The notes below the pieces were generated by a model. That model worked only from the letters and a program-made list of their open reading frames with translations, was not told the DNA's origin and searched no databases. Positions 1 through 44,389 of a DNA stretch of 44,389 nucleotides are shown here, one piece after another; position 1 is the stretch's first letter; the number at the start of each line of letters is the position of its first letter. The position numbers were made by a program, and so were the translations under genes. Source of the DNA: Candidatus Stoquefichus massiliensis AP9 (lineage in GTDB: Bacteria > Bacillota_I > Bacilli_A > Erysipelotrichales > Coprobacillaceae); the NCBI RefSeq assembly GCF_000455285.1, contig NZ_HG005295.1:5415-49803 (forward strand). The letters are read 5' to 3'.

Positions 1-1738
1 AATCTGTATCAGTATTAATAATCTCTTTATACGTTCCTTCTACAGGGACTGGAATATGATATCCTTTATGAGTATTTCCAATAAAGTTCATAACACAAAT
101 CAAGACTTCACCATCTGGTGCATATCTTGCATATGCAAAGACACTTTGCTGCATATCATCTACAACTAACCATTCAAATCCTTCAGGATAATAATCATAT
201 TGATATAATGCTGGATGATTTAAAATCAAATGATTTAAATCACTAAAATATTTGTGGAATGAATCATGTTGTGGATATTTTAATAATACCCATCCTAAAG
301 CTTTCTTTTCATCCCATTCTTTATATTCTGCAAGTTCATTTCCCATAAAGTTCAATTTCTTACCAGGATGTGTCATCATATAAAGATAAAGTGCCTTACA
401 TTGTGCAAACTTCTGATCATTATTCCCCCACATTTTATCAAGAATCGTTCCTTTACTATGAACAACTTCATCATGAGATAATGGTAAGATATAGTTTTCA
501 CGATAAAAATACATCATTGAGAATGTTAATTTGTAATGTGTATCAGAATATTGTCTAAAAAGAGGATCTTTTTTAAAATAAGCTAATGTATCATTCATCC
601 ATCCTAAATCCCATTTATAATCAAAACCTAATCCACCATCCCAAGCAGCTTTTGTAACATTTGGATAATCCGATGAATCTTCTGCAATCAACATAACTCC
701 TGGGAATAATCCAGTCATATGTGAATTCATACGTTTCATGAATTCAATTGCACCATCATTAACGCCTCTTTCTTTATTTCCTTTCCAATATATTAAATTA
801 CTAACAGCATCGAAACGAATACCATCAATATGGAAATACTCTGCCCAATAATGAACAGAAGACATCAAGAAACTTCTTACTTCTTCCCTACCTAAATCAA
901 AGTAACAACTATCCCATTCTGTATATCTTAAATTAATATCAGGATATTCATAAACAAAACCACCATCAAACTGATGTAACCCATGTCCATCTTTTACAAA
1001 ATGAGCTGGAACAAAATCCATAATGACACCAATATTATTCTTATGACAAGCATTAATAAAAGCCATTAATTGTTTTGGATTTCCATAACGACTTGTTGCA
1101 CTAAAATAACCAGTCGCCTGATAACCCCAAGAACCATCAAATGGAAACTCAATTAAAGGCATGAGTTCAATATGAGAGAAACCATTTTCAATAACATAAG
1201 GAATCAATTGATCAATCATTTCCTCATAACTATAATATTCACCATCTTCTTCATCAGTGAAATCTTTCTTCATTTTCCATGAACCAATATTTGCTTCATA
1301 AATATTTAAAACTCTATCAAAATTCTTTGTACGCTTATTCATCCAACGCTTATCAGCCCATTTATAACCATCAATCTTATAAACTTTAGAAGCAGTTGCT
1401 GGACGTAGTTCACTAAAGAAAGCATAAGGGTCGGCACGATCTACCCAAGAACCATTTGGTGTTTCAATACGATATTTATATGTATCATACTGTTTTAATT
1501 TTGGAATAAATAATGTAAAAATCCCACCATCAGTATATCTTTCCATATAATGATTTTCACCATTCCATTTATTAAAATCTCCTACAACCTGCACACTTCT
1601 TGCATTAGGTGCATAAACAGTAAATCTAACACCCTTTTGTCCTTCATCTTCTTCTAAATGTGCTCCAAATACTTTATACATTTCCAAACAATTTCCTTCA
1701 TGGAAAAGTTGAATCAAAAAATTATCTAATTTTGCCAT
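1..1738 (-). CDS. glgB: 1,4-alpha-glucan branching enzyme (3' end beyond the window)
   Basis: GH13-family enzyme that makes alpha-1,6 branches in glycogen, in the cytoplasm. It starts at an ATG at 1738 behind GGGG and reads about 579 codons without a stop to the left edge. An N-terminal CBM48-like module (about residues 20-110, with VGDFNKWNG) precedes a (beta/alpha)8 domain. Catalytic motifs are visible: IRFDAVSNLIY with the nucleophile Asp near residue 310, IAEDSS with the acid Glu near 353, and LPLSHDEVVH. Together these fit GlgB better than pullulanase or an amylase. Branching enzymes of this type have roughly 630 residues, so only the C-terminal beta domain should be missing. TATAAT lies upstream near 1764-1769, but I see no good -35 box. 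Other glg genes would be expected to the left. Confidence 0.95.
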   Translation of the reverse strand, partial: MAKLDNFLIQLFHEGNCLEMYKVFGAHLEEDEGQKGVRFTVYAPNARSVQVVGDFNKWNGENHYMERYTDGGIFTLFIPKLKQYDTYKYRIETPNGSWVDRADPYAFFSELRPATASKVYKIDGYKWADKRWMNKRTKNFDRVLNIYEANIGSWKMKKDFTDEEDGEYYSYEEMIDQLIPYVIENGFSHIELMPLIEFPFDGSWGYQATGYFSATSRYGNPKQLMAFINACHKNNIGVIMDFVPAHFVKDGHGLHQFDGGFVYEYPDINLRYTEWDSCYFDLGREEVRSFLMSSVHYWAEYFHIDGIRFDAVSNLIYWKGNKERGVNDGAIEFMKRMNSHMTGLFPGVMLIAEDSSDYPNVTKAAWDGGLGFDYKWDLGWMNDTLAYFKKDPLFRQYSDTHYKLTFSMMYFYRENYILPLSHDEVVHSKGTILDKMWGNNDQKFAQCKALYLYMMTHPGKKLNFMGNELAEYKEWDEKKALGWVLLKYPQHDSFHKYFSDLNHLILNHPALYQYDYYPEGFEWLVVDDMQQSVFAYARYAPDGEVLICVMNFIGNTHKGYHIPVPVEGTYKEIINTDTD

Positions 1739-1860
1739 AATTTAACCCCTTTCATATATTTCTATTATACATGAATTGAGTTCAAAAAGCATTAACATTC
1801 ATCATTTGTAAAAATATAAATAATACAAAAAAATAACATATCTCATTATATAAAGACATG

Positions 1861-2070
1861 TTACTCACTATCATTATCAATAAATTCAAAAACATCATTA
1901 GGTGTGCAATTTAATATTTTACATAGCCTTTCAACTGTATATGTTGAAATATTTTGGCCATGTTTGATGTTATTCATTGTTCTAGAATTAATATGATGTT
2001 TATAAATCAATGCATAACTGGTTATTTTTCGTTTTTTCATTGTTTCATATAACGGCCTATAACTAATCAA
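1861..2070 (-). CDS. Small Cro/C1-type HTH regulator (YozG-like)
   Basis: A 69-residue stand-alone helix-turn-helix protein of the short Cro/C1 family. The N-terminal ISYRPLYETMKKR, followed by SYALI and SRTMNNIKHGQNIS and then LCKILNCTPNDVFEFI, matches the usual pattern of this family. I chose the TTG at 2070 because AAAGGG at 2087-2082 lies 11 bases upstream and family members begin at this ISY position. A GTG at 2082 would overlap its own Shine-Dalgarno site. The target is unknown. Perfect TGTATACA palindromes at 2087-2094 and 2133-2140 flank its start region and could be operators. It is read alone, after the terminator of the gene at 2180-3163. Confidence 0.8.
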   Translation of the reverse strand: MISYRPLYETMKKRKITSYALIYKHHINSRTMNNIKHGQNISTYTVERLCKILNCTPNDVFEFIDNDSE

Positions 2071-2086
2071 ATGACACCACACCCTT

Positions 2087-2140
2087 TGTATACATTATCC
2101 CTTTTTATTCAATTATTGAATATACCGAAAAATGTATACA
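2087..2140. promoter_or_regulatory. Palindrome-rich upstream region of the small HTH gene
   Basis: Two copies of the perfect palindrome TGTATACA (2087-2094 and 2133-2140) surround the 15-base palindrome ATTCAATTATTGAAT. The region lies directly upstream of the small HTH gene, which suggests autoregulation. That role is inference. Confidence 0.35.
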
Positions 2141-2154
2141 TATATGTATAAAAA

Positions 2155-2185
2155 AAATAGATTGGAATGTTTATCCAGTCTATTT
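2155..2185 (-). terminator. Terminator of the nucleoid-associated protein gene
   Basis: An 11-pair stem (AAATAGATTGG pairing with CCAGTCTATTT, one G-T wobble) is followed on the minus strand by a run of T. The stop codon at 2180 lies inside the hairpin. Confidence 0.8.
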
Positions 2186-3163
2186 TACAATCACTTCATT
2201 AATATCTTTTAACACAATAGAATATGTGCCATCCTCCTGTTTTATTTTTTCCAAATGAGTCCCTGATAAATACTCTTCTATCGGTAACTTCACTTCAATT
2301 TCATCATCCAATACTAATTTACAAGTATCCATAGCACCTGCTAATACAGCAATTTGATCTTCCTCACTGATACCTAAATCTTTCATCATCAGTTCACTTT
2401 CTTCCTGTGCCTGATAATCTCTTTCAAGTACCTTTTTAACAATTTCTAATGGCTTAACTGGTTGATTTGTTTCCACTTTCTCCTGTATTTCTTGCTTCAT
2501 TAATGGCAAAGCCTTCCCATCATTCACATTATAAATATCATCCATCTTCTTAACGACTTTTTTCATAGTTGAAAACTTCTGTTTATCTGTTAATTTTTCT
2601 TCACCTTTAATCCATTGTGGATTAAGATAGAAGTCTGGTTTCCCATCAATCGTAAACTTCTTTTCAATTAAGAATAACTGTTTTTGGTCACAATTCATAA
2701 TGATAGCTTCATCAACAGCTGAACCCATCATTGGAAGCACTTGTTGTTTAGTAATACGAACAATACCTTCTTCTACTACACTCATAGGAATTGTACGATA
2801 ATTCAATTTTAAAACTGCCATAAATCTTTCACCATTTTTATAACAATCTACAAAAAGAACATTACTATTGGGCATTTCTTCAATAACAGAACCTAAAGAA
2901 AATAACTTATCTGTTATTTCTTGAGCCTGTTTGATAAATTCTTCATCACTCTCTACTAACTTATCACATCTTAACATCATTTCATGCAATGAACCAACTG
3001 TTAATTCTTTCATCGTTGGAGAACTCAAAGCTTTTTCTACTTTTTTACGATAATAATCTATAGATGTTTCATTAAGATCTACAAATGCTGTAGAATGATA
3101 AATTTTACGATGTTCAAAATCTAACATATGCATTAATATTTTATTGATAATAATTGTATTCAT
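2180..3163 (-). CDS. Nucleoid-associated protein, NdpA/YejK-like (NA37 family)
   Basis: A 327-residue cytoplasmic protein that resembles the NA37 (NdpA/YejK) nucleoid-associated family. The opening NTIIINKILMHMLD matches the typical first strand of the family. The middle (FVDCYKNGERFMAVLKLNY) and the charged C-terminal half fit as well. YejK binds DNA in E. coli, but the role of the Firmicutes members is poorly known. The ATG at 3163 is preferred because AGGTG sits six bases upstream; the in-frame GTG at 3172 overlaps that site. It is a single gene, divergent from yaaA. In some genomes NA37 proteins sit beside mobile or defence genes, but none is seen here. Confidence 0.7.
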   Translation of the reverse strand: MNTIIINKILMHMLDFEHRKIYHSTAFVDLNETSIDYYRKKVEKALSSPTMKELTVGSLHEMMLRCDKLVESDEEFIKQAQEITDKLFSLGSVIEEMPNSNVLFVDCYKNGERFMAVLKLNYRTIPMSVVEEGIVRITKQQVLPMMGSAVDEAIIMNCDQKQLFLIEKKFTIDGKPDFYLNPQWIKGEEKLTDKQKFSTMKKVVKKMDDIYNVNDGKALPLMKQEIQEKVETNQPVKPLEIVKKVLERDYQAQEESELMMKDLGISEEDQIAVLAGAMDTCKLVLDDEIEVKLPIEEYLSGTHLEKIKQEDGTYSIVLKDINEVIVK

Positions 3164-3282
3164 ATCTTTCACCTGCCGAAGTGATTATAGCATACTTTCA
3201 TACAGATTATAAGTTTTTTCAATGCATTGTCGTAGATAACTCTATGAAAGCATGATAGAATAATTAAAACAAGGAGGATTCT

Positions 3283-3993
3283 ATGAAAATAATTATTGCC
3301 CCTAGTAAAACAATGAAATATAAAAAACATCAATTTTCTACAACTGATCTTATTTTTCCAGAGCAGACTGAATATCTTCGTTCTCTATTAGAACAATATA
3401 CTGATGAAGATCTTTGTAATCTTATGAAAATATCATATAAACAGGCACTTCAGGTTTATGATTACTATCATCAACAACAAGTTCAAGCCCCTGCTCTCAC
3501 CCTATACCAAGGCACAGTTTTTAAACAGTTACAGTTAGATCAATATCATCTTCATACTGATTATTTACATCAACATGTAAGAATTATGTCTGCATATTAT
3601 GGTGTCTTACAATATAATACCGCTATAACTCCCTATCGTTTAGATATGACTATAAAACCAGATCATCTGAATCTTTATAGTTATTGGTATACACCCATCT
3701 ACCAGTATTTTGAACAAGAAGATTTCATTATCTCACTTGCTTCCAAAGAATTTACTGATATGATCAATCATCCCCATATCTACTTCATCGATTTTATAGA
3801 AATTGATAATCAAAAATACAAAAGAAATGCGATGATCATTAAAAAGGCAAGAGGACAAATGCTCAATCAAATGATATTACAAGAAATCAAAACATTGGAT
3901 GAACTAAAACAAATGGATATTGATGGATTTACTTATAATCCAGACAATAGTCATGAGCACACTCTTGCTTTTATAAGGAAAAAGAACACCTAG
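3283..3993 (+). CDS. yaaA: Peroxide stress protein YaaA (DUF328/UPF0246)
   Basis: A 236-residue cytoplasmic protein of the YaaA family, which in E. coli lowers intracellular free iron and DNA damage during peroxide stress. Family hallmarks seen are IIIAPSKTM at the N-terminus, LYQGTVF, the ISAYYG-like segment IMSAYYGVL and TPYRLDM. The length is slightly below the 245-260 usual for the family. AAGGAGG lies seven bases upstream of the ATG. It ends in a terminator shared with the convergent DJ-1 gene. Its presence fits the other oxidative-stress genes in the window, although no shared operator was found upstream of it. Confidence 0.88.
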   Translation: MKIIIAPSKTMKYKKHQFSTTDLIFPEQTEYLRSLLEQYTDEDLCNLMKISYKQALQVYDYYHQQQVQAPALTLYQGTVFKQLQLDQYHLHTDYLHQHVRIMSAYYGVLQYNTAITPYRLDMTIKPDHLNLYSYWYTPIYQYFEQEDFIISLASKEFTDMINHPHIYFIDFIEIDNQKYKRNAMIIKKARGQMLNQMILQEIKTLDELKQMDIDGFTYNPDNSHEHTLAFIRKKNT

Positions 3994-4004
3994 TGTTCTT
4001 TTTC
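3978..4004. terminator. Bidirectional terminator between yaaA and the DJ-1 gene
   Basis: A perfect 12-pair stem (GAAAAAGAACAC and GTGTTCTTTTTC, loop CTA) has A-rich and T-rich flanks on both sides. It serves both convergent genes; the yaaA stop lies inside it. Confidence 0.88.
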
Positions 4005-4543
4005 TATAAATAATGATATTGCATACCTTCTAGTACATTTTTTGAATTGACTCCAAGTTTTTCTAAGATAGTATAACCAAACATGAGTGCTGCTGCCGGA
4101 CCTCTACCTGTGATAATATTTTGATCTACATATGTTAAAGTATCTTGATAAATACCTGAAGGAATTTGTTCTTCAAATCCTGGATAGCATGTAAATTTCT
4201 TTCCTGTCACAACTTTTGCCTTCTCTAAAGAAATAGGTCCTGCACAAATTGCAGCAATCCATTTTCCTTTATCATTAAAATCTTTTAAGATATCAATGAC
4301 TCTTTGATCATCTCTTAAAGAAGTGGCACCTGGCATCCCACCTGGCAAGACGACAACATCAGCTTCATACGCTGACTCATCAAATAACTTATCCATTTTG
4401 ACTTCAATACCATGCGAACTTGTTACATTCATTTTATCCATTCCAATCATCTCACAAGTTACATTGGCTCGTCTTAAAACGTCTACAACACTAAGGGCTT
4501 CTATTTCTTCAAACCCTTCTTTAAATAGAACAATTGCTTTCAT
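4004..4543 (-). CDS. DJ-1/PfpI family protein
   Basis: A 179-residue class I glutamine amidotransferase-like protein of the DJ-1/YajL branch. Members act in oxidative and electrophile stress as chaperones or glyoxalase/deglycase-like enzymes; the exact reaction is debated. Visible motifs are the Glu in FKEGFEEIEA, VLPGGMPGA and the nucleophile elbow AAICAGP with the reactive Cys, followed by TCYPGFE and TGRGPAAA. The ATG at 4543 is chosen because GGAGATTAAAG precedes it; an in-frame GTG at 4558 overlaps that site. Its start overlaps the end of the DUF2871 gene by 23 bases, so the two are probably translationally coupled. Confidence 0.9.
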   Translation of the reverse strand: MKAIVLFKEGFEEIEALSVVDVLRRANVTCEMIGMDKMNVTSSHGIEVKMDKLFDESAYEADVVVLPGGMPGATSLRDDQRVIDILKDFNDKGKWIAAICAGPISLEKAKVVTGKKFTCYPGFEEQIPSGIYQDTLTYVDQNIITGRGPAAALMFGYTILEKLGVNSKNVLEGMQYHYL

Positions 4544-4961
4544 CTTTAATCTCCTCACTTACCTTCATTAAAATTGTCATTAACAATATCAAAGAAATTC
4601 CCAGCAAGATATGTCCAATACCAGCCATCCCAGATATGGATGCATCCAATCCCTTAGACAAATTCATTGCTAAAACTTGTGTTATCCCTCTAACACTCAT
4701 CATTATAACAGTTAATCCCAAGCCTATGTTATATAAAATCATAAATAACTTAAATTTCTTTGCTTCTAAAAGTTGAGTTCTTTGAGCAAACAATGCCAAA
4801 ATCATAAACATAAAAGTTCCTAATACCATAAGATGAACATGAATATCTGCTAATCTTGTTACACCTGTAAAACCATTAAACTTTGTAAACTCTCGATAAA
4901 AAACACCACCAATCAAAGCCAAAATAACATATATCAATGATACTTTTAATAACTTCTTCAT
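4521..4961 (-). CDS. DUF2871 family membrane protein
   Basis: A 146-residue integral membrane protein with four predicted helices. It resembles DUF2871: YREFTKFNGFTG near the N-terminus, then DIHVHLMVLG in the second helix and GIGHILLGISL in the last. The conserved His residues in the membrane helices could bind haem or metal, but this is inference and no function is established. The start is the ATG at 4961 with AAGGAG eight bases upstream; a GTG at 4970 is too close to that site. It is the first gene of a two-gene unit with the DJ-1 protein, which hints at a redox-related role. Confidence 0.8.
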   Translation of the reverse strand: MKKLLKVSLIYVILALIGGVFYREFTKFNGFTGVTRLADIHVHLMVLGTFMFMILALFAQRTQLLEAKKFKLFMILYNIGLGLTVIMMSVRGITQVLAMNLSKGLDASISGMAGIGHILLGISLILLMTILMKVSEEIKDESNCSI

Positions 4962-5023
4962 TTTCCTCACTCCTTGAAAAGATTATAATCCTATTACACT
5001 CAAAAAATCAAATTATATGCAAA

Positions 5024-5045
5024 AGAACTATCTTTTGATAGTTCT
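5024..5045 (-). terminator. Terminator of the membrane-anchored unknown gene
   Basis: A nine-pair stem (AGAACTATC and GATAGTTCT, four-base loop) is followed on the minus strand by TTTT. The stop codon at 5044-5046 overlaps its 5' base. Confidence 0.75.
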
Positions 5046-5646
5046 ACCATGTTAACATCTGTTCTCTTTTTTCTATATCTTTTAATGCATTAATAAATTC
5101 CTGAAGATTAACTATCTTCTCTTTTGTTTTCTTTTGATTAGCAATTGCAACATTATTATTATCACTTAGTAAAGTCAATGGAATCTGCTGATATGTAATA
5201 TGTGCATTAACAACTTCATATGTTTTCTCTTTTGTTGTTGTATTCGTTTTTTCTATAACATCTCCACTCAATAACATTGTATAAGCATAATGTGTCATAA
5301 TATTCTTTGAACCTTTAATTAACTTCTGTTTTTCATCAGGTCCCAATAATTTTATATATTTTATAAAAGTCTGTTCAGATGAAAGTATATAATCTCCTAC
5401 TTTTTGTCCTTTTTCTAAAACAATTTTATTTTCAACATAATTTGTAGAAGATTTCTCAATAGAAATAGAATCAATATACGTTGATTGCAATTTTACATCT
5501 TCTCCTACCAATTGAACTGTATATTGATCTGTTTTATTTTCTTGATTTTGTTCTTCACTTGGTTTAAACAATAAAAAAGCAGTGATTAAAAAAATTCCTA
5601 TCATAAATGTAAAAATGAGTACCTGTGCCTGCCGCGTTAATTTCAT
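5044..5646 (-). CDS. Membrane-anchored protein of unknown function
   Basis: A 200-residue protein I do not recognise. Residues 1-8 are basic, about 9-28 form one hydrophobic helix (VLIFTFMIGIFLITAFLLF), and the remainder is a charged, Lys- and Thr-rich domain likely outside the cell. There is no lipobox and no cysteine after the helix. Its start is unusual: no Shine-Dalgarno site lies just before the ATG, but a strong AAAAGGAGGG at 5678-5687 lies 31 bases away, separated by a hairpin. It is single and divergent from the AI-2E permease gene. The reading frame is certain; the function is open. Confidence 0.7.
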   Translation of the reverse strand: MKLTRQAQVLIFTFMIGIFLITAFLLFKPSEEQNQENKTDQYTVQLVGEDVKLQSTYIDSISIEKSSTNYVENKIVLEKGQKVGDYILSSEQTFIKYIKLLGPDEKQKLIKGSKNIMTHYAYTMLLSGDVIEKTNTTTKEKTYEVVNAHITYQQIPLTLLSDNNNVAIANQKKTKEKIVNLQEFINALKDIEKREQMLTW

Positions 5647-5687
5647 AACATTTTATCGAGTTAATCTCTCGACTCGACCCTCCTTTT
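5647..5687 (-). promoter_or_regulatory. Shine-Dalgarno site separated from its start codon by a hairpin
   Basis: AAAAGGAGGG (5687-5678) directly abuts a perfect six-pair hairpin (TCGAGT and ACTCGA, 5677-5656, ten-base loop). Nine bases then lead to the ATG at 5646. If the hairpin forms, the effective spacing is nine bases. No in-frame alternative start lies nearer to the site. Confidence 0.55.
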
Positions 5688-5776
5688 ATATAAATTTACA
5701 TTCTTTTCCACTATTATCCAATATCTTTATCCCTTATGTCATATTTTAGCATGTTTTCATGCTTTTCACAATCAAC

Positions 5777-5805
5777 TACACATTTTATTCTATTTATGTT
5801 ATGAT
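5777..5805 (+). promoter_or_regulatory. Promoter of the AI-2E permease gene
   Basis: TACACA at 5777-5782 and TATGAT at 5800-5805 are separated by 17 bases. The start codon follows at 5829. Confidence 0.5.
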
Positions 5806-5828
5806 AAAAAAGCAAAGAAGGTGGAAAT

Positions 5829-7001
5829 ATGATTGACAAAACACATATTGTCAAAAACAACAAAACAATGCTTTATATTACCTATGCTATTGTATTAGCC
5901 TTTGTCGTATTTAACTTTAATACGGTCTTTTCAATCATTGGTTATATATTATCACTAGCAACACCATTATATATTGCAATTATTATTGCATTTATATTAA
6001 ATATACCTATGCGTAGAATTGAGCATTTGTATGGCAAGAAAATTAAAAAGAGAGGATTAAAAAGAGGTTTAGCTATTGCTACAACTCTTATTTTAGCAAT
6101 TATTTTAATTGTTTTATTCTCTTCCTTTATTATTCCTAAATTAGGTGAAAGTATTACATTAATTATTTCAAATATATTTAACTACTCTAATCGTCTTGTT
6201 ACATTAATTAATGATACAATGGCTAAATTCCATGTGAATTATGCAATTAACTATGAATCAATTCAACAAGCTTTATCAAATTTAGATTTAAATAATCTGT
6301 TATCTAAAAGTGGTGATTTATTAGGGAATGCTGGGATTAATTTGATTTTCCAATCAATTGGTATATTTGGATTTTTTATTAATGTAATTACATCATTCAT
6401 TATGTCTCTTTATTTATTAGCAAATAAAGAAACTCATTTAAGACAATTAAAAAAAGTTGTTACTTTCTTATTTGGATATAAAGAATCACTTATGATTTTT
6501 GATATTGGAGCAGAAGCTAACCATTACTTTAATGGTTTTGTTTCTGGACAATTATTAGAGTGCTGTATTTTAACATCATTGATGTATGCGGGCTTTAGAT
6601 TAACAGGATTACCTTTTCCAGAATTAATTGCTTTTATTATTGGATTGGCAAGTTTAGTTCCAATGTTTGGTGGATTTGTTGGTTTTGGGATTAGTTTTAT
6701 TCTTGTATTAGCTGTTGAGCCAACACAAGCTATTATTTTTACAATTTGTTTTGTAATTATTCAGCAATTTGAAGCAAATATTATTTATCCTAGAGTTGTT
6801 GGTGGGGCTGTAGGTATTTCTGGATTATATGTTTTATTATCATTGGTTGTTTTTGGAAATTTATTTGGGTTCTTTGGTTTATTAATAGCTGTCCCAAGTA
6901 TGGCATTGATTTATGCTGTAGGCAGTCGATTTATTAATATTGCTCTTTATCGTAATCATATTGAAGTAACTGATAAATCTATAAAAAAAATGAAAGAATA
7001 A
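5829..7001 (+). CDS. AI-2E family transporter (YtvI/TqsA-like permease)
   Basis: A 390-residue integral membrane protein of the AI-2E transporter family (PF01594-like). There are about seven to eight hydrophobic segments: two near residues 15-60, one near 75-100, a long amphipathic middle, and a C-terminal bundle with LASLVPMFGGFVGFG and a GLFGLLIAVPSMALIYA-like end typical of the family. Members export autoinducer-2 or act as ion antiporters, and substrate cannot be told from sequence. AGAAGGTGG lies upstream of the ATG. It is a single gene with its own promoter and terminator. Confidence 0.85.
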   Translation: MIDKTHIVKNNKTMLYITYAIVLAFVVFNFNTVFSIIGYILSLATPLYIAIIIAFILNIPMRRIEHLYGKKIKKRGLKRGLAIATTLILAIILIVLFSSFIIPKLGESITLIISNIFNYSNRLVTLINDTMAKFHVNYAINYESIQQALSNLDLNNLLSKSGDLLGNAGINLIFQSIGIFGFFINVITSFIMSLYLLANKETHLRQLKKVVTFLFGYKESLMIFDIGAEANHYFNGFVSGQLLECCILTSLMYAGFRLTGLPFPELIAFIIGLASLVPMFGGFVGFGISFILVLAVEPTQAIIFTICFVIIQQFEANIIYPRVVGGAVGISGLYVLLSLVVFGNLFGFFGLLIAVPSMALIYAVGSRFINIALYRNHIEVTDKSIKKMKE

Positions 7002-7011
7002 AAATGAAAAA

Positions 7012-7037
7012 TTCTCTTATTATGAGAGAGTTTTTTT
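7012..7037 (+). terminator. Terminator of the AI-2E permease gene
   Basis: A short stem, TTCTCT with AGAGAG around a TATTATG-like loop, is followed by seven T. Confidence 0.65.
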
Positions 7038-7078
7038 CTTTTATAGATTGTATAAACAATTGTAATTTAAATATTATG

Positions 7079-7107
7079 TTGACAATTTTTTATTACAAGT
7101 ATATGAT
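7079..7107 (+). promoter_or_regulatory. Near-consensus sigma-A promoter of the trp operon
   Basis: TTGACA (7079-7084), a 17-base spacer and TATGAT (7102-7107). Transcription would start near 7114, just ahead of the T-box leader. Confidence 0.8.
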
Positions 7108-7119
7108 ATGTACAAGTAA

Positions 7120-7379
7120 ACCGTTGAGGTGGAGATAAAAATAGATCGTGCACTACTAGAGAGCTTGGATGGTGGAAACAAGCAGAACGCAGCCTATTAA
7201 ATGGACCACTGAGGGCAAAGTGAAAAGCCTAGCTGAGTATTCTTTGACGTCATTGACTTACGTAAGTAGTCAGAGATGTGATAGCATCTTATAAGCGCAC
7301 GATTATTTCGTGAAACAAGGTGGCACCGCGGGTTATGTATCCGTCCTTGACAGAATTTTTCTGTTGGGACGGATTTTTT
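7120..7379 (+). promoter_or_regulatory. Tryptophan-specific T-box leader
   Basis: A T-box riboswitch that senses uncharged tRNA-Trp and controls read-through into trpDCFBA. Stem I motifs are AGAGAGCTTGG and GGTGGAAACAAGC (about 7158-7183). The probable specifier codon is TGG at 7202-7204, followed by the usual purine. The antiterminator carries the conserved GGTGGCACCGCG (7319-7330). The competing terminator pairs CCGTCC (7341-7346) with GGACGG (7367-7372), with inner CAG/CTG pairs, followed by TTTTTT. trpD begins 22 bases later. The specificity is read from the codon and fits the downstream genes. Confidence 0.93.
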
Positions 7380-7401
7380 ATTTATAGAAGGAGGAAAACA
7401 A

Positions 7402-8415
7402 ATGATTAGAACAGCAATTCAATTATTATCACAAAACAAAGATTTAACAAAACAGCAAGCTTATGATTGTATGAACGAGATTATGGCAGGACAAGCATCT
7501 CCAATTCAAATATCAAGTTATTTAACAGCCTTAGGTCTTAAGGGCGAGACCATTGATGAAATAACTGGGAGTGCTGCTGGAATGCGTGAACATTGTATTA
7601 AACTTCTGAATGATGAAGATGTTTTAGAAATTGTTGGTACAGGTGGGGATCATTCTCAATCTTTTAATATTTCTACGACTTCTGCCTTTGTGATTGCTGC
7701 AGCCGGTATAAAAGTAGCAAAACATGGTAATCGTTCAGCCAGTTCCCAATGTGGCGCAGCAGATGTATTAGAAGCATTAGGTGTCCGTATCGATGTCACT
7801 CCAGAACATAGTGCTAAGATTCTTAAAAAACATGATATCTGCTTTCTGTTTGCCCAAAATTATCATCTTGCAATGAAATATGTCGCACCCGTTCGCCAAG
7901 AACTCGGTATTCGAACTGTCTTCAATATTTTAGGACCACTCACCAATCCTGCTGGTGCATCAATGCAGTTAATGGGCGTTTATGATGAAAGCTTAGTAGA
8001 ACCATTAGCAAATGTCTTGCATAACTTAGGTGTCAAAAGAGCTATGGTTGTTTATGGTCAAGATGGATTAGATGAAATTTCATTATCATCTTCTACTAAA
8101 GTCTGTGAAATTAATAATGGACATTATATGAATTATATCATTACCCCTGAACAATTTGGTTTCAAACGTTGTCAAAAGGAAGAACTTGTTGGTGGTAGTC
8201 CTGACGAAAATGCCCAAATCACTTTAGATATCTTAAATGGAAAACACAATCCAAAAAGAGATGCTGTCTTACTAAATGCTGGTGCTGCAATTTACCTTGG
8301 TGGACAAGCTCAAAATATGCATGAAGGTATCACTATTGCAAGACAAATGATAGATGAGGGAAAAGCCATTCATAAATTTAAACAGTTTATGAATGCTTCA
8401 CAGGTGAATATATGA
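7402..8415 (+). CDS. trpD: Anthranilate phosphoribosyltransferase
   Basis: The second step of tryptophan synthesis: anthranilate plus PRPP gives phosphoribosyl-anthranilate. The 337 residues match the usual TrpD length. Motifs are [17 protein letters not shown] (PRPP binding), [21 protein letters not shown] and the [15 protein letters not shown] segment. TrpD is not fused to TrpG here. AGAAGGAGG precedes the ATG. It is the first gene of the operon; trpE and trpG, which make anthranilate, are not upstream. The last four bases overlap trpC (ATGA), so translation is coupled. Confidence 0.97.
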
Positions 8416-9200
8416 TTCTAGATGATATTGTTATGCAGACTTATAAACGACTGGAAATGCAAAAACAAAAAATCTCATTAGAGGAGATGAAATCTCTTGC
8501 TGATAATTGTCCTATTTACTATGATTTCCCTTTTGAAAAAGCAATGCGTAAACAAGAGATGAACTATATTCTTGAAGTAAAAAAAGCTTCTCCCTCTAAA
8601 GGTATAATTGATCAAGACTTTGATTATATGAGTATTGCTAAAGAATATGAAAGTATTGGAGCTGACGCTATTTCTGTTTTGACAGAACCACACTTCTTTT
8701 ATGGAAGTCCTGACTATTTAAAAGAAATTAAAAAAGCAGTTCATATTCCAATACTTAGAAAAGACTTCATCATTGATGAATATATGATTTATGAAGCAAA
8801 AGTTATCGGAGCAGATGCTATTTTACTGATATGTTCAATTCTCACACAAGACCAATTAACGAAGTTTATGAAAATGGCCTATAGTCTTGGCTTAAGTGTT
8901 CTTGTAGAAACCCATGATGCTATGGAAATACAAAGAGCACTTAATGCTAAAGCGAAAATGATTGGTATTAATAATCGTCATCTTCAAGACTTTACAGTTG
9001 ATCTCAATACAAGTATCAATCTTAGAAAACTTATTCCCAATGATATCATCTTTATCTCTGAAAGTGGTATCCATACCCATGCAGATATTCAAAGTCTTAC
9101 CAAACAACATGTCAATGCTATTTTAATTGGTGAAGCACTCATGACTTCTCAACATAAACAGAAAACATTTGATATTCTGCGTGGTTATCATGAAAATTAA
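8412..9200 (+). CDS. trpC: Indole-3-glycerol phosphate synthase
   Basis: Closes the indole ring, converting CdRP to indole-3-glycerol phosphate. It is a single-domain TIM barrel of 262 residues. Catalytic motifs seen are [12 protein letters not shown] (Lys and Ser of the active site), [37 protein letters not shown] and ISESGI. It overlaps trpD by four bases and trpF by eleven. TrpC and TrpF are separate proteins, unlike the E. coli fusion. Confidence 0.97.
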
Positions 9201-9777
9201 AATATGTGGACTTTTTAGAGAACAAGATGTGAAATATGTCAATCAGGCTATGCCTGATTATATTGGTTTTGTTTTTGCTAAAAGTAAGCGTCAAATCACT
9301 ATAGACCAAGCTTATCATTTTAAAAAAATGCTTAATCCACACATTTTGACTGTTGGTGTTTTTGTTGATGCACCAATTTCAGAGATTAAAACAGTTGTAC
9401 AACTTGGAATCATTGATATTGTACAATTACATGGTCAAGAGGATCAGAAATACATTTCACAATTAAAACATCAGGTTCATCTTCCCTTAATAAAAGCAAT
9501 GACAGTAGAGGATATTTATAGCGAGTATGAGGATATTGATTATTATCTTTTTGATTCATCGAATGCTGGTAGTGGTAGATGTTTTGACTGGACTTTAATA
9601 CCTCAAATTAGGAAACCTTTTTTTCTAGCTGGTGGTATTCGTCTTTCTAATATTGATGAAGCAATAAAATTAGATTGTTATGGTATTGATATAAGTAGTG
9701 GTGTTGAAACACATGGTTATAAAGATCAAGAAAAAATAAATGAAATTGTATGGAGAGTAAAAAATGGAAACAGGTAG
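9190..9777 (+). CDS. trpF: Phosphoribosylanthranilate isomerase
   Basis: Amadori rearrangement of phosphoribosyl-anthranilate to CdRP. The 195-residue TIM barrel starts MKIKICGL, with the general-base Cys in KICG. The general-acid Asp lies in [10 protein letters not shown], followed by the phosphate-binding segments [11 protein letters not shown] and GIDISSGVE. The ATG at 9190 is chosen over an in-frame upstream start at 9169, because the family begins exactly at this MKIKICG. It overlaps trpC by 11 bases and trpB by 14. The usual GTGK-like loop before FDW is shortened to SGRCFDW. Confidence 0.94.
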
Positions 9778-10945
9778 ATATGGTATACATGGTGGACAAT
9801 ATATTCCAGAAACATTAATGAATGAAATTCACAAAATTGAAGATACCTATGAATATTATAAAAATAATAAAGATTTTCAAGATGAACTCAGTCAGCTTCT
9901 CAATGAATATGCTGGTCGTCCTTCTTTATTGTATTACGCTAAAAAAATGACAGAAGATTTAGGTGGTGCGAAAGTTTATTTAAAGCGAGAAGATTTAAAT
10001 CATACCGGATCACATAAAATCAATAATGTTTTGGGTCAAGTTCTTATGGCTAAAAAAATGGGAAAAACACGCGTGATTGCTGAAACAGGTGCAGGACAAC
10101 ATGGTGTTGCAACTGCAACAGCAGCTGCATTATTAGGACTAAAGTGTGAAATATTTATGGGAAAAGAAGACACTGATAGACAATCTTTAAATGTTTATCG
10201 TATGAAGTTGTTAGGTGCCCAAGTTCATAGTGTAACAACTGGAACAATGACACTCAAAGATGCTGTTAATGAAGCCATGCGTGAATGGACTAAGCGTATT
10301 GATGATACTTTATATGTATTAGGTTCAGTTATGGGTCCTCACCCTTTCCCAATGATTGTTAGAGATTTCCAAAGTATTATCTCGAAGGAAGCTCGAAAAC
10401 AGATATTTGAGTATGAAGGGAAATTGCCAACTGCGGTGATTGCATGTGTAGGTGGTGGCAGCAATGCTATGGGAATATTTTATCATTTTATTAATGATCC
10501 TGTACAATTGATAGGTTGTGAAGCTGCTGGTAAAGGTGTTGATACTGCCTTAAATGCAGCAACTATCAACACTGGAACATTAGGTATATTCCATGGTATG
10601 AAATCTTACTTCTGTCAGGATGAAAATGGTCAGATTGCTCCTGTTTATTCTATTTCAGCAGGTTTAGATTATCCTGGTATTGGTCCAGAACATGCTCATC
10701 TATATGATACAAAAAGAGCCCAATATGTTCCCATTACAGATGATGAAGCTGTTGAAGCCTTTGAGTATATTGCAAAAACAGAAGGAATCATCTGTGCTAT
10801 AGAAAGTGCACATGCAATAGCCTACGCTAAGAAATATGTACCAACATTATCTTCTGATGATGTAGTCATCATTTGCTTATCAGGACGCGGTGATAAAGAT
10901 GTTGCTGCCATAGCAAAGTATAGGGGGATAGATATTCATGAATAG
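9764..10945 (+). CDS. trpB: Tryptophan synthase beta chain
   Basis: PLP enzyme joining indole and serine to make tryptophan; it works in an alpha2beta2 complex with TrpA. The 393 residues begin [19 protein letters not shown]. The PLP lysine is in [14 protein letters not shown], the phosphate-binding loop is [10 protein letters not shown], and GAGQHG and the catalytic Glu region are intact. This is the standard TrpB1 type rather than the stand-alone TrpB2. It overlaps trpF by 14 bases and trpA by eight, so the operon is tightly coupled. Confidence 0.98.
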
Positions 10946-11702
10946 AATAAAAAATGCTTTTAGAAATCAGAAAGCCTTTATTGCTTTTTTAACTGCTGGT
11001 GACCCAATACCACAAAAGACTGTTGAATATATTTTAGAAATGGAAAAAGCAGGGGCTTCACTCATTGAAATTGGTATTCCTTTTAGTGATCCTGTAGCAG
11101 AAGGACCAATTATTCAAGAAGCTAATCTTCGTGCCTTAAAACAAGGAATAACACCTAATCAAGTGTTTGATATTGTTCAAGCTGTTCGTCAAGTCTCAAA
11201 TATTCCTATTTGTCTAATGACATATTTAAATCCTGTATTTCATTATGGTTATGAACGTTTCTTTCAGAAATGTCAAAATGTTGGTGTTGATGGCATTATT
11301 ATTCCTGATTGTCCATTTGAAGAAAGTCATGAAGTGAAAGATATCTCTAAAAAATATCAAGTTCATTTCATCCATATGATAGCACCGACATCAAAAGAAA
11401 GAGTGCTTCAAATCGCTAAAGAAGCACAAGGATTTATCTATCTTGTCTCATCTATGGGAGTGACTGGTGTTCGTGAATCATTCTCAAGTAACTTATCTGC
11501 AATCGTTAATACAATTCGTTCAGTGACAGATACCCCAGTTGCTGTAGGCTTTGGTATTCATAGTCCAGAACAAGTACAGAAGATTTCACAAATCGCTGAT
11601 GGCATTATTGTTGGAAGTGCAATTGTTGATATCATAAAAATATATGGTGAAAATGCTCACCAGCCACTTCATCAATATGTTAAAAAGATGATTAATGACT
11701 AA
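10938..11702 (+). CDS. trpA: Tryptophan synthase alpha chain
   Basis: Splits indole-3-glycerol phosphate into indole and glyceraldehyde 3-phosphate for TrpB. The 254 residues have the catalytic Glu in [11 protein letters not shown]. At the second catalytic position the enteric ADGP is AEGP here, so the usual Asp is Glu; I recall AEGP in other Firmicutes TrpA, so this is probably a tolerated variant. Other family motifs are [31 protein letters not shown] and [11 protein letters not shown]. It is the last gene of the operon, followed by a strong terminator. Confidence 0.97.
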
Positions 11703-11707
11703 TATGT

Positions 11708-11753
11708 AAAGAGGTTTCAAATCTATGATTATAGATTAAGAAACCTCTTTTTG
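11708..11753 (+). terminator. Terminator of the trp operon
   Basis: A long hairpin: AAAGAGGTTTC pairs with GAAACCTCTTT, with an inner AATCTAT/ATAGATT stem, then T. The convergent nitroreductase gene ends just beyond it. Confidence 0.85.
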
Positions 11754-11763
11754 ATTAAAATTA

Positions 11764-12498
11764 TTATTTTATCCAATGTTTTAGCATTTCTCTAGAAGAT
11801 CTATTCATCTCATCTCTAAATTCTGCAAAGAACTTTCTTTTTGCAAAAGATGATATATATTTTCCAAGTTCTTCTTCACTTTTACCTGATTGTTTCATAA
11901 ACATCTGTTTTGTTTCTACTATAGTTTTTTGATGATATGTATCAATACTTACCATATCCTCAACTGTAAATCTCTTTGGTTTTTGTCTTGTTTTTTGTTG
12001 TTCAGTTGGTCTTCCAAATACAACCATAACAAATGGAACAGCATATTTAGGCAAATGAAGTAATTTTTGATTTTCTTCAAAATTCTCCAAAATATCACCA
12101 ATATAACAAGATCCAATTCCTAATGATTCTGCTGCAACAACTGCATTCTGTGCTGCTATAATACAATCTTGTGTCGCTAAAAATAAATCTGATTCTTCTA
12201 ATTGAGGTACACCAGGTGTATACTCATTAAACATATCAAACCATTTTTGATAATCTGCTAAAAAGATGAGAACAAGTGGTGCTTTTGCTATAAATGGCTG
12301 ATGGTCACAACGAATTGCTAATTCATCTTTCAATGATTGATCTTGTACATCAATGATTGAATATAAAGCCATATTTCCAGCGGTTGGAGCTTGTAATGCC
12401 GATTCTAATATGAGCCTCTTTTCTTCTTCTGTAATAGCTTCATCTGTATACATACGAACTGATTTTCTTTCATATAATTCTTTAATTGTCTGATTCAT
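11764..12498 (-). CDS. Nitroreductase family protein (NfsA/FRP-like)
   Basis: A 244-residue FMN-dependent oxidoreductase that would reduce nitro compounds, quinones or flavin with NAD(P)H. N-terminal features are LYERKSVRMYTDEAIT and ALQAPTAGNMALYSIIDV, the FMN contacts of the family. ESLGIGSCYIGDI and VMVVFGRPTE follow. The long C-terminal part with KRFTVEDMVS is typical of the NfsA/FRP type rather than the short NfsB type. GGAGG lies upstream of the ATG. It is single and divergent from pepT. The physiological substrate is unknown. Confidence 0.85.
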   Translation of the reverse strand: MNQTIKELYERKSVRMYTDEAITEEEKRLILESALQAPTAGNMALYSIIDVQDQSLKDELAIRCDHQPFIAKAPLVLIFLADYQKWFDMFNEYTPGVPQLEESDLFLATQDCIIAAQNAVVAAESLGIGSCYIGDILENFEENQKLLHLPKYAVPFVMVVFGRPTEQQKTRQKPKRFTVEDMVSIDTYHQKTIVETKQMFMKQSGKSEEELGKYISSFAKRKFFAEFRDEMNRSSREMLKHWIK

Positions 12499-12586
12499 GA
12501 TTTTTCCTCCATTTCTTTTTCATTATATCATAGATTATTCATACATTTCCATGTATAATATAGAAATAGAAAGCGAGGTTATATCA

Positions 12587-13807
12587 ATGAATATTGAAGA
12601 AAAATTTTTAAAATATGTGAGTTTTGATACACAATCTGATCCTAAATCAGATACTGCTCCTTCAACAATGAAACAATTAGAATTAGGGAAATATTTAGTT
12701 GAAGAAATGAAATCAATTGGTATTGAAAATGCTCAATTAGATAAATATGGAATTGTTTATGGAACAATTCCATCAAATAATAACAATCAAGGGAAGAAAA
12801 TTGGATTTGTTGCTCATATGGATACTTCTCCAGATGCTGCTGGAAATAATATTCATCCTCAAATCATTAGAGATTATCAAGGAGATACAATTGTTCTTAA
12901 TAAAGAAAAGAAATTATATCTTGATCCCCATGAATTCCCTGAATTACTTAATGTTCTGCATCATGATTTAATCACAACTGATGGAACTACTCTTCTTGGT
13001 GCTGATGATAAGGCTGGTGTTGCAGTGATTATGCAGATGGCAGAATATGTAATGACTCATCCTGAATTTAAACACAATGATATTCAAATAGCATTCACAC
13101 CTGATGAAGAAATTGGACGTGGAACAGAAAATTTTGATGTTAATTATTTCAATGCTGATTATGCATACACTGTTGATGGTGGAGATATTGCTGAAATAGA
13201 ATATGAAAACTTTAATGCATTTAGTGCTGTGGTAGAAATTACTGGGAAAAGTATTCATCCAGGTTCAGCAAAAAATGCAATGATAAACTCCATTCATGTT
13301 TCTCAAGAGTTTGATGCCATGTTACCAATTCATGCAAGACCCGAATCAACTGAAGGATATGAAGGATTTAATCATTTACATGATATTCATGGAAATTGTG
13401 AGAAAACAGTCATGGAATATATTATTAGAAATCATGATCTTGATTTAGCTAAAAAACAATGTCAGGATTTTGAAAATATTGCACAGTTCCTTAATCAAAA
13501 GTATGGATATGATATGATTAAAGTGACTATCGAACAAAGCTATTTAAATATGAAAGAACATATTGCGAAAAACATGTTTATCGTAGAAAATGCAATGGAA
13601 GCAATGAAACAATGTCAAGTAGAACCACGTGCTGTTCCTATTAGAGGTGGAACTGATGGAGCTAACTTAACATATATGGGACTTCCTTGTCCAAACTTAG
13701 GTACTGGTGGTTATAACTACCATGGTCCATTTGAATATGTATCATTGACAATGATGAATAAACAAGTAGAAGTTCTACTAAAAATCTTAGAAAACAATGT
13801 AAAATAG
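12587..13807 (+). CDS. pepT: Peptidase T (tripeptide aminopeptidase)
   Basis: Zinc-dependent M20B exopeptidase that removes N-terminal residues from tripeptides in the cytoplasm. The 406 residues match PepT. Metal-site motifs are FVAHMDTSPDAAG, LLGADDKAGVA and TPDEEIGRG. VDGGDIAEIEYENFNA and the C-terminal IRGGTDGANLTYMGLPCPN are typical too. The ATG at 12587 follows GCGAGG and begins with the family-like NIEEKFLKY; an in-frame ORF extends upstream to 12497, but that part includes the promoter region (TATAAT at 12554-12559). It probably uses peptides brought in by the Opp system. Confidence 0.96.
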   Translation: MNIEEKFLKYVSFDTQSDPKSDTAPSTMKQLELGKYLVEEMKSIGIENAQLDKYGIVYGTIPSNNNNQGKKIGFVAHMDTSPDAAGNNIHPQIIRDYQGDTIVLNKEKKLYLDPHEFPELLNVLHHDLITTDGTTLLGADDKAGVAVIMQMAEYVMTHPEFKHNDIQIAFTPDEEIGRGTENFDVNYFNADYAYTVDGGDIAEIEYENFNAFSAVVEITGKSIHPGSAKNAMINSIHVSQEFDAMLPIHARPESTEGYEGFNHLHDIHGNCEKTVMEYIIRNHDLDLAKKQCQDFENIAQFLNQKYGYDMIKVTIEQSYLNMKEHIAKNMFIVENAMEAMKQCQVEPRAVPIRGGTDGANLTYMGLPCPNLGTGGYNYHGPFEYVSLTMMNKQVEVLLKILENNVK

Positions 13808-13836
13808 GAAGTTCCGAATTGGAACTTCCTATTTTT
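13802..13836. terminator. Terminator shared by pepT and the MFS gene
   Basis: A 14-pair perfect stem (AAATAGGAAGTTCC and GGAACTTCCTATTT, five-base loop) is followed by T on the plus strand and has A/T on both sides. It contains the stop codons of both convergent genes. Confidence 0.9.
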
Positions 13837-15049
13837 GTAATAATGGGTATTCTTTTTGATCCATCTTCTTTAAGACACTTATCATCATAACACCAATAAC
13901 AGTCAATATACTCACCAAAGTCCACATAAAAACCATTGTATGATGATCAATTAATACACCTACCCCTTTTTGCATCACTGCAATAAATATCGCACTTAAC
14001 ATCCTTTGTAAAGAATTCATACGTCCTCGATGAGATAAAGGTATTCTTTTTGTCACAAATGGTAATTGTCCTAAAGCATTAAATATCTCTCCACATGTAA
14101 ATATAAACATAGAAATAAAATACAAAGGAATCATTCCCTGAATAAAAATATACATTGATAAACTCAACATAAATAATACAGTACTTATCCATATTTTATT
14201 CAAATCACTCATACGATGAAACCATGCTGTTAATAAAGGTGTTCCAATGACAACAACAATTGCATTTAAACTTGTCATCGCCCCAAAATAAAGTGCTCCC
14301 TGTTGCCCATAAAGCTGTTCCAAATTTAAAGGTAATAAAAATTGATATTGACTATAAATAAATTCAATGACAATAAAACAGCAAAGATAAAATACCAAGA
14401 CCTTTCTTGTCTTTAATACCTTCCATAATCCACCACTCTGTGCTTCTTCATATTTTTCATCACTTTGTGATTTCACTACTGAAACATCTTTTACCATTAG
14501 TATAATCATAATGGTCGAAGCTAATGTTGATAGAGCATCAATGAAAAAAGATAATTGAAGATGCTCAGCAAACAATAATCCACCAATCATAGGTGCTAAT
14601 ACCATACCTAAATTTGCTCCTAAATATGTTAAACTGTAAGCACGCTCTCGATCGTTACTATGACTCAGATCAGCAATTAATGCATCATAAGCCGGATGCT
14701 CCATCATAGCGAACAACCCTGCTATAAAAAATATAATGATCGTACTCATATTAATATCTAATAAAGCAATGAGTAGATATCCAGCTACAGTTACTAAATC
14801 GCAGAAAATAATAATCATCTTTTTATTAAAATGATCCGCTATATATCCAGCAAACATCATACATGGAATTTGAATGATATTCATGATAAGCAAAAGGGAT
14901 GCTATGTGTGAAGCATCCATCTTAAGTTTACTAGATAAAATCAGGGTCATCATAGGCCATACCATTGCCCCGAGGCAAGTGACAACTTTACCAAAAGTTA
15001 AAACATAGATTTCTTTTCTTAAGCCCTGATACTGCTTCAATATCTTCAT
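13829..15049 (-). CDS. MFS transporter
   Basis: A 406-residue major facilitator protein with about twelve hydrophobic segments. After a basic start, GKVVTCLGAMVWPMMTLIL forms the first helix. The loop between helices 2 and 3 reads GYIADHFNKKMIIIF, the usual MFS D-x-x-x-(R/K) type signature. LGANLGMVLAPMIGGLLF lies near helix 5. It resembles the MdtG/YxaM-like multidrug group, but the substrate cannot be inferred. AGGTG lies before the ATG. It follows the M24 peptidase gene by 15 bases and is probably cotranscribed with it, so a peptide or amino-acid related substrate is possible. Confidence 0.83.
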   Translation of the reverse strand: MKILKQYQGLRKEIYVLTFGKVVTCLGAMVWPMMTLILSSKLKMDASHIASLLLIMNIIQIPCMMFAGYIADHFNKKMIIIFCDLVTVAGYLLIALLDINMSTIIIFFIAGLFAMMEHPAYDALIADLSHSNDRERAYSLTYLGANLGMVLAPMIGGLLFAEHLQLSFFIDALSTLASTIMIILMVKDVSVVKSQSDEKYEEAQSGGLWKVLKTRKVLVFYLCCFIVIEFIYSQYQFLLPLNLEQLYGQQGALYFGAMTSLNAIVVVIGTPLLTAWFHRMSDLNKIWISTVLFMLSLSMYIFIQGMIPLYFISMFIFTCGEIFNALGQLPFVTKRIPLSHRGRMNSLQRMLSAIFIAVMQKGVGVLIDHHTMVFMWTLVSILTVIGVMMISVLKKMDQKEYPLLQK

Positions 15050-15064
15050 AGCATCACCTATATA

Positions 15065-16291
15065 TTATCGAACGAAATATATTTGATCTCTATTTGGATA
15101 AAGGAATGTTACACCTTCTTTAGTGAATGAAACAGTTTCTTCACTAAACATTGTATAAGTTATTCCATTATATACATATTTCACATTTAATTCTAATGCA
15201 TAAACCGTATCATATGACATCTTGATATCACCTTTAAGTGGTATTGGATTCTGATTATTCCATAATCCAATCGTTGGTCCTGGTCCATGTCCATAAATGT
15301 TACATGGATGAGAATAAAGGCAAGCATCAATACCTTCTTCTTTTGCTTTATTTAAAGAATCCATTAATACATCATTTCCACTCTTATCATCTGCCATACA
15401 CATACATACAATATCCTGGAAGCGATTATTCACTTTAAATCCATCTTTCATCCATTGTGGGATATCAGTCTCGCTATCTTTTGGTACATAAGCCAGTCTC
15501 TGAGTATCGCTACATAGATTTAAATACTTAATACCAAAATCACAATGTAATAAATCACCTTTTTCAATAACACCATTGTAAATTACTCCATCATGCCCTT
15601 CTCTTTGAATGTCAATTGTTGGAGAAAACCAATATTCTAGACCAAATTGTGTCACTTTGTCCATCATAAAGAATTCAACATCTTCACATGTTGTTAAGCC
15701 AGGTTGAATTGTTTCAAAACTAAATGCTTTTTCAATAATTGAAAAGGCAATTTTCATTAATTCAGGATATAATGATAATTCCGTAGCTGTTCTTATTTCC
15801 ATGACTTTAATTGGTAATAATTCATCCACAATAAATCTTTCTACATATTCAGGTTTTAATGATTCTTTTAATGTGACATACAACCCATGACTTAATCCAT
15901 CAGCATATGTGAAATCCTTTGAAATATTAATAGCAATACTTTGTGGATTATATTCATCAAACAAACGATTTAAAGCATCCATTTGTTCTTCTTCTCCAAA
16001 TTTCCAATATTGGGGATAATATTGGTTCAAAGCTTCATCTGGCATACTTAATGAAAATCTCTTCACTTCATCTTCGCTTTTAATAAAGACAAGCATAGTA
16101 ATACGTCTTGCTGTTAAATAACTGGCAGGAGTCAATGAATCAAAAACCAAATCTTCATGATACTCTTTACTAGCAACAATCCATGCATCACTTTTACTTT
16201 GTTTCATAATATTAGGAACTATGAAATCTAATCTTTCTTTTAAGCATACATCTTTTATTTTATACTGTTCTTTTATAGATCTTATTTCCAT
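15065..16291 (-). CDS. M24 family metallopeptidase (Xaa-Pro dipeptidase-like)
   Basis: A 408-residue pita-bread-fold protein. The N-terminal domain (about 1-170) is a creatinase-like module. The C-terminal domain carries all five metal ligands: Asp in LLHCDFGI, Asp in CSDTQR, His in YGHGPGP, Glu in YALELNV and Glu in SEETVSF. Cleavage of Xaa-Pro peptides is the likely role, but related enzymes act on creatine or other substrates. GGAGG lies before the ATG. It sits between oppA (upstream, behind a hairpin) and an MFS gene, which suggests it degrades imported peptides. Confidence 0.85.
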   Translation of the reverse strand: MEIRSIKEQYKIKDVCLKERLDFIVPNIMKQSKSDAWIVASKEYHEDLVFDSLTPASYLTARRITMLVFIKSEDEVKRFSLSMPDEALNQYYPQYWKFGEEEQMDALNRLFDEYNPQSIAINISKDFTYADGLSHGLYVTLKESLKPEYVERFIVDELLPIKVMEIRTATELSLYPELMKIAFSIIEKAFSFETIQPGLTTCEDVEFFMMDKVTQFGLEYWFSPTIDIQREGHDGVIYNGVIEKGDLLHCDFGIKYLNLCSDTQRLAYVPKDSETDIPQWMKDGFKVNNRFQDIVCMCMADDKSGNDVLMDSLNKAKEEGIDACLYSHPCNIYGHGPGPTIGLWNNQNPIPLKGDIKMSYDTVYALELNVKYVYNGITYTMFSEETVSFTKEGVTFLYPNRDQIYFVR

Positions 16292-16312
16292 ACTTTCTCC
16301 TCCATATCATAA

Positions 16313-16332
16313 AGGAGCACATTAGTGCTCCT
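16313..16332 (-). terminator. Hairpin between oppA and the M24 peptidase gene
   Basis: A perfect eight-pair stem (AGGAGCAC and GTGCTCCT, four-base loop). Only TTTAT follows on the minus strand, so termination may be partial and allow reduced read-through into the peptidase and MFS genes. Confidence 0.55.
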
Positions 16333-16345
16333 CTGTTTCAGTTGC

Positions 16346-17977
16346 TTATTTATAATATGCTCTTGTTAAGTCATAATGTCCTTCTGGTGAAGAAGTAATA
16401 CCTTCAAGATCAGAAGCTTTTAAGAATGGATCAGTGTATCCAAATAAAGGAATCATGTAGCATTGTTCTTGAATTAAATATTTTTCTGCTTCATGTAATT
16501 TATTAATACGTTCTGCACCATCTAATTTTTCAGCAGCTGTAATCATTGCTTCATATTTATCATCATCAACAGTATTACCTGCTAAAGAATGACCATAATA
16601 CATTGATAAGTAAGCCATTGGATCTAAGAAGTCAGCAGTCATAGCATGACGAGCTAATTCAAAGTTTCCATCATCACGACTCTTGAAGAATGTTTCTTTT
16701 TCTTCAACTTTTAATTGGAAGTCAATGTAAACTTCTTTTAAAGAAGCTTGGATTGCTTGAGCAACATCTTTGTGTAATGGTAAATCATTATATTTGTAAG
16801 TTAAAGTTAACATTTTATCAGCACTATAACCTTTAGATTTCATGATTTCTTGAGCTTTAGCTTTATCATAAGTACCATAAACATCATCTTTTACTTCTTC
16901 GTTATAATCACCATTAGCTCCTGGAATACCTACAGGTACTATTTTATCTAATACATATGCATATTCACCATATCCAGTAGCTTGTAATACACTTTCACGA
17001 TTAATACCATAAGAGATTGCTTTTCTAATATCAACATCTTTTAATGCTTCATTTTTATTTTCATCTCCAGCATTAATTAAAATATAGTAGTTACATACAA
17101 ATGGATCAATAATGTATGCTTGTTTCTTTAATTCTTCAGTGTTTTGAACAGTTTCATTGTTAACAGAAGTAGCCCAATCTAAATCTCCAGCTTGGAAACC
17201 ACTTGTTTGTGTATCAGAATCTTTCATAACTTTGAAACTAATTTTACTAATTTTTACTTCATCAGCTGCATGATATTTATCATTCTTTTCAAGAACGATT
17301 TCATCTTTTGCATTGATTGCAGTTGCACGGAATGCACCATTTGTAGGGTTGTCTAATCTATCAGCCCAATTGTTAGTCAATGGCTTTCCACCATCTTTTT
17401 CAACAATATCCTTACGTAATGGATAGAATACTGTATTTGTTAATAATGATGTGAAATAAGCACATTTTTCTTTTAAAGTAATAACGATTGTGTTGTCATC
17501 TTTTGCAACAGCACCAAAATCTTTAATATCATCAGGACTGCTTAATGGTTTAGAACCATCAGTAGTTCCAACGATTTTGTTAATGAATTGTGAATAATAA
17601 GCTTTACCAATACCCATTGCTGAAGCACGTTTCCATGCATATACATAATCAGCAGCTTTTAAAGGTTCACCATCACTCCAAGTATAACCAGTTTTCAATT
17701 TGATTGTATAAGTTAATCCATCATCACTGATTTCTGGAGCAGCTTCAGCAACATTAGGTTGTGCAGCACCATCTTTGTCTAACTTATATAATCCCTCATA
17801 CATTTGTGCTAAAATATTAGCAGTAATAGAATCGTCTACGATTGCAGGATCAAGGAATTCACAGTCTCCACCAAGTGCAACTCTAATAAGAGATGTATCG
17901 GCACGACCTCCTCCACCACATGCTGTTAATGTGGCAACCATAGCGAAACATAATAAAGAACTCAATAATTTTTTCAT
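16346..17977 (-). CDS. oppA: Oligopeptide ABC transporter substrate-binding lipoprotein
   Basis: A 543-residue extracellular lipoprotein of the SBP_bac_5 family that captures peptides for the Opp permease. The signal peptide MKKLLSSLLCFAMVATLTAC ends in a clear lipobox (L-T-A-C) followed by GGGG. The mature part has LDPAIVDDSITANILAQMYEG, LKTGYTWSDGEPLKAADYVYAWKR and a C-terminal segment HEAEKYLIQEQCYMIPLFG. The ATG at 17977 behind AGGAG is chosen; an in-frame start at 18037 would overlap oppF and bury the signal peptide. It is the last of five opp genes, 13 bases after oppF. Confidence 0.95.
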   Translation of the reverse strand: MKKLLSSLLCFAMVATLTACGGGGRADTSLIRVALGGDCEFLDPAIVDDSITANILAQMYEGLYKLDKDGAAQPNVAEAAPEISDDGLTYTIKLKTGYTWSDGEPLKAADYVYAWKRASAMGIGKAYYSQFINKIVGTTDGSKPLSSPDDIKDFGAVAKDDNTIVITLKEKCAYFTSLLTNTVFYPLRKDIVEKDGGKPLTNNWADRLDNPTNGAFRATAINAKDEIVLEKNDKYHAADEVKISKISFKVMKDSDTQTSGFQAGDLDWATSVNNETVQNTEELKKQAYIIDPFVCNYYILINAGDENKNEALKDVDIRKAISYGINRESVLQATGYGEYAYVLDKIVPVGIPGANGDYNEEVKDDVYGTYDKAKAQEIMKSKGYSADKMLTLTYKYNDLPLHKDVAQAIQASLKEVYIDFQLKVEEKETFFKSRDDGNFELARHAMTADFLDPMAYLSMYYGHSLAGNTVDDDKYEAMITAAEKLDGAERINKLHEAEKYLIQEQCYMIPLFGYTDPFLKASDLEGITSSPEGHYDLTRAYYK

Positions 17978-17990
17978 GTTTGTCTCCTCC

Positions 17991-18974
17991 CTATTCTTTA
18001 TTATCTTCATACAAGAAACATGCGACAAGTCGACCATTGACTTCCTTTAATTCAGGTTTTGCCTGTGCACATTTCTCTGTAGCCTTAGGACAACGTGTTC
18101 TAAACACACATCCTGAAGGCGGATTGATTGGACTAGGAAGTTCTCCCTCAAGAACTATCCTTTGTCTCTCACGAGCTATTTTAGGATCTGGTATTGGTAC
18201 AGATGATAAAAGAGCTTGTGTATATGGATGTAGTGGATCAGTATAAACTTCATCACTATTTCCAACTTCAACTAAATTTCCTAAATACATAACTCCAATA
18301 CGATCTGAAATATGTTTCACCATACTCAAATCATGAGCAATAAATAAATAAGAAATTCCCATTTCTGCTTGAATTTTTTCAAGCAAATTTATTACCTGCG
18401 CCTGAATAGAAACATCTAGCGCTGAAATAGGCTCATCACAAACGATAAACTTTGGATTAAGTGCAAGTGTTCTTGCAATTCCAATACGTTGTCTTTGTCC
18501 ACCAGAGAACTCATGTGGATATCTACGGATATGGTCTTGTTTTAAACCAACCAAATCAAGTAATTCTCTTACACGTTTTTCTCTTTCTTCTTTTGTATCA
18601 AAGATTCCATGTATATCCATTGGTTCACGAATAATCTCACCAACAGTCATACGTGGATTTAAACTTGCATATGGATCTTGGAAAATCATTTGGACATCTT
18701 GTCTAAACTTTTTCAAATCTTCTCCATGAATTTTTGTAATATCTTGCCCATCAATTAAAATTTGACCACTGGTTGGTTGATTAATTTTGACAATAGCACG
18801 ACCAGTTGTTGATTTCCCACAACCAGATTCACCAACTAAACCAAATGTCTCACCTGGATAAATCTTTAAGGAAATTCCATCAACTGCTTTAACTTCATCT
18901 TTTTTCTTTAGGAATCCGCCATTCACATAGAAATATACTTTTAAATCTTTCAGTTCTAATATAGGTTCAGCCAT
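17991..18974 (-). CDS. oppF: Oligopeptide ABC transporter ATP-binding protein OppF
   Basis: A 327-residue ATPase of the Opp importer. Walker A is GESGCGKSTTGRA, the signature FSGGQRQRIGIARTLA, Walker B FIVCDEPISALDV and the switch His is in FIAHDLSMV. A C-terminal oligo_HPY extension has C-x5-C-x6-C and a later C (VFRTR and PKATEK between the first three). That cysteine pattern is shared by OppD and may hold an iron-sulfur cluster, as reported for related dipeptide transporters. Starting MAEPILELKDLKV, it follows oppD by two bases and pairs with it as a heterodimer. Confidence 0.95.
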   Translation of the reverse strand: MAEPILELKDLKVYFYVNGGFLKKKDEVKAVDGISLKIYPGETFGLVGESGCGKSTTGRAIVKINQPTSGQILIDGQDITKIHGEDLKKFRQDVQMIFQDPYASLNPRMTVGEIIREPMDIHGIFDTKEEREKRVRELLDLVGLKQDHIRRYPHEFSGGQRQRIGIARTLALNPKFIVCDEPISALDVSIQAQVINLLEKIQAEMGISYLFIAHDLSMVKHISDRIGVMYLGNLVEVGNSDEVYTDPLHPYTQALLSSVPIPDPKIARERQRIVLEGELPSPINPPSGCVFRTRCPKATEKCAQAKPELKEVNGRLVACFLYEDNKE

Positions 18975-18976
18975 TA

Positions 18977-19990
18977 TTATTCACCCTTCCCTTCTTTTGC
19001 AAGAGGATGAGATAACCAACAAGAAGCCTGATGAGTATCAGAATAAACTTCTTGAGATGGCATTTTCATCTTACAAACTTTCATTGCTTTTTCACATCTA
19101 TCAACAAATGGACACCAATCTCCAAGGTTTAATAAATCTGGTGGTGATCCAGGAATTGGATGTAACTCTTTCTTTTCCTTATCTTCAGGATTTGCGATAC
19201 AAGATAATAATCCTTTTGTATATGGATGTTGTGGATTATAGAATATTTCATCTGCTGTTCCAATTTCAACAATTTTCCCACCATACATAATTGCAATTCT
19301 ATCACATAAACTTGCAACAACACCCAAATCATGTGTAATCATAATAATACTAGAATCAAGTTCATCACGTAATCCAGAAATCAAATCCAATACTTGTGCT
19401 TGAATTGTTACATCCAATGCAGTTGTTGGTTCATCCGCAATAATTAATTTTGGATTACAAGCCAAGGCAATCGCAATAATAATACGTTGTCTCATCCCAC
19501 CTGAAAATTGATGTGGATATTGCTTAATTCTAGATTCCGGCGAAGGAATTCCAACTTTAGCCATTAACTCAATTGCACGTTGTCTAGCTTCAGCTTTTGA
19601 AACGTTATTATGATTTAAAATTGGTTCTGTTAATTGTGTTTCAATTGTTAATACAGGATTCAAGAATGTCATTGGATCTTGGAAAATCATTGCCATATCA
19701 TTTCCACGAATATCACTCATTGTATCTTCATATTCTTTTTCACTTTTAAATGCTAATGGTGAAATATTCTTACCATCAAGAAGTATCTCTCCAGTTGCAA
19801 CTCTACCATTACCAGCTAATAAACCCATTACAGAAAACATTGTTTGTGATTTTCCTGAACCAGATTCACCAACTATACCTAAAATTTCACCTTTCTGAAC
19901 TTCAAACGAAACATCTCTTACAGCTTGAACAGTTCCATTATCAGTAGAAAACTCTGTAGAAAGGTTTTTGATTTCTAACATTGCAGACAT
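18977..19990 (-). CDS. oppD: Oligopeptide ABC transporter ATP-binding protein OppD
   Basis: A 337-residue ATPase, partner of OppF. Walker A is GESGSGKSQTMFS, the signature FSGGMRQRIIIAIALA, Walker B LIIADEPTTALDV and the switch His lies in MITHDLGVV. The C-terminal oligo_HPY segment carries CPFVDRCEKAMKVC and a later Cys, the same spacing as in OppF. GGGAGGTTATAAA precedes the ATG. It lies 12 bases after oppC. Confidence 0.95.
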   Translation of the reverse strand: MSAMLEIKNLSTEFSTDNGTVQAVRDVSFEVQKGEILGIVGESGSGKSQTMFSVMGLLAGNGRVATGEILLDGKNISPLAFKSEKEYEDTMSDIRGNDMAMIFQDPMTFLNPVLTIETQLTEPILNHNNVSKAEARQRAIELMAKVGIPSPESRIKQYPHQFSGGMRQRIIIAIALACNPKLIIADEPTTALDVTIQAQVLDLISGLRDELDSSIIMITHDLGVVASLCDRIAIMYGGKIVEIGTADEIFYNPQHPYTKGLLSCIANPEDKEKKELHPIPGSPPDLLNLGDWCPFVDRCEKAMKVCKMKMPSQEVYSDTHQASCWLSHPLAKEGKGE

Positions 19991-20002
19991 TTTATAACCT
20001 CC

Positions 20003-20935
20003 CTACTTCTTCTTTGGATCAAGAGCAACTCCTAATCCGTCTCCAATAAAGTTTAATGCTAACATTGTCAAACAAATAGCCATAACTGGCCAAATAATTT
20101 GAATTGGTTGAGACATCATCATACGACGTGCATCATTTGCTAAAGTTCCCCAACTTGCTTGTGGAGCATTCAACCCAATTCCTAAGAATCCTAAAAAGGC
20201 TTCATTAAAGATAACACTAGGTACTAACATTGTCACTGAAACAATGATAGGTCCCATTGAATTGACAATTAAATGTTTTAACAAAATACGTTTTCTACTT
20301 GCTCCTAAAACAAAAGCAGCTAATGAGAACTCTTGTTCTTTCAATGTTAAGACTTGAGCACGTACTTGTCTTGCCATCCCCATCCAAGAGGAAATTGTAA
20401 TTCCCAACATAATTGAAGTTAAACTAGGTTCTAGCACAACAACAATCATAATAATATATAAGATATCTGGAATAGAATACATCATATCAACAAAACGCAT
20501 CATTAACATATCTATTTTTCCACCAAGATAACCGGCAATACCACCATAAATAACACCAATACCTAAAGCAATAAACGCTCCCATAAATCCAACACTTAAC
20601 GAAATACGACCACCACACATAATACGAACTAAGATATCTCTACCAAACTTATCAGTTCCCATCAAGTGAGCCATAGTAGGTCCTTGATTCGCAATAGCCA
20701 TATTTTGTTCATCATAACTATATGGTGAAACCATTGGAATTATGATACAAGCTATAATCATAAACAAAACAAAGAATAATCCAATTAATGCCATTTTATT
20801 TTGCTTAAAACGTACCCATGCATCTTGAAAGTATGTTTTACTCTCATATGAAATCTTTTCAGCATTCTTTTCACTATCATCCAGTTTTTCAAATAAGTCT
20901 GGAGTCAATGTTAATTCTTCTTTTTTCAAATCCAT
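20003..20935 (-). CDS. oppC: Oligopeptide ABC transporter permease OppC
   Basis: A 310-residue inner permease subunit with a cytoplasmic N-terminal extension (about 45 residues) and six membrane segments. QDAWVRFKQNKMALIGL leads into the first helix, MGTDKFGRDILVRIMCGGR follows, and the EAA loop (coupling helix) is AAFVLGASRKRILLKHLIVN. EAFLGFLGIGLNAPQASWGT near the end is typical of DppC/OppC. It forms the transmembrane channel with OppB, whose gene ends 16 bases upstream. Confidence 0.95.
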   Translation of the reverse strand: MDLKKEELTLTPDLFEKLDDSEKNAEKISYESKTYFQDAWVRFKQNKMALIGLFFVLFMIIACIIIPMVSPYSYDEQNMAIANQGPTMAHLMGTDKFGRDILVRIMCGGRISLSVGFMGAFIALGIGVIYGGIAGYLGGKIDMLMMRFVDMMYSIPDILYIIMIVVVLEPSLTSIMLGITISSWMGMARQVRAQVLTLKEQEFSLAAFVLGASRKRILLKHLIVNSMGPIIVSVTMLVPSVIFNEAFLGFLGIGLNAPQASWGTLANDARRMMMSQPIQIIWPVMAICLTMLALNFIGDGLGVALDPKKK

Positions 20936-20951
20936 AATCTTAACTCCCTCC

Positions 20952-21869
20952 CTATTTCAATTTAATTCTTGGATCTACCATAGCAGATACAATATCAGTA
21001 ATTAAGTTGAATGAAATAATCAAAATACCTAAGAAAATAGTCATTCCCATAATCAATGGATAATCACGGTCCATAACAGATGTAACAAATGATGATCCAA
21101 GTCCAGGAATTGCAAAAATTGTTTCAACAACTAAACTTCCTGTTAATAAGAAAGCAAACATTGGCCCAATATATGTAATAACAGGCAACATTGCATTCTT
21201 TAAAGCATGTTTGATAATAACTTTTTTATATGGTGTTCCTTTAGAACGAGCTAAAATAATATAATCCTGTTTCATAACTTCCAGCATACTACTACGTGTC
21301 AAACGTGAAATCATTGATATTGGGTACAATGACAATGCTAATGCTGGTAAAATATAATGTGCTGGCGTTGCCAAACCTATAAATGGGAACATTTTTAAAT
21401 TAACCCCAAATATAACAACCAGTAACATTGCAATCAAGAATGAAGGAACACTGACTCCAATTGTCGCAATAAACATACAAACATTATTAACCCATTTCTT
21501 TCTTGAAAGAGCTGCAGTTGTCCCCAATGTAATTCCTACAGTCACAGCAACAATAAATGCTACAAAAGCTAATTTCGCTGTAACAGGAAATCCATTTCCA
21601 ATATAATATGTAACAGTACGTCCCTCATGTACCATACTTTCTCCCAAATCACCTTGAGCAACACCCTCTAAATATAAAGCATATTGCGTCACAACTGGTT
21701 TATCTAAATTATATCTTTCTTCTGCTGCTTTTCTTGCTTCAGCAGTCTTGAACTTTTCACCACTAATTGGCGAACCAGGCGTAGCCTTCATCAAAAAGAA
21801 AGTGGCACTAGATAAAACAAATAACGTTATAATCCCTATTAATATACGTTTTACTACATACTTACCCAT
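20952..21869 (-). CDS. oppB: Oligopeptide ABC transporter permease OppB
   Basis: A 305-residue permease with six membrane helices. It starts MGKYVVKRILIGIITLFVLS, followed by the family segment ATPGSPI and the periplasmic loop EERYNLDKPVVTQYALYL. The EAA loop is YIILARSKGTPYKKVIIKHALKN. VVETIFAIPGLGSSFV is typical for OppB/DppB. It is the first gene of the operon; the 308-base stretch upstream holds the likely promoter and operator. Confidence 0.95.
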   Translation of the reverse strand: MGKYVVKRILIGIITLFVLSSATFFLMKATPGSPISGEKFKTAEARKAAEERYNLDKPVVTQYALYLEGVAQGDLGESMVHEGRTVTYYIGNGFPVTAKLAFVAFIVAVTVGITLGTTAALSRKKWVNNVCMFIATIGVSVPSFLIAMLLVVIFGVNLKMFPFIGLATPAHYILPALALSLYPISMISRLTRSSMLEVMKQDYIILARSKGTPYKKVIIKHALKNAMLPVITYIGPMFAFLLTGSLVVETIFAIPGLGSSFVTSVMDRDYPLIMGMTIFLGILIISFNLITDIVSAMVDPRIKLK

Positions 21870-22055
21870 TTTTTACCATACCTTTCATCATAACAAAGAT
21901 ATTTTCATCTTTTACAAGCCAAACTTTATATAAAATATATCTTCGTACAATACATCATACATAAAAATTGTTCTTTGGTCAACTTTCTTTTTAAAAAAAT
22001 TTTGTCGATTTCATAATTTTCCAAAAATCTTTTCAATAATTTGTTTTTTTCATTA

Positions 22056-22098
22056 AAAAAGCGTTTGCTTTTTTATAATTGTATACATGTGTAAACAA
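22056..22098 (-). promoter_or_regulatory. Candidate opp operator with a weak cre-like site
   Basis: 22079-22098 is a 20-base imperfect palindrome of the form TTGTNTACANNTGTANACAA (two of ten pairs fail). Next to it AGCAAACGCTTTT matches a catabolite-response (cre) pattern with two mismatches. Control of opp by either is inference. Confidence 0.35.
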
Positions 22099-22151
22099 TT
22101 TGTTTTATCTTTTAGATATTTGTTCTGAACTAAAATGTAAAATTTATACAA

Positions 22152-22176
22152 AAAAACATACATCATGTATGTTTTT
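22152..22176 (-). terminator. Terminator of the MscS gene
   Basis: A 12-pair inverted repeat (AAAAACATACAT and ATGTATGTTTTT) with a T run on the minus strand, immediately after the stop codon at 22178. Confidence 0.85.
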
Positions 22177-22177
22177 G

Positions 22178-22993
22178 TTAAGATTTATCAGATTGATGAA
22201 TATGAACATCTAATTGTGAGTATGGAATGGCAATTCCCTGTTGATCAAAGGATTGTTTGATTTGTTCCATAAGATCATCTTTCAAATCATAATAATGATC
22301 AGTTTGTGACCATACTCTTAATCCAATAGCAATTGCATGATCTTTATATTCACTTACTCTCACATAAGGAACAGGTTCTTTAAGAGCATAGGGATGATTT
22401 TCAATGACATTCATTATTAATTGTTTAGCTAACTCAACATCACTTTCATAATGAATATCCATTGTCATATCTACTCTTCTAATATCCTCATGTGAATAAT
22501 TCACAAAAGTAGAAGATGCTAATTCATTATTAGGAATAACAACCATTTTATTATCAAAGGTCATCAGTATAGTATACAACAATTGAATTTCTTCTATCTT
22601 TCCTATATAACTGTTAACCTCAATAATATCACCTTTTACAAATGGTTTCGCAAATAAGATAATAATTCCAGAAACAATACCTTTCATTGAATCCTGCAAT
22701 CCCAAAACAATAGCTGCTCCAGCTGTGGTCAAAACAGCAACCAAAGAAGTCACAGAAACACCTAATTGTCCAATAACCGTAATTATGACAATAATTCTTA
22801 ATCCAACATTGACTATGGACTTTACAAAATTAATCACAATTGGATCAACATTAGATTTTTTCATCATTTTTACTAAAATATGAATTAAAATCTTTGTTCC
22901 ATACCATCCTAATATAAAGACAATCAATGCATCAACCAAATTAAGTCCCACATTTGTATACTTATCTATAAACGTTTGTAGTATATCATTCAT
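22178..22993 (-). CDS. Small-conductance mechanosensitive channel (MscS family)
   Basis: A 271-residue membrane protein that opens under membrane tension to release solutes in hypo-osmotic shock. There are three N-terminal helices: about residues 20-42 and 62-82, plus the pore helix near 86-110 with VLTTAGAAIVLGLQDSMKG, the Gly/Ala-rich pore lining. The beta domain follows with FVKGDIIEVNSYIGKIEEIQLLYT and VVIPNNELASSTFVNYS, and the C-terminal alpha/beta vestibule. The length is close to E. coli MscS (286). GAGGAA lies upstream of the ATG. It is single and divergent from degV. Confidence 0.92.
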   Translation of the reverse strand: MNDILQTFIDKYTNVGLNLVDALIVFILGWYGTKILIHILVKMMKKSNVDPIVINFVKSIVNVGLRIIVIITVIGQLGVSVTSLVAVLTTAGAAIVLGLQDSMKGIVSGIIILFAKPFVKGDIIEVNSYIGKIEEIQLLYTILMTFDNKMVVIPNNELASSTFVNYSHEDIRRVDMTMDIHYESDVELAKQLIMNVIENHPYALKEPVPYVRVSEYKDHAIAIGLRVWSQTDHYYDLKDDLMEQIKQSFDQQGIAIPYSQLDVHIHQSDKS

Positions 22994-23064
22994 CCAATAT
23001 TCCTCTTTTCATTGTATTATATATATAGTTTAAGAAATATTGTGAACATGTCAATATAAAAAGG

Positions 23065-23092
23065 TTGCATTATTTTATAAATAAGATAAAAT
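23065..23092 (+). promoter_or_regulatory. Promoter of degV
   Basis: TTGCAT (23065-23070) and TAAAAT (23087-23092) with a 16-base spacer. The Shine-Dalgarno site and ATG follow at 23120-23133. Confidence 0.5.
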
Positions 23093-23132
23093 AGAAATGT
23101 CAAATTACATACAATCAAGAAGGAGGAATCTC

Positions 23133-24005
23133 ATGAAAGTCGCTATAATGACTGATAGTAACAGTGGTATAACACAAAAGGAAGCCAAAGAATTAGGAAT
23201 TTTTGTTTTACCAATGCCTTTTACTATTGATGGTCAAGAGTATGAAGAAGATATCAATCTCTCACAAGATGAGTTTTATGATAAATTAATGAATGGTGCT
23301 GAAGTTTTCACTTCACAGCCTGCGGCTGGTGAGGTTACAAAGTTCTTCAATAATATTTTAAAAGATTATGATCAGATTGTACACATTCCAATGTCTAGTG
23401 GATTAAGTGGTTCTTGTCAAACAGCATTAATGCTATCTGATGAAGAAGAATTCAAAGATAAAGTTTACGTTGTTGATTCACAGCGTATTTCTGTGACACA
23501 GAAATATGATGTATTAGATGCAATTGAACTTGCTAAACAAGGAAAAGATGCAAAAGAAATTCATGACATATTAATGGATAACAAGTTAAATGCAACAATT
23601 TATATTACTGTTAATACTTTAGAATATTTGAAAAAAGGTGGCAGAATTACTCCTGCTGCTGCAGCATTAGGTGGATTACTAAAAATTAAGCCAATTTTAA
23701 CAATTCAGGGTGAAAAGCTTGATTCATTCCAAAAGACACGTACAATGGCAAAAGCCAATAAGATCATGATTAATGCAGCTTTAGAAGATATTAAAACACG
23801 TATTGATCCTGAACATGATGATATGTCAGGGGCACGTATTATGATTGCTTATACTTATGACAAAGAACAAGCTCTTGAATTTAAGAAACAAGTTGAAGAA
23901 ACTTTCCCTAACCATGAAATTATCTGTGATCCATTATCACTAAGCGTTGCTTGTCATATTGGGCCACATTCACTTGCAATTGCTGCATGTAAAAAGATTA
24001 TTTAG
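23133..24005 (+). CDS. DegV family fatty-acid-binding protein
   Basis: A 290-residue protein of the DegV/FakB family, which holds a fatty acid in a two-domain fold and can present it to the kinase FakA. The start MKVAIMTDSNSGI is typical, followed by PMPFTIDGQEY, TSQPAAGEV, IPMSSGLSGSCQTA and the domain-2 segment NTLEYLKKGGRITPAAAALGGLLKI. ATG 23133 with AGGAGG upstream is preferred over an in-frame start at 23097. FakA is not in the window. Which lipid it binds cannot be told. Confidence 0.92.
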   Translation: MKVAIMTDSNSGITQKEAKELGIFVLPMPFTIDGQEYEEDINLSQDEFYDKLMNGAEVFTSQPAAGEVTKFFNNILKDYDQIVHIPMSSGLSGSCQTALMLSDEEEFKDKVYVVDSQRISVTQKYDVLDAIELAKQGKDAKEIHDILMDNKLNATIYITVNTLEYLKKGGRITPAAAALGGLLKIKPILTIQGEKLDSFQKTRTMAKANKIMINAALEDIKTRIDPEHDDMSGARIMIAYTYDKEQALEFKKQVEETFPNHEIICDPLSLSVACHIGPHSLAIAACKKII

Positions 24006-24011
24006 TATGTA

Positions 24012-24036
24012 AATGAGAATGGCTTCCATTCTCATT
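24012..24036 (+). terminator. Terminator after degV
   Basis: AATGAGAATGG pairs with CCATTCTCATT (11 pairs, short loop), followed by CATTTTATT. Confidence 0.75.
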
Positions 24037-24062
24037 CATTTTATTATAAAATGAAGACAAAG

Positions 24063-24071
24063 TGGTATACT
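24063..24071 (+). promoter_or_regulatory. Extended -10 promoter of the RNase J gene
   Basis: TGGTATACT combines the TGn extension with a TATACT -10 box. No good -35 box is seen. The start codon follows at 24096. Confidence 0.45.
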
Positions 24072-24095
24072 ATAAAAGAAAGAAAGGTGAAACAA

Positions 24096-25847
24096 ATGGC
24101 AGATATGCCTCAAAAACGTTCTCCTCAACGTAGAAGAACACCTCATAATAGAACCAAAAAGACGAATATAAAAAATGACAACCACACACTAGATACAAAA
24201 GTCTTTGCTTTAGGAGGACTTAATGAAGTTGGAAAAAATATGTATTGTATTGAACATGATGATGAAATCATCATCATTGATGCAGGTGTCAAATTCGCCG
24301 AAGATGGATTACCAGGAATTGATTATGTTATTCCTGACTACTCTTATCTAAAAAGAAATCAAAAGAAAGTCAAAGCACTTTTAATTACTCATGGTCATGA
24401 AGACCATATTGGAGGAATTCCATTCCTCTTACAAATTGTTTCTGTTCCTTTTGTTTATGCTTCTCCTCTTGCTTGTGCAATGATTAGAAGAAAACTAGAA
24501 GAAAGAAGATTAACAAATGCTACAAAATTAATTCAAATCAATAATTTATATCAAGTGAAAACAAAACACTTTAATATTGGTTTCTTTAAAACAAATCATT
24601 CTATTCCTGAATCATTAGGAATTATTGTTAATACGCCTAATGGACGTGTTGTTTCTACTGGTGACTTTAAATTTGATTTGACACCAGTTGGTGATCCTGC
24701 TGATTATCAAGTTATGTCATTTTTAGGAGAAACCGGTGTTACATTATTAATGAGTGATTCAACAAATGCTGAAGTTCCTAGTTTCTCTATTAGTGAAAAA
24801 CAGGTTGCTTATAGCGTTCAAGAAGAATTTAGAAAAACAGAAGGTCGATTAATTGTTGCAACATTTGCATCAAATGTTCATCGTGTACAACAGATTATTG
24901 ATGCAGCCGTTAAATTTAACCGTAAAATATTAGTCTTTGGACGCTCAATGGAAAACAATATTCAAGTATCAAGAAAACTTGGATATATTAAATGTCCTGA
25001 TCGTTTCTTTATCAAGAATGATGAGGCCAAACGTTTACCAGACAACGAAATTCTTATTTTATGTACAGGAAGTCAAGGTGAAGCATTAGCTGCCTTAAGT
25101 CGTATTGCTAATGGAACACATCGTCAGATTTCAATCAAACCTGGAGATACTGTTCTTTTCTCATCTAATCCAATACCAGGTAATGCTGGCAGTGTCAGCA
25201 AAGTGATTAACAAACTTTATCGTGCTGGAGCCCGTGTTCTTACAAATGAAGCTATTAATAATTTACATACATCTGGTCATGCTTCACAAGAAGAACAAAA
25301 ACTTATGTTACTATTAACAAGACCAAAATATTTCTTTCCAGTTCATGGGGAATATCGTATGTTAAAGATTCATGCAAAACTCTTTGAAGAAGTTGGGCTT
25401 ATTAAAGGTAATTCCTTTGTTTTATCTAATGGTGATTCAATATTACTTCGTAATGGTGAAGCACGTTTAGGGCCTCGTGTTCATGTTGATGATATTTATG
25501 TTGATGGTAATGATATTACAGGATTATCTACAGCTGTATTAAGAGATCGTCAAATATTAAGTGAAGATGGAATGGTTTCAGTCTTAATCTCTATGGATTC
25601 ACGTTCAGGATGTCTGTTAAATAAACCAATCATTATGTCACGTGGCTTCGTATATATGCAAGAAAGCAAAGATATGATTAGAGAAGCTGAGTTCTTAGTA
25701 AGTCGTGAACTTTCTCAGTTACTTAAACGCAAAACAACTTTTGGTGAAATTAAAACAACAATCAGAGACACTCTTGGACCATACTTCTATCATAAAACAA
25801 AGCGTAATCCTATGATTATTCCTGTTATTATGAATAAGAAAGCATGA
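24096..25847 (+). CDS. rnj: Ribonuclease J
   Basis: A 583-residue metallo-beta-lactamase/beta-CASP nuclease for mRNA decay and rRNA maturation. After a basic N-terminal extension of about 35 residues (PQRRRTPHNRTKK), the core begins FALGGLNEVGKNMYCIE. The zinc motif is THGHEDHIGGIP, with further ligands in STGDFKFD and MSDSTNAE. The beta-CASP part and LHTSGHASQEEQ follow, then the C-terminal RNase J domain. ATG 24096 with AAAGGTG upstream is preferred over an in-frame start at 24051. It overlaps the next gene by four bases (ATGA). Whether it is J1 or J2 cannot be fixed from one copy. Confidence 0.95.
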   Translation: MADMPQKRSPQRRRTPHNRTKKTNIKNDNHTLDTKVFALGGLNEVGKNMYCIEHDDEIIIIDAGVKFAEDGLPGIDYVIPDYSYLKRNQKKVKALLITHGHEDHIGGIPFLLQIVSVPFVYASPLACAMIRRKLEERRLTNATKLIQINNLYQVKTKHFNIGFFKTNHSIPESLGIIVNTPNGRVVSTGDFKFDLTPVGDPADYQVMSFLGETGVTLLMSDSTNAEVPSFSISEKQVAYSVQEEFRKTEGRLIVATFASNVHRVQQIIDAAVKFNRKILVFGRSMENNIQVSRKLGYIKCPDRFFIKNDEAKRLPDNEILILCTGSQGEALAALSRIANGTHRQISIKPGDTVLFSSNPIPGNAGSVSKVINKLYRAGARVLTNEAINNLHTSGHASQEEQKLMLLLTRPKYFFPVHGEYRMLKIHAKLFEEVGLIKGNSFVLSNGDSILLRNGEARLGPRVHVDDIYVDGNDITGLSTAVLRDRQILSEDGMVSVLISMDSRSGCLLNKPIIMSRGFVYMQESKDMIREAEFLVSRELSQLLKRKTTFGEIKTTIRDTLGPYFYHKTKRNPMIIPVIMNKKA

Positions 25848-26662
25848 AAAAATTAAAATTATTAAGACGATTAATACTTTTATTAATCGTCTTTGGTTTA
25901 TTATTTATCGGTTATTATACCTACGCTTTGTCACCAAAAGATTATACTTTTTCAAATTATGAATATGTCCATAAAAATATTAATTCCCAATTAAATGGTT
26001 TTAAAATTGCCTATATTACTGATATACATCTTACAAATAAAGATAACTTAGAACGTTTTCAAAAAATGATAGAAAGACTTAACAATTATCCTTTTGATAT
26101 GGTTATCTTTGGTGGAGATCTTTATGATGGGAGTGTTTTTAATGCTAAAGAAGTATCAGCAGCTTTAAAAGATATTGATTGTAAATATGGTAAATTTGCT
26201 GTCTTAGGAGAAAATGATAAAAAAGCTTCATTAGAAGTCTCTCAAGTCCTAAACGATGGAGGATTTGAAGTCCTTGAAAATGAAGTACGAACAATTTATT
26301 ATAAAGATTCTTCCTTCCTCTTATATACTTATGATGGAGAATCAGATATCTCAGCACTCAAAGGTGAAACCAAGACAATTAAAATAATGGTAGCTCATCA
26401 GCCTGATACATTTTCACAAACACAGGGTCAAATTGATTTACAATTATCAGGTCATAGTGCTGGTGGTTCTATTTATATTCCTTATTATGGACCATTAATG
26501 AGTATTGATGGTGCAAAAACATATAATCATGGAGTCTATCAAAAAAGTGGATCAACTTTATTGGTATCCAATGGTTTCTCAGGTCCTTCAAGTTTTCCAT
26601 ATAAATTTTTTGCAAGAAATCAAATTAATTTTGTTACATTAAACACAAGTAGCAGTTCTTAA
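25844..26662 (+). CDS. Membrane-anchored metallophosphoesterase with altered metal motifs
   Basis: A 272-residue calcineurin-like phosphoesterase of the YkuE type, with an N-terminal membrane anchor (about residues 9-28) and the domain outside. AYITDIHLTN and VIFGGDLYDG are normal. The usual GNHD/E is GENDK, so the metal/catalytic His is Asn, and the usual GHTHGGQ is GHSAGGS, losing the second His. IMVAHQPD keeps one His. The changes suggest altered metal use or loss of catalysis. It overlaps the RNase J gene by four bases, hence is coupled to it. It ends in a terminator shared with the RpiR gene. Confidence 0.85.
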   Translation: MKKLKLLRRLILLLIVFGLLFIGYYTYALSPKDYTFSNYEYVHKNINSQLNGFKIAYITDIHLTNKDNLERFQKMIERLNNYPFDMVIFGGDLYDGSVFNAKEVSAALKDIDCKYGKFAVLGENDKKASLEVSQVLNDGGFEVLENEVRTIYYKDSSFLLYTYDGESDISALKGETKTIKIMVAHQPDTFSQTQGQIDLQLSGHSAGGSIYIPYYGPLMSIDGAKTYNHGVYQKSGSTLLVSNGFSGPSSFPYKFFARNQINFVTLNTSSSS

Positions 26663-26676
26663 AAGAACTGCTACTT
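26647..26676. terminator. Terminator shared by the phosphoesterase and RpiR genes
   Basis: A perfect 14-base inverted repeat (AAGTAGCAGTTCTT and AAGAACTGCTACTT) with TTCTTGTT on the plus side. It contains both stop codons. Confidence 0.8.
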
Positions 26677-27483
26677 TCTTGTTCCATATTTTAAATGATA
26701 TAAAGCCTCTAAAACTTCAAATATATATGTAATAGAGAATTTCCCAATAAGTGAATGGTGATTATTTCCTACATGTAAAATCATATCCACTTTATCACTA
26801 TATGGAAATTCATCTAATTGTGTAATCGCAATCACATAAGCCGGTGTTTTCATTAATGCTCTCATAGCATCTGGATGATCCTGAAAAAATCCTCCAGCTA
26901 TAGATGTCACAATAACCAAATCTTGATTGTCTAATGATTTATAGATTTCTTTTTGCTGTTCTAACGGATACATTGCAATACAATCTTTTCCTAAATAAGA
27001 CAATTCAATTTGAAGTTGCATTGAAACAGATTGAGTAAAGAAATTACCAGCAAAACAAATATGTTTTGAGTCATGTATTTTATCTACTATCTTCATGAGA
27101 TCTTCATATTGAATATTATCATATGTATCTTGTAAGTTATGAATAATATTTTGAAAATGATCTTTAAAAATTTCTTTCCCTTCATTAATTGTATCACGAG
27201 AAGGTAATTGATGATCAAAGTATAATCTTTTTGCATCTTGATTAAAGAAGTTCAGATTCATAGTGACATCATTTTTAAAATCAGCAAATGATTCATAGTT
27301 TAGCTTTCGACATAAGCGAGATATTGTTGCAGTGGAAACATAGCACATATCTGCAACTTCAGTAATTGTGCTATGTGGTATTTGATAGATGTTCTGAAGA
27401 ATCTTCTTTGCTGCTCCCCAATAAACATCATGGACATTCGTCATATTAATAAAGTTAATTAAATTATAAAATGCACTTCTCAC
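26671..27483 (-). CDS. MurR/RpiR family transcriptional regulator
   Basis: A 270-residue regulator with an N-terminal HTH_6 domain (about 1-80; STITEVADMCYVSTATISRL and RKLNYESFADFKNDV) and a C-terminal SIS domain (about 125-250; KHICFAGNFFTQSVSMQLQ and VIVTSIAGG), which binds a sugar phosphate. Such regulators usually control sugar-phosphate or amino-sugar use. It begins at a GTG that overlaps the phosphatase stop codon (GTGA), so the two are translated together. The divergent PTS-IIB hybrid gene is the obvious target candidate. The sugar is unknown. Confidence 0.9.
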   Translation of the reverse strand: MRSAFYNLINFINMTNVHDVYWGAAKKILQNIYQIPHSTITEVADMCYVSTATISRLCRKLNYESFADFKNDVTMNLNFFNQDAKRLYFDHQLPSRDTINEGKEIFKDHFQNIIHNLQDTYDNIQYEDLMKIVDKIHDSKHICFAGNFFTQSVSMQLQIELSYLGKDCIAMYPLEQQKEIYKSLDNQDLVIVTSIAGGFFQDHPDAMRALMKTPAYVIAITQLDEFPYSDKVDMILHVGNNHHSLIGKFSITYIFEVLEALYHLKYGTRK

Positions 27484-28241
27484 TTAGGCTGTCCCTCCTC
27501 ATATTTAATAACTGTTACTTCTCCAGTTGATAAGCAAAGGCAATTCAATTGTCCTTTATTTCCAACAGCCAGTCCACCATCAATAGCTATTTTATTATGA
27601 TAATCAGGATCATACCAGATATTAAATGAATGATCTTCATTAATAAAACAACATGGTGTATGTCCAAAAATATAAGTAAAGTCAGGATTTGCTTCATTTA
27701 AATAAAAATACTCTCTAATCCACGCTAGAATTTCCTCATCATTTTCTTCTAATGGAATCTCTGGATCCACTCCTGCATGTACTAACACATAATGTTTTCC
27801 ATTAACATCCAACTCTATATAACTAGGCAACGAATCAATAAAAGCAATGAGTTCCTTTATAAACATTTGCTTTAAATCAAAATACTCTTCATATGGAATA
27901 TAATCCTTTTGGAGATATTCTCGAATACTGTTCACTGTTTTTTGCGCTCCGTTTTGTTTCCATAGTCGATATGGATTTGATCTTTCAGAATCCAAATCAT
28001 TATATTTCAAAGCAGTTTGCATTGACTGACGCATCATAATCTCATGATTACCTTTAATCATATGAATATTATCCATAGCCTGTACAAAATAATAAATATC
28101 AATACTATTAGGTCCTCTATCCATGATATCACCTAAAATATATAATTCATCATTATCATTAAATCCTATGCGATCTAATAACAACTGCAATAAAACAAAC
28201 TGACCATGAAGATCTGATATAACAAATATTCTTTTTTCCAT
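27480..28241 (-). CDS. PPP-type serine/threonine phosphatase-like metallophosphoesterase
   Basis: A 253-residue cytoplasmic enzyme of the PPP/ApaH group with all metal motifs: ISDLHGQ, GDIMDRGPNS, IKGNHEIMM, LVHAGVDPE and FGHTPCCF. It could dephosphorylate proteins, or hydrolyse a nucleotide such as Ap4A; bacterial PrpA-like enzymes are closest by motif pattern. GGGGTGATGATAT precedes the ATG. Its last four bases overlap the RpiR gene, an unusual pairing of a phosphatase and a sugar-phosphate regulator. Confidence 0.88.
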   Translation of the reverse strand: MEKRIFVISDLHGQFVLLQLLLDRIGFNDNDELYILGDIMDRGPNSIDIYYFVQAMDNIHMIKGNHEIMMRQSMQTALKYNDLDSERSNPYRLWKQNGAQKTVNSIREYLQKDYIPYEEYFDLKQMFIKELIAFIDSLPSYIELDVNGKHYVLVHAGVDPEIPLEENDEEILAWIREYFYLNEANPDFTYIFGHTPCCFINEDHSFNIWYDPDYHNKIAIDGGLAVGNKGQLNCLCLSTGEVTVIKYEEGQPK

Positions 28242-28318
28242 ATATCATCACCCCATTACATTCTACCATAATTATTTTTTTTATTAAACTAAACATGCTC
28301 ATATTTTAAAAATTTAAA

Positions 28319-28375
28319 GTTTTCCTTTTCTATTAAGGAAAAAAGGTTCACGTTAGGCAATAAAAAGGTTATGAT
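28319..28375 (+). promoter_or_regulatory. Promoter and inverted repeat in the divergent RpiR-locus region
   Basis: TTCACG (28347-28352), 17 bases, TATGAT (28370-28375) form a promoter for the PTS-IIB hybrid gene. Just upstream TTTTCCTT and AAGGAAAA form an eight-pair inverted repeat, a candidate operator for the RpiR protein. The repeat is seen; its role is inference. Confidence 0.5.
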
Positions 28376-28394
28376 ATATAAGAAGGTGATAATT

Positions 28395-29045
28395 ATGTTA
28401 GATGAATTCTATTTACCCCTATATCATGATTTCTTTATAAAATGGATTATTCTTAATGAAACATCTTATCAAAAAGATGGAGTTCAATGTCATATAGAAG
28501 AAAACAATGATAAATTTCAATCCATCTCTTTTGAAATGTCTCATGTGAAAGGACTCGTGACTGTCTGGTATAACAATATTGTAGAAGAAGAACTTTATCG
28601 TAAAAATAATAATGATCTTCTTTTCTATTTACATTACACTATTATTGACCTTTCACAATGCTGTCACCTCTTTCATGAGTTTTATCAAACTATGATTAAG
28701 CATAATAATCAAAAACGAATCAAAATAGCTATGTGCTGTAGTGGTGGCCTATCAACCTCAGTTTTTGTTAATCAAATGAAAGAAGTTTGTGAATTAGAGA
28801 ACATTCCTTTTGAATTTGATTCTCTTTCAATAGAACAAATTTATAAAGAATATCATCATTATCAAGCTTTATATTTAGCACCTCAAATTGCATATTTTGA
28901 ACCAAATATACTAGCCTATACAAAAAAACAAATACCTATACATTGTATTGATCCAACTGATTATGCTACAAAAGATTATCGTAAAATTATCAAGACAATT
29001 CAAAATAATTATAATATAGATGCAAAATGCTACCCTTCACGGTAG
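28395..29045 (+). CDS. Hybrid protein: unknown domain plus PTS lactose/cellobiose-type IIB domain
   Basis: A 216-residue cytoplasmic protein. Residues about 1-110 match nothing I recognise. Residues about 115-210 look like a PTS IIB domain of the lactose/cellobiose type: IKIAMCCSGGLSTSVFVNQM holds the phospho-Cys P-loop (usually CSAGMSTS), and LAPQIAYFEPNI and HCIDPTDYATKDYRKI match the later family segments. There is no IIA or IIC gene nearby, so this is more likely a sensor of PTS phosphorylation than a transport subunit. The start is the ATG at 28395 behind AAGGTG. It is divergent from the phosphatase/RpiR pair. Confidence 0.75.
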   Translation: MLDEFYLPLYHDFFIKWIILNETSYQKDGVQCHIEENNDKFQSISFEMSHVKGLVTVWYNNIVEEELYRKNNNDLLFYLHYTIIDLSQCCHLFHEFYQTMIKHNNQKRIKIAMCCSGGLSTSVFVNQMKEVCELENIPFEFDSLSIEQIYKEYHHYQALYLAPQIAYFEPNILAYTKKQIPIHCIDPTDYATKDYRKIIKTIQNNYNIDAKCYPSR

Positions 29046-29053
29046 CATTTTTT
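29024..29053. terminator. Bidirectional terminator between the PTS-IIB hybrid and hflX
   Basis: AAAATGCTACC pairs with GGTAGCATTTT (11 pairs, six-base loop), with T on the plus side and A on the other. It contains the TAG stop of the hybrid gene. Confidence 0.85.
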
Positions 29054-30270
29054 CAATTTAAATATAAATAATCCTGATATTTATATTTATCTTTAACATC
29101 AACATAAAAAGACACATATATTCCATTCTCTAAATAATCCTCATGAATCATTTCATAGTGTTGTTTGATATCACTATAAACTTCTCCATGATCATATGGA
29201 ATATAAAGTTCAATTAATTCATAATCTTTAAAGAGCATATCAATCATCATATTTTCTAAAATATCAAGATTGACTTCATCTTTAATTGAAATAAATACAG
29301 AAGGCTCTTGTGGCTGTAAAAATGCATAACGATCTTTATCTACCTTATTATAAACATAAATCATTGGTGTATCTTTAACACCTATTGCTTCTAATACTTC
29401 TAATGTTGTTTCTATCTGTGATTCACAATAAGATGATGATGAATCAATAACATGTAATAATAAGTCCGCCTCTTTGACTTCCTCTAGCGTAGAACGAAAT
29501 GCCTGTACCAAATGATGAGGCAACTGATTAATAAATCCTACTGTATCACTCATAATGATATGATGATTCTTTAATCTCACTTGTCTTGATGCTGTTTGTA
29601 AAGATGCAAATAACATATCTTCTTCAAATACTTTCTTATCAGTAAAGTAATTCAGTAATGATGATTTCCCACTATTTGTATAACCTACCAAGCATACAAC
29701 TTTTTCTTGATTTCTTTTACGTAATTGACGTTGTGTCTGCCGTTGTTTAACAATGGTTTGTAATTCTCTTCTGGCTTGTACCAATTCACGATGAATAATT
29801 CTACGATCTAATTCAATCTGTTTTTCACCACTACCTCTAAATCCAGAACCACCTTGCTGAGAATACAGTTCCTCTTTCATACCAGCTAATCGAGGTAATA
29901 AGTACTGATTTCTTGCAATTTGAACTTGTAATTTTGCTTCTTTTGTTTGAGCTCGTGATTCAAATATACGTAATATTAAATCACTACGATCAGTCACTTC
30001 TACATCTAATGCATCAATTAAATTCTTAACTTGTAAAGGTGATAATTCTTCATTAAAGATCACAATATCATCATCACTAATCATTGTTTTTAATTCTTCT
30101 ACCTTACCTTTTCCAATATAGTACTTAGGAGATATCTGATCTAATTTTTGTATCAGAACATCTTTCACCTCAATATGACAAGCTGCACTTAATTCTTTTA
30201 ATTCCTTCATTGATATATCTAGATCATAATACATATGATCATATTCAACCCCAACAAGTATTGCTTTCAC
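29053..30270 (-). CDS. hflX: GTPase HflX
   Basis: A 405-residue ribosome-associated GTPase that splits or rescues stalled ribosomes under stress. The N-terminal nucleotide-binding domain has YIGKGKVEEL and FNEELSPLQ. A linker with GGSGFRGSGEKQIELDRR follows. The G domain carries G1 GYTNSGKSSLLN, G3 DTVGFI and G4 NKVD. It starts at GTG 30270 with AGAGGTGAT upstream. The start lies only 33 bases from the divergent YlbJ-like gene. Confidence 0.95.
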   Translation of the reverse strand: MKAILVGVEYDHMYYDLDISMKELKELSAACHIEVKDVLIQKLDQISPKYYIGKGKVEELKTMISDDDIVIFNEELSPLQVKNLIDALDVEVTDRSDLILRIFESRAQTKEAKLQVQIARNQYLLPRLAGMKEELYSQQGGSGFRGSGEKQIELDRRIIHRELVQARRELQTIVKQRQTQRQLRKRNQEKVVCLVGYTNSGKSSLLNYFTDKKVFEEDMLFASLQTASRQVRLKNHHIIMSDTVGFINQLPHHLVQAFRSTLEEVKEADLLLHVIDSSSSYCESQIETTLEVLEAIGVKDTPMIYVYNKVDKDRYAFLQPQEPSVFISIKDEVNLDILENMMIDMLFKDYELIELYIPYDHGEVYSDIKQHYEMIHEDYLENGIYVSFYVDVKDKYKYQDYLYLN

Positions 30271-30303
30271 ATTATCACCTCTTCTCTATTATAAGGAGTC
30301 ACT

Positions 30304-31224
30304 ATGAAAAAAGCCAACTATTATTTTACACTTTGTCTTGTTTTATTTACAACTATCTTTTCATTTATGAATATGTTTCAGATTGTCAAAGTCTCAACAA
30401 ATGTTATTCAGATTGTTCTTAATAACTTATTACCTTCTTTGCTCCCTTTTATGATTCTTATATCATTATGTCTTTCACTAGGCTTATTTAATCTTTTTAG
30501 TTATTTCATACAATTCATATTTTCTCCACTATTTCATTTAACACCACATATGTCATCTTTATATTTTGTATCATTTTTCTGTGGTTATCCAACCAATGCA
30601 AAAATTATAAAAGAATCCTATCAATTTGGTTATATTAATATTCATCAATTACAACATCTTCTATCTATTGCCTCTTTTTCATCATTAAGTTTTATCTTTG
30701 TCTCATTACATCTTCCTATCAAAATATCTCTCATGATCTATATAAGTCATATTATTCCAAGTATTATAAAGGCTATTCTCCATAAAGAAACATTTCAATT
30801 TTTAACATTTAAAGATACGATTTATGAATTAAAGAATCCTCATATGTCATTTGTGGAAGCAATAAAACAAAGTATTACAACATCTTTAACAGCATTCATC
30901 TTTATTCTTGGTTATATGCTTGTTTTTCAATTTGTTGGTTATAGTTTACAAACAGTTATCCACAATGATTTTCTATTAAGTATTATTCAAGGTATCCTTG
31001 AATTTAGTTCGGGTTCTATTCAATTATTACAATATCATCATTTCCTCGTTTATCCTATTGTCAGTTTATATTTATCATTTTCTGGTTTATCTGTCTTAAT
31101 GCAAGTAGATAATATTTTGGAAGGCATCCCTTATTCTTTTCCTACTTATTTTAAAGATCGTGTTATCCATGGTATTTGTTCCTTTTTATTATGTTGTTTA
31201 CTCCAATATATTTTCTTTATTTAA
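30304..31224 (+). CDS. YlbJ-like integral membrane protein
   Basis: A 306-residue protein with about eight membrane helices, resembling the sporulation membrane protein YlbJ of the nucleoside-recognition (Gate) type. The clearest sign is FFCGYPTNAKIIKE, the counterpart of the YlbJ segment FCGYPTGAK, together with NLLPSLLPFMILISL and FSGLSVLMQV near the end. YlbJ is needed for spore formation in Bacillus. Here no other sporulation gene is nearby, so the role is open. AAGGAG lies just upstream of the ATG. It is divergent from hflX and followed by perR. Confidence 0.75.
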   Translation: MKKANYYFTLCLVLFTTIFSFMNMFQIVKVSTNVIQIVLNNLLPSLLPFMILISLCLSLGLFNLFSYFIQFIFSPLFHLTPHMSSLYFVSFFCGYPTNAKIIKESYQFGYINIHQLQHLLSIASFSSLSFIFVSLHLPIKISLMIYISHIIPSIIKAILHKETFQFLTFKDTIYELKNPHMSFVEAIKQSITTSLTAFIFILGYMLVFQFVGYSLQTVIHNDFLLSIIQGILEFSSGSIQLLQYHHFLVYPIVSLYLSFSGLSVLMQVDNILEGIPYSFPTYFKDRVIHGICSFLLCCLLQYIFFI

Positions 31225-31237
31225 GTTGCTACAATAT

Positions 31238-31265
31238 TTGACATTATAGAAATATATGATAAAAT
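31238..31265 (+). promoter_or_regulatory. Promoter of the perR-rubrerythrin unit
   Basis: TTGACA (31238-31243), 16 bases, TAAAAT (31260-31265). A Fur/Per-box-like palindrome overlaps the -10 box and start site. Confidence 0.7.
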
Positions 31266-31281
31266 AATAGTAACCATTATT
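31263..31281. promoter_or_regulatory. Fur/PerR-type operator
   Basis: AATAATAGTAACCATTATT is a 19-base palindrome (AATAATNGTNACNATTATT), matching the classic 19-base Fur box at 14 positions. It overlaps the -10 box of the perR promoter, so the regulator probably represses its own operon. Confidence 0.65.
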
Positions 31282-31297
31282 AATAAGGAGGAGACTT

Positions 31298-31702
31298 ATG
31301 GCCGAGACAAAATTAAGATACTCTAAACAAAGAGAAACCATCTATGATGTCTTGAAAGAAGATAGTACGCATCCTAATGTCGATCGCATCTATATGAATG
31401 TACGTAAAATCATTCCAGATATAAGCTTAGGGACAGTTTATAGGAATTTGAATTTACTTGCTGACCAAAAAAGAATTTTACGTTTAGATGTCGGTGATGG
31501 TGTTATACACTTCGATGCAAGAGTTGAACCACATTATCATTTGGTTTGTGATGAATGTGGAAGCATTCAAGATTTATTTTTAGATGAATCTCTAATTTCC
31601 CCTCTTATCGATAAGGTTCAAGATATCTGCGACGACCAGATTCATTCTGCGGAGATATTATTCCATGGAACTTGTCGCCACTGCTTAAAAAAGAAACATT
31701 AG
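31298..31702 (+). CDS. perR: Fur family regulator, PerR-like
   Basis: A 134-residue metal-dependent repressor. The N-terminal winged helix has [16 protein letters not shown] and [15 protein letters not shown]. The metal-sensing region is [16 protein letters not shown], and the structural zinc site is CDECG with CRHC at the C-terminus. [13 protein letters not shown] carries the first sensor His. The [10 protein letters not shown] pattern and the rubrerythrin partner favour a peroxide sensor (PerR) over an iron regulator. AAGGAGGAG precedes the ATG. It is followed by the rubrerythrin gene 17 bases later. Confidence 0.88.
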
Positions 31703-31719
31703 AAAGGAGGGCATATCAA

Positions 31720-32307
31720 ATGCCTACATTAAAAGGATCAAAAACTGCTAACAATTTATTACACGCTTTCGCTGGAGAATCTCAAGCAAGAAATCGCTAC
31801 ACTTATTATTCATCAATTGCTAAAAAAGAAGGATATGTGCAAATTGCTAATATCTTTGAAGAAACTGCTAACCAAGAAAAAGAACATGCAAAAAGATTAA
31901 TGAAATTATTAAATGCTGAACTTAAAGGTGAAGCATTACATGTTGAAGGAGATTTCCCAATCATGTTAGGAACAACTGCAGAATGCTTAAAAGCTGCTGC
32001 TGCAGGTGAAAACGAAGAATGGACTGATATGTATCCAGAATTCGCTAAAATTGCTGACGAAGAAGGATTCCCAGCAATCGCTGAAGTATGCAGAAGTATC
32101 GCTATTGCTGAAAAAATGCATGAAGCAAGATATTTAAAATTATTAGAAAACTTAGAAAATGGTACTGTATTTGAAAAATCTGAAACAGTTACTTGGAAAT
32201 GTAATAACTGTGGATTTATTTTTGAAGGAACAAAAGCTCCTGAAAGATGTCCAGCGTGTGATCATCCACAAGCTCATTTTGAAGCTTATACATTCTTCAA
32301 AGGTTAA
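31720..32307 (+). CDS. rbr: Rubrerythrin
   Basis: A 195-residue cytoplasmic non-haem di-iron peroxidase that reduces hydrogen peroxide in anaerobes. The ferritin-like domain (about 1-145) carries Glu and His ligands in [28 protein letters not shown] and [15 protein letters not shown]. The C-terminal rubredoxin domain has [10 protein letters not shown] and CPACDHP. The ATG at 31720 with AAAGGAGG upstream is correct; an in-frame start at 31672 would lie inside perR. The gene is probably derepressed by peroxide through PerR. Confidence 0.96.
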
Positions 32308-32318
32308 TATAAAACATT

Positions 32319-32347
32319 GCCCTCAAATAATTCTGAGGGCTTTTTTA
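32319..32347 (+). terminator. Terminator after rubrerythrin
   Basis: GCCCTCA pairs with TGAGGGC around an eight-base loop, followed by TTTTTT. Confidence 0.9.
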
Positions 32348-32419
32348 TATCATTTTATTAATGAATAATCAATCATCATTTCCTCACTTTTAAGTCTACT
32401 GAATTATCTAAGTTCATTA

Positions 32420-32918
32420 ATGGCAGTGATGCAGATTTTGCATCAAAAAACATTTCAACAGTATTCGGGACAGGACTTATATCATTATCCAGTCATTATG
32501 AAATTTAAAAAATGAGCGAAGAATGATTGTATTATTCAATGTAGAGATGGTATACCACATACTTATAGTATTATTATTGGTGCTATGATGAATGATCAGA
32601 TTTATAACTATATTTCTGATTATATTAATGAAATAATTACTTATAAATAATCTTTGTTATTAGTACAATTCAAATATTCCTCACATCGTATTAGTTTTAA
32701 TAGCCAAGAAAATTATAACGCCTTATATATATTTCGTGTGAGGACGTTGCATATGATAAGAAGAGAAACATAAAAAAACATATGAACTTGCTGATATTTA
32801 TCATAGTGATCATATCACTAATGTGAGTGATAAAATAGATAATTATAATTCAAGTTTTTACTATGATACACCACAAAACATATTATTAGTTTTTCTAGAA
32901 AATAAAATAGATGATTAA
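32420..32918 (+). pseudogene. Remains of a decayed gene, family not recognised
   Basis: One frame reads protein-like from 32420 to 32771 apart from an in-frame TGA at 32513 and TAA at 32648 (pieces such as YHYPVIMKFKK, IIQCRDGIPHTYSIIIGAMM and YNYISDYINEIITYK). A shifted frame then continues from 32763 to TAA 32916 (KTYELADIYHSDHITNVSDK and NILLVFLENKIDD). This suggests a once intact gene of about 165 codons broken by two stops and a frameshift. I do not recognise the family. It may instead be non-coding AT-rich DNA; an alternative frame gives SKFINGSDADFASKNIS. Confidence 0.35.
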
Positions 32919-32947
32919 AACGGAGTCAATGATTCTACTCCGTTTTT
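32917..32947. terminator. Terminator between the decayed gene and DUF2812
   Basis: AAAACGGAGT pairs with ACTCCGTTTT (ten pairs), with TTTTT on the plus side and A on the other. It also serves the convergent DUF2812 gene. Confidence 0.85.
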
Positions 32948-32960
32948 AAATTCTTTTCAT

Positions 32961-33533
32961 TCATTTATTTTCATGATCATCCAATGGATTTGCAAGACTT
33001 TGAATTAATTTATTCAGTTTAATGATATTATGAACACACATACTTAATAAGAAAACCATGATAAGTATATAAACAATCCATATCATTTTAAAAACAATAT
33101 CTTCATTAAGAAAATGATTGATTGCTGTTATGAATATTGGTAAAAATAAGACAAACGGTATCAATACCAACATCTGTTTCCACATAACTTTCTTAATCAT
33201 ATCAATCTTAGAATCATTATCACTAAATATTTCCTGATCACTCTCATTCAGTGATAATTTTTTCTTTCTAAAATAATACCATGTCTGATATTTCATCAAA
33301 TATTCCCATCCACAATCCTGAAATATCTGCAAATATGCTTCCTCATCTTTTTCTTCCTCATTGTAATCCAAACGATAAATATAATCTTCATGTTCACATT
33401 TTTCAAAAGTATATTTCCTAGGGGCTTCAAATTTTATAAATTTCCAGCCTTGTTTATGCTGTTCCTCTAAAAATCTTTGTTCTTCTAAGAAATCAGCCAA
33501 TCCAAAAAATCTCTTCATTACTTTTGTTTCCAT
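32961..33533 (-). CDS. DUF2812 domain membrane protein
   Basis: A 190-residue protein. The N-terminal DUF2812 region (about 1-100) has FLEEQHKQGWKFIKF, DYIYRLDYNEEEKDEE, FQDCGWEYLMKYQTWYYFRK. Two membrane helices follow near residues 118-138 and 148-168, with a short cytoplasmic tail. DUF2812 proteins are commonly encoded next to PadR regulators, as here, but their function is unknown; a role in sensing membrane-active compounds is only a guess. The start is ATG 33533, overlapping the padR stop by one base (TGATG). Confidence 0.85.
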   Translation of the reverse strand: METKVMKRFFGLADFLEEQRFLEEQHKQGWKFIKFEAPRKYTFEKCEHEDYIYRLDYNEEEKDEEAYLQIFQDCGWEYLMKYQTWYYFRKKKLSLNESDQEIFSDNDSKIDMIKKVMWKQMLVLIPFVLFLPIFITAINHFLNEDIVFKMIWIVYILIMVFLLSMCVHNIIKLNKLIQSLANPLDDHENK

Positions 33534-33850
33534 CACTTACTCACCCCCTGACTATTTTTATATAATCTTTCAATGCGTTTAATTTCAATATCTAAAATCT
33601 TTTTTCCTAAATCAGTAATAATATAACTTTTTCTTTTCCCTTCTTCTTTTGTAAACTGAATTAGTCCATCTTTTTCCATTTTAGATAAACTCCCATACAT
33701 TGTCCCCGCTCCAATTTGAATGTCTCCATTTGTCATTGAACTTACTTTTTGAATAATGTTATAACCATGCATTTCAGTCTGTAAACAAAACAAGATATAA
33801 AAACCAGTTTCTGTCATGGGAATATAAACACGCTTAATTTTATCTTCCAC
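33533..33850 (-). CDS. PadR family transcriptional regulator
   Basis: A 105-residue winged-helix repressor of the short PadR type. It has TETGFYILFCLQTEMHGYNIIQKV, then GTMYGSLSKMEKDGLIQ (recognition helix and wing) and YIITDLGKKILDIEI. Small PadR proteins usually sense hydrophobic or cationic compounds and repress adjacent membrane-protein genes. It starts at GTG 33850, with AGGAAG inside the end of the microprotein gene. The operator candidates at 33965-34014 lie at the operon promoter. Confidence 0.92.
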   Translation of the reverse strand: MEDKIKRVYIPMTETGFYILFCLQTEMHGYNIIQKVSSMTNGDIQIGAGTMYGSLSKMEKDGLIQFTKEEGKRKSYIITDLGKKILDIEIKRIERLYKNSQGVSK

Positions 33851-33852
33851 GC

Positions 33853-33951
33853 TTATCTTCCTTTCTTTTTACTCGCATATGCTATAACAATTGCGACTGC
33901 TAAGCCCATTACAATCCAAGGTAATGCTGCTAATACAAAATCATAAATCAT
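33853..33951 (-). CDS. 32-residue membrane microprotein
   Basis: A very small gene, MIYDFVLAALPWIVMGLAV at its start, one hydrophobic helix (about residues 5-25) and a basic tail (SKKKGR). A strong AGGAGG stands eight bases before the ATG, and the stop is only two bases before the padR GTG, whose Shine-Dalgarno site lies in its last codons. It is therefore the first gene of the microprotein-padR-DUF2812 operon. I cannot name its family; similar short proteins starting with an AALPW-like helix seem to occur by such regulators, from memory only. Confidence 0.75.
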   Translation of the reverse strand: MIYDFVLAALPWIVMGLAVAIVIAYASKKKGR

Positions 33952-33964
33952 AGGCTCTCCTCCT

Positions 33965-34023
33965 ATATATCGTACCTCGATATATCACACCGATATTATA
34001 TCGTGGTGTGATATAATTGTCAA
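33965..34023 (-). promoter_or_regulatory. Consensus promoter embedded in PadR-operator-like inverted repeats
   Basis: TTGACA (34023-34018), a 17-base spacer and TATAAT (34000-33995) give a perfect sigma-A promoter. It overlaps ATATCACACC/GGTGTGATAT (33982-33991 and 34005-34014, perfect ten-base arms) and the palindrome CGATATAATATCG at the -10 box (33991-34003). A second repeat ATATATCG/CGATATAT lies at 33965-33985. Four ATATCG units alternate in orientation. Confidence 0.85.
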
Positions 34024-34046
34024 CATAAAAAGTTGATTAACTATCA
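34024..34046 (-). terminator. Terminator of the PAP2 gene
   Basis: AAGTTGA pairs with TCAACTT, followed on the minus strand by TTTTTATG. It lies just before the padR operon promoter. Confidence 0.75.
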
Positions 34047-34051
34047 ACTTC

Positions 34052-34672
34052 TTAATAACTCCATTTCTTTTTACCAATTCCATAAATAATTAAAGCCAAA
34101 ACAATTGCTGCAATCATATCGACAAAGGCATGTTGTTTAATTAAAACTGTTGATGCACAAATAAAGAATGTTAATACAATAATGAAAATACAAAGCATAT
34201 GATGTTCCTTCATCTTTTGACTTTTCATTAATGAAATACTCATCATAAGACTATTATAAACATGAATACTTGGACAGACATTAGTTGGTGAATCTATTGA
34301 ATATATGAAACCAACTAAAATTTGAAAGACATTTTCATTATTGAGTTCTACTCTTAGATCTTGGCCATTAGGAAAAATCAAATAAATAAGCAAAGAAATC
34401 ATCATTCCAGTAAAAAGATAAAAGGCTGTTCTTTGAAAACCCTCCTGATCAATAAATATAAAATAGACAAAACCAAAAGCAATAAATGCAAACCATAGTA
34501 AATAAGGGATTACAAAATATTCATTAAATGGAATATACTGATCTATCAATGAACTTGTCATGATTGTTCTTGTAGACATACGTTTTTCTAACAATAGAAA
34601 TCCAATCATATAAATCAAAAGAAAAATCAAAAGATATTTTATGTTTTTATATTTCTTTAAAAATGCTTTCAT
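34052..34672 (-). CDS. PAP2 superfamily membrane protein (inositolphosphotransferase-like)
   Basis: A 206-residue protein with about six membrane helices. The PAP2_3-type motifs are NVCPSIHVYNSL (His 1) and STVLIKQHAFVDMIAA (His 2 with the Asp relay). The classic SRxxxxxH Arg is replaced, as usual for this subgroup. It could be a lipid phosphatase or phosphotransferase working on phospholipid or undecaprenyl intermediates at the outer face. AGGGAT lies upstream of the ATG. It stands upstream of the padR operon but has its own terminator. Confidence 0.8.
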   Translation of the reverse strand: MKAFLKKYKNIKYLLIFLLIYMIGFLLLEKRMSTRTIMTSSLIDQYIPFNEYFVIPYLLWFAFIAFGFVYFIFIDQEGFQRTAFYLFTGMMISLLIYLIFPNGQDLRVELNNENVFQILVGFIYSIDSPTNVCPSIHVYNSLMMSISLMKSQKMKEHHMLCIFIIVLTFFICASTVLIKQHAFVDMIAAIVLALIIYGIGKKKWSY

Positions 34673-34751
34673 GATTTATCCCTCCATGATAAAATATATA
34701 ATACAATGATGTTTAAATAATGTGAATTCTGTATGAATGGAGCTTAATGAT

Positions 34752-35348
34752 ATGAAAAATATTATTTTTGATATAGGAAATGTTATTCTAGATTTTCAGC
34801 CCGAAGAATATCTTCTTCAGTATTTTGATAAAAATGTTATGGGCGATTTAATGACAATTGTTTTTTCTAGTGATGAGTGGGTTAACTTAGATATTGGAAC
34901 ATGTACTTTATCAGAAGCTATCAATTCATTAACATTAGCACATCCTCACTATCATGATGAACTTATCTTCTTTTTAACCCATTGGACATATATGATGGTT
35001 CCTATTCCAGAAACAATACAATTACTTTATGAACTTAAAAATAAGGGTTATCTATTATATATCTTATCTAATTTTTCAACTGATGGGATAGATACTTTAT
35101 TCAAAAGATATGATTTTTTTGAACTATTTGATGGTGCTGTTATTTCCTCAAAAGAAAAATTAGTTAAACCAGAAGAAAAAATCTATCAAGTTTTACTTGA
35201 TAGATATTCATTAAATCCTTCAGAATCTGTCTTTATTGATGATCTTTTGGCTAATGTTAATACAGCAAAAAGACTAGGTATGTATGGTATTTATTTACCT
35301 TATCAAACTGACTTAAGAAATGAACTTATCAAAATGAATATACTATAG
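34752..35348 (+). CDS. HAD-like hydrolase, YihX-type (first of tandem pair)
   Basis: A 198-residue HAD subfamily IA phosphatase. The nucleophile motif is FDIGNVILDF (D-x-G type as in YihX-like enzymes, where the second Asp of DxD is replaced), motif II is YILSNFS, motif III has the Lys in LVKPEEKIYQ and motif IV is VFIDDLLANV. The ATG at 34752 is chosen by GGAG upstream and by alignment with its neighbour; an in-frame start lies at 34737. The substrate, perhaps a sugar phosphate, is unknown. It precedes a paralogue by 14 bases. Confidence 0.85.
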   Translation: MKNIIFDIGNVILDFQPEEYLLQYFDKNVMGDLMTIVFSSDEWVNLDIGTCTLSEAINSLTLAHPHYHDELIFFLTHWTYMMVPIPETIQLLYELKNKGYLLYILSNFSTDGIDTLFKRYDFFELFDGAVISSKEKLVKPEEKIYQVLLDRYSLNPSESVFIDDLLANVNTAKRLGMYGIYLPYQTDLRNELIKMNIL

Positions 35349-35362
35349 AAATGGAGAAATGT

Positions 35363-35959
35363 ATGAAAAATATTATCTTTGATATTGGAAATGTATTATT
35401 AAGATTTCAGCCACGTGATTATTTAAAACAGTTTTATGATCAAGAAACAGTCAATGAACTTATGGGAAGATTATTTGCGAGTGATGAATGGATTGAGTTA
35501 GATAGAGGAACTATGATGATTCATGATGTTATTGAAATTCTTACAAAAAGACATCCTCAATATAGTGAAGAAATAACATTTGTCTTAAATCATTGGACTG
35601 ATATGATGACTCCTATTGTTGAGAATGTTAAAATTGCATATCAGTTAAAAGAAAAAGGATATTCATTATATTTATTATCTAATTTTCACTTAGAAGCTAT
35701 AGAAACTATGTTTCATAAATATGATTTCTTTAAAATATTTGATGGAAAAATCATATCTGCTCATGTTCACTGTATAAAACCAGATCATCAGATTTATCAG
35801 TTATTAATTGACAAATATGCACTCGCTCCAAAAGAATCTGTTTTTATAGATGATTCTTTTATGAATGCAAATACTGCTGATGAATTAGGGATAACGGGTA
35901 TTTACTTACCTTATGAAGAAAGTCTAGAAGAAAAATTAAAAGCATTACATATTTTATAA
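35363..35959 (+). CDS. HAD-like hydrolase, YihX-type (second of tandem pair)
   Basis: A 198-residue paralogue of the preceding protein, same length and about 53% identical in an ungapped hand alignment. The motifs are FDIGNVLLRF, YLLSNFH, CIKPDHQIYQ and VFIDDSFMNA. The differences lie mostly in the cap region (about residues 15-100), which decides substrate choice, so the two may act on different phosphates. The ATG at 35363 follows GGAG. Both genes read together and share the terminator behind this one. Confidence 0.87.
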   Translation: MKNIIFDIGNVLLRFQPRDYLKQFYDQETVNELMGRLFASDEWIELDRGTMMIHDVIEILTKRHPQYSEEITFVLNHWTDMMTPIVENVKIAYQLKEKGYSLYLLSNFHLEAIETMFHKYDFFKIFDGKIISAHVHCIKPDHQIYQLLIDKYALAPKESVFIDDSFMNANTADELGITGIYLPYEESLEEKLKALHIL

Positions 35960-35964
35960 TACAA

Positions 35965-35987
35965 AGGAGACTGAAATTCAGTCTCCT
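35965..35987. terminator. Terminator between the HAD pair and the DUF1349 gene
   Basis: AGGAGACTGAA pairs with TTCAGTCTCCT (11 bases each, very short loop), followed by CTTATATTT. It is placed between convergent genes. Confidence 0.7.
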
Positions 35988-35988
35988 C

Positions 35989-36594
35989 TTATATTTCATC
36001 AGGTTTTTGTCCATTATGAGCTAACCATTGGCACTCTAACATTTGCATATGTCTAAATATTGCTTGAAATGAAGAATCTTCTGGAGAACAAGCATAGATA
36101 CCAAATTGAATCTTTCCTTTACCTTTGTGCATATGACAAATTCTCATTTGCTGAAAATTCACACCATCCATTGAACACTCTATACAATAATCATCTTCTC
36201 GTCTACTTAACCGATACCACATGGATTTTATCGAAGCATCAATCTCTGTTGTTGCCCAATCTGAATACCCATTATTTGTCACAACACTGCCTAAATGCTG
36301 AAAGTTTTCATTTTCATATTCTATAGATGCTTTTAACCAATTCTCACTATCTAAATACATGACAATGCCACATTGATCAAAACGATGATGGCTATCATGA
36401 AAATCTGTTTTCACAACAAAACTAAAATATTGCTGATCTGTTTCCATTTGTAATACAGGGGCATTATCATTTTGAAAATGATAATACGTCCTTTGCCATA
36501 AATCTGTATGAGGCGTCGTTACAATTTCAACTCTATCATCTGTTATATGATAAGATTGAGGTTGTCTTGTCCACTTAAAATCACTCATATTCAT
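35989..36594 (-). CDS. DUF1349 family protein (concanavalin-like fold)
   Basis: A 201-residue protein of the DUF1349 type, with a predicted beta-sandwich (concanavalin-like) fold. It shows the usual segments DLWQRTYYHFQNDNAP, FDQCGIVMYLDSENWLKASIEYE, VVTNNGYSDWATTEI and FGIYACSPEDSSFQAIF. No catalytic residues are known; the family may bind or process a carbohydrate. It starts five bases after the acetyltransferase stop and is probably cotranscribed with it. Confidence 0.85.
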   Translation of the reverse strand: MNMSDFKWTRQPQSYHITDDRVEIVTTPHTDLWQRTYYHFQNDNAPVLQMETDQQYFSFVVKTDFHDSHHRFDQCGIVMYLDSENWLKASIEYENENFQHLGSVVTNNGYSDWATTEIDASIKSMWYRLSRREDDYCIECSMDGVNFQQMRICHMHKGKGKIQFGIYACSPEDSSFQAIFRHMQMLECQWLAHNGQKPDEI

Positions 36595-36599
36595 ATTAT

Positions 36600-37184
36600 T
36601 TACTCCTTTGAAATAATTGAATCATCTGCTGTAATAGAACGAATCACATGACAAGGATTTCCTACTGCAATCACATTTTCTGGTATATCTTTCGTGACCG
36701 TACTTCTAGCTCCAATCACACTACCTCTTCCAATTGTCACACCAGGTAGGATTGTCACATCTCCACCAATCCAAACACCATCCCCTATTGTAATAGGTAA
36801 AGCAATTTCAAGACCAGCATTTCTCTCATCAGCAACCAAAGCATGATTAGCTGTATAAGCACCAAAGTTTGGTCCTATAAAACAATTCTTACCAATAGTA
36901 ATCGTTGCACAATCCATTAAATATGCATTACGATTAATAAATGTATGATCTCCTATATAAGAATTATAACCATAATCAGTATAAAATGGTGTTAATAAAG
37001 TTATATCACTTCCTATATGAGGTATTAATTGTTTCAATATTTCTGATTTTCTCTTCACATCTTTAGGATTTGTCTGATTCAATAGAAAACATAATTCCTC
37101 TACATCTAATCTTTCACTTAATAATTGTTTGTCATTATTAGCATCATACCAAAGTCCCTGTTCCATCTTTTCACGTTCTGTCAT
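36600..37184 (-). CDS. Maltose/galactoside O-acetyltransferase-like hexapeptide protein
   Basis: A 194-residue trimeric left-handed beta-helix enzyme that transfers acetyl from acetyl-CoA to a sugar. The N-terminal mac domain has EKMEQGLWYDANNDKQLL. The hexapeptide repeats run from about residue 70: FTYNSYIGDHTFINRNA-like coils, ITIGKNCFIGPNFGAYTANHA with the catalytic His, IGDGVWIGGDVTILPGVTIG and the CoA-side end VIAVGNPCHVIR. It may be LacA or Maa type. Its gene lies 14 bases after the Cof-type HAD gene. Confidence 0.87.
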   Translation of the reverse strand: MTEREKMEQGLWYDANNDKQLLSERLDVEELCFLLNQTNPKDVKRKSEILKQLIPHIGSDITLLTPFYTDYGYNSYIGDHTFINRNAYLMDCATITIGKNCFIGPNFGAYTANHALVADERNAGLEIALPITIGDGVWIGGDVTILPGVTIGRGSVIGARSTVTKDIPENVIAVGNPCHVIRSITADDSIISKE

Positions 37185-37198
37185 TCATTTTCTTCCTT

Positions 37199-38017
37199 TC
37201 ATATTAAGAGATATTTATTAATGGCCTCTACAACGCCATCATGTTCACAATCATTCACAATAATATCAGCAATATTCTTTACATTTTCATTCGCATTTCC
37301 CATTGCAATAGCTAATCCAACAGTATCTAACATTTCTAAATCATTATCTGAATCACCCACTGCAATACATTGGTCAGTTGATATATTTAAATAATCACAA
37401 AGATGCTCTATTCCTAATCCTTTATTAACACCTTTTGGTGTTAATTCTAAAGAAGATATTTCTACACAAGCTTTAACAATAGCTAAATCTTTTAAAGATT
37501 GTAAAGATTTTTCTCTTTCTTCTGTAGAACGATGATAGAAATTAACTTTTTCAACATGATTCATATGTTTCTGAAAGAATAATTCAACATTCATTATAGG
37601 CTCTACACACTCCAAAAACATATTCTGATATTTTCCCATCTGATATTCATCCATTCTCTGTCTTTGTCCATCAGGTGAATATGAATACCCATTTGTAAAT
37701 ATATGTAACATAATATCTTGTTTTTGTAATGTGTTATATATTTTTAAAATGTCATCTTTTGAAAAAGTTTTTTGATAAATCATTTGATGTTCATATAAAT
37801 CATAAACACAAGCACCACTCTCTAAAATCATATATCTTACCATTGTTAAATCATCCAAATAATGTTTCATTTCACTGAGTGATCTTCCAGTAGAAATCAC
37901 AACATACTTATCTGCATCTTTCGCTTTTTTCATAGCATCTAGATTACTCTTCGTTATTTTCAATTCATGATTTAAAAGTGTTCCATCCATATCCAAAGCA
38001 ATCAATTGATAATTCAT
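37199..38017 (-). CDS. Cof-type HAD-IIB phosphatase
   Basis: A 272-residue HAD phosphatase with a C2-type cap. The nucleophile motif is ALDMDGTLLNH (both Asp present), motif II is VISTGRSLSEM, and the end has GVNKGLGIEHLCDYLN and AVGDSDNDLEML with AMGNANENVKNIAD. Such enzymes dephosphorylate sugar phosphates or flavin/PLP precursors. ATG 38017 follows AAGGAGG; an upstream in-frame start at 38092 would put a hydrophobic stretch before the catalytic core and has no site. It precedes the acetyltransferase gene. Confidence 0.92.
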   Translation of the reverse strand: MNYQLIALDMDGTLLNHELKITKSNLDAMKKAKDADKYVVISTGRSLSEMKHYLDDLTMVRYMILESGACVYDLYEHQMIYQKTFSKDDILKIYNTLQKQDIMLHIFTNGYSYSPDGQRQRMDEYQMGKYQNMFLECVEPIMNVELFFQKHMNHVEKVNFYHRSTEEREKSLQSLKDLAIVKACVEISSLELTPKGVNKGLGIEHLCDYLNISTDQCIAVGDSDNDLEMLDTVGLAIAMGNANENVKNIADIIVNDCEHDGVVEAINKYLLI

Positions 38018-38094
38018 ATCTCTCCTCCTTGCTTTCCCATTGTAAAACAAAACTTTATGAAATACCAATATTTTCGTAAATAGAAAAAACATAT

Positions 38095-38988
38095 CTAATG
38101 ATATGCTTTGACTCTTTCTCGTAGTCTATGTGTAACAATTTTAAGGGAGGATGTTTGGACAAGGACCACAGATATTAATATGAATAAACCACCTATAATA
38201 ACATTCATCTTAATATATTCATTAAGAATGATTGCTGAGAAAATCACAGCAAATAAACTCTCAGTTGATAAAATCACTGAACAACTGCTTGCGCTTGCTA
38301 CTTGTTGTGCTCGTGTTTGTAAGAAAAAACATAGAAATGTTGCAAATACAACAATATAAATACATGATAAAATAGATTCACCAGAAATCTGAGTAGGAAC
38401 ATGAGAAAATAATAAAACACAAGGGATAGATAAAACTGCACATGTTCCTAATTGGACTGCATTAATAATCCGACTATCTTCTAAAACACAAGTATATTGT
38501 AAAGAGACAAGATGAGCAGCAAAGAATACTGCACATCCTAAAGCAAGTAAATCGCCTATTTGGAATGTCATTTGTGACGAAGTCAAAATAGAAACACCAA
38601 ATAAACAAAGACATGAACTTAATATTTGTCTTTTAGATGGTTTCTTCTTAAATACAAAATAACAAAAGTAAGGGACCATGACAACACCAGATGCTGAAAG
38701 GAACGCATTATTACTGACACTTGTCAATGTCTGTGCATATGTCTGTAAGCCATATGCAATAAATAGTAATATACCATTAAAGATTCCCTTTTTGACAACA
38801 CGACTATCTATTTGTTTTATCTTCTTTATAATTAATGCCCAAGCAAGTAATGCCGATCCCATAAAACGAATAAATAAAATATCAAAACAAGAAAATGAAA
38901 CCAAAGCTCTTTCCACTGCAATAAAACCTAAACCCCATATAACTGCGACAATACCACAATAGAGATGTGCTCTTTTTTCACTCATCAT
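38095..38988 (-). CDS. DMT family transporter (EamA type)
   Basis: A 297-residue membrane protein with ten hydrophobic helices in two EamA repeats. The first repeat begins YCGIVAVIWGLGFIAVERAL. SVSNNAFLSASGVVMVPYFCY lies in its end, and LSTESLFAVIFSAIILNEYI marks the second repeat. It moves an unknown metabolite, perhaps an amino acid. Starts at 39006, 38988 and 38985 are possible; 38988 has GAGAGG at the best distance. The start region adjoins the end of the Nim-like gene. Confidence 0.85.
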   Translation of the reverse strand: MMSEKRAHLYCGIVAVIWGLGFIAVERALVSFSCFDILFIRFMGSALLAWALIIKKIKQIDSRVVKKGIFNGILLFIAYGLQTYAQTLTSVSNNAFLSASGVVMVPYFCYFVFKKKPSKRQILSSCLCLFGVSILTSSQMTFQIGDLLALGCAVFFAAHLVSLQYTCVLEDSRIINAVQLGTCAVLSIPCVLLFSHVPTQISGESILSCIYIVVFATFLCFFLQTRAQQVASASSCSVILSTESLFAVIFSAIILNEYIKMNVIIGGLFILISVVLVQTSSLKIVTHRLRERVKAYH

Positions 38989-39006
38989 AATCCCCCTCTC
39001 TACCAT

Positions 39007-39486
39007 TTATTTTTTGAGTTCAATCGCTTCTTTTCCACTCATATGTTCAATATCAATAACCACAATCATTGTTTGATTAAACAATTTATCAATTTCTGCT
39101 TTTCTTCCTAATTCATCATAAGGAGAATATTTTTCAGCAAATATTTCAAATGCATTTCTTTTTTCAATAGTATCTTCTAATATTTTTGCCTTACCAAAAA
39201 CAATCACACTTCTAAAATATGTTGTATATTCTTCTTCTACAATCTGGTCTTGATCAATCACACAAAAAGATACTTTTGAATGATCTTTTATTGCATCTAA
39301 CTTATGCCCTGACTTAGCCATATGAAAGATAATTCTTGAACTATCATGGACATAACTTAAAGGAACAGTATATGGATAATCATTATCTCCTAGAACTGCC
39401 AATACACCTGCTGTTCCTCTTGCTAAAATATCAGTGCATTCTTTTATTGATAGAATTTGACGATGACGTCGCATTTCTCTAAACAT
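39007..39486 (-). CDS. Pyridoxamine 5'-phosphate oxidase family protein, Nim-like
   Basis: A 159-residue flavin-binding split-barrel protein. MRRHRQILSIKECTDIL opens the NimA-like family; TAGVLAVLGDNDYPYTVPLSYV is the FMN pocket and IIFHMAKSGHKLDAI and SVIVFGKAKIL follow. Nim proteins reduce 5-nitroimidazoles in anaerobes, but most homologues are of unknown physiological role, so resistance should not be assumed. ATG 39486 behind AGGAAG is preferred to an upstream in-frame start at 39522. Confidence 0.85.
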   Translation of the reverse strand: MFREMRRHRQILSIKECTDILARGTAGVLAVLGDNDYPYTVPLSYVHDSSRIIFHMAKSGHKLDAIKDHSKVSFCVIDQDQIVEEEYTTYFRSVIVFGKAKILEDTIEKRNAFEIFAEKYSPYDELGRKAEIDKLFNQTMIVVIDIEHMSGKEAIELKK

Positions 39487-39513
39487 ATTTTTCACTTCCT
39501 TTAAATAGAATGA

Positions 39514-39537
39514 ATCTGGCAATAAGCATTGCCAGAT
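39514..39537 (-). terminator. Hairpin at the end of the PTS operon
   Basis: A perfect ten-pair stem (ATCTGGCAAT and ATTGCCAGAT, four-base loop) lies after the deglycase stop. Only TTCATTC follows, so it may be a weak terminator or an mRNA 3' stabiliser with read-through into the Nim-like gene. Confidence 0.55.
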
Positions 39538-39546
39538 AAGTTACTA

Positions 39547-40512
39547 TTAATATTTATATTTCCACATATATTTTCTTTTGCTTAATGGATGATTTCTCAT
39601 ATCAGCTAATAATTCATTAAATACACCAAGCATTGCTGTATGGAAGTCATAATCGAAGTATTCACTAACTTCACCTAAGTCATTCATACCATATTTTTCA
39701 CCATCAATAACTGTGAAATGATGATTGTATTGACTTAAGAAAGAAATAGCTCTTTCATCTAATGGTTTTGTTTTACCAGTTGATTTTAATAATAAGAATG
39801 CTGTATCTGGATCAGTAATTTCAAATGGACCATGGAAGAATTCACCAGTGTGGATAACAGCTGAGTTAATCCATTGCATTTCCATTAAGATACAAATCTG
39901 TTGTTGTTGCGCTGCTGACCATGCAGTTCCTGAACCCATTGTATAAATAATATTATCATCTTTATAGTTGATTGAGAATTGAATTGCTTCTGGAATAATT
40001 GCTTTTTCAGCAGCTGGAACTAAATTATTCATTTTTTTCATAGCATCCAACATCATTTCATATTTTCCAGTTCCTTCAACTTGATGTAATGTTTCTACAG
40101 CAATACGTAAGATATATCCAGTTTTGCTTTCTTCATAAACTGCCTCAGATAAATCTTTAAATAAGACAACATAATCAGAAACGTCAGTAATACCATTATC
40201 CCCTTCTTCATGAGTCATTCCAATAACAGTTGCTCCTAATTTCTTAGCAACACGCCCTGCTTCAACAGTTTCAGCTGTATTTCCACCACGAGACGAAATC
40301 ACAACGATTGAATTTTCCCCTACACATGATGGTGTATCATGTACAAATTCATTTGATGAAGTATAACTTGTTGTTACATTTTTTGCCTCTCTTGAAACAT
40401 AGTAATAAGGTGCATAGAAACAAGCTAATGATCCTCCAACTCCTGTAAAACTAATGTTTTTGATTTCTTTCTTTGAAGTAATTTCTTCAATCATTTTTTT
40501 AACATCGAACAT
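39547..40512 (-). CDS. SIS domain deglycase, FrlB/GfrE-F-like
   Basis: A 321-residue cytoplasmic protein with two SIS domains. ISFTGVGGSLACFYAPYYYV and VVISSRGGNTAETVEAGRVAK form the first phosphosugar site; YTMGSGTAWSAAQQQQICILME and HTGEFFHGPFEITDP form the second. The GEFFHGPFEI segment with its Glu and His is typical of fructoselysine/glucoselysine 6-phosphate deglycases, which release the amine and glucose 6-phosphate. An amino-sugar isomerase is the alternative. It is the last gene of the operon after PTS IID, so its substrate is the incoming phosphorylated compound. Confidence 0.75.
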   Translation of the reverse strand: MFDVKKMIEEITSKKEIKNISFTGVGGSLACFYAPYYYVSREAKNVTTSYTSSNEFVHDTPSCVGENSIVVISSRGGNTAETVEAGRVAKKLGATVIGMTHEEGDNGITDVSDYVVLFKDLSEAVYEESKTGYILRIAVETLHQVEGTGKYEMMLDAMKKMNNLVPAAEKAIIPEAIQFSINYKDDNIIYTMGSGTAWSAAQQQQICILMEMQWINSAVIHTGEFFHGPFEITDPDTAFLLLKSTGKTKPLDERAISFLSQYNHHFTVIDGEKYGMNDLGEVSEYFDYDFHTAMLGVFNELLADMRNHPLSKRKYMWKYKY

Positions 40513-40581
40513 TTTTTCTTCCTCCTCTTTTATCTTTTCTAACGTTCAATAATATATGGAAAACTTATTGCTAAGATATTC

Positions 40582-41418
40582 CTAAATTGCTAAGATACCA
40601 AAGTAATTCAATATGATACCTACAATAAAACATGAGATAATAACAACCATTGGTTTAACACCTTTTTTCACTAAGAAATACATAACTCCAGTTAATGCTA
40701 ATGGAATTAATTTAGGCATAATACCATCTAAGATGACTTGTAATTGTAATGCTTCTCCATAAGCTAATGGTGTTGTAATATTAACCAAACTTGCAACCAT
40801 ACCACCAATAACCATCAAACCAGCAACGCTACAACCATACATAATCTTATCCATCAAATTACTCTTAGAAATTTGTTCTAAGTATTTTTGACCATTTAAA
40901 TATCCAAGTTTAGCTCCAAACCAAGTGATTGGGAAGCTGACACCAAATGAAATTAACATAGCTAAGATAGGACCTAAGATTGATCCTTGCTGTGCTAATG
41001 AAATACCAATACTCATAGCAATAACTCTAACAGTTCCTTGGAACAGTGAATCACCAATACCTGATAATGGACCCATTAATGCAACTTTCACTGAATTAAT
41101 CATCTTTGGATCAAATGTTTCTGGATTATCAGCATATTCTTCTTCCATTGCTGCTGTTAAACCTAATACAAATGCTCCAAACTGAGGTGTAATATTAAAG
41201 AACTCTAAAGATCTGCGATAAGCTTCTTTTTTCTTTTCATCTTCCTCTGGATCTGGATACAAACGATCTATTGTTTTAGATATCCCCCACATGAAAGCTG
41301 TATTCATTTGTCTTTCATAATTCCAAAGCGCCTGCATACACCAACCACCCCAGAAAAATTCTTTAACCTTTTTATTGAGTGGATAATTTCTTTGAATTTC
41401 TAATCCTTTTTTTGACAT
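40582..41418 (-). CDS. PTS mannose-family IID component
   Basis: A 278-residue membrane subunit. The start EFFWGGWCMQALWNYERQMN is followed by FFNITPQFGAFVLGLTAAMEEE, MINSVKVALMGPLSGIGDS and a C-terminal set of membrane helices, all typical of IID. With IIC it forms the membrane transporter of the mannose/Amadori class. ATG 41418 with AGGAGG is chosen over an in-frame start at 41451, which would overlap the IIC gene. Confidence 0.93.
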   Translation of the reverse strand: MSKKGLEIQRNYPLNKKVKEFFWGGWCMQALWNYERQMNTAFMWGISKTIDRLYPDPEEDEKKKEAYRRSLEFFNITPQFGAFVLGLTAAMEEEYADNPETFDPKMINSVKVALMGPLSGIGDSLFQGTVRVIAMSIGISLAQQGSILGPILAMLISFGVSFPITWFGAKLGYLNGQKYLEQISKSNLMDKIMYGCSVAGLMVIGGMVASLVNITTPLAYGEALQLQVILDGIMPKLIPLALTGVMYFLVKKGVKPMVVIISCFIVGIILNYFGILAI

Positions 41419-41431
41419 AGCTTCTCCCCTC

Positions 41432-42232
41432 CTAATCATCCAATTCGTCATCTAGTTCATCTAATTCATCAATATCTGCACCAGCTGCCTGTAATGAAGA
41501 AGAACTATTTCCAAATTTGATTTGATATAATAAGACTGTGACTACAATTGAAATGACTGCGATAGCTGTTAAACCTAATCCTGAATATGCTGCAATTACA
41601 AATCCTAAGAAGAAGAATACTGCATTCTTTTTATTAATCATTGTAGATAACAACATTGCAAACCCAAAGAATGAAATTAAGTTAGCACCTAAAGAAACAC
41701 CACTCATGATAAATTCAGGAACTGCATTTACAATTGTGTTAATTAAATCATTTCCAAAGTAAACTGCAAAGAATACTGGGATAAATTTAAATACTGAATA
41801 TACAAGTGGTCCAAATAAGATATGAACACGTCTTGCCATTGCATATTGACTCTTTTCAACATATCCATCACACATATGGCATAATTGAATACGAATAATA
41901 TCAGCAACTGTTGTTAATAACTGATCTAATAATGTCATTGGTACAGCAATTGTTAGAGCTGTTTCAATTGATGCACCTGATGTAATAACAAGAGCACATC
42001 CTGTGATCGCTCCAATGTTCATATCAACACCTGAAGCTCCAATACTCATCATACCTAAAGTGATCATTTCCATTTGGGCTCCAACTAATAGTCCTGTTTC
42101 AACATTCCCCATAATAAGCCCGACGATTGTACAAGTAATCAATGGTCTTTCAAAATTCAAACGTCCTAACATACGTGAATCCAAAACCATGAAGACTGCA
42201 ACCAATCCAATTAAAATCGATTGAAATAACAT
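41432..42232 (-). CDS. PTS mannose-family IIC component
   Basis: A 266-residue membrane subunit with about seven to eight helices. It has DSRMLGRLNFERPLITCTIVGLIMG and VGAQMEMITLGMMSIGAS, standard for the family, then CALVITSGASIETALTIAVP. The C-terminus is odd: after SSSSLQAAGA it ends in an acidic repeat DIDELDELDDELDD. AGGAGGGAAAA lies upstream. It lies between IIB and IID in the operon. Confidence 0.93.
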   Translation of the reverse strand: MLFQSILIGLVAVFMVLDSRMLGRLNFERPLITCTIVGLIMGNVETGLLVGAQMEMITLGMMSIGASGVDMNIGAITGCALVITSGASIETALTIAVPMTLLDQLLTTVADIIRIQLCHMCDGYVEKSQYAMARRVHILFGPLVYSVFKFIPVFFAVYFGNDLINTIVNAVPEFIMSGVSLGANLISFFGFAMLLSTMINKKNAVFFFLGFVIAAYSGLGLTAIAVISIVVTVLLYQIKFGNSSSSLQAAGADIDELDELDDELDD

Positions 42233-42251
42233 AATACTTTTCCCTCCTGTT

Positions 42252-42719
42252 TTAGTTTAATTTCAATTCCTCTCTCTTTGATGTTGGTAACTGCTGCATG
42301 AAAATCTTTACACCAGCATCCAAAATCTTTTTTGTATCCGCAATTTCTTCATCATTCAAATAAATAACTGATGAGAATTGTTGAGACCCTTCTTTTTTCG
42401 CAATACCACCATAATTAACTTCCTTAAACTTTGGATATTGCTCTATAAATCTTGCTGCATCATGTGTACAACCAAAGACAATAAAGATTGTATCTTTCAA
42501 TGTTTCAACTTTTTCCATCTTTGATAAAGCTTTCTCAACTGTGAAGATATTTAATTTTACTCCAGCAGGTTTTGACATATTTAAAGCCATCTTTTGAAAT
42601 TCATCATTAGCTGCTTTATCATCAATAACAATAATTCTTGTTGCTCCTAAAAACTGTGTCCAAGAAAATGCGACCTGACCATGAACTAATCGATGATCAA
42701 TTCTAACTGCTTTAATCAT
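42252..42719 (-). CDS. PTS mannose-family IIB component
   Basis: A 155-residue cytoplasmic subunit that carries phosphate on His in RIDHRLVHGQVAFSWTQFLG. Other family segments are IIVIDDKAANDEFQKMALNM, FIVFGCTHDAARFI and VNYGGIAKKEGS. It takes phosphate from IIA and passes it to the sugar during uptake through IIC/IID. Note the usual RIDDRLIHGQ is RIDHRLVHGQ here. AAGGAGG precedes the ATG. Confidence 0.95.
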   Translation of the reverse strand: MIKAVRIDHRLVHGQVAFSWTQFLGATRIIVIDDKAANDEFQKMALNMSKPAGVKLNIFTVEKALSKMEKVETLKDTIFIVFGCTHDAARFIEQYPKFKEVNYGGIAKKEGSQQFSSVIYLNDEEIADTKKILDAGVKIFMQQLPTSKREELKLN

Positions 42720-42733
42720 TAAAGTTCTCCTCC

Positions 42734-43165
42734 TTATAAACTATCATCTAAATCATCTTCATAATGATTCACTAAACTATTCACATATTTAACAGAGACC
42801 ATTTCATCACTGACTTTTGCATTGAGTATTTCCGTATTGATTTCCCCTGGTGTTAATACCAAATCAACTAAGAAAGCTAAATTTGTATTTGTAACAAGAT
42901 AGAATGGGTATTGTGATAAGTGTTTTACAAATTCATTATTAACACTTCCACCCATCATATCTGTGCAGACAATGACATCAGTTGTATCAAAATCAACACT
43001 TGTCATTATTTTTTCAATTTCATCTGCTAAGTTAAAATCTGGTGTAAGATATCCACAAATTGTTTCAATCCTACTTGTATCTCCAACGATAATATTCAAT
43101 GCACTCACAAACCCTCTAGCAAGTTCTCCATGTGTTGCAATAATAATCTTTTTATCTTTTTCCAT
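42734..43165 (-). CDS. PTS mannose-family IIA component
   Basis: A 143-residue cytoplasmic subunit phosphorylated by HPr. The active His is in IIIATHGELARGFVSALNIIVG; CTDMMGGSVNNEFV and VTNTNLAFLVDLVL are the usual later segments. The C-terminus ends acidic (YEDDLDDSL). Its gene starts 11 bases after the LevR-type regulator gene, so regulator and transporter are one transcript, with no room for a promoter between them. Confidence 0.94.
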   Translation of the reverse strand: MEKDKKIIIATHGELARGFVSALNIIVGDTSRIETICGYLTPDFNLADEIEKIMTSVDFDTTDVIVCTDMMGGSVNNEFVKHLSQYPFYLVTNTNLAFLVDLVLTPGEINTEILNAKVSDEMVSVKYVNSLVNHYEDDLDDSL

Positions 43166-43176
43166 TTTTCATTCCC

Positions 43177-44389
43177 CTATTTCCCATTTAATTTAGAGAC
43201 CAACTCTCCATCTTCAAATTTCTCTTCATCTGCTGCAATAAACTCATACAGATATGCAATTTCACTTGTTGGTATTGTAATATTGTATCTTTTTGATAAT
43301 GTCTGAAAAGATTCATAAACTGATTGTATAAACTCTTTGTTTTCTCTTTCAAATCCTTCCAGATCCACAAATTCTGTAATAGCCGTCTTTGTTACAAGTC
43401 TTTCAATTAAACAGCAAACATGAATATAAATACCAATTAATGTTTTTCCACCAAAACTTTTATTCAGACGCTGCTGTAAATCTTCAATCGCTAACGTGAC
43501 ATTATCTAATAAAACTTTTGGATTAAGAATTGTTAAATATCCTACTACATTTTGTAAAGTAAACTTCTTGCGTAAATTATCTAGCAAATGATCTAATTGT
43601 TCAGGCTGTAAATATTTTGACAAACGTGATGTCATCACATCAATATTATTTCCTGATATGATATCTTCTAGCGCAATGAACACTTGACCTTCAATATGTG
43701 GATTCGCTGTTCCAGTAATAAACAAAACATTATTGTTTTGAAAAATTTCATGATTTTGTCCATTCGCAATTAATTGTGTATAATCACAAACTTCTAAATC
43801 AATTGGTGTTTGTGTAGAAAAACTATTTTCAAATAACTCACGCATTCTTTGTGCCATATGAATTCCACTTTCACTTGTAAATAATATTGTGTCATTCTTT
43901 TGACGTTCAATAATTGTATAAGCTGCTTTTGATTCAGCACTGACCTTTTCTAATGTCGTTTGAATATCACGATCATTTAAGATACAGTTTCCAACATTTA
44001 GTGCAAGCCTTGTTGACACATTGTTAATCACGCCAACACTACAATTAATAGCAGTACTTAAGCTATTTCCTAATTGTTCAAGAGATCCCATATCAACCAT
44101 AACGATGACATCCGCATTATGATTCATACGATTTAATCGTCCTACTAATACTTCTTTAATTTCATCAACTGTCACATCTAATGGCATATCCACAGCATCA
44201 AACACATAATTTTCTAATAAACTGTTCACTGCTTCTGCAATCGAAGTTGCTGTTGAATAACCATGACAAACAATCATTCCAAAAATATTTCGTCTTGAGA
44301 CTTGAGCATTGTAATGATGTAAATAGATAATCATAATAATAGAGAGAATATCTATCATCTTCATTTCTAAATTTGTATTAATCAGATGT
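43177..44389 (-). CDS. LevR-type PTS-controlled regulator (5' end beyond the window)
   Basis: C-terminal part (about 403 residues) of a LevR-type sigma-54 activator. The frame is open to the right edge; the ATG at 44364 is internal. Seen in order: end of PRD-1, IIA-Man-like domain with phospho-His in GMIVCHGYSTATSIAEAVNS, a IIB-Gat-like domain around DTILFTSESGIHMAQRM, then PRD-2 with YIHVCCLIERLV. In LevR proteins the IIB-like domain has a Cys; here it is Ser (FTSESG). The N-terminal AAA+ domain is outside the window. It heads the PTS operon. Confidence 0.88.
   Translation of the reverse strand, partial: HLINTNLEMKMIDILSIIMIIYLHHYNAQVSRRNIFGMIVCHGYSTATSIAEAVNSLLENYVFDAVDMPLDVTVDEIKEVLVGRLNRMNHNADVIVMVDMGSLEQLGNSLSTAINCSVGVINNVSTRLALNVGNCILNDRDIQTTLEKVSAESKAAYTIIERQKNDTILFTSESGIHMAQRMRELFENSFSTQTPIDLEVCDYTQLIANGQNHEIFQNNNVLFITGTANPHIEGQVFIALEDIISGNNIDVMTSRLSKYLQPEQLDHLLDNLRKKFTLQNVVGYLTILNPKVLLDNVTLAIEDLQQRLNKSFGGKTLIGIYIHVCCLIERLVTKTAITEFVDLEGFERENKEFIQSVYESFQTLSKRYNITIPTSEIAYLYEFIAADEEKFEDGELVSKLNGK

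Follow-up and report, generated by a model that had tools for sequence, protein, structure and literature searches.

Sequence evidence for a membrane microprotein gene at the head of a PadR-DUF2812 operon

The window analysed here, a single stretch of 44,389 nucleotides, contains a 32-residue open reading frame (ORF) directly upstream of padR which, by sequence comparison, is a real conserved gene of a size usually missed by gene finders. It belongs, on the basis of alignments, to an uncatalogued family of stand-alone single helices of 28–34 residues, scattered over many unrelated places in the genomes of gut bacteria. Taken overall, an inserted copy of this family would be made together with PadR and DUF2812 and would pack against the hydrophobic hairpin of DUF2812, a reading that we put forward tentatively and with somewhat less than even confidence.

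Organization of the operon

The microprotein gene (33853..33951, minus strand) runs from an ATG at 33951 to a TAA stop and encodes the 32 aa product MIYDFVLAALPWIVMGLAVAIVIAYASKKKGR. A ribosome-binding site, AGGAGG (33959..33964, minus strand), lies 7 nt 5' of the ATG. The TAA is followed by the two nucleotides GC and then by the GTG start of padR at 33850, while the padR ribosome-binding site AAAGGAAG (33857..33864, minus strand) falls within the last microprotein codons. Direct reading of the sequence therefore bears out the preliminary description of an ATG frame with AGGAGG, a stop 2 bases before padR and a padR Shine-Dalgarno site (33864-33857) in the final codons. The product has a single predicted transmembrane helix containing PWI and G16xxxA20, and a basic tail, SKKKGR. 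Kyte-Doolittle analysis returns one hydrophobic segment, with a best 19-residue mean of 2.67, in keeping with the single helix and basic tail noted at the outset.

The padR gene (33533..33850, minus strand) encodes a PadR-family repressor of 105 aa (Pfam PF03551, E=4e-15), for which the nearest solved structures by PDB sequence match are PadR-like regulators, including 3f8b/3f8c. It is overlapped by 4 nt by the DUF2812 gene (32961..33536, minus strand), whose product of 191 aa matches Pfam PF11193 with E=3e-28. In the AlphaFold2 model of this protein (pLDDT 90), a mixed alpha/beta domain at residues 4–92 precedes a two-helix hydrophobic hairpin at residues 107–182, which, the microprotein aside, is the sole membrane candidate of the operon. 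A Foldseek search of the PDB with the model gave no significant match (best E 0.1). The rows returned by VIA-align, among them PadR-protein helices (5x11, 6jyi, Z about 7), mainly match the helical hairpin and lie within the range that the tool calls common, and a function of DUF2812 drawn from them was rejected. Gut Firmicutes and streptococci commonly carry PadR-DUF2812 pairs. A literature search returned no paper on their function; DUF2812 is mentioned once in each of two papers, in one of them incidentally. On the plus strand of the window, two adjacent HAD-family hydrolase genes (34737-35348 and 35351-35959) resemble a tandem duplication.

The promoter of the operon, TTGACA-17-TATAAT (33995..34023, minus strand), matches the consensus at 12/12 positions and is as perfect as first described. 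It reads TTGACT..TATAAT in the sister species, and most PadR relatives retain TTGAC... The -10 region and leader are spanned by two 19-bp TATATCG(N5)CGATATA-like inverted repeats. The probable operator 1, TATATCGTGGTGTGATATA (33997..34015), overlaps the -10 hexamer and spacer, and the probable operator 2, TATATCGTACCTCGATATA (33966..33984), lies between the -10 and the microprotein gene; the two are inverted/direct repeats of one another, and the element is conserved among PadR relatives. Comparison of these relatives indicates that inverted repeats are kept over the -35/-10, and the repeats over its own promoter are probably the PadR operator. In most of the PadR relatives (loci L019-L098), multiple TATATCG/CGATATA half-sites with variable spacing are clustered over and after the promoter 5' of padR, which suggests an operator array of variable copy number.

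Known PadR systems resemble this arrangement in part. In the LltR operon of Listeria, a PadR repressor gene likewise stands 5' of membrane-protein genes in one operon (PadR repressor - DUF1700 - DUF4097), which is strongly autorepressed and about 100-150-fold up in an lltR mutant, with envelope signals inferred by the authors (PMC6624303). The window shares with operons of the LltR/LftR kind the PadR-domain repressor, but carries DUF2812 in place of the DUF1700/DUF4097 effectors, and the available part of the LltR report describes no microprotein (PMC6624303). The cdPadR1 protein of Clostridioides difficile (PadR-s2) is, like the window PadR, a short PadR protein, and binds inverted repeats over its own promoter; its motif is GTACTAT..AGTA, as against TATATCG..CGATATA in the window, and the study concerns no DUF2812 partner (PMC5050560).

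The microprotein is absent from the position before padR outside its genus. Among the 80 best PadR relatives from other genera (Clostridia, streptococci, Treponema, Enterococcus) none has a microprotein-like ORF 5' of padR, nor do padR/DUF2812 loci from the same order. In the 80 relatives the TTGAC/TATATCG..CGATATA block lies directly 5' of padR, most often by 25–60 bases, and in 77 of them an ORF, usually of DUF2812 length, is found downstream near the padR stop. As the operator-promoter leads straight into padR in these relatives, with no intervening ORF, the comparison indicates an old set of promoter, operator, padR and DUF2812, into which the microprotein entered, in this genus, at a point between operator and padR. 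An ORF general to padR/DUF2812 operons was rejected on these absences, together with its absence from other DUF2812 loci. The general tie to padR, for which the preliminary description had looked to conservation in related padR loci, accordingly falls away: the frame is missing from 80/80 closest relatives and the same-order loci, and family members are mostly not adjacent to any padR.

Conservation and family of the microprotein

The comparison within the genus covers two species, the source and one sister species. In the latter, a 34-residue orthologue (L002, 1501-1605) that is ~59% identical occupies the same position directly 5' of padR-DUF2812; padR begins within the final codons of the orthologue, and the two genes overlap (ATGGATGA). 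Between the microprotein and this orthologue (NG86), dN is 0.24–0.28 and dS 0.87–0.95, giving a dN/dS of about 0.2–0.3, and the substitutions are mostly at third codon positions; dN between the two species is 0.09 for padR and 0.24 for DUF2812. When the same changes were placed at random in a neutral simulation, 1.2% of the outcomes were free of stops with at least that number of identical residues (P=0.012). The strongest test was a held-out profile of ten short stand-alone relatives, all of them ORFs from genera other than that of the window. It recovered the window ORF with E=7e-10 and the sister orthologue with E=1e-6, and the window ORF was the sole match with E<=1 in its 3.5-Mb genome. 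As a control, a column-shuffled profile reached a best E of 9e-4 over 299 genomes, compared with 3e-21 for a related real profile (A2) on a family draw of the same size. Because the orthologue with its third-position bias, the neutral simulation and the held-out profile agree, we regard the ORF as a real gene, beyond chance. The proposal of a real membrane microprotein, probably unlisted, at the head of a PadR-controlled operon is likewise upheld.

The family motif is F..AA.PWI..[GA]...A followed by a basic tail, and the window ORF conforms to it in the A6 alignment. A Ser-Cys at the helix end is present in all 10 members of alignment A4 and is near-invariant in the family outside the padR-heading copies, which have instead AIVIAYAS (window) and AIAMVYIT (sister species). 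As judged from the alignments, the two padR-heading copies form a diverged branch, and Ser-Cys is a feature of the A4 branch that is not required for homology. The family is absent from Pfam and NCBIfam in our scans. DUF2061, DUF3188, DUF2374 and YmiA were rejected as identities for the microprotein, being weak matches that fall below cut-off where one exists (Pfam/NCBIfam/PHROG).

The family search sampled fewer than 2,000 genomes and gave a patchy distribution, with members in 14/299 Lachnospiraceae genomes when long and fused forms are counted in. A tblastn search of 7.3 Gb of plasmids gave a single match, a 31-aa ORF beside dfrF (E=6e-3). The gene for this membrane microprotein lies on an E. 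faecium plasmid (NZ_CP065930.1, 28867-28959; L121, 8001-8093), flanked by DinB-like and RibD_C genes within the dfrF trimethoprim-resistance cluster. It corresponds to no listed feature, the term 'unannotated' being provisional as the plasmid gene table is incomplete; thus the same peptide family appears to be carried unlisted in a trimethoprim-resistance cluster. Like the window microprotein, it has the homologous helix (55–57% identical), a strong ribosome site and a basic tail; unlike it, it has DinB-like/RibD_C neighbours and the Ser-Cys, and no padR. Identical copies were found at L099 and L126-L128, and several gut Firmicutes have the 31-residue ORF in a dfrF or RibD_C cluster. Diverged copies lie just 3' of a MATE transporter (L016) and 12 nt behind an ArsP-type permease (L129). 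Other diverged copies are apparently solitary (L005, L123, L130-L132), often with a recurring leader, TTTGAAGGAGGAATAAAGTATG. In viral contigs the profile search confirmed 0 of 22 pattern matches, and no family match was seen in phages.

Weaker relatives score 26–36 bits, versus at least 62 for short family members. Proteins of 80–110 residues with an N-terminal family-like helix and a glycine-rich tail (EGMCLGMCxGTAIG..LGMLIG) are encoded at L134 1252-1587, L136 594-875, L138 1297-1572, L141 1492-1764, L006 1342-1581 and L176 1291-1587; one of them, the L006 protein, was scanned against Pfam/NCBIfam and matched no family over cut-off. Membrane-anchored XRE-family regulators at L003 1492-1932, L133 1156-1614 and L139 1026-1481 end in a C-terminal membrane helix similar to that of the microprotein (FISAALPWVLLGLGVAF). 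An FxxGAxPWIGMGL motif is shared by two small ORFs in tandem (L135 1486-1611 and L142 1450-1578, contig 12 of G851) that adjoin a methyltransferase gene, and the second of these, with its leader-like N-terminus (MKELFFEELENVESLGD), could be a peptide precursor.

A candidate partner and alternative readings

Conservation across 13 related members, with kinship ignored, has its maximum at 100 degrees per residue (P 0.003–0.007), and one 100-degree arc, with the GxxxA packing motif in it, takes in F5, A9, W12, I13, G16 and A20. As conservation follows a single helix face with GxxxA, it points to a fixed intramembrane partner. The DUF2812 hairpin is favoured for this role, since the operon offers no other membrane candidate. 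In the model that we propose, one family copy was placed between the PadR-autorepressed promoter and padR, after which padR translation would be coupled to that of the microprotein. Release of PadR from the putative operator, which by analogy to known PadR operons is probably triggered by a drug or an envelope signal, would lead to peptide, PadR and DUF2812 being made together. The peptide would enter the membrane, and its face of F5, A9, W12/I13 and G16xxxA20 would pack against a helix of the partner, most likely the two-helix hairpin, with the effect of stabilising or modulating DUF2812. The steps that we infer are translation of the peptide, the function of the operators, the identity of the partner and what the peptide does to it. 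A precedent for this mode of action, though not claimed as a relative, is ScrA of Staphylococcus aureus, of which a single helix alone suffices to act on the membrane sensor SaeS via helix-helix contact; ScrA differs from the microprotein in its 88 residues, its sequence and its partner, the SaeS kinase (PMC12239555).

A second linkage was found in a distant Clostridia genome (L175), where padR (628-939) and DUF2812 (941-1498) are followed by a 28-residue microprotein (1498-1584) whose start overlaps the DUF2812 stop, with an alpha/beta hydrolase gene next. The linkage arose independently, as the L175 PadR is of a different subfamily from that of the window and the peptide is at the opposite end of the padR-DUF2812 pair. 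No microprotein is present at DUF2812 loci of genomes neighbouring L175. On a rough estimate, chance alone would place a DUF2812 operon among some eleven distinct contexts in a few per cent of cases; the linkage is suggestive, not conclusive. The earlier idea of a partnership with DUF2812 thus gains support from the overlapping genes of L175 and from GxxxA on the conserved face, while the binding step is one that we infer. Against the partnership, most DUF2812 operons have no peptide (0/80 near PadR relatives and none at the other DUF2812 loci examined), so that DUF2812 is not generally dependent on it; family members are mostly far from any DUF2812, and the padR-heading copies have no Ser-Cys. 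The independent occurrence of the microprotein in two PadR-DUF2812 operons would provide a concrete handle on DUF2812 function.

It is possible, and only somewhat less probable than the partnership, that the gene is a mobile membrane-peptide gene that acts alone, for example on the membrane or on another transporter, and landed in a derepressible operon by accident. The many unrelated contexts of the family, its often solitary copies with the leader and its patchy distribution in Lachnospiraceae would fit such a passenger, but its retention in both species with third-position-biased change and the second association in L175 argue against it. Should the main role of the ORF instead be to couple or set padR translation, with the peptide incidental, one could account for the padR ribosome site inside it and for the 2-nt gap here and stop/start overlap in the sister species. 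We consider this improbable, as residues are conserved and not merely length, relatives exist without a downstream padR, the L175 copy is on the 3' side of the pair, and the 80 PadR relatives control padR without such an ORF.

The preliminary description also raised the possibility that the peptide works with the signal sensed by PadR. LmrR-like PadR proteins bind hydrophobic compounds, and the peptide is co-transcribed with padR; these are the points in favour of a peptide that is or carries that signal. A membrane helix is, however, an unlikely ligand for a cytosolic dimer, padR is not found near most family members and most padR relatives are without the peptide, which leaves the idea without support and very improbable. 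We give equally little credence to a toxin-antitoxin reading, in which the peptide would be a small hydrophobic toxin of type I. In its favour are the length of the product, its single helix containing Pro and Gly, its basic tail, the strong ribosome site and the scatter of the loci; against it, Pfam and NCBIfam scans gave no match to such toxin families, and in both the window and L175 the gene sits among closely packed genes of a protein operon. Short hydrophobic ORFs with ribosome-site-like sequence are not rare, yet a chance ORF in the promoter-proximal gap is barely credible against the held-out profile match, the sister-species orthologue and the signs of selection.

A broader reading, which we think unlikely, is that of a portable intramembrane regulator, in which one exchangeable membrane-signalling helix would serve as a free 28–34-residue peptide plugging into DUF2812, MATE or ArsP proteins, as the first helix of the ~80–110-residue glycine-rich proteins and, in the XRE regulators, as the last one, and would also travel with a resistance gene cluster.
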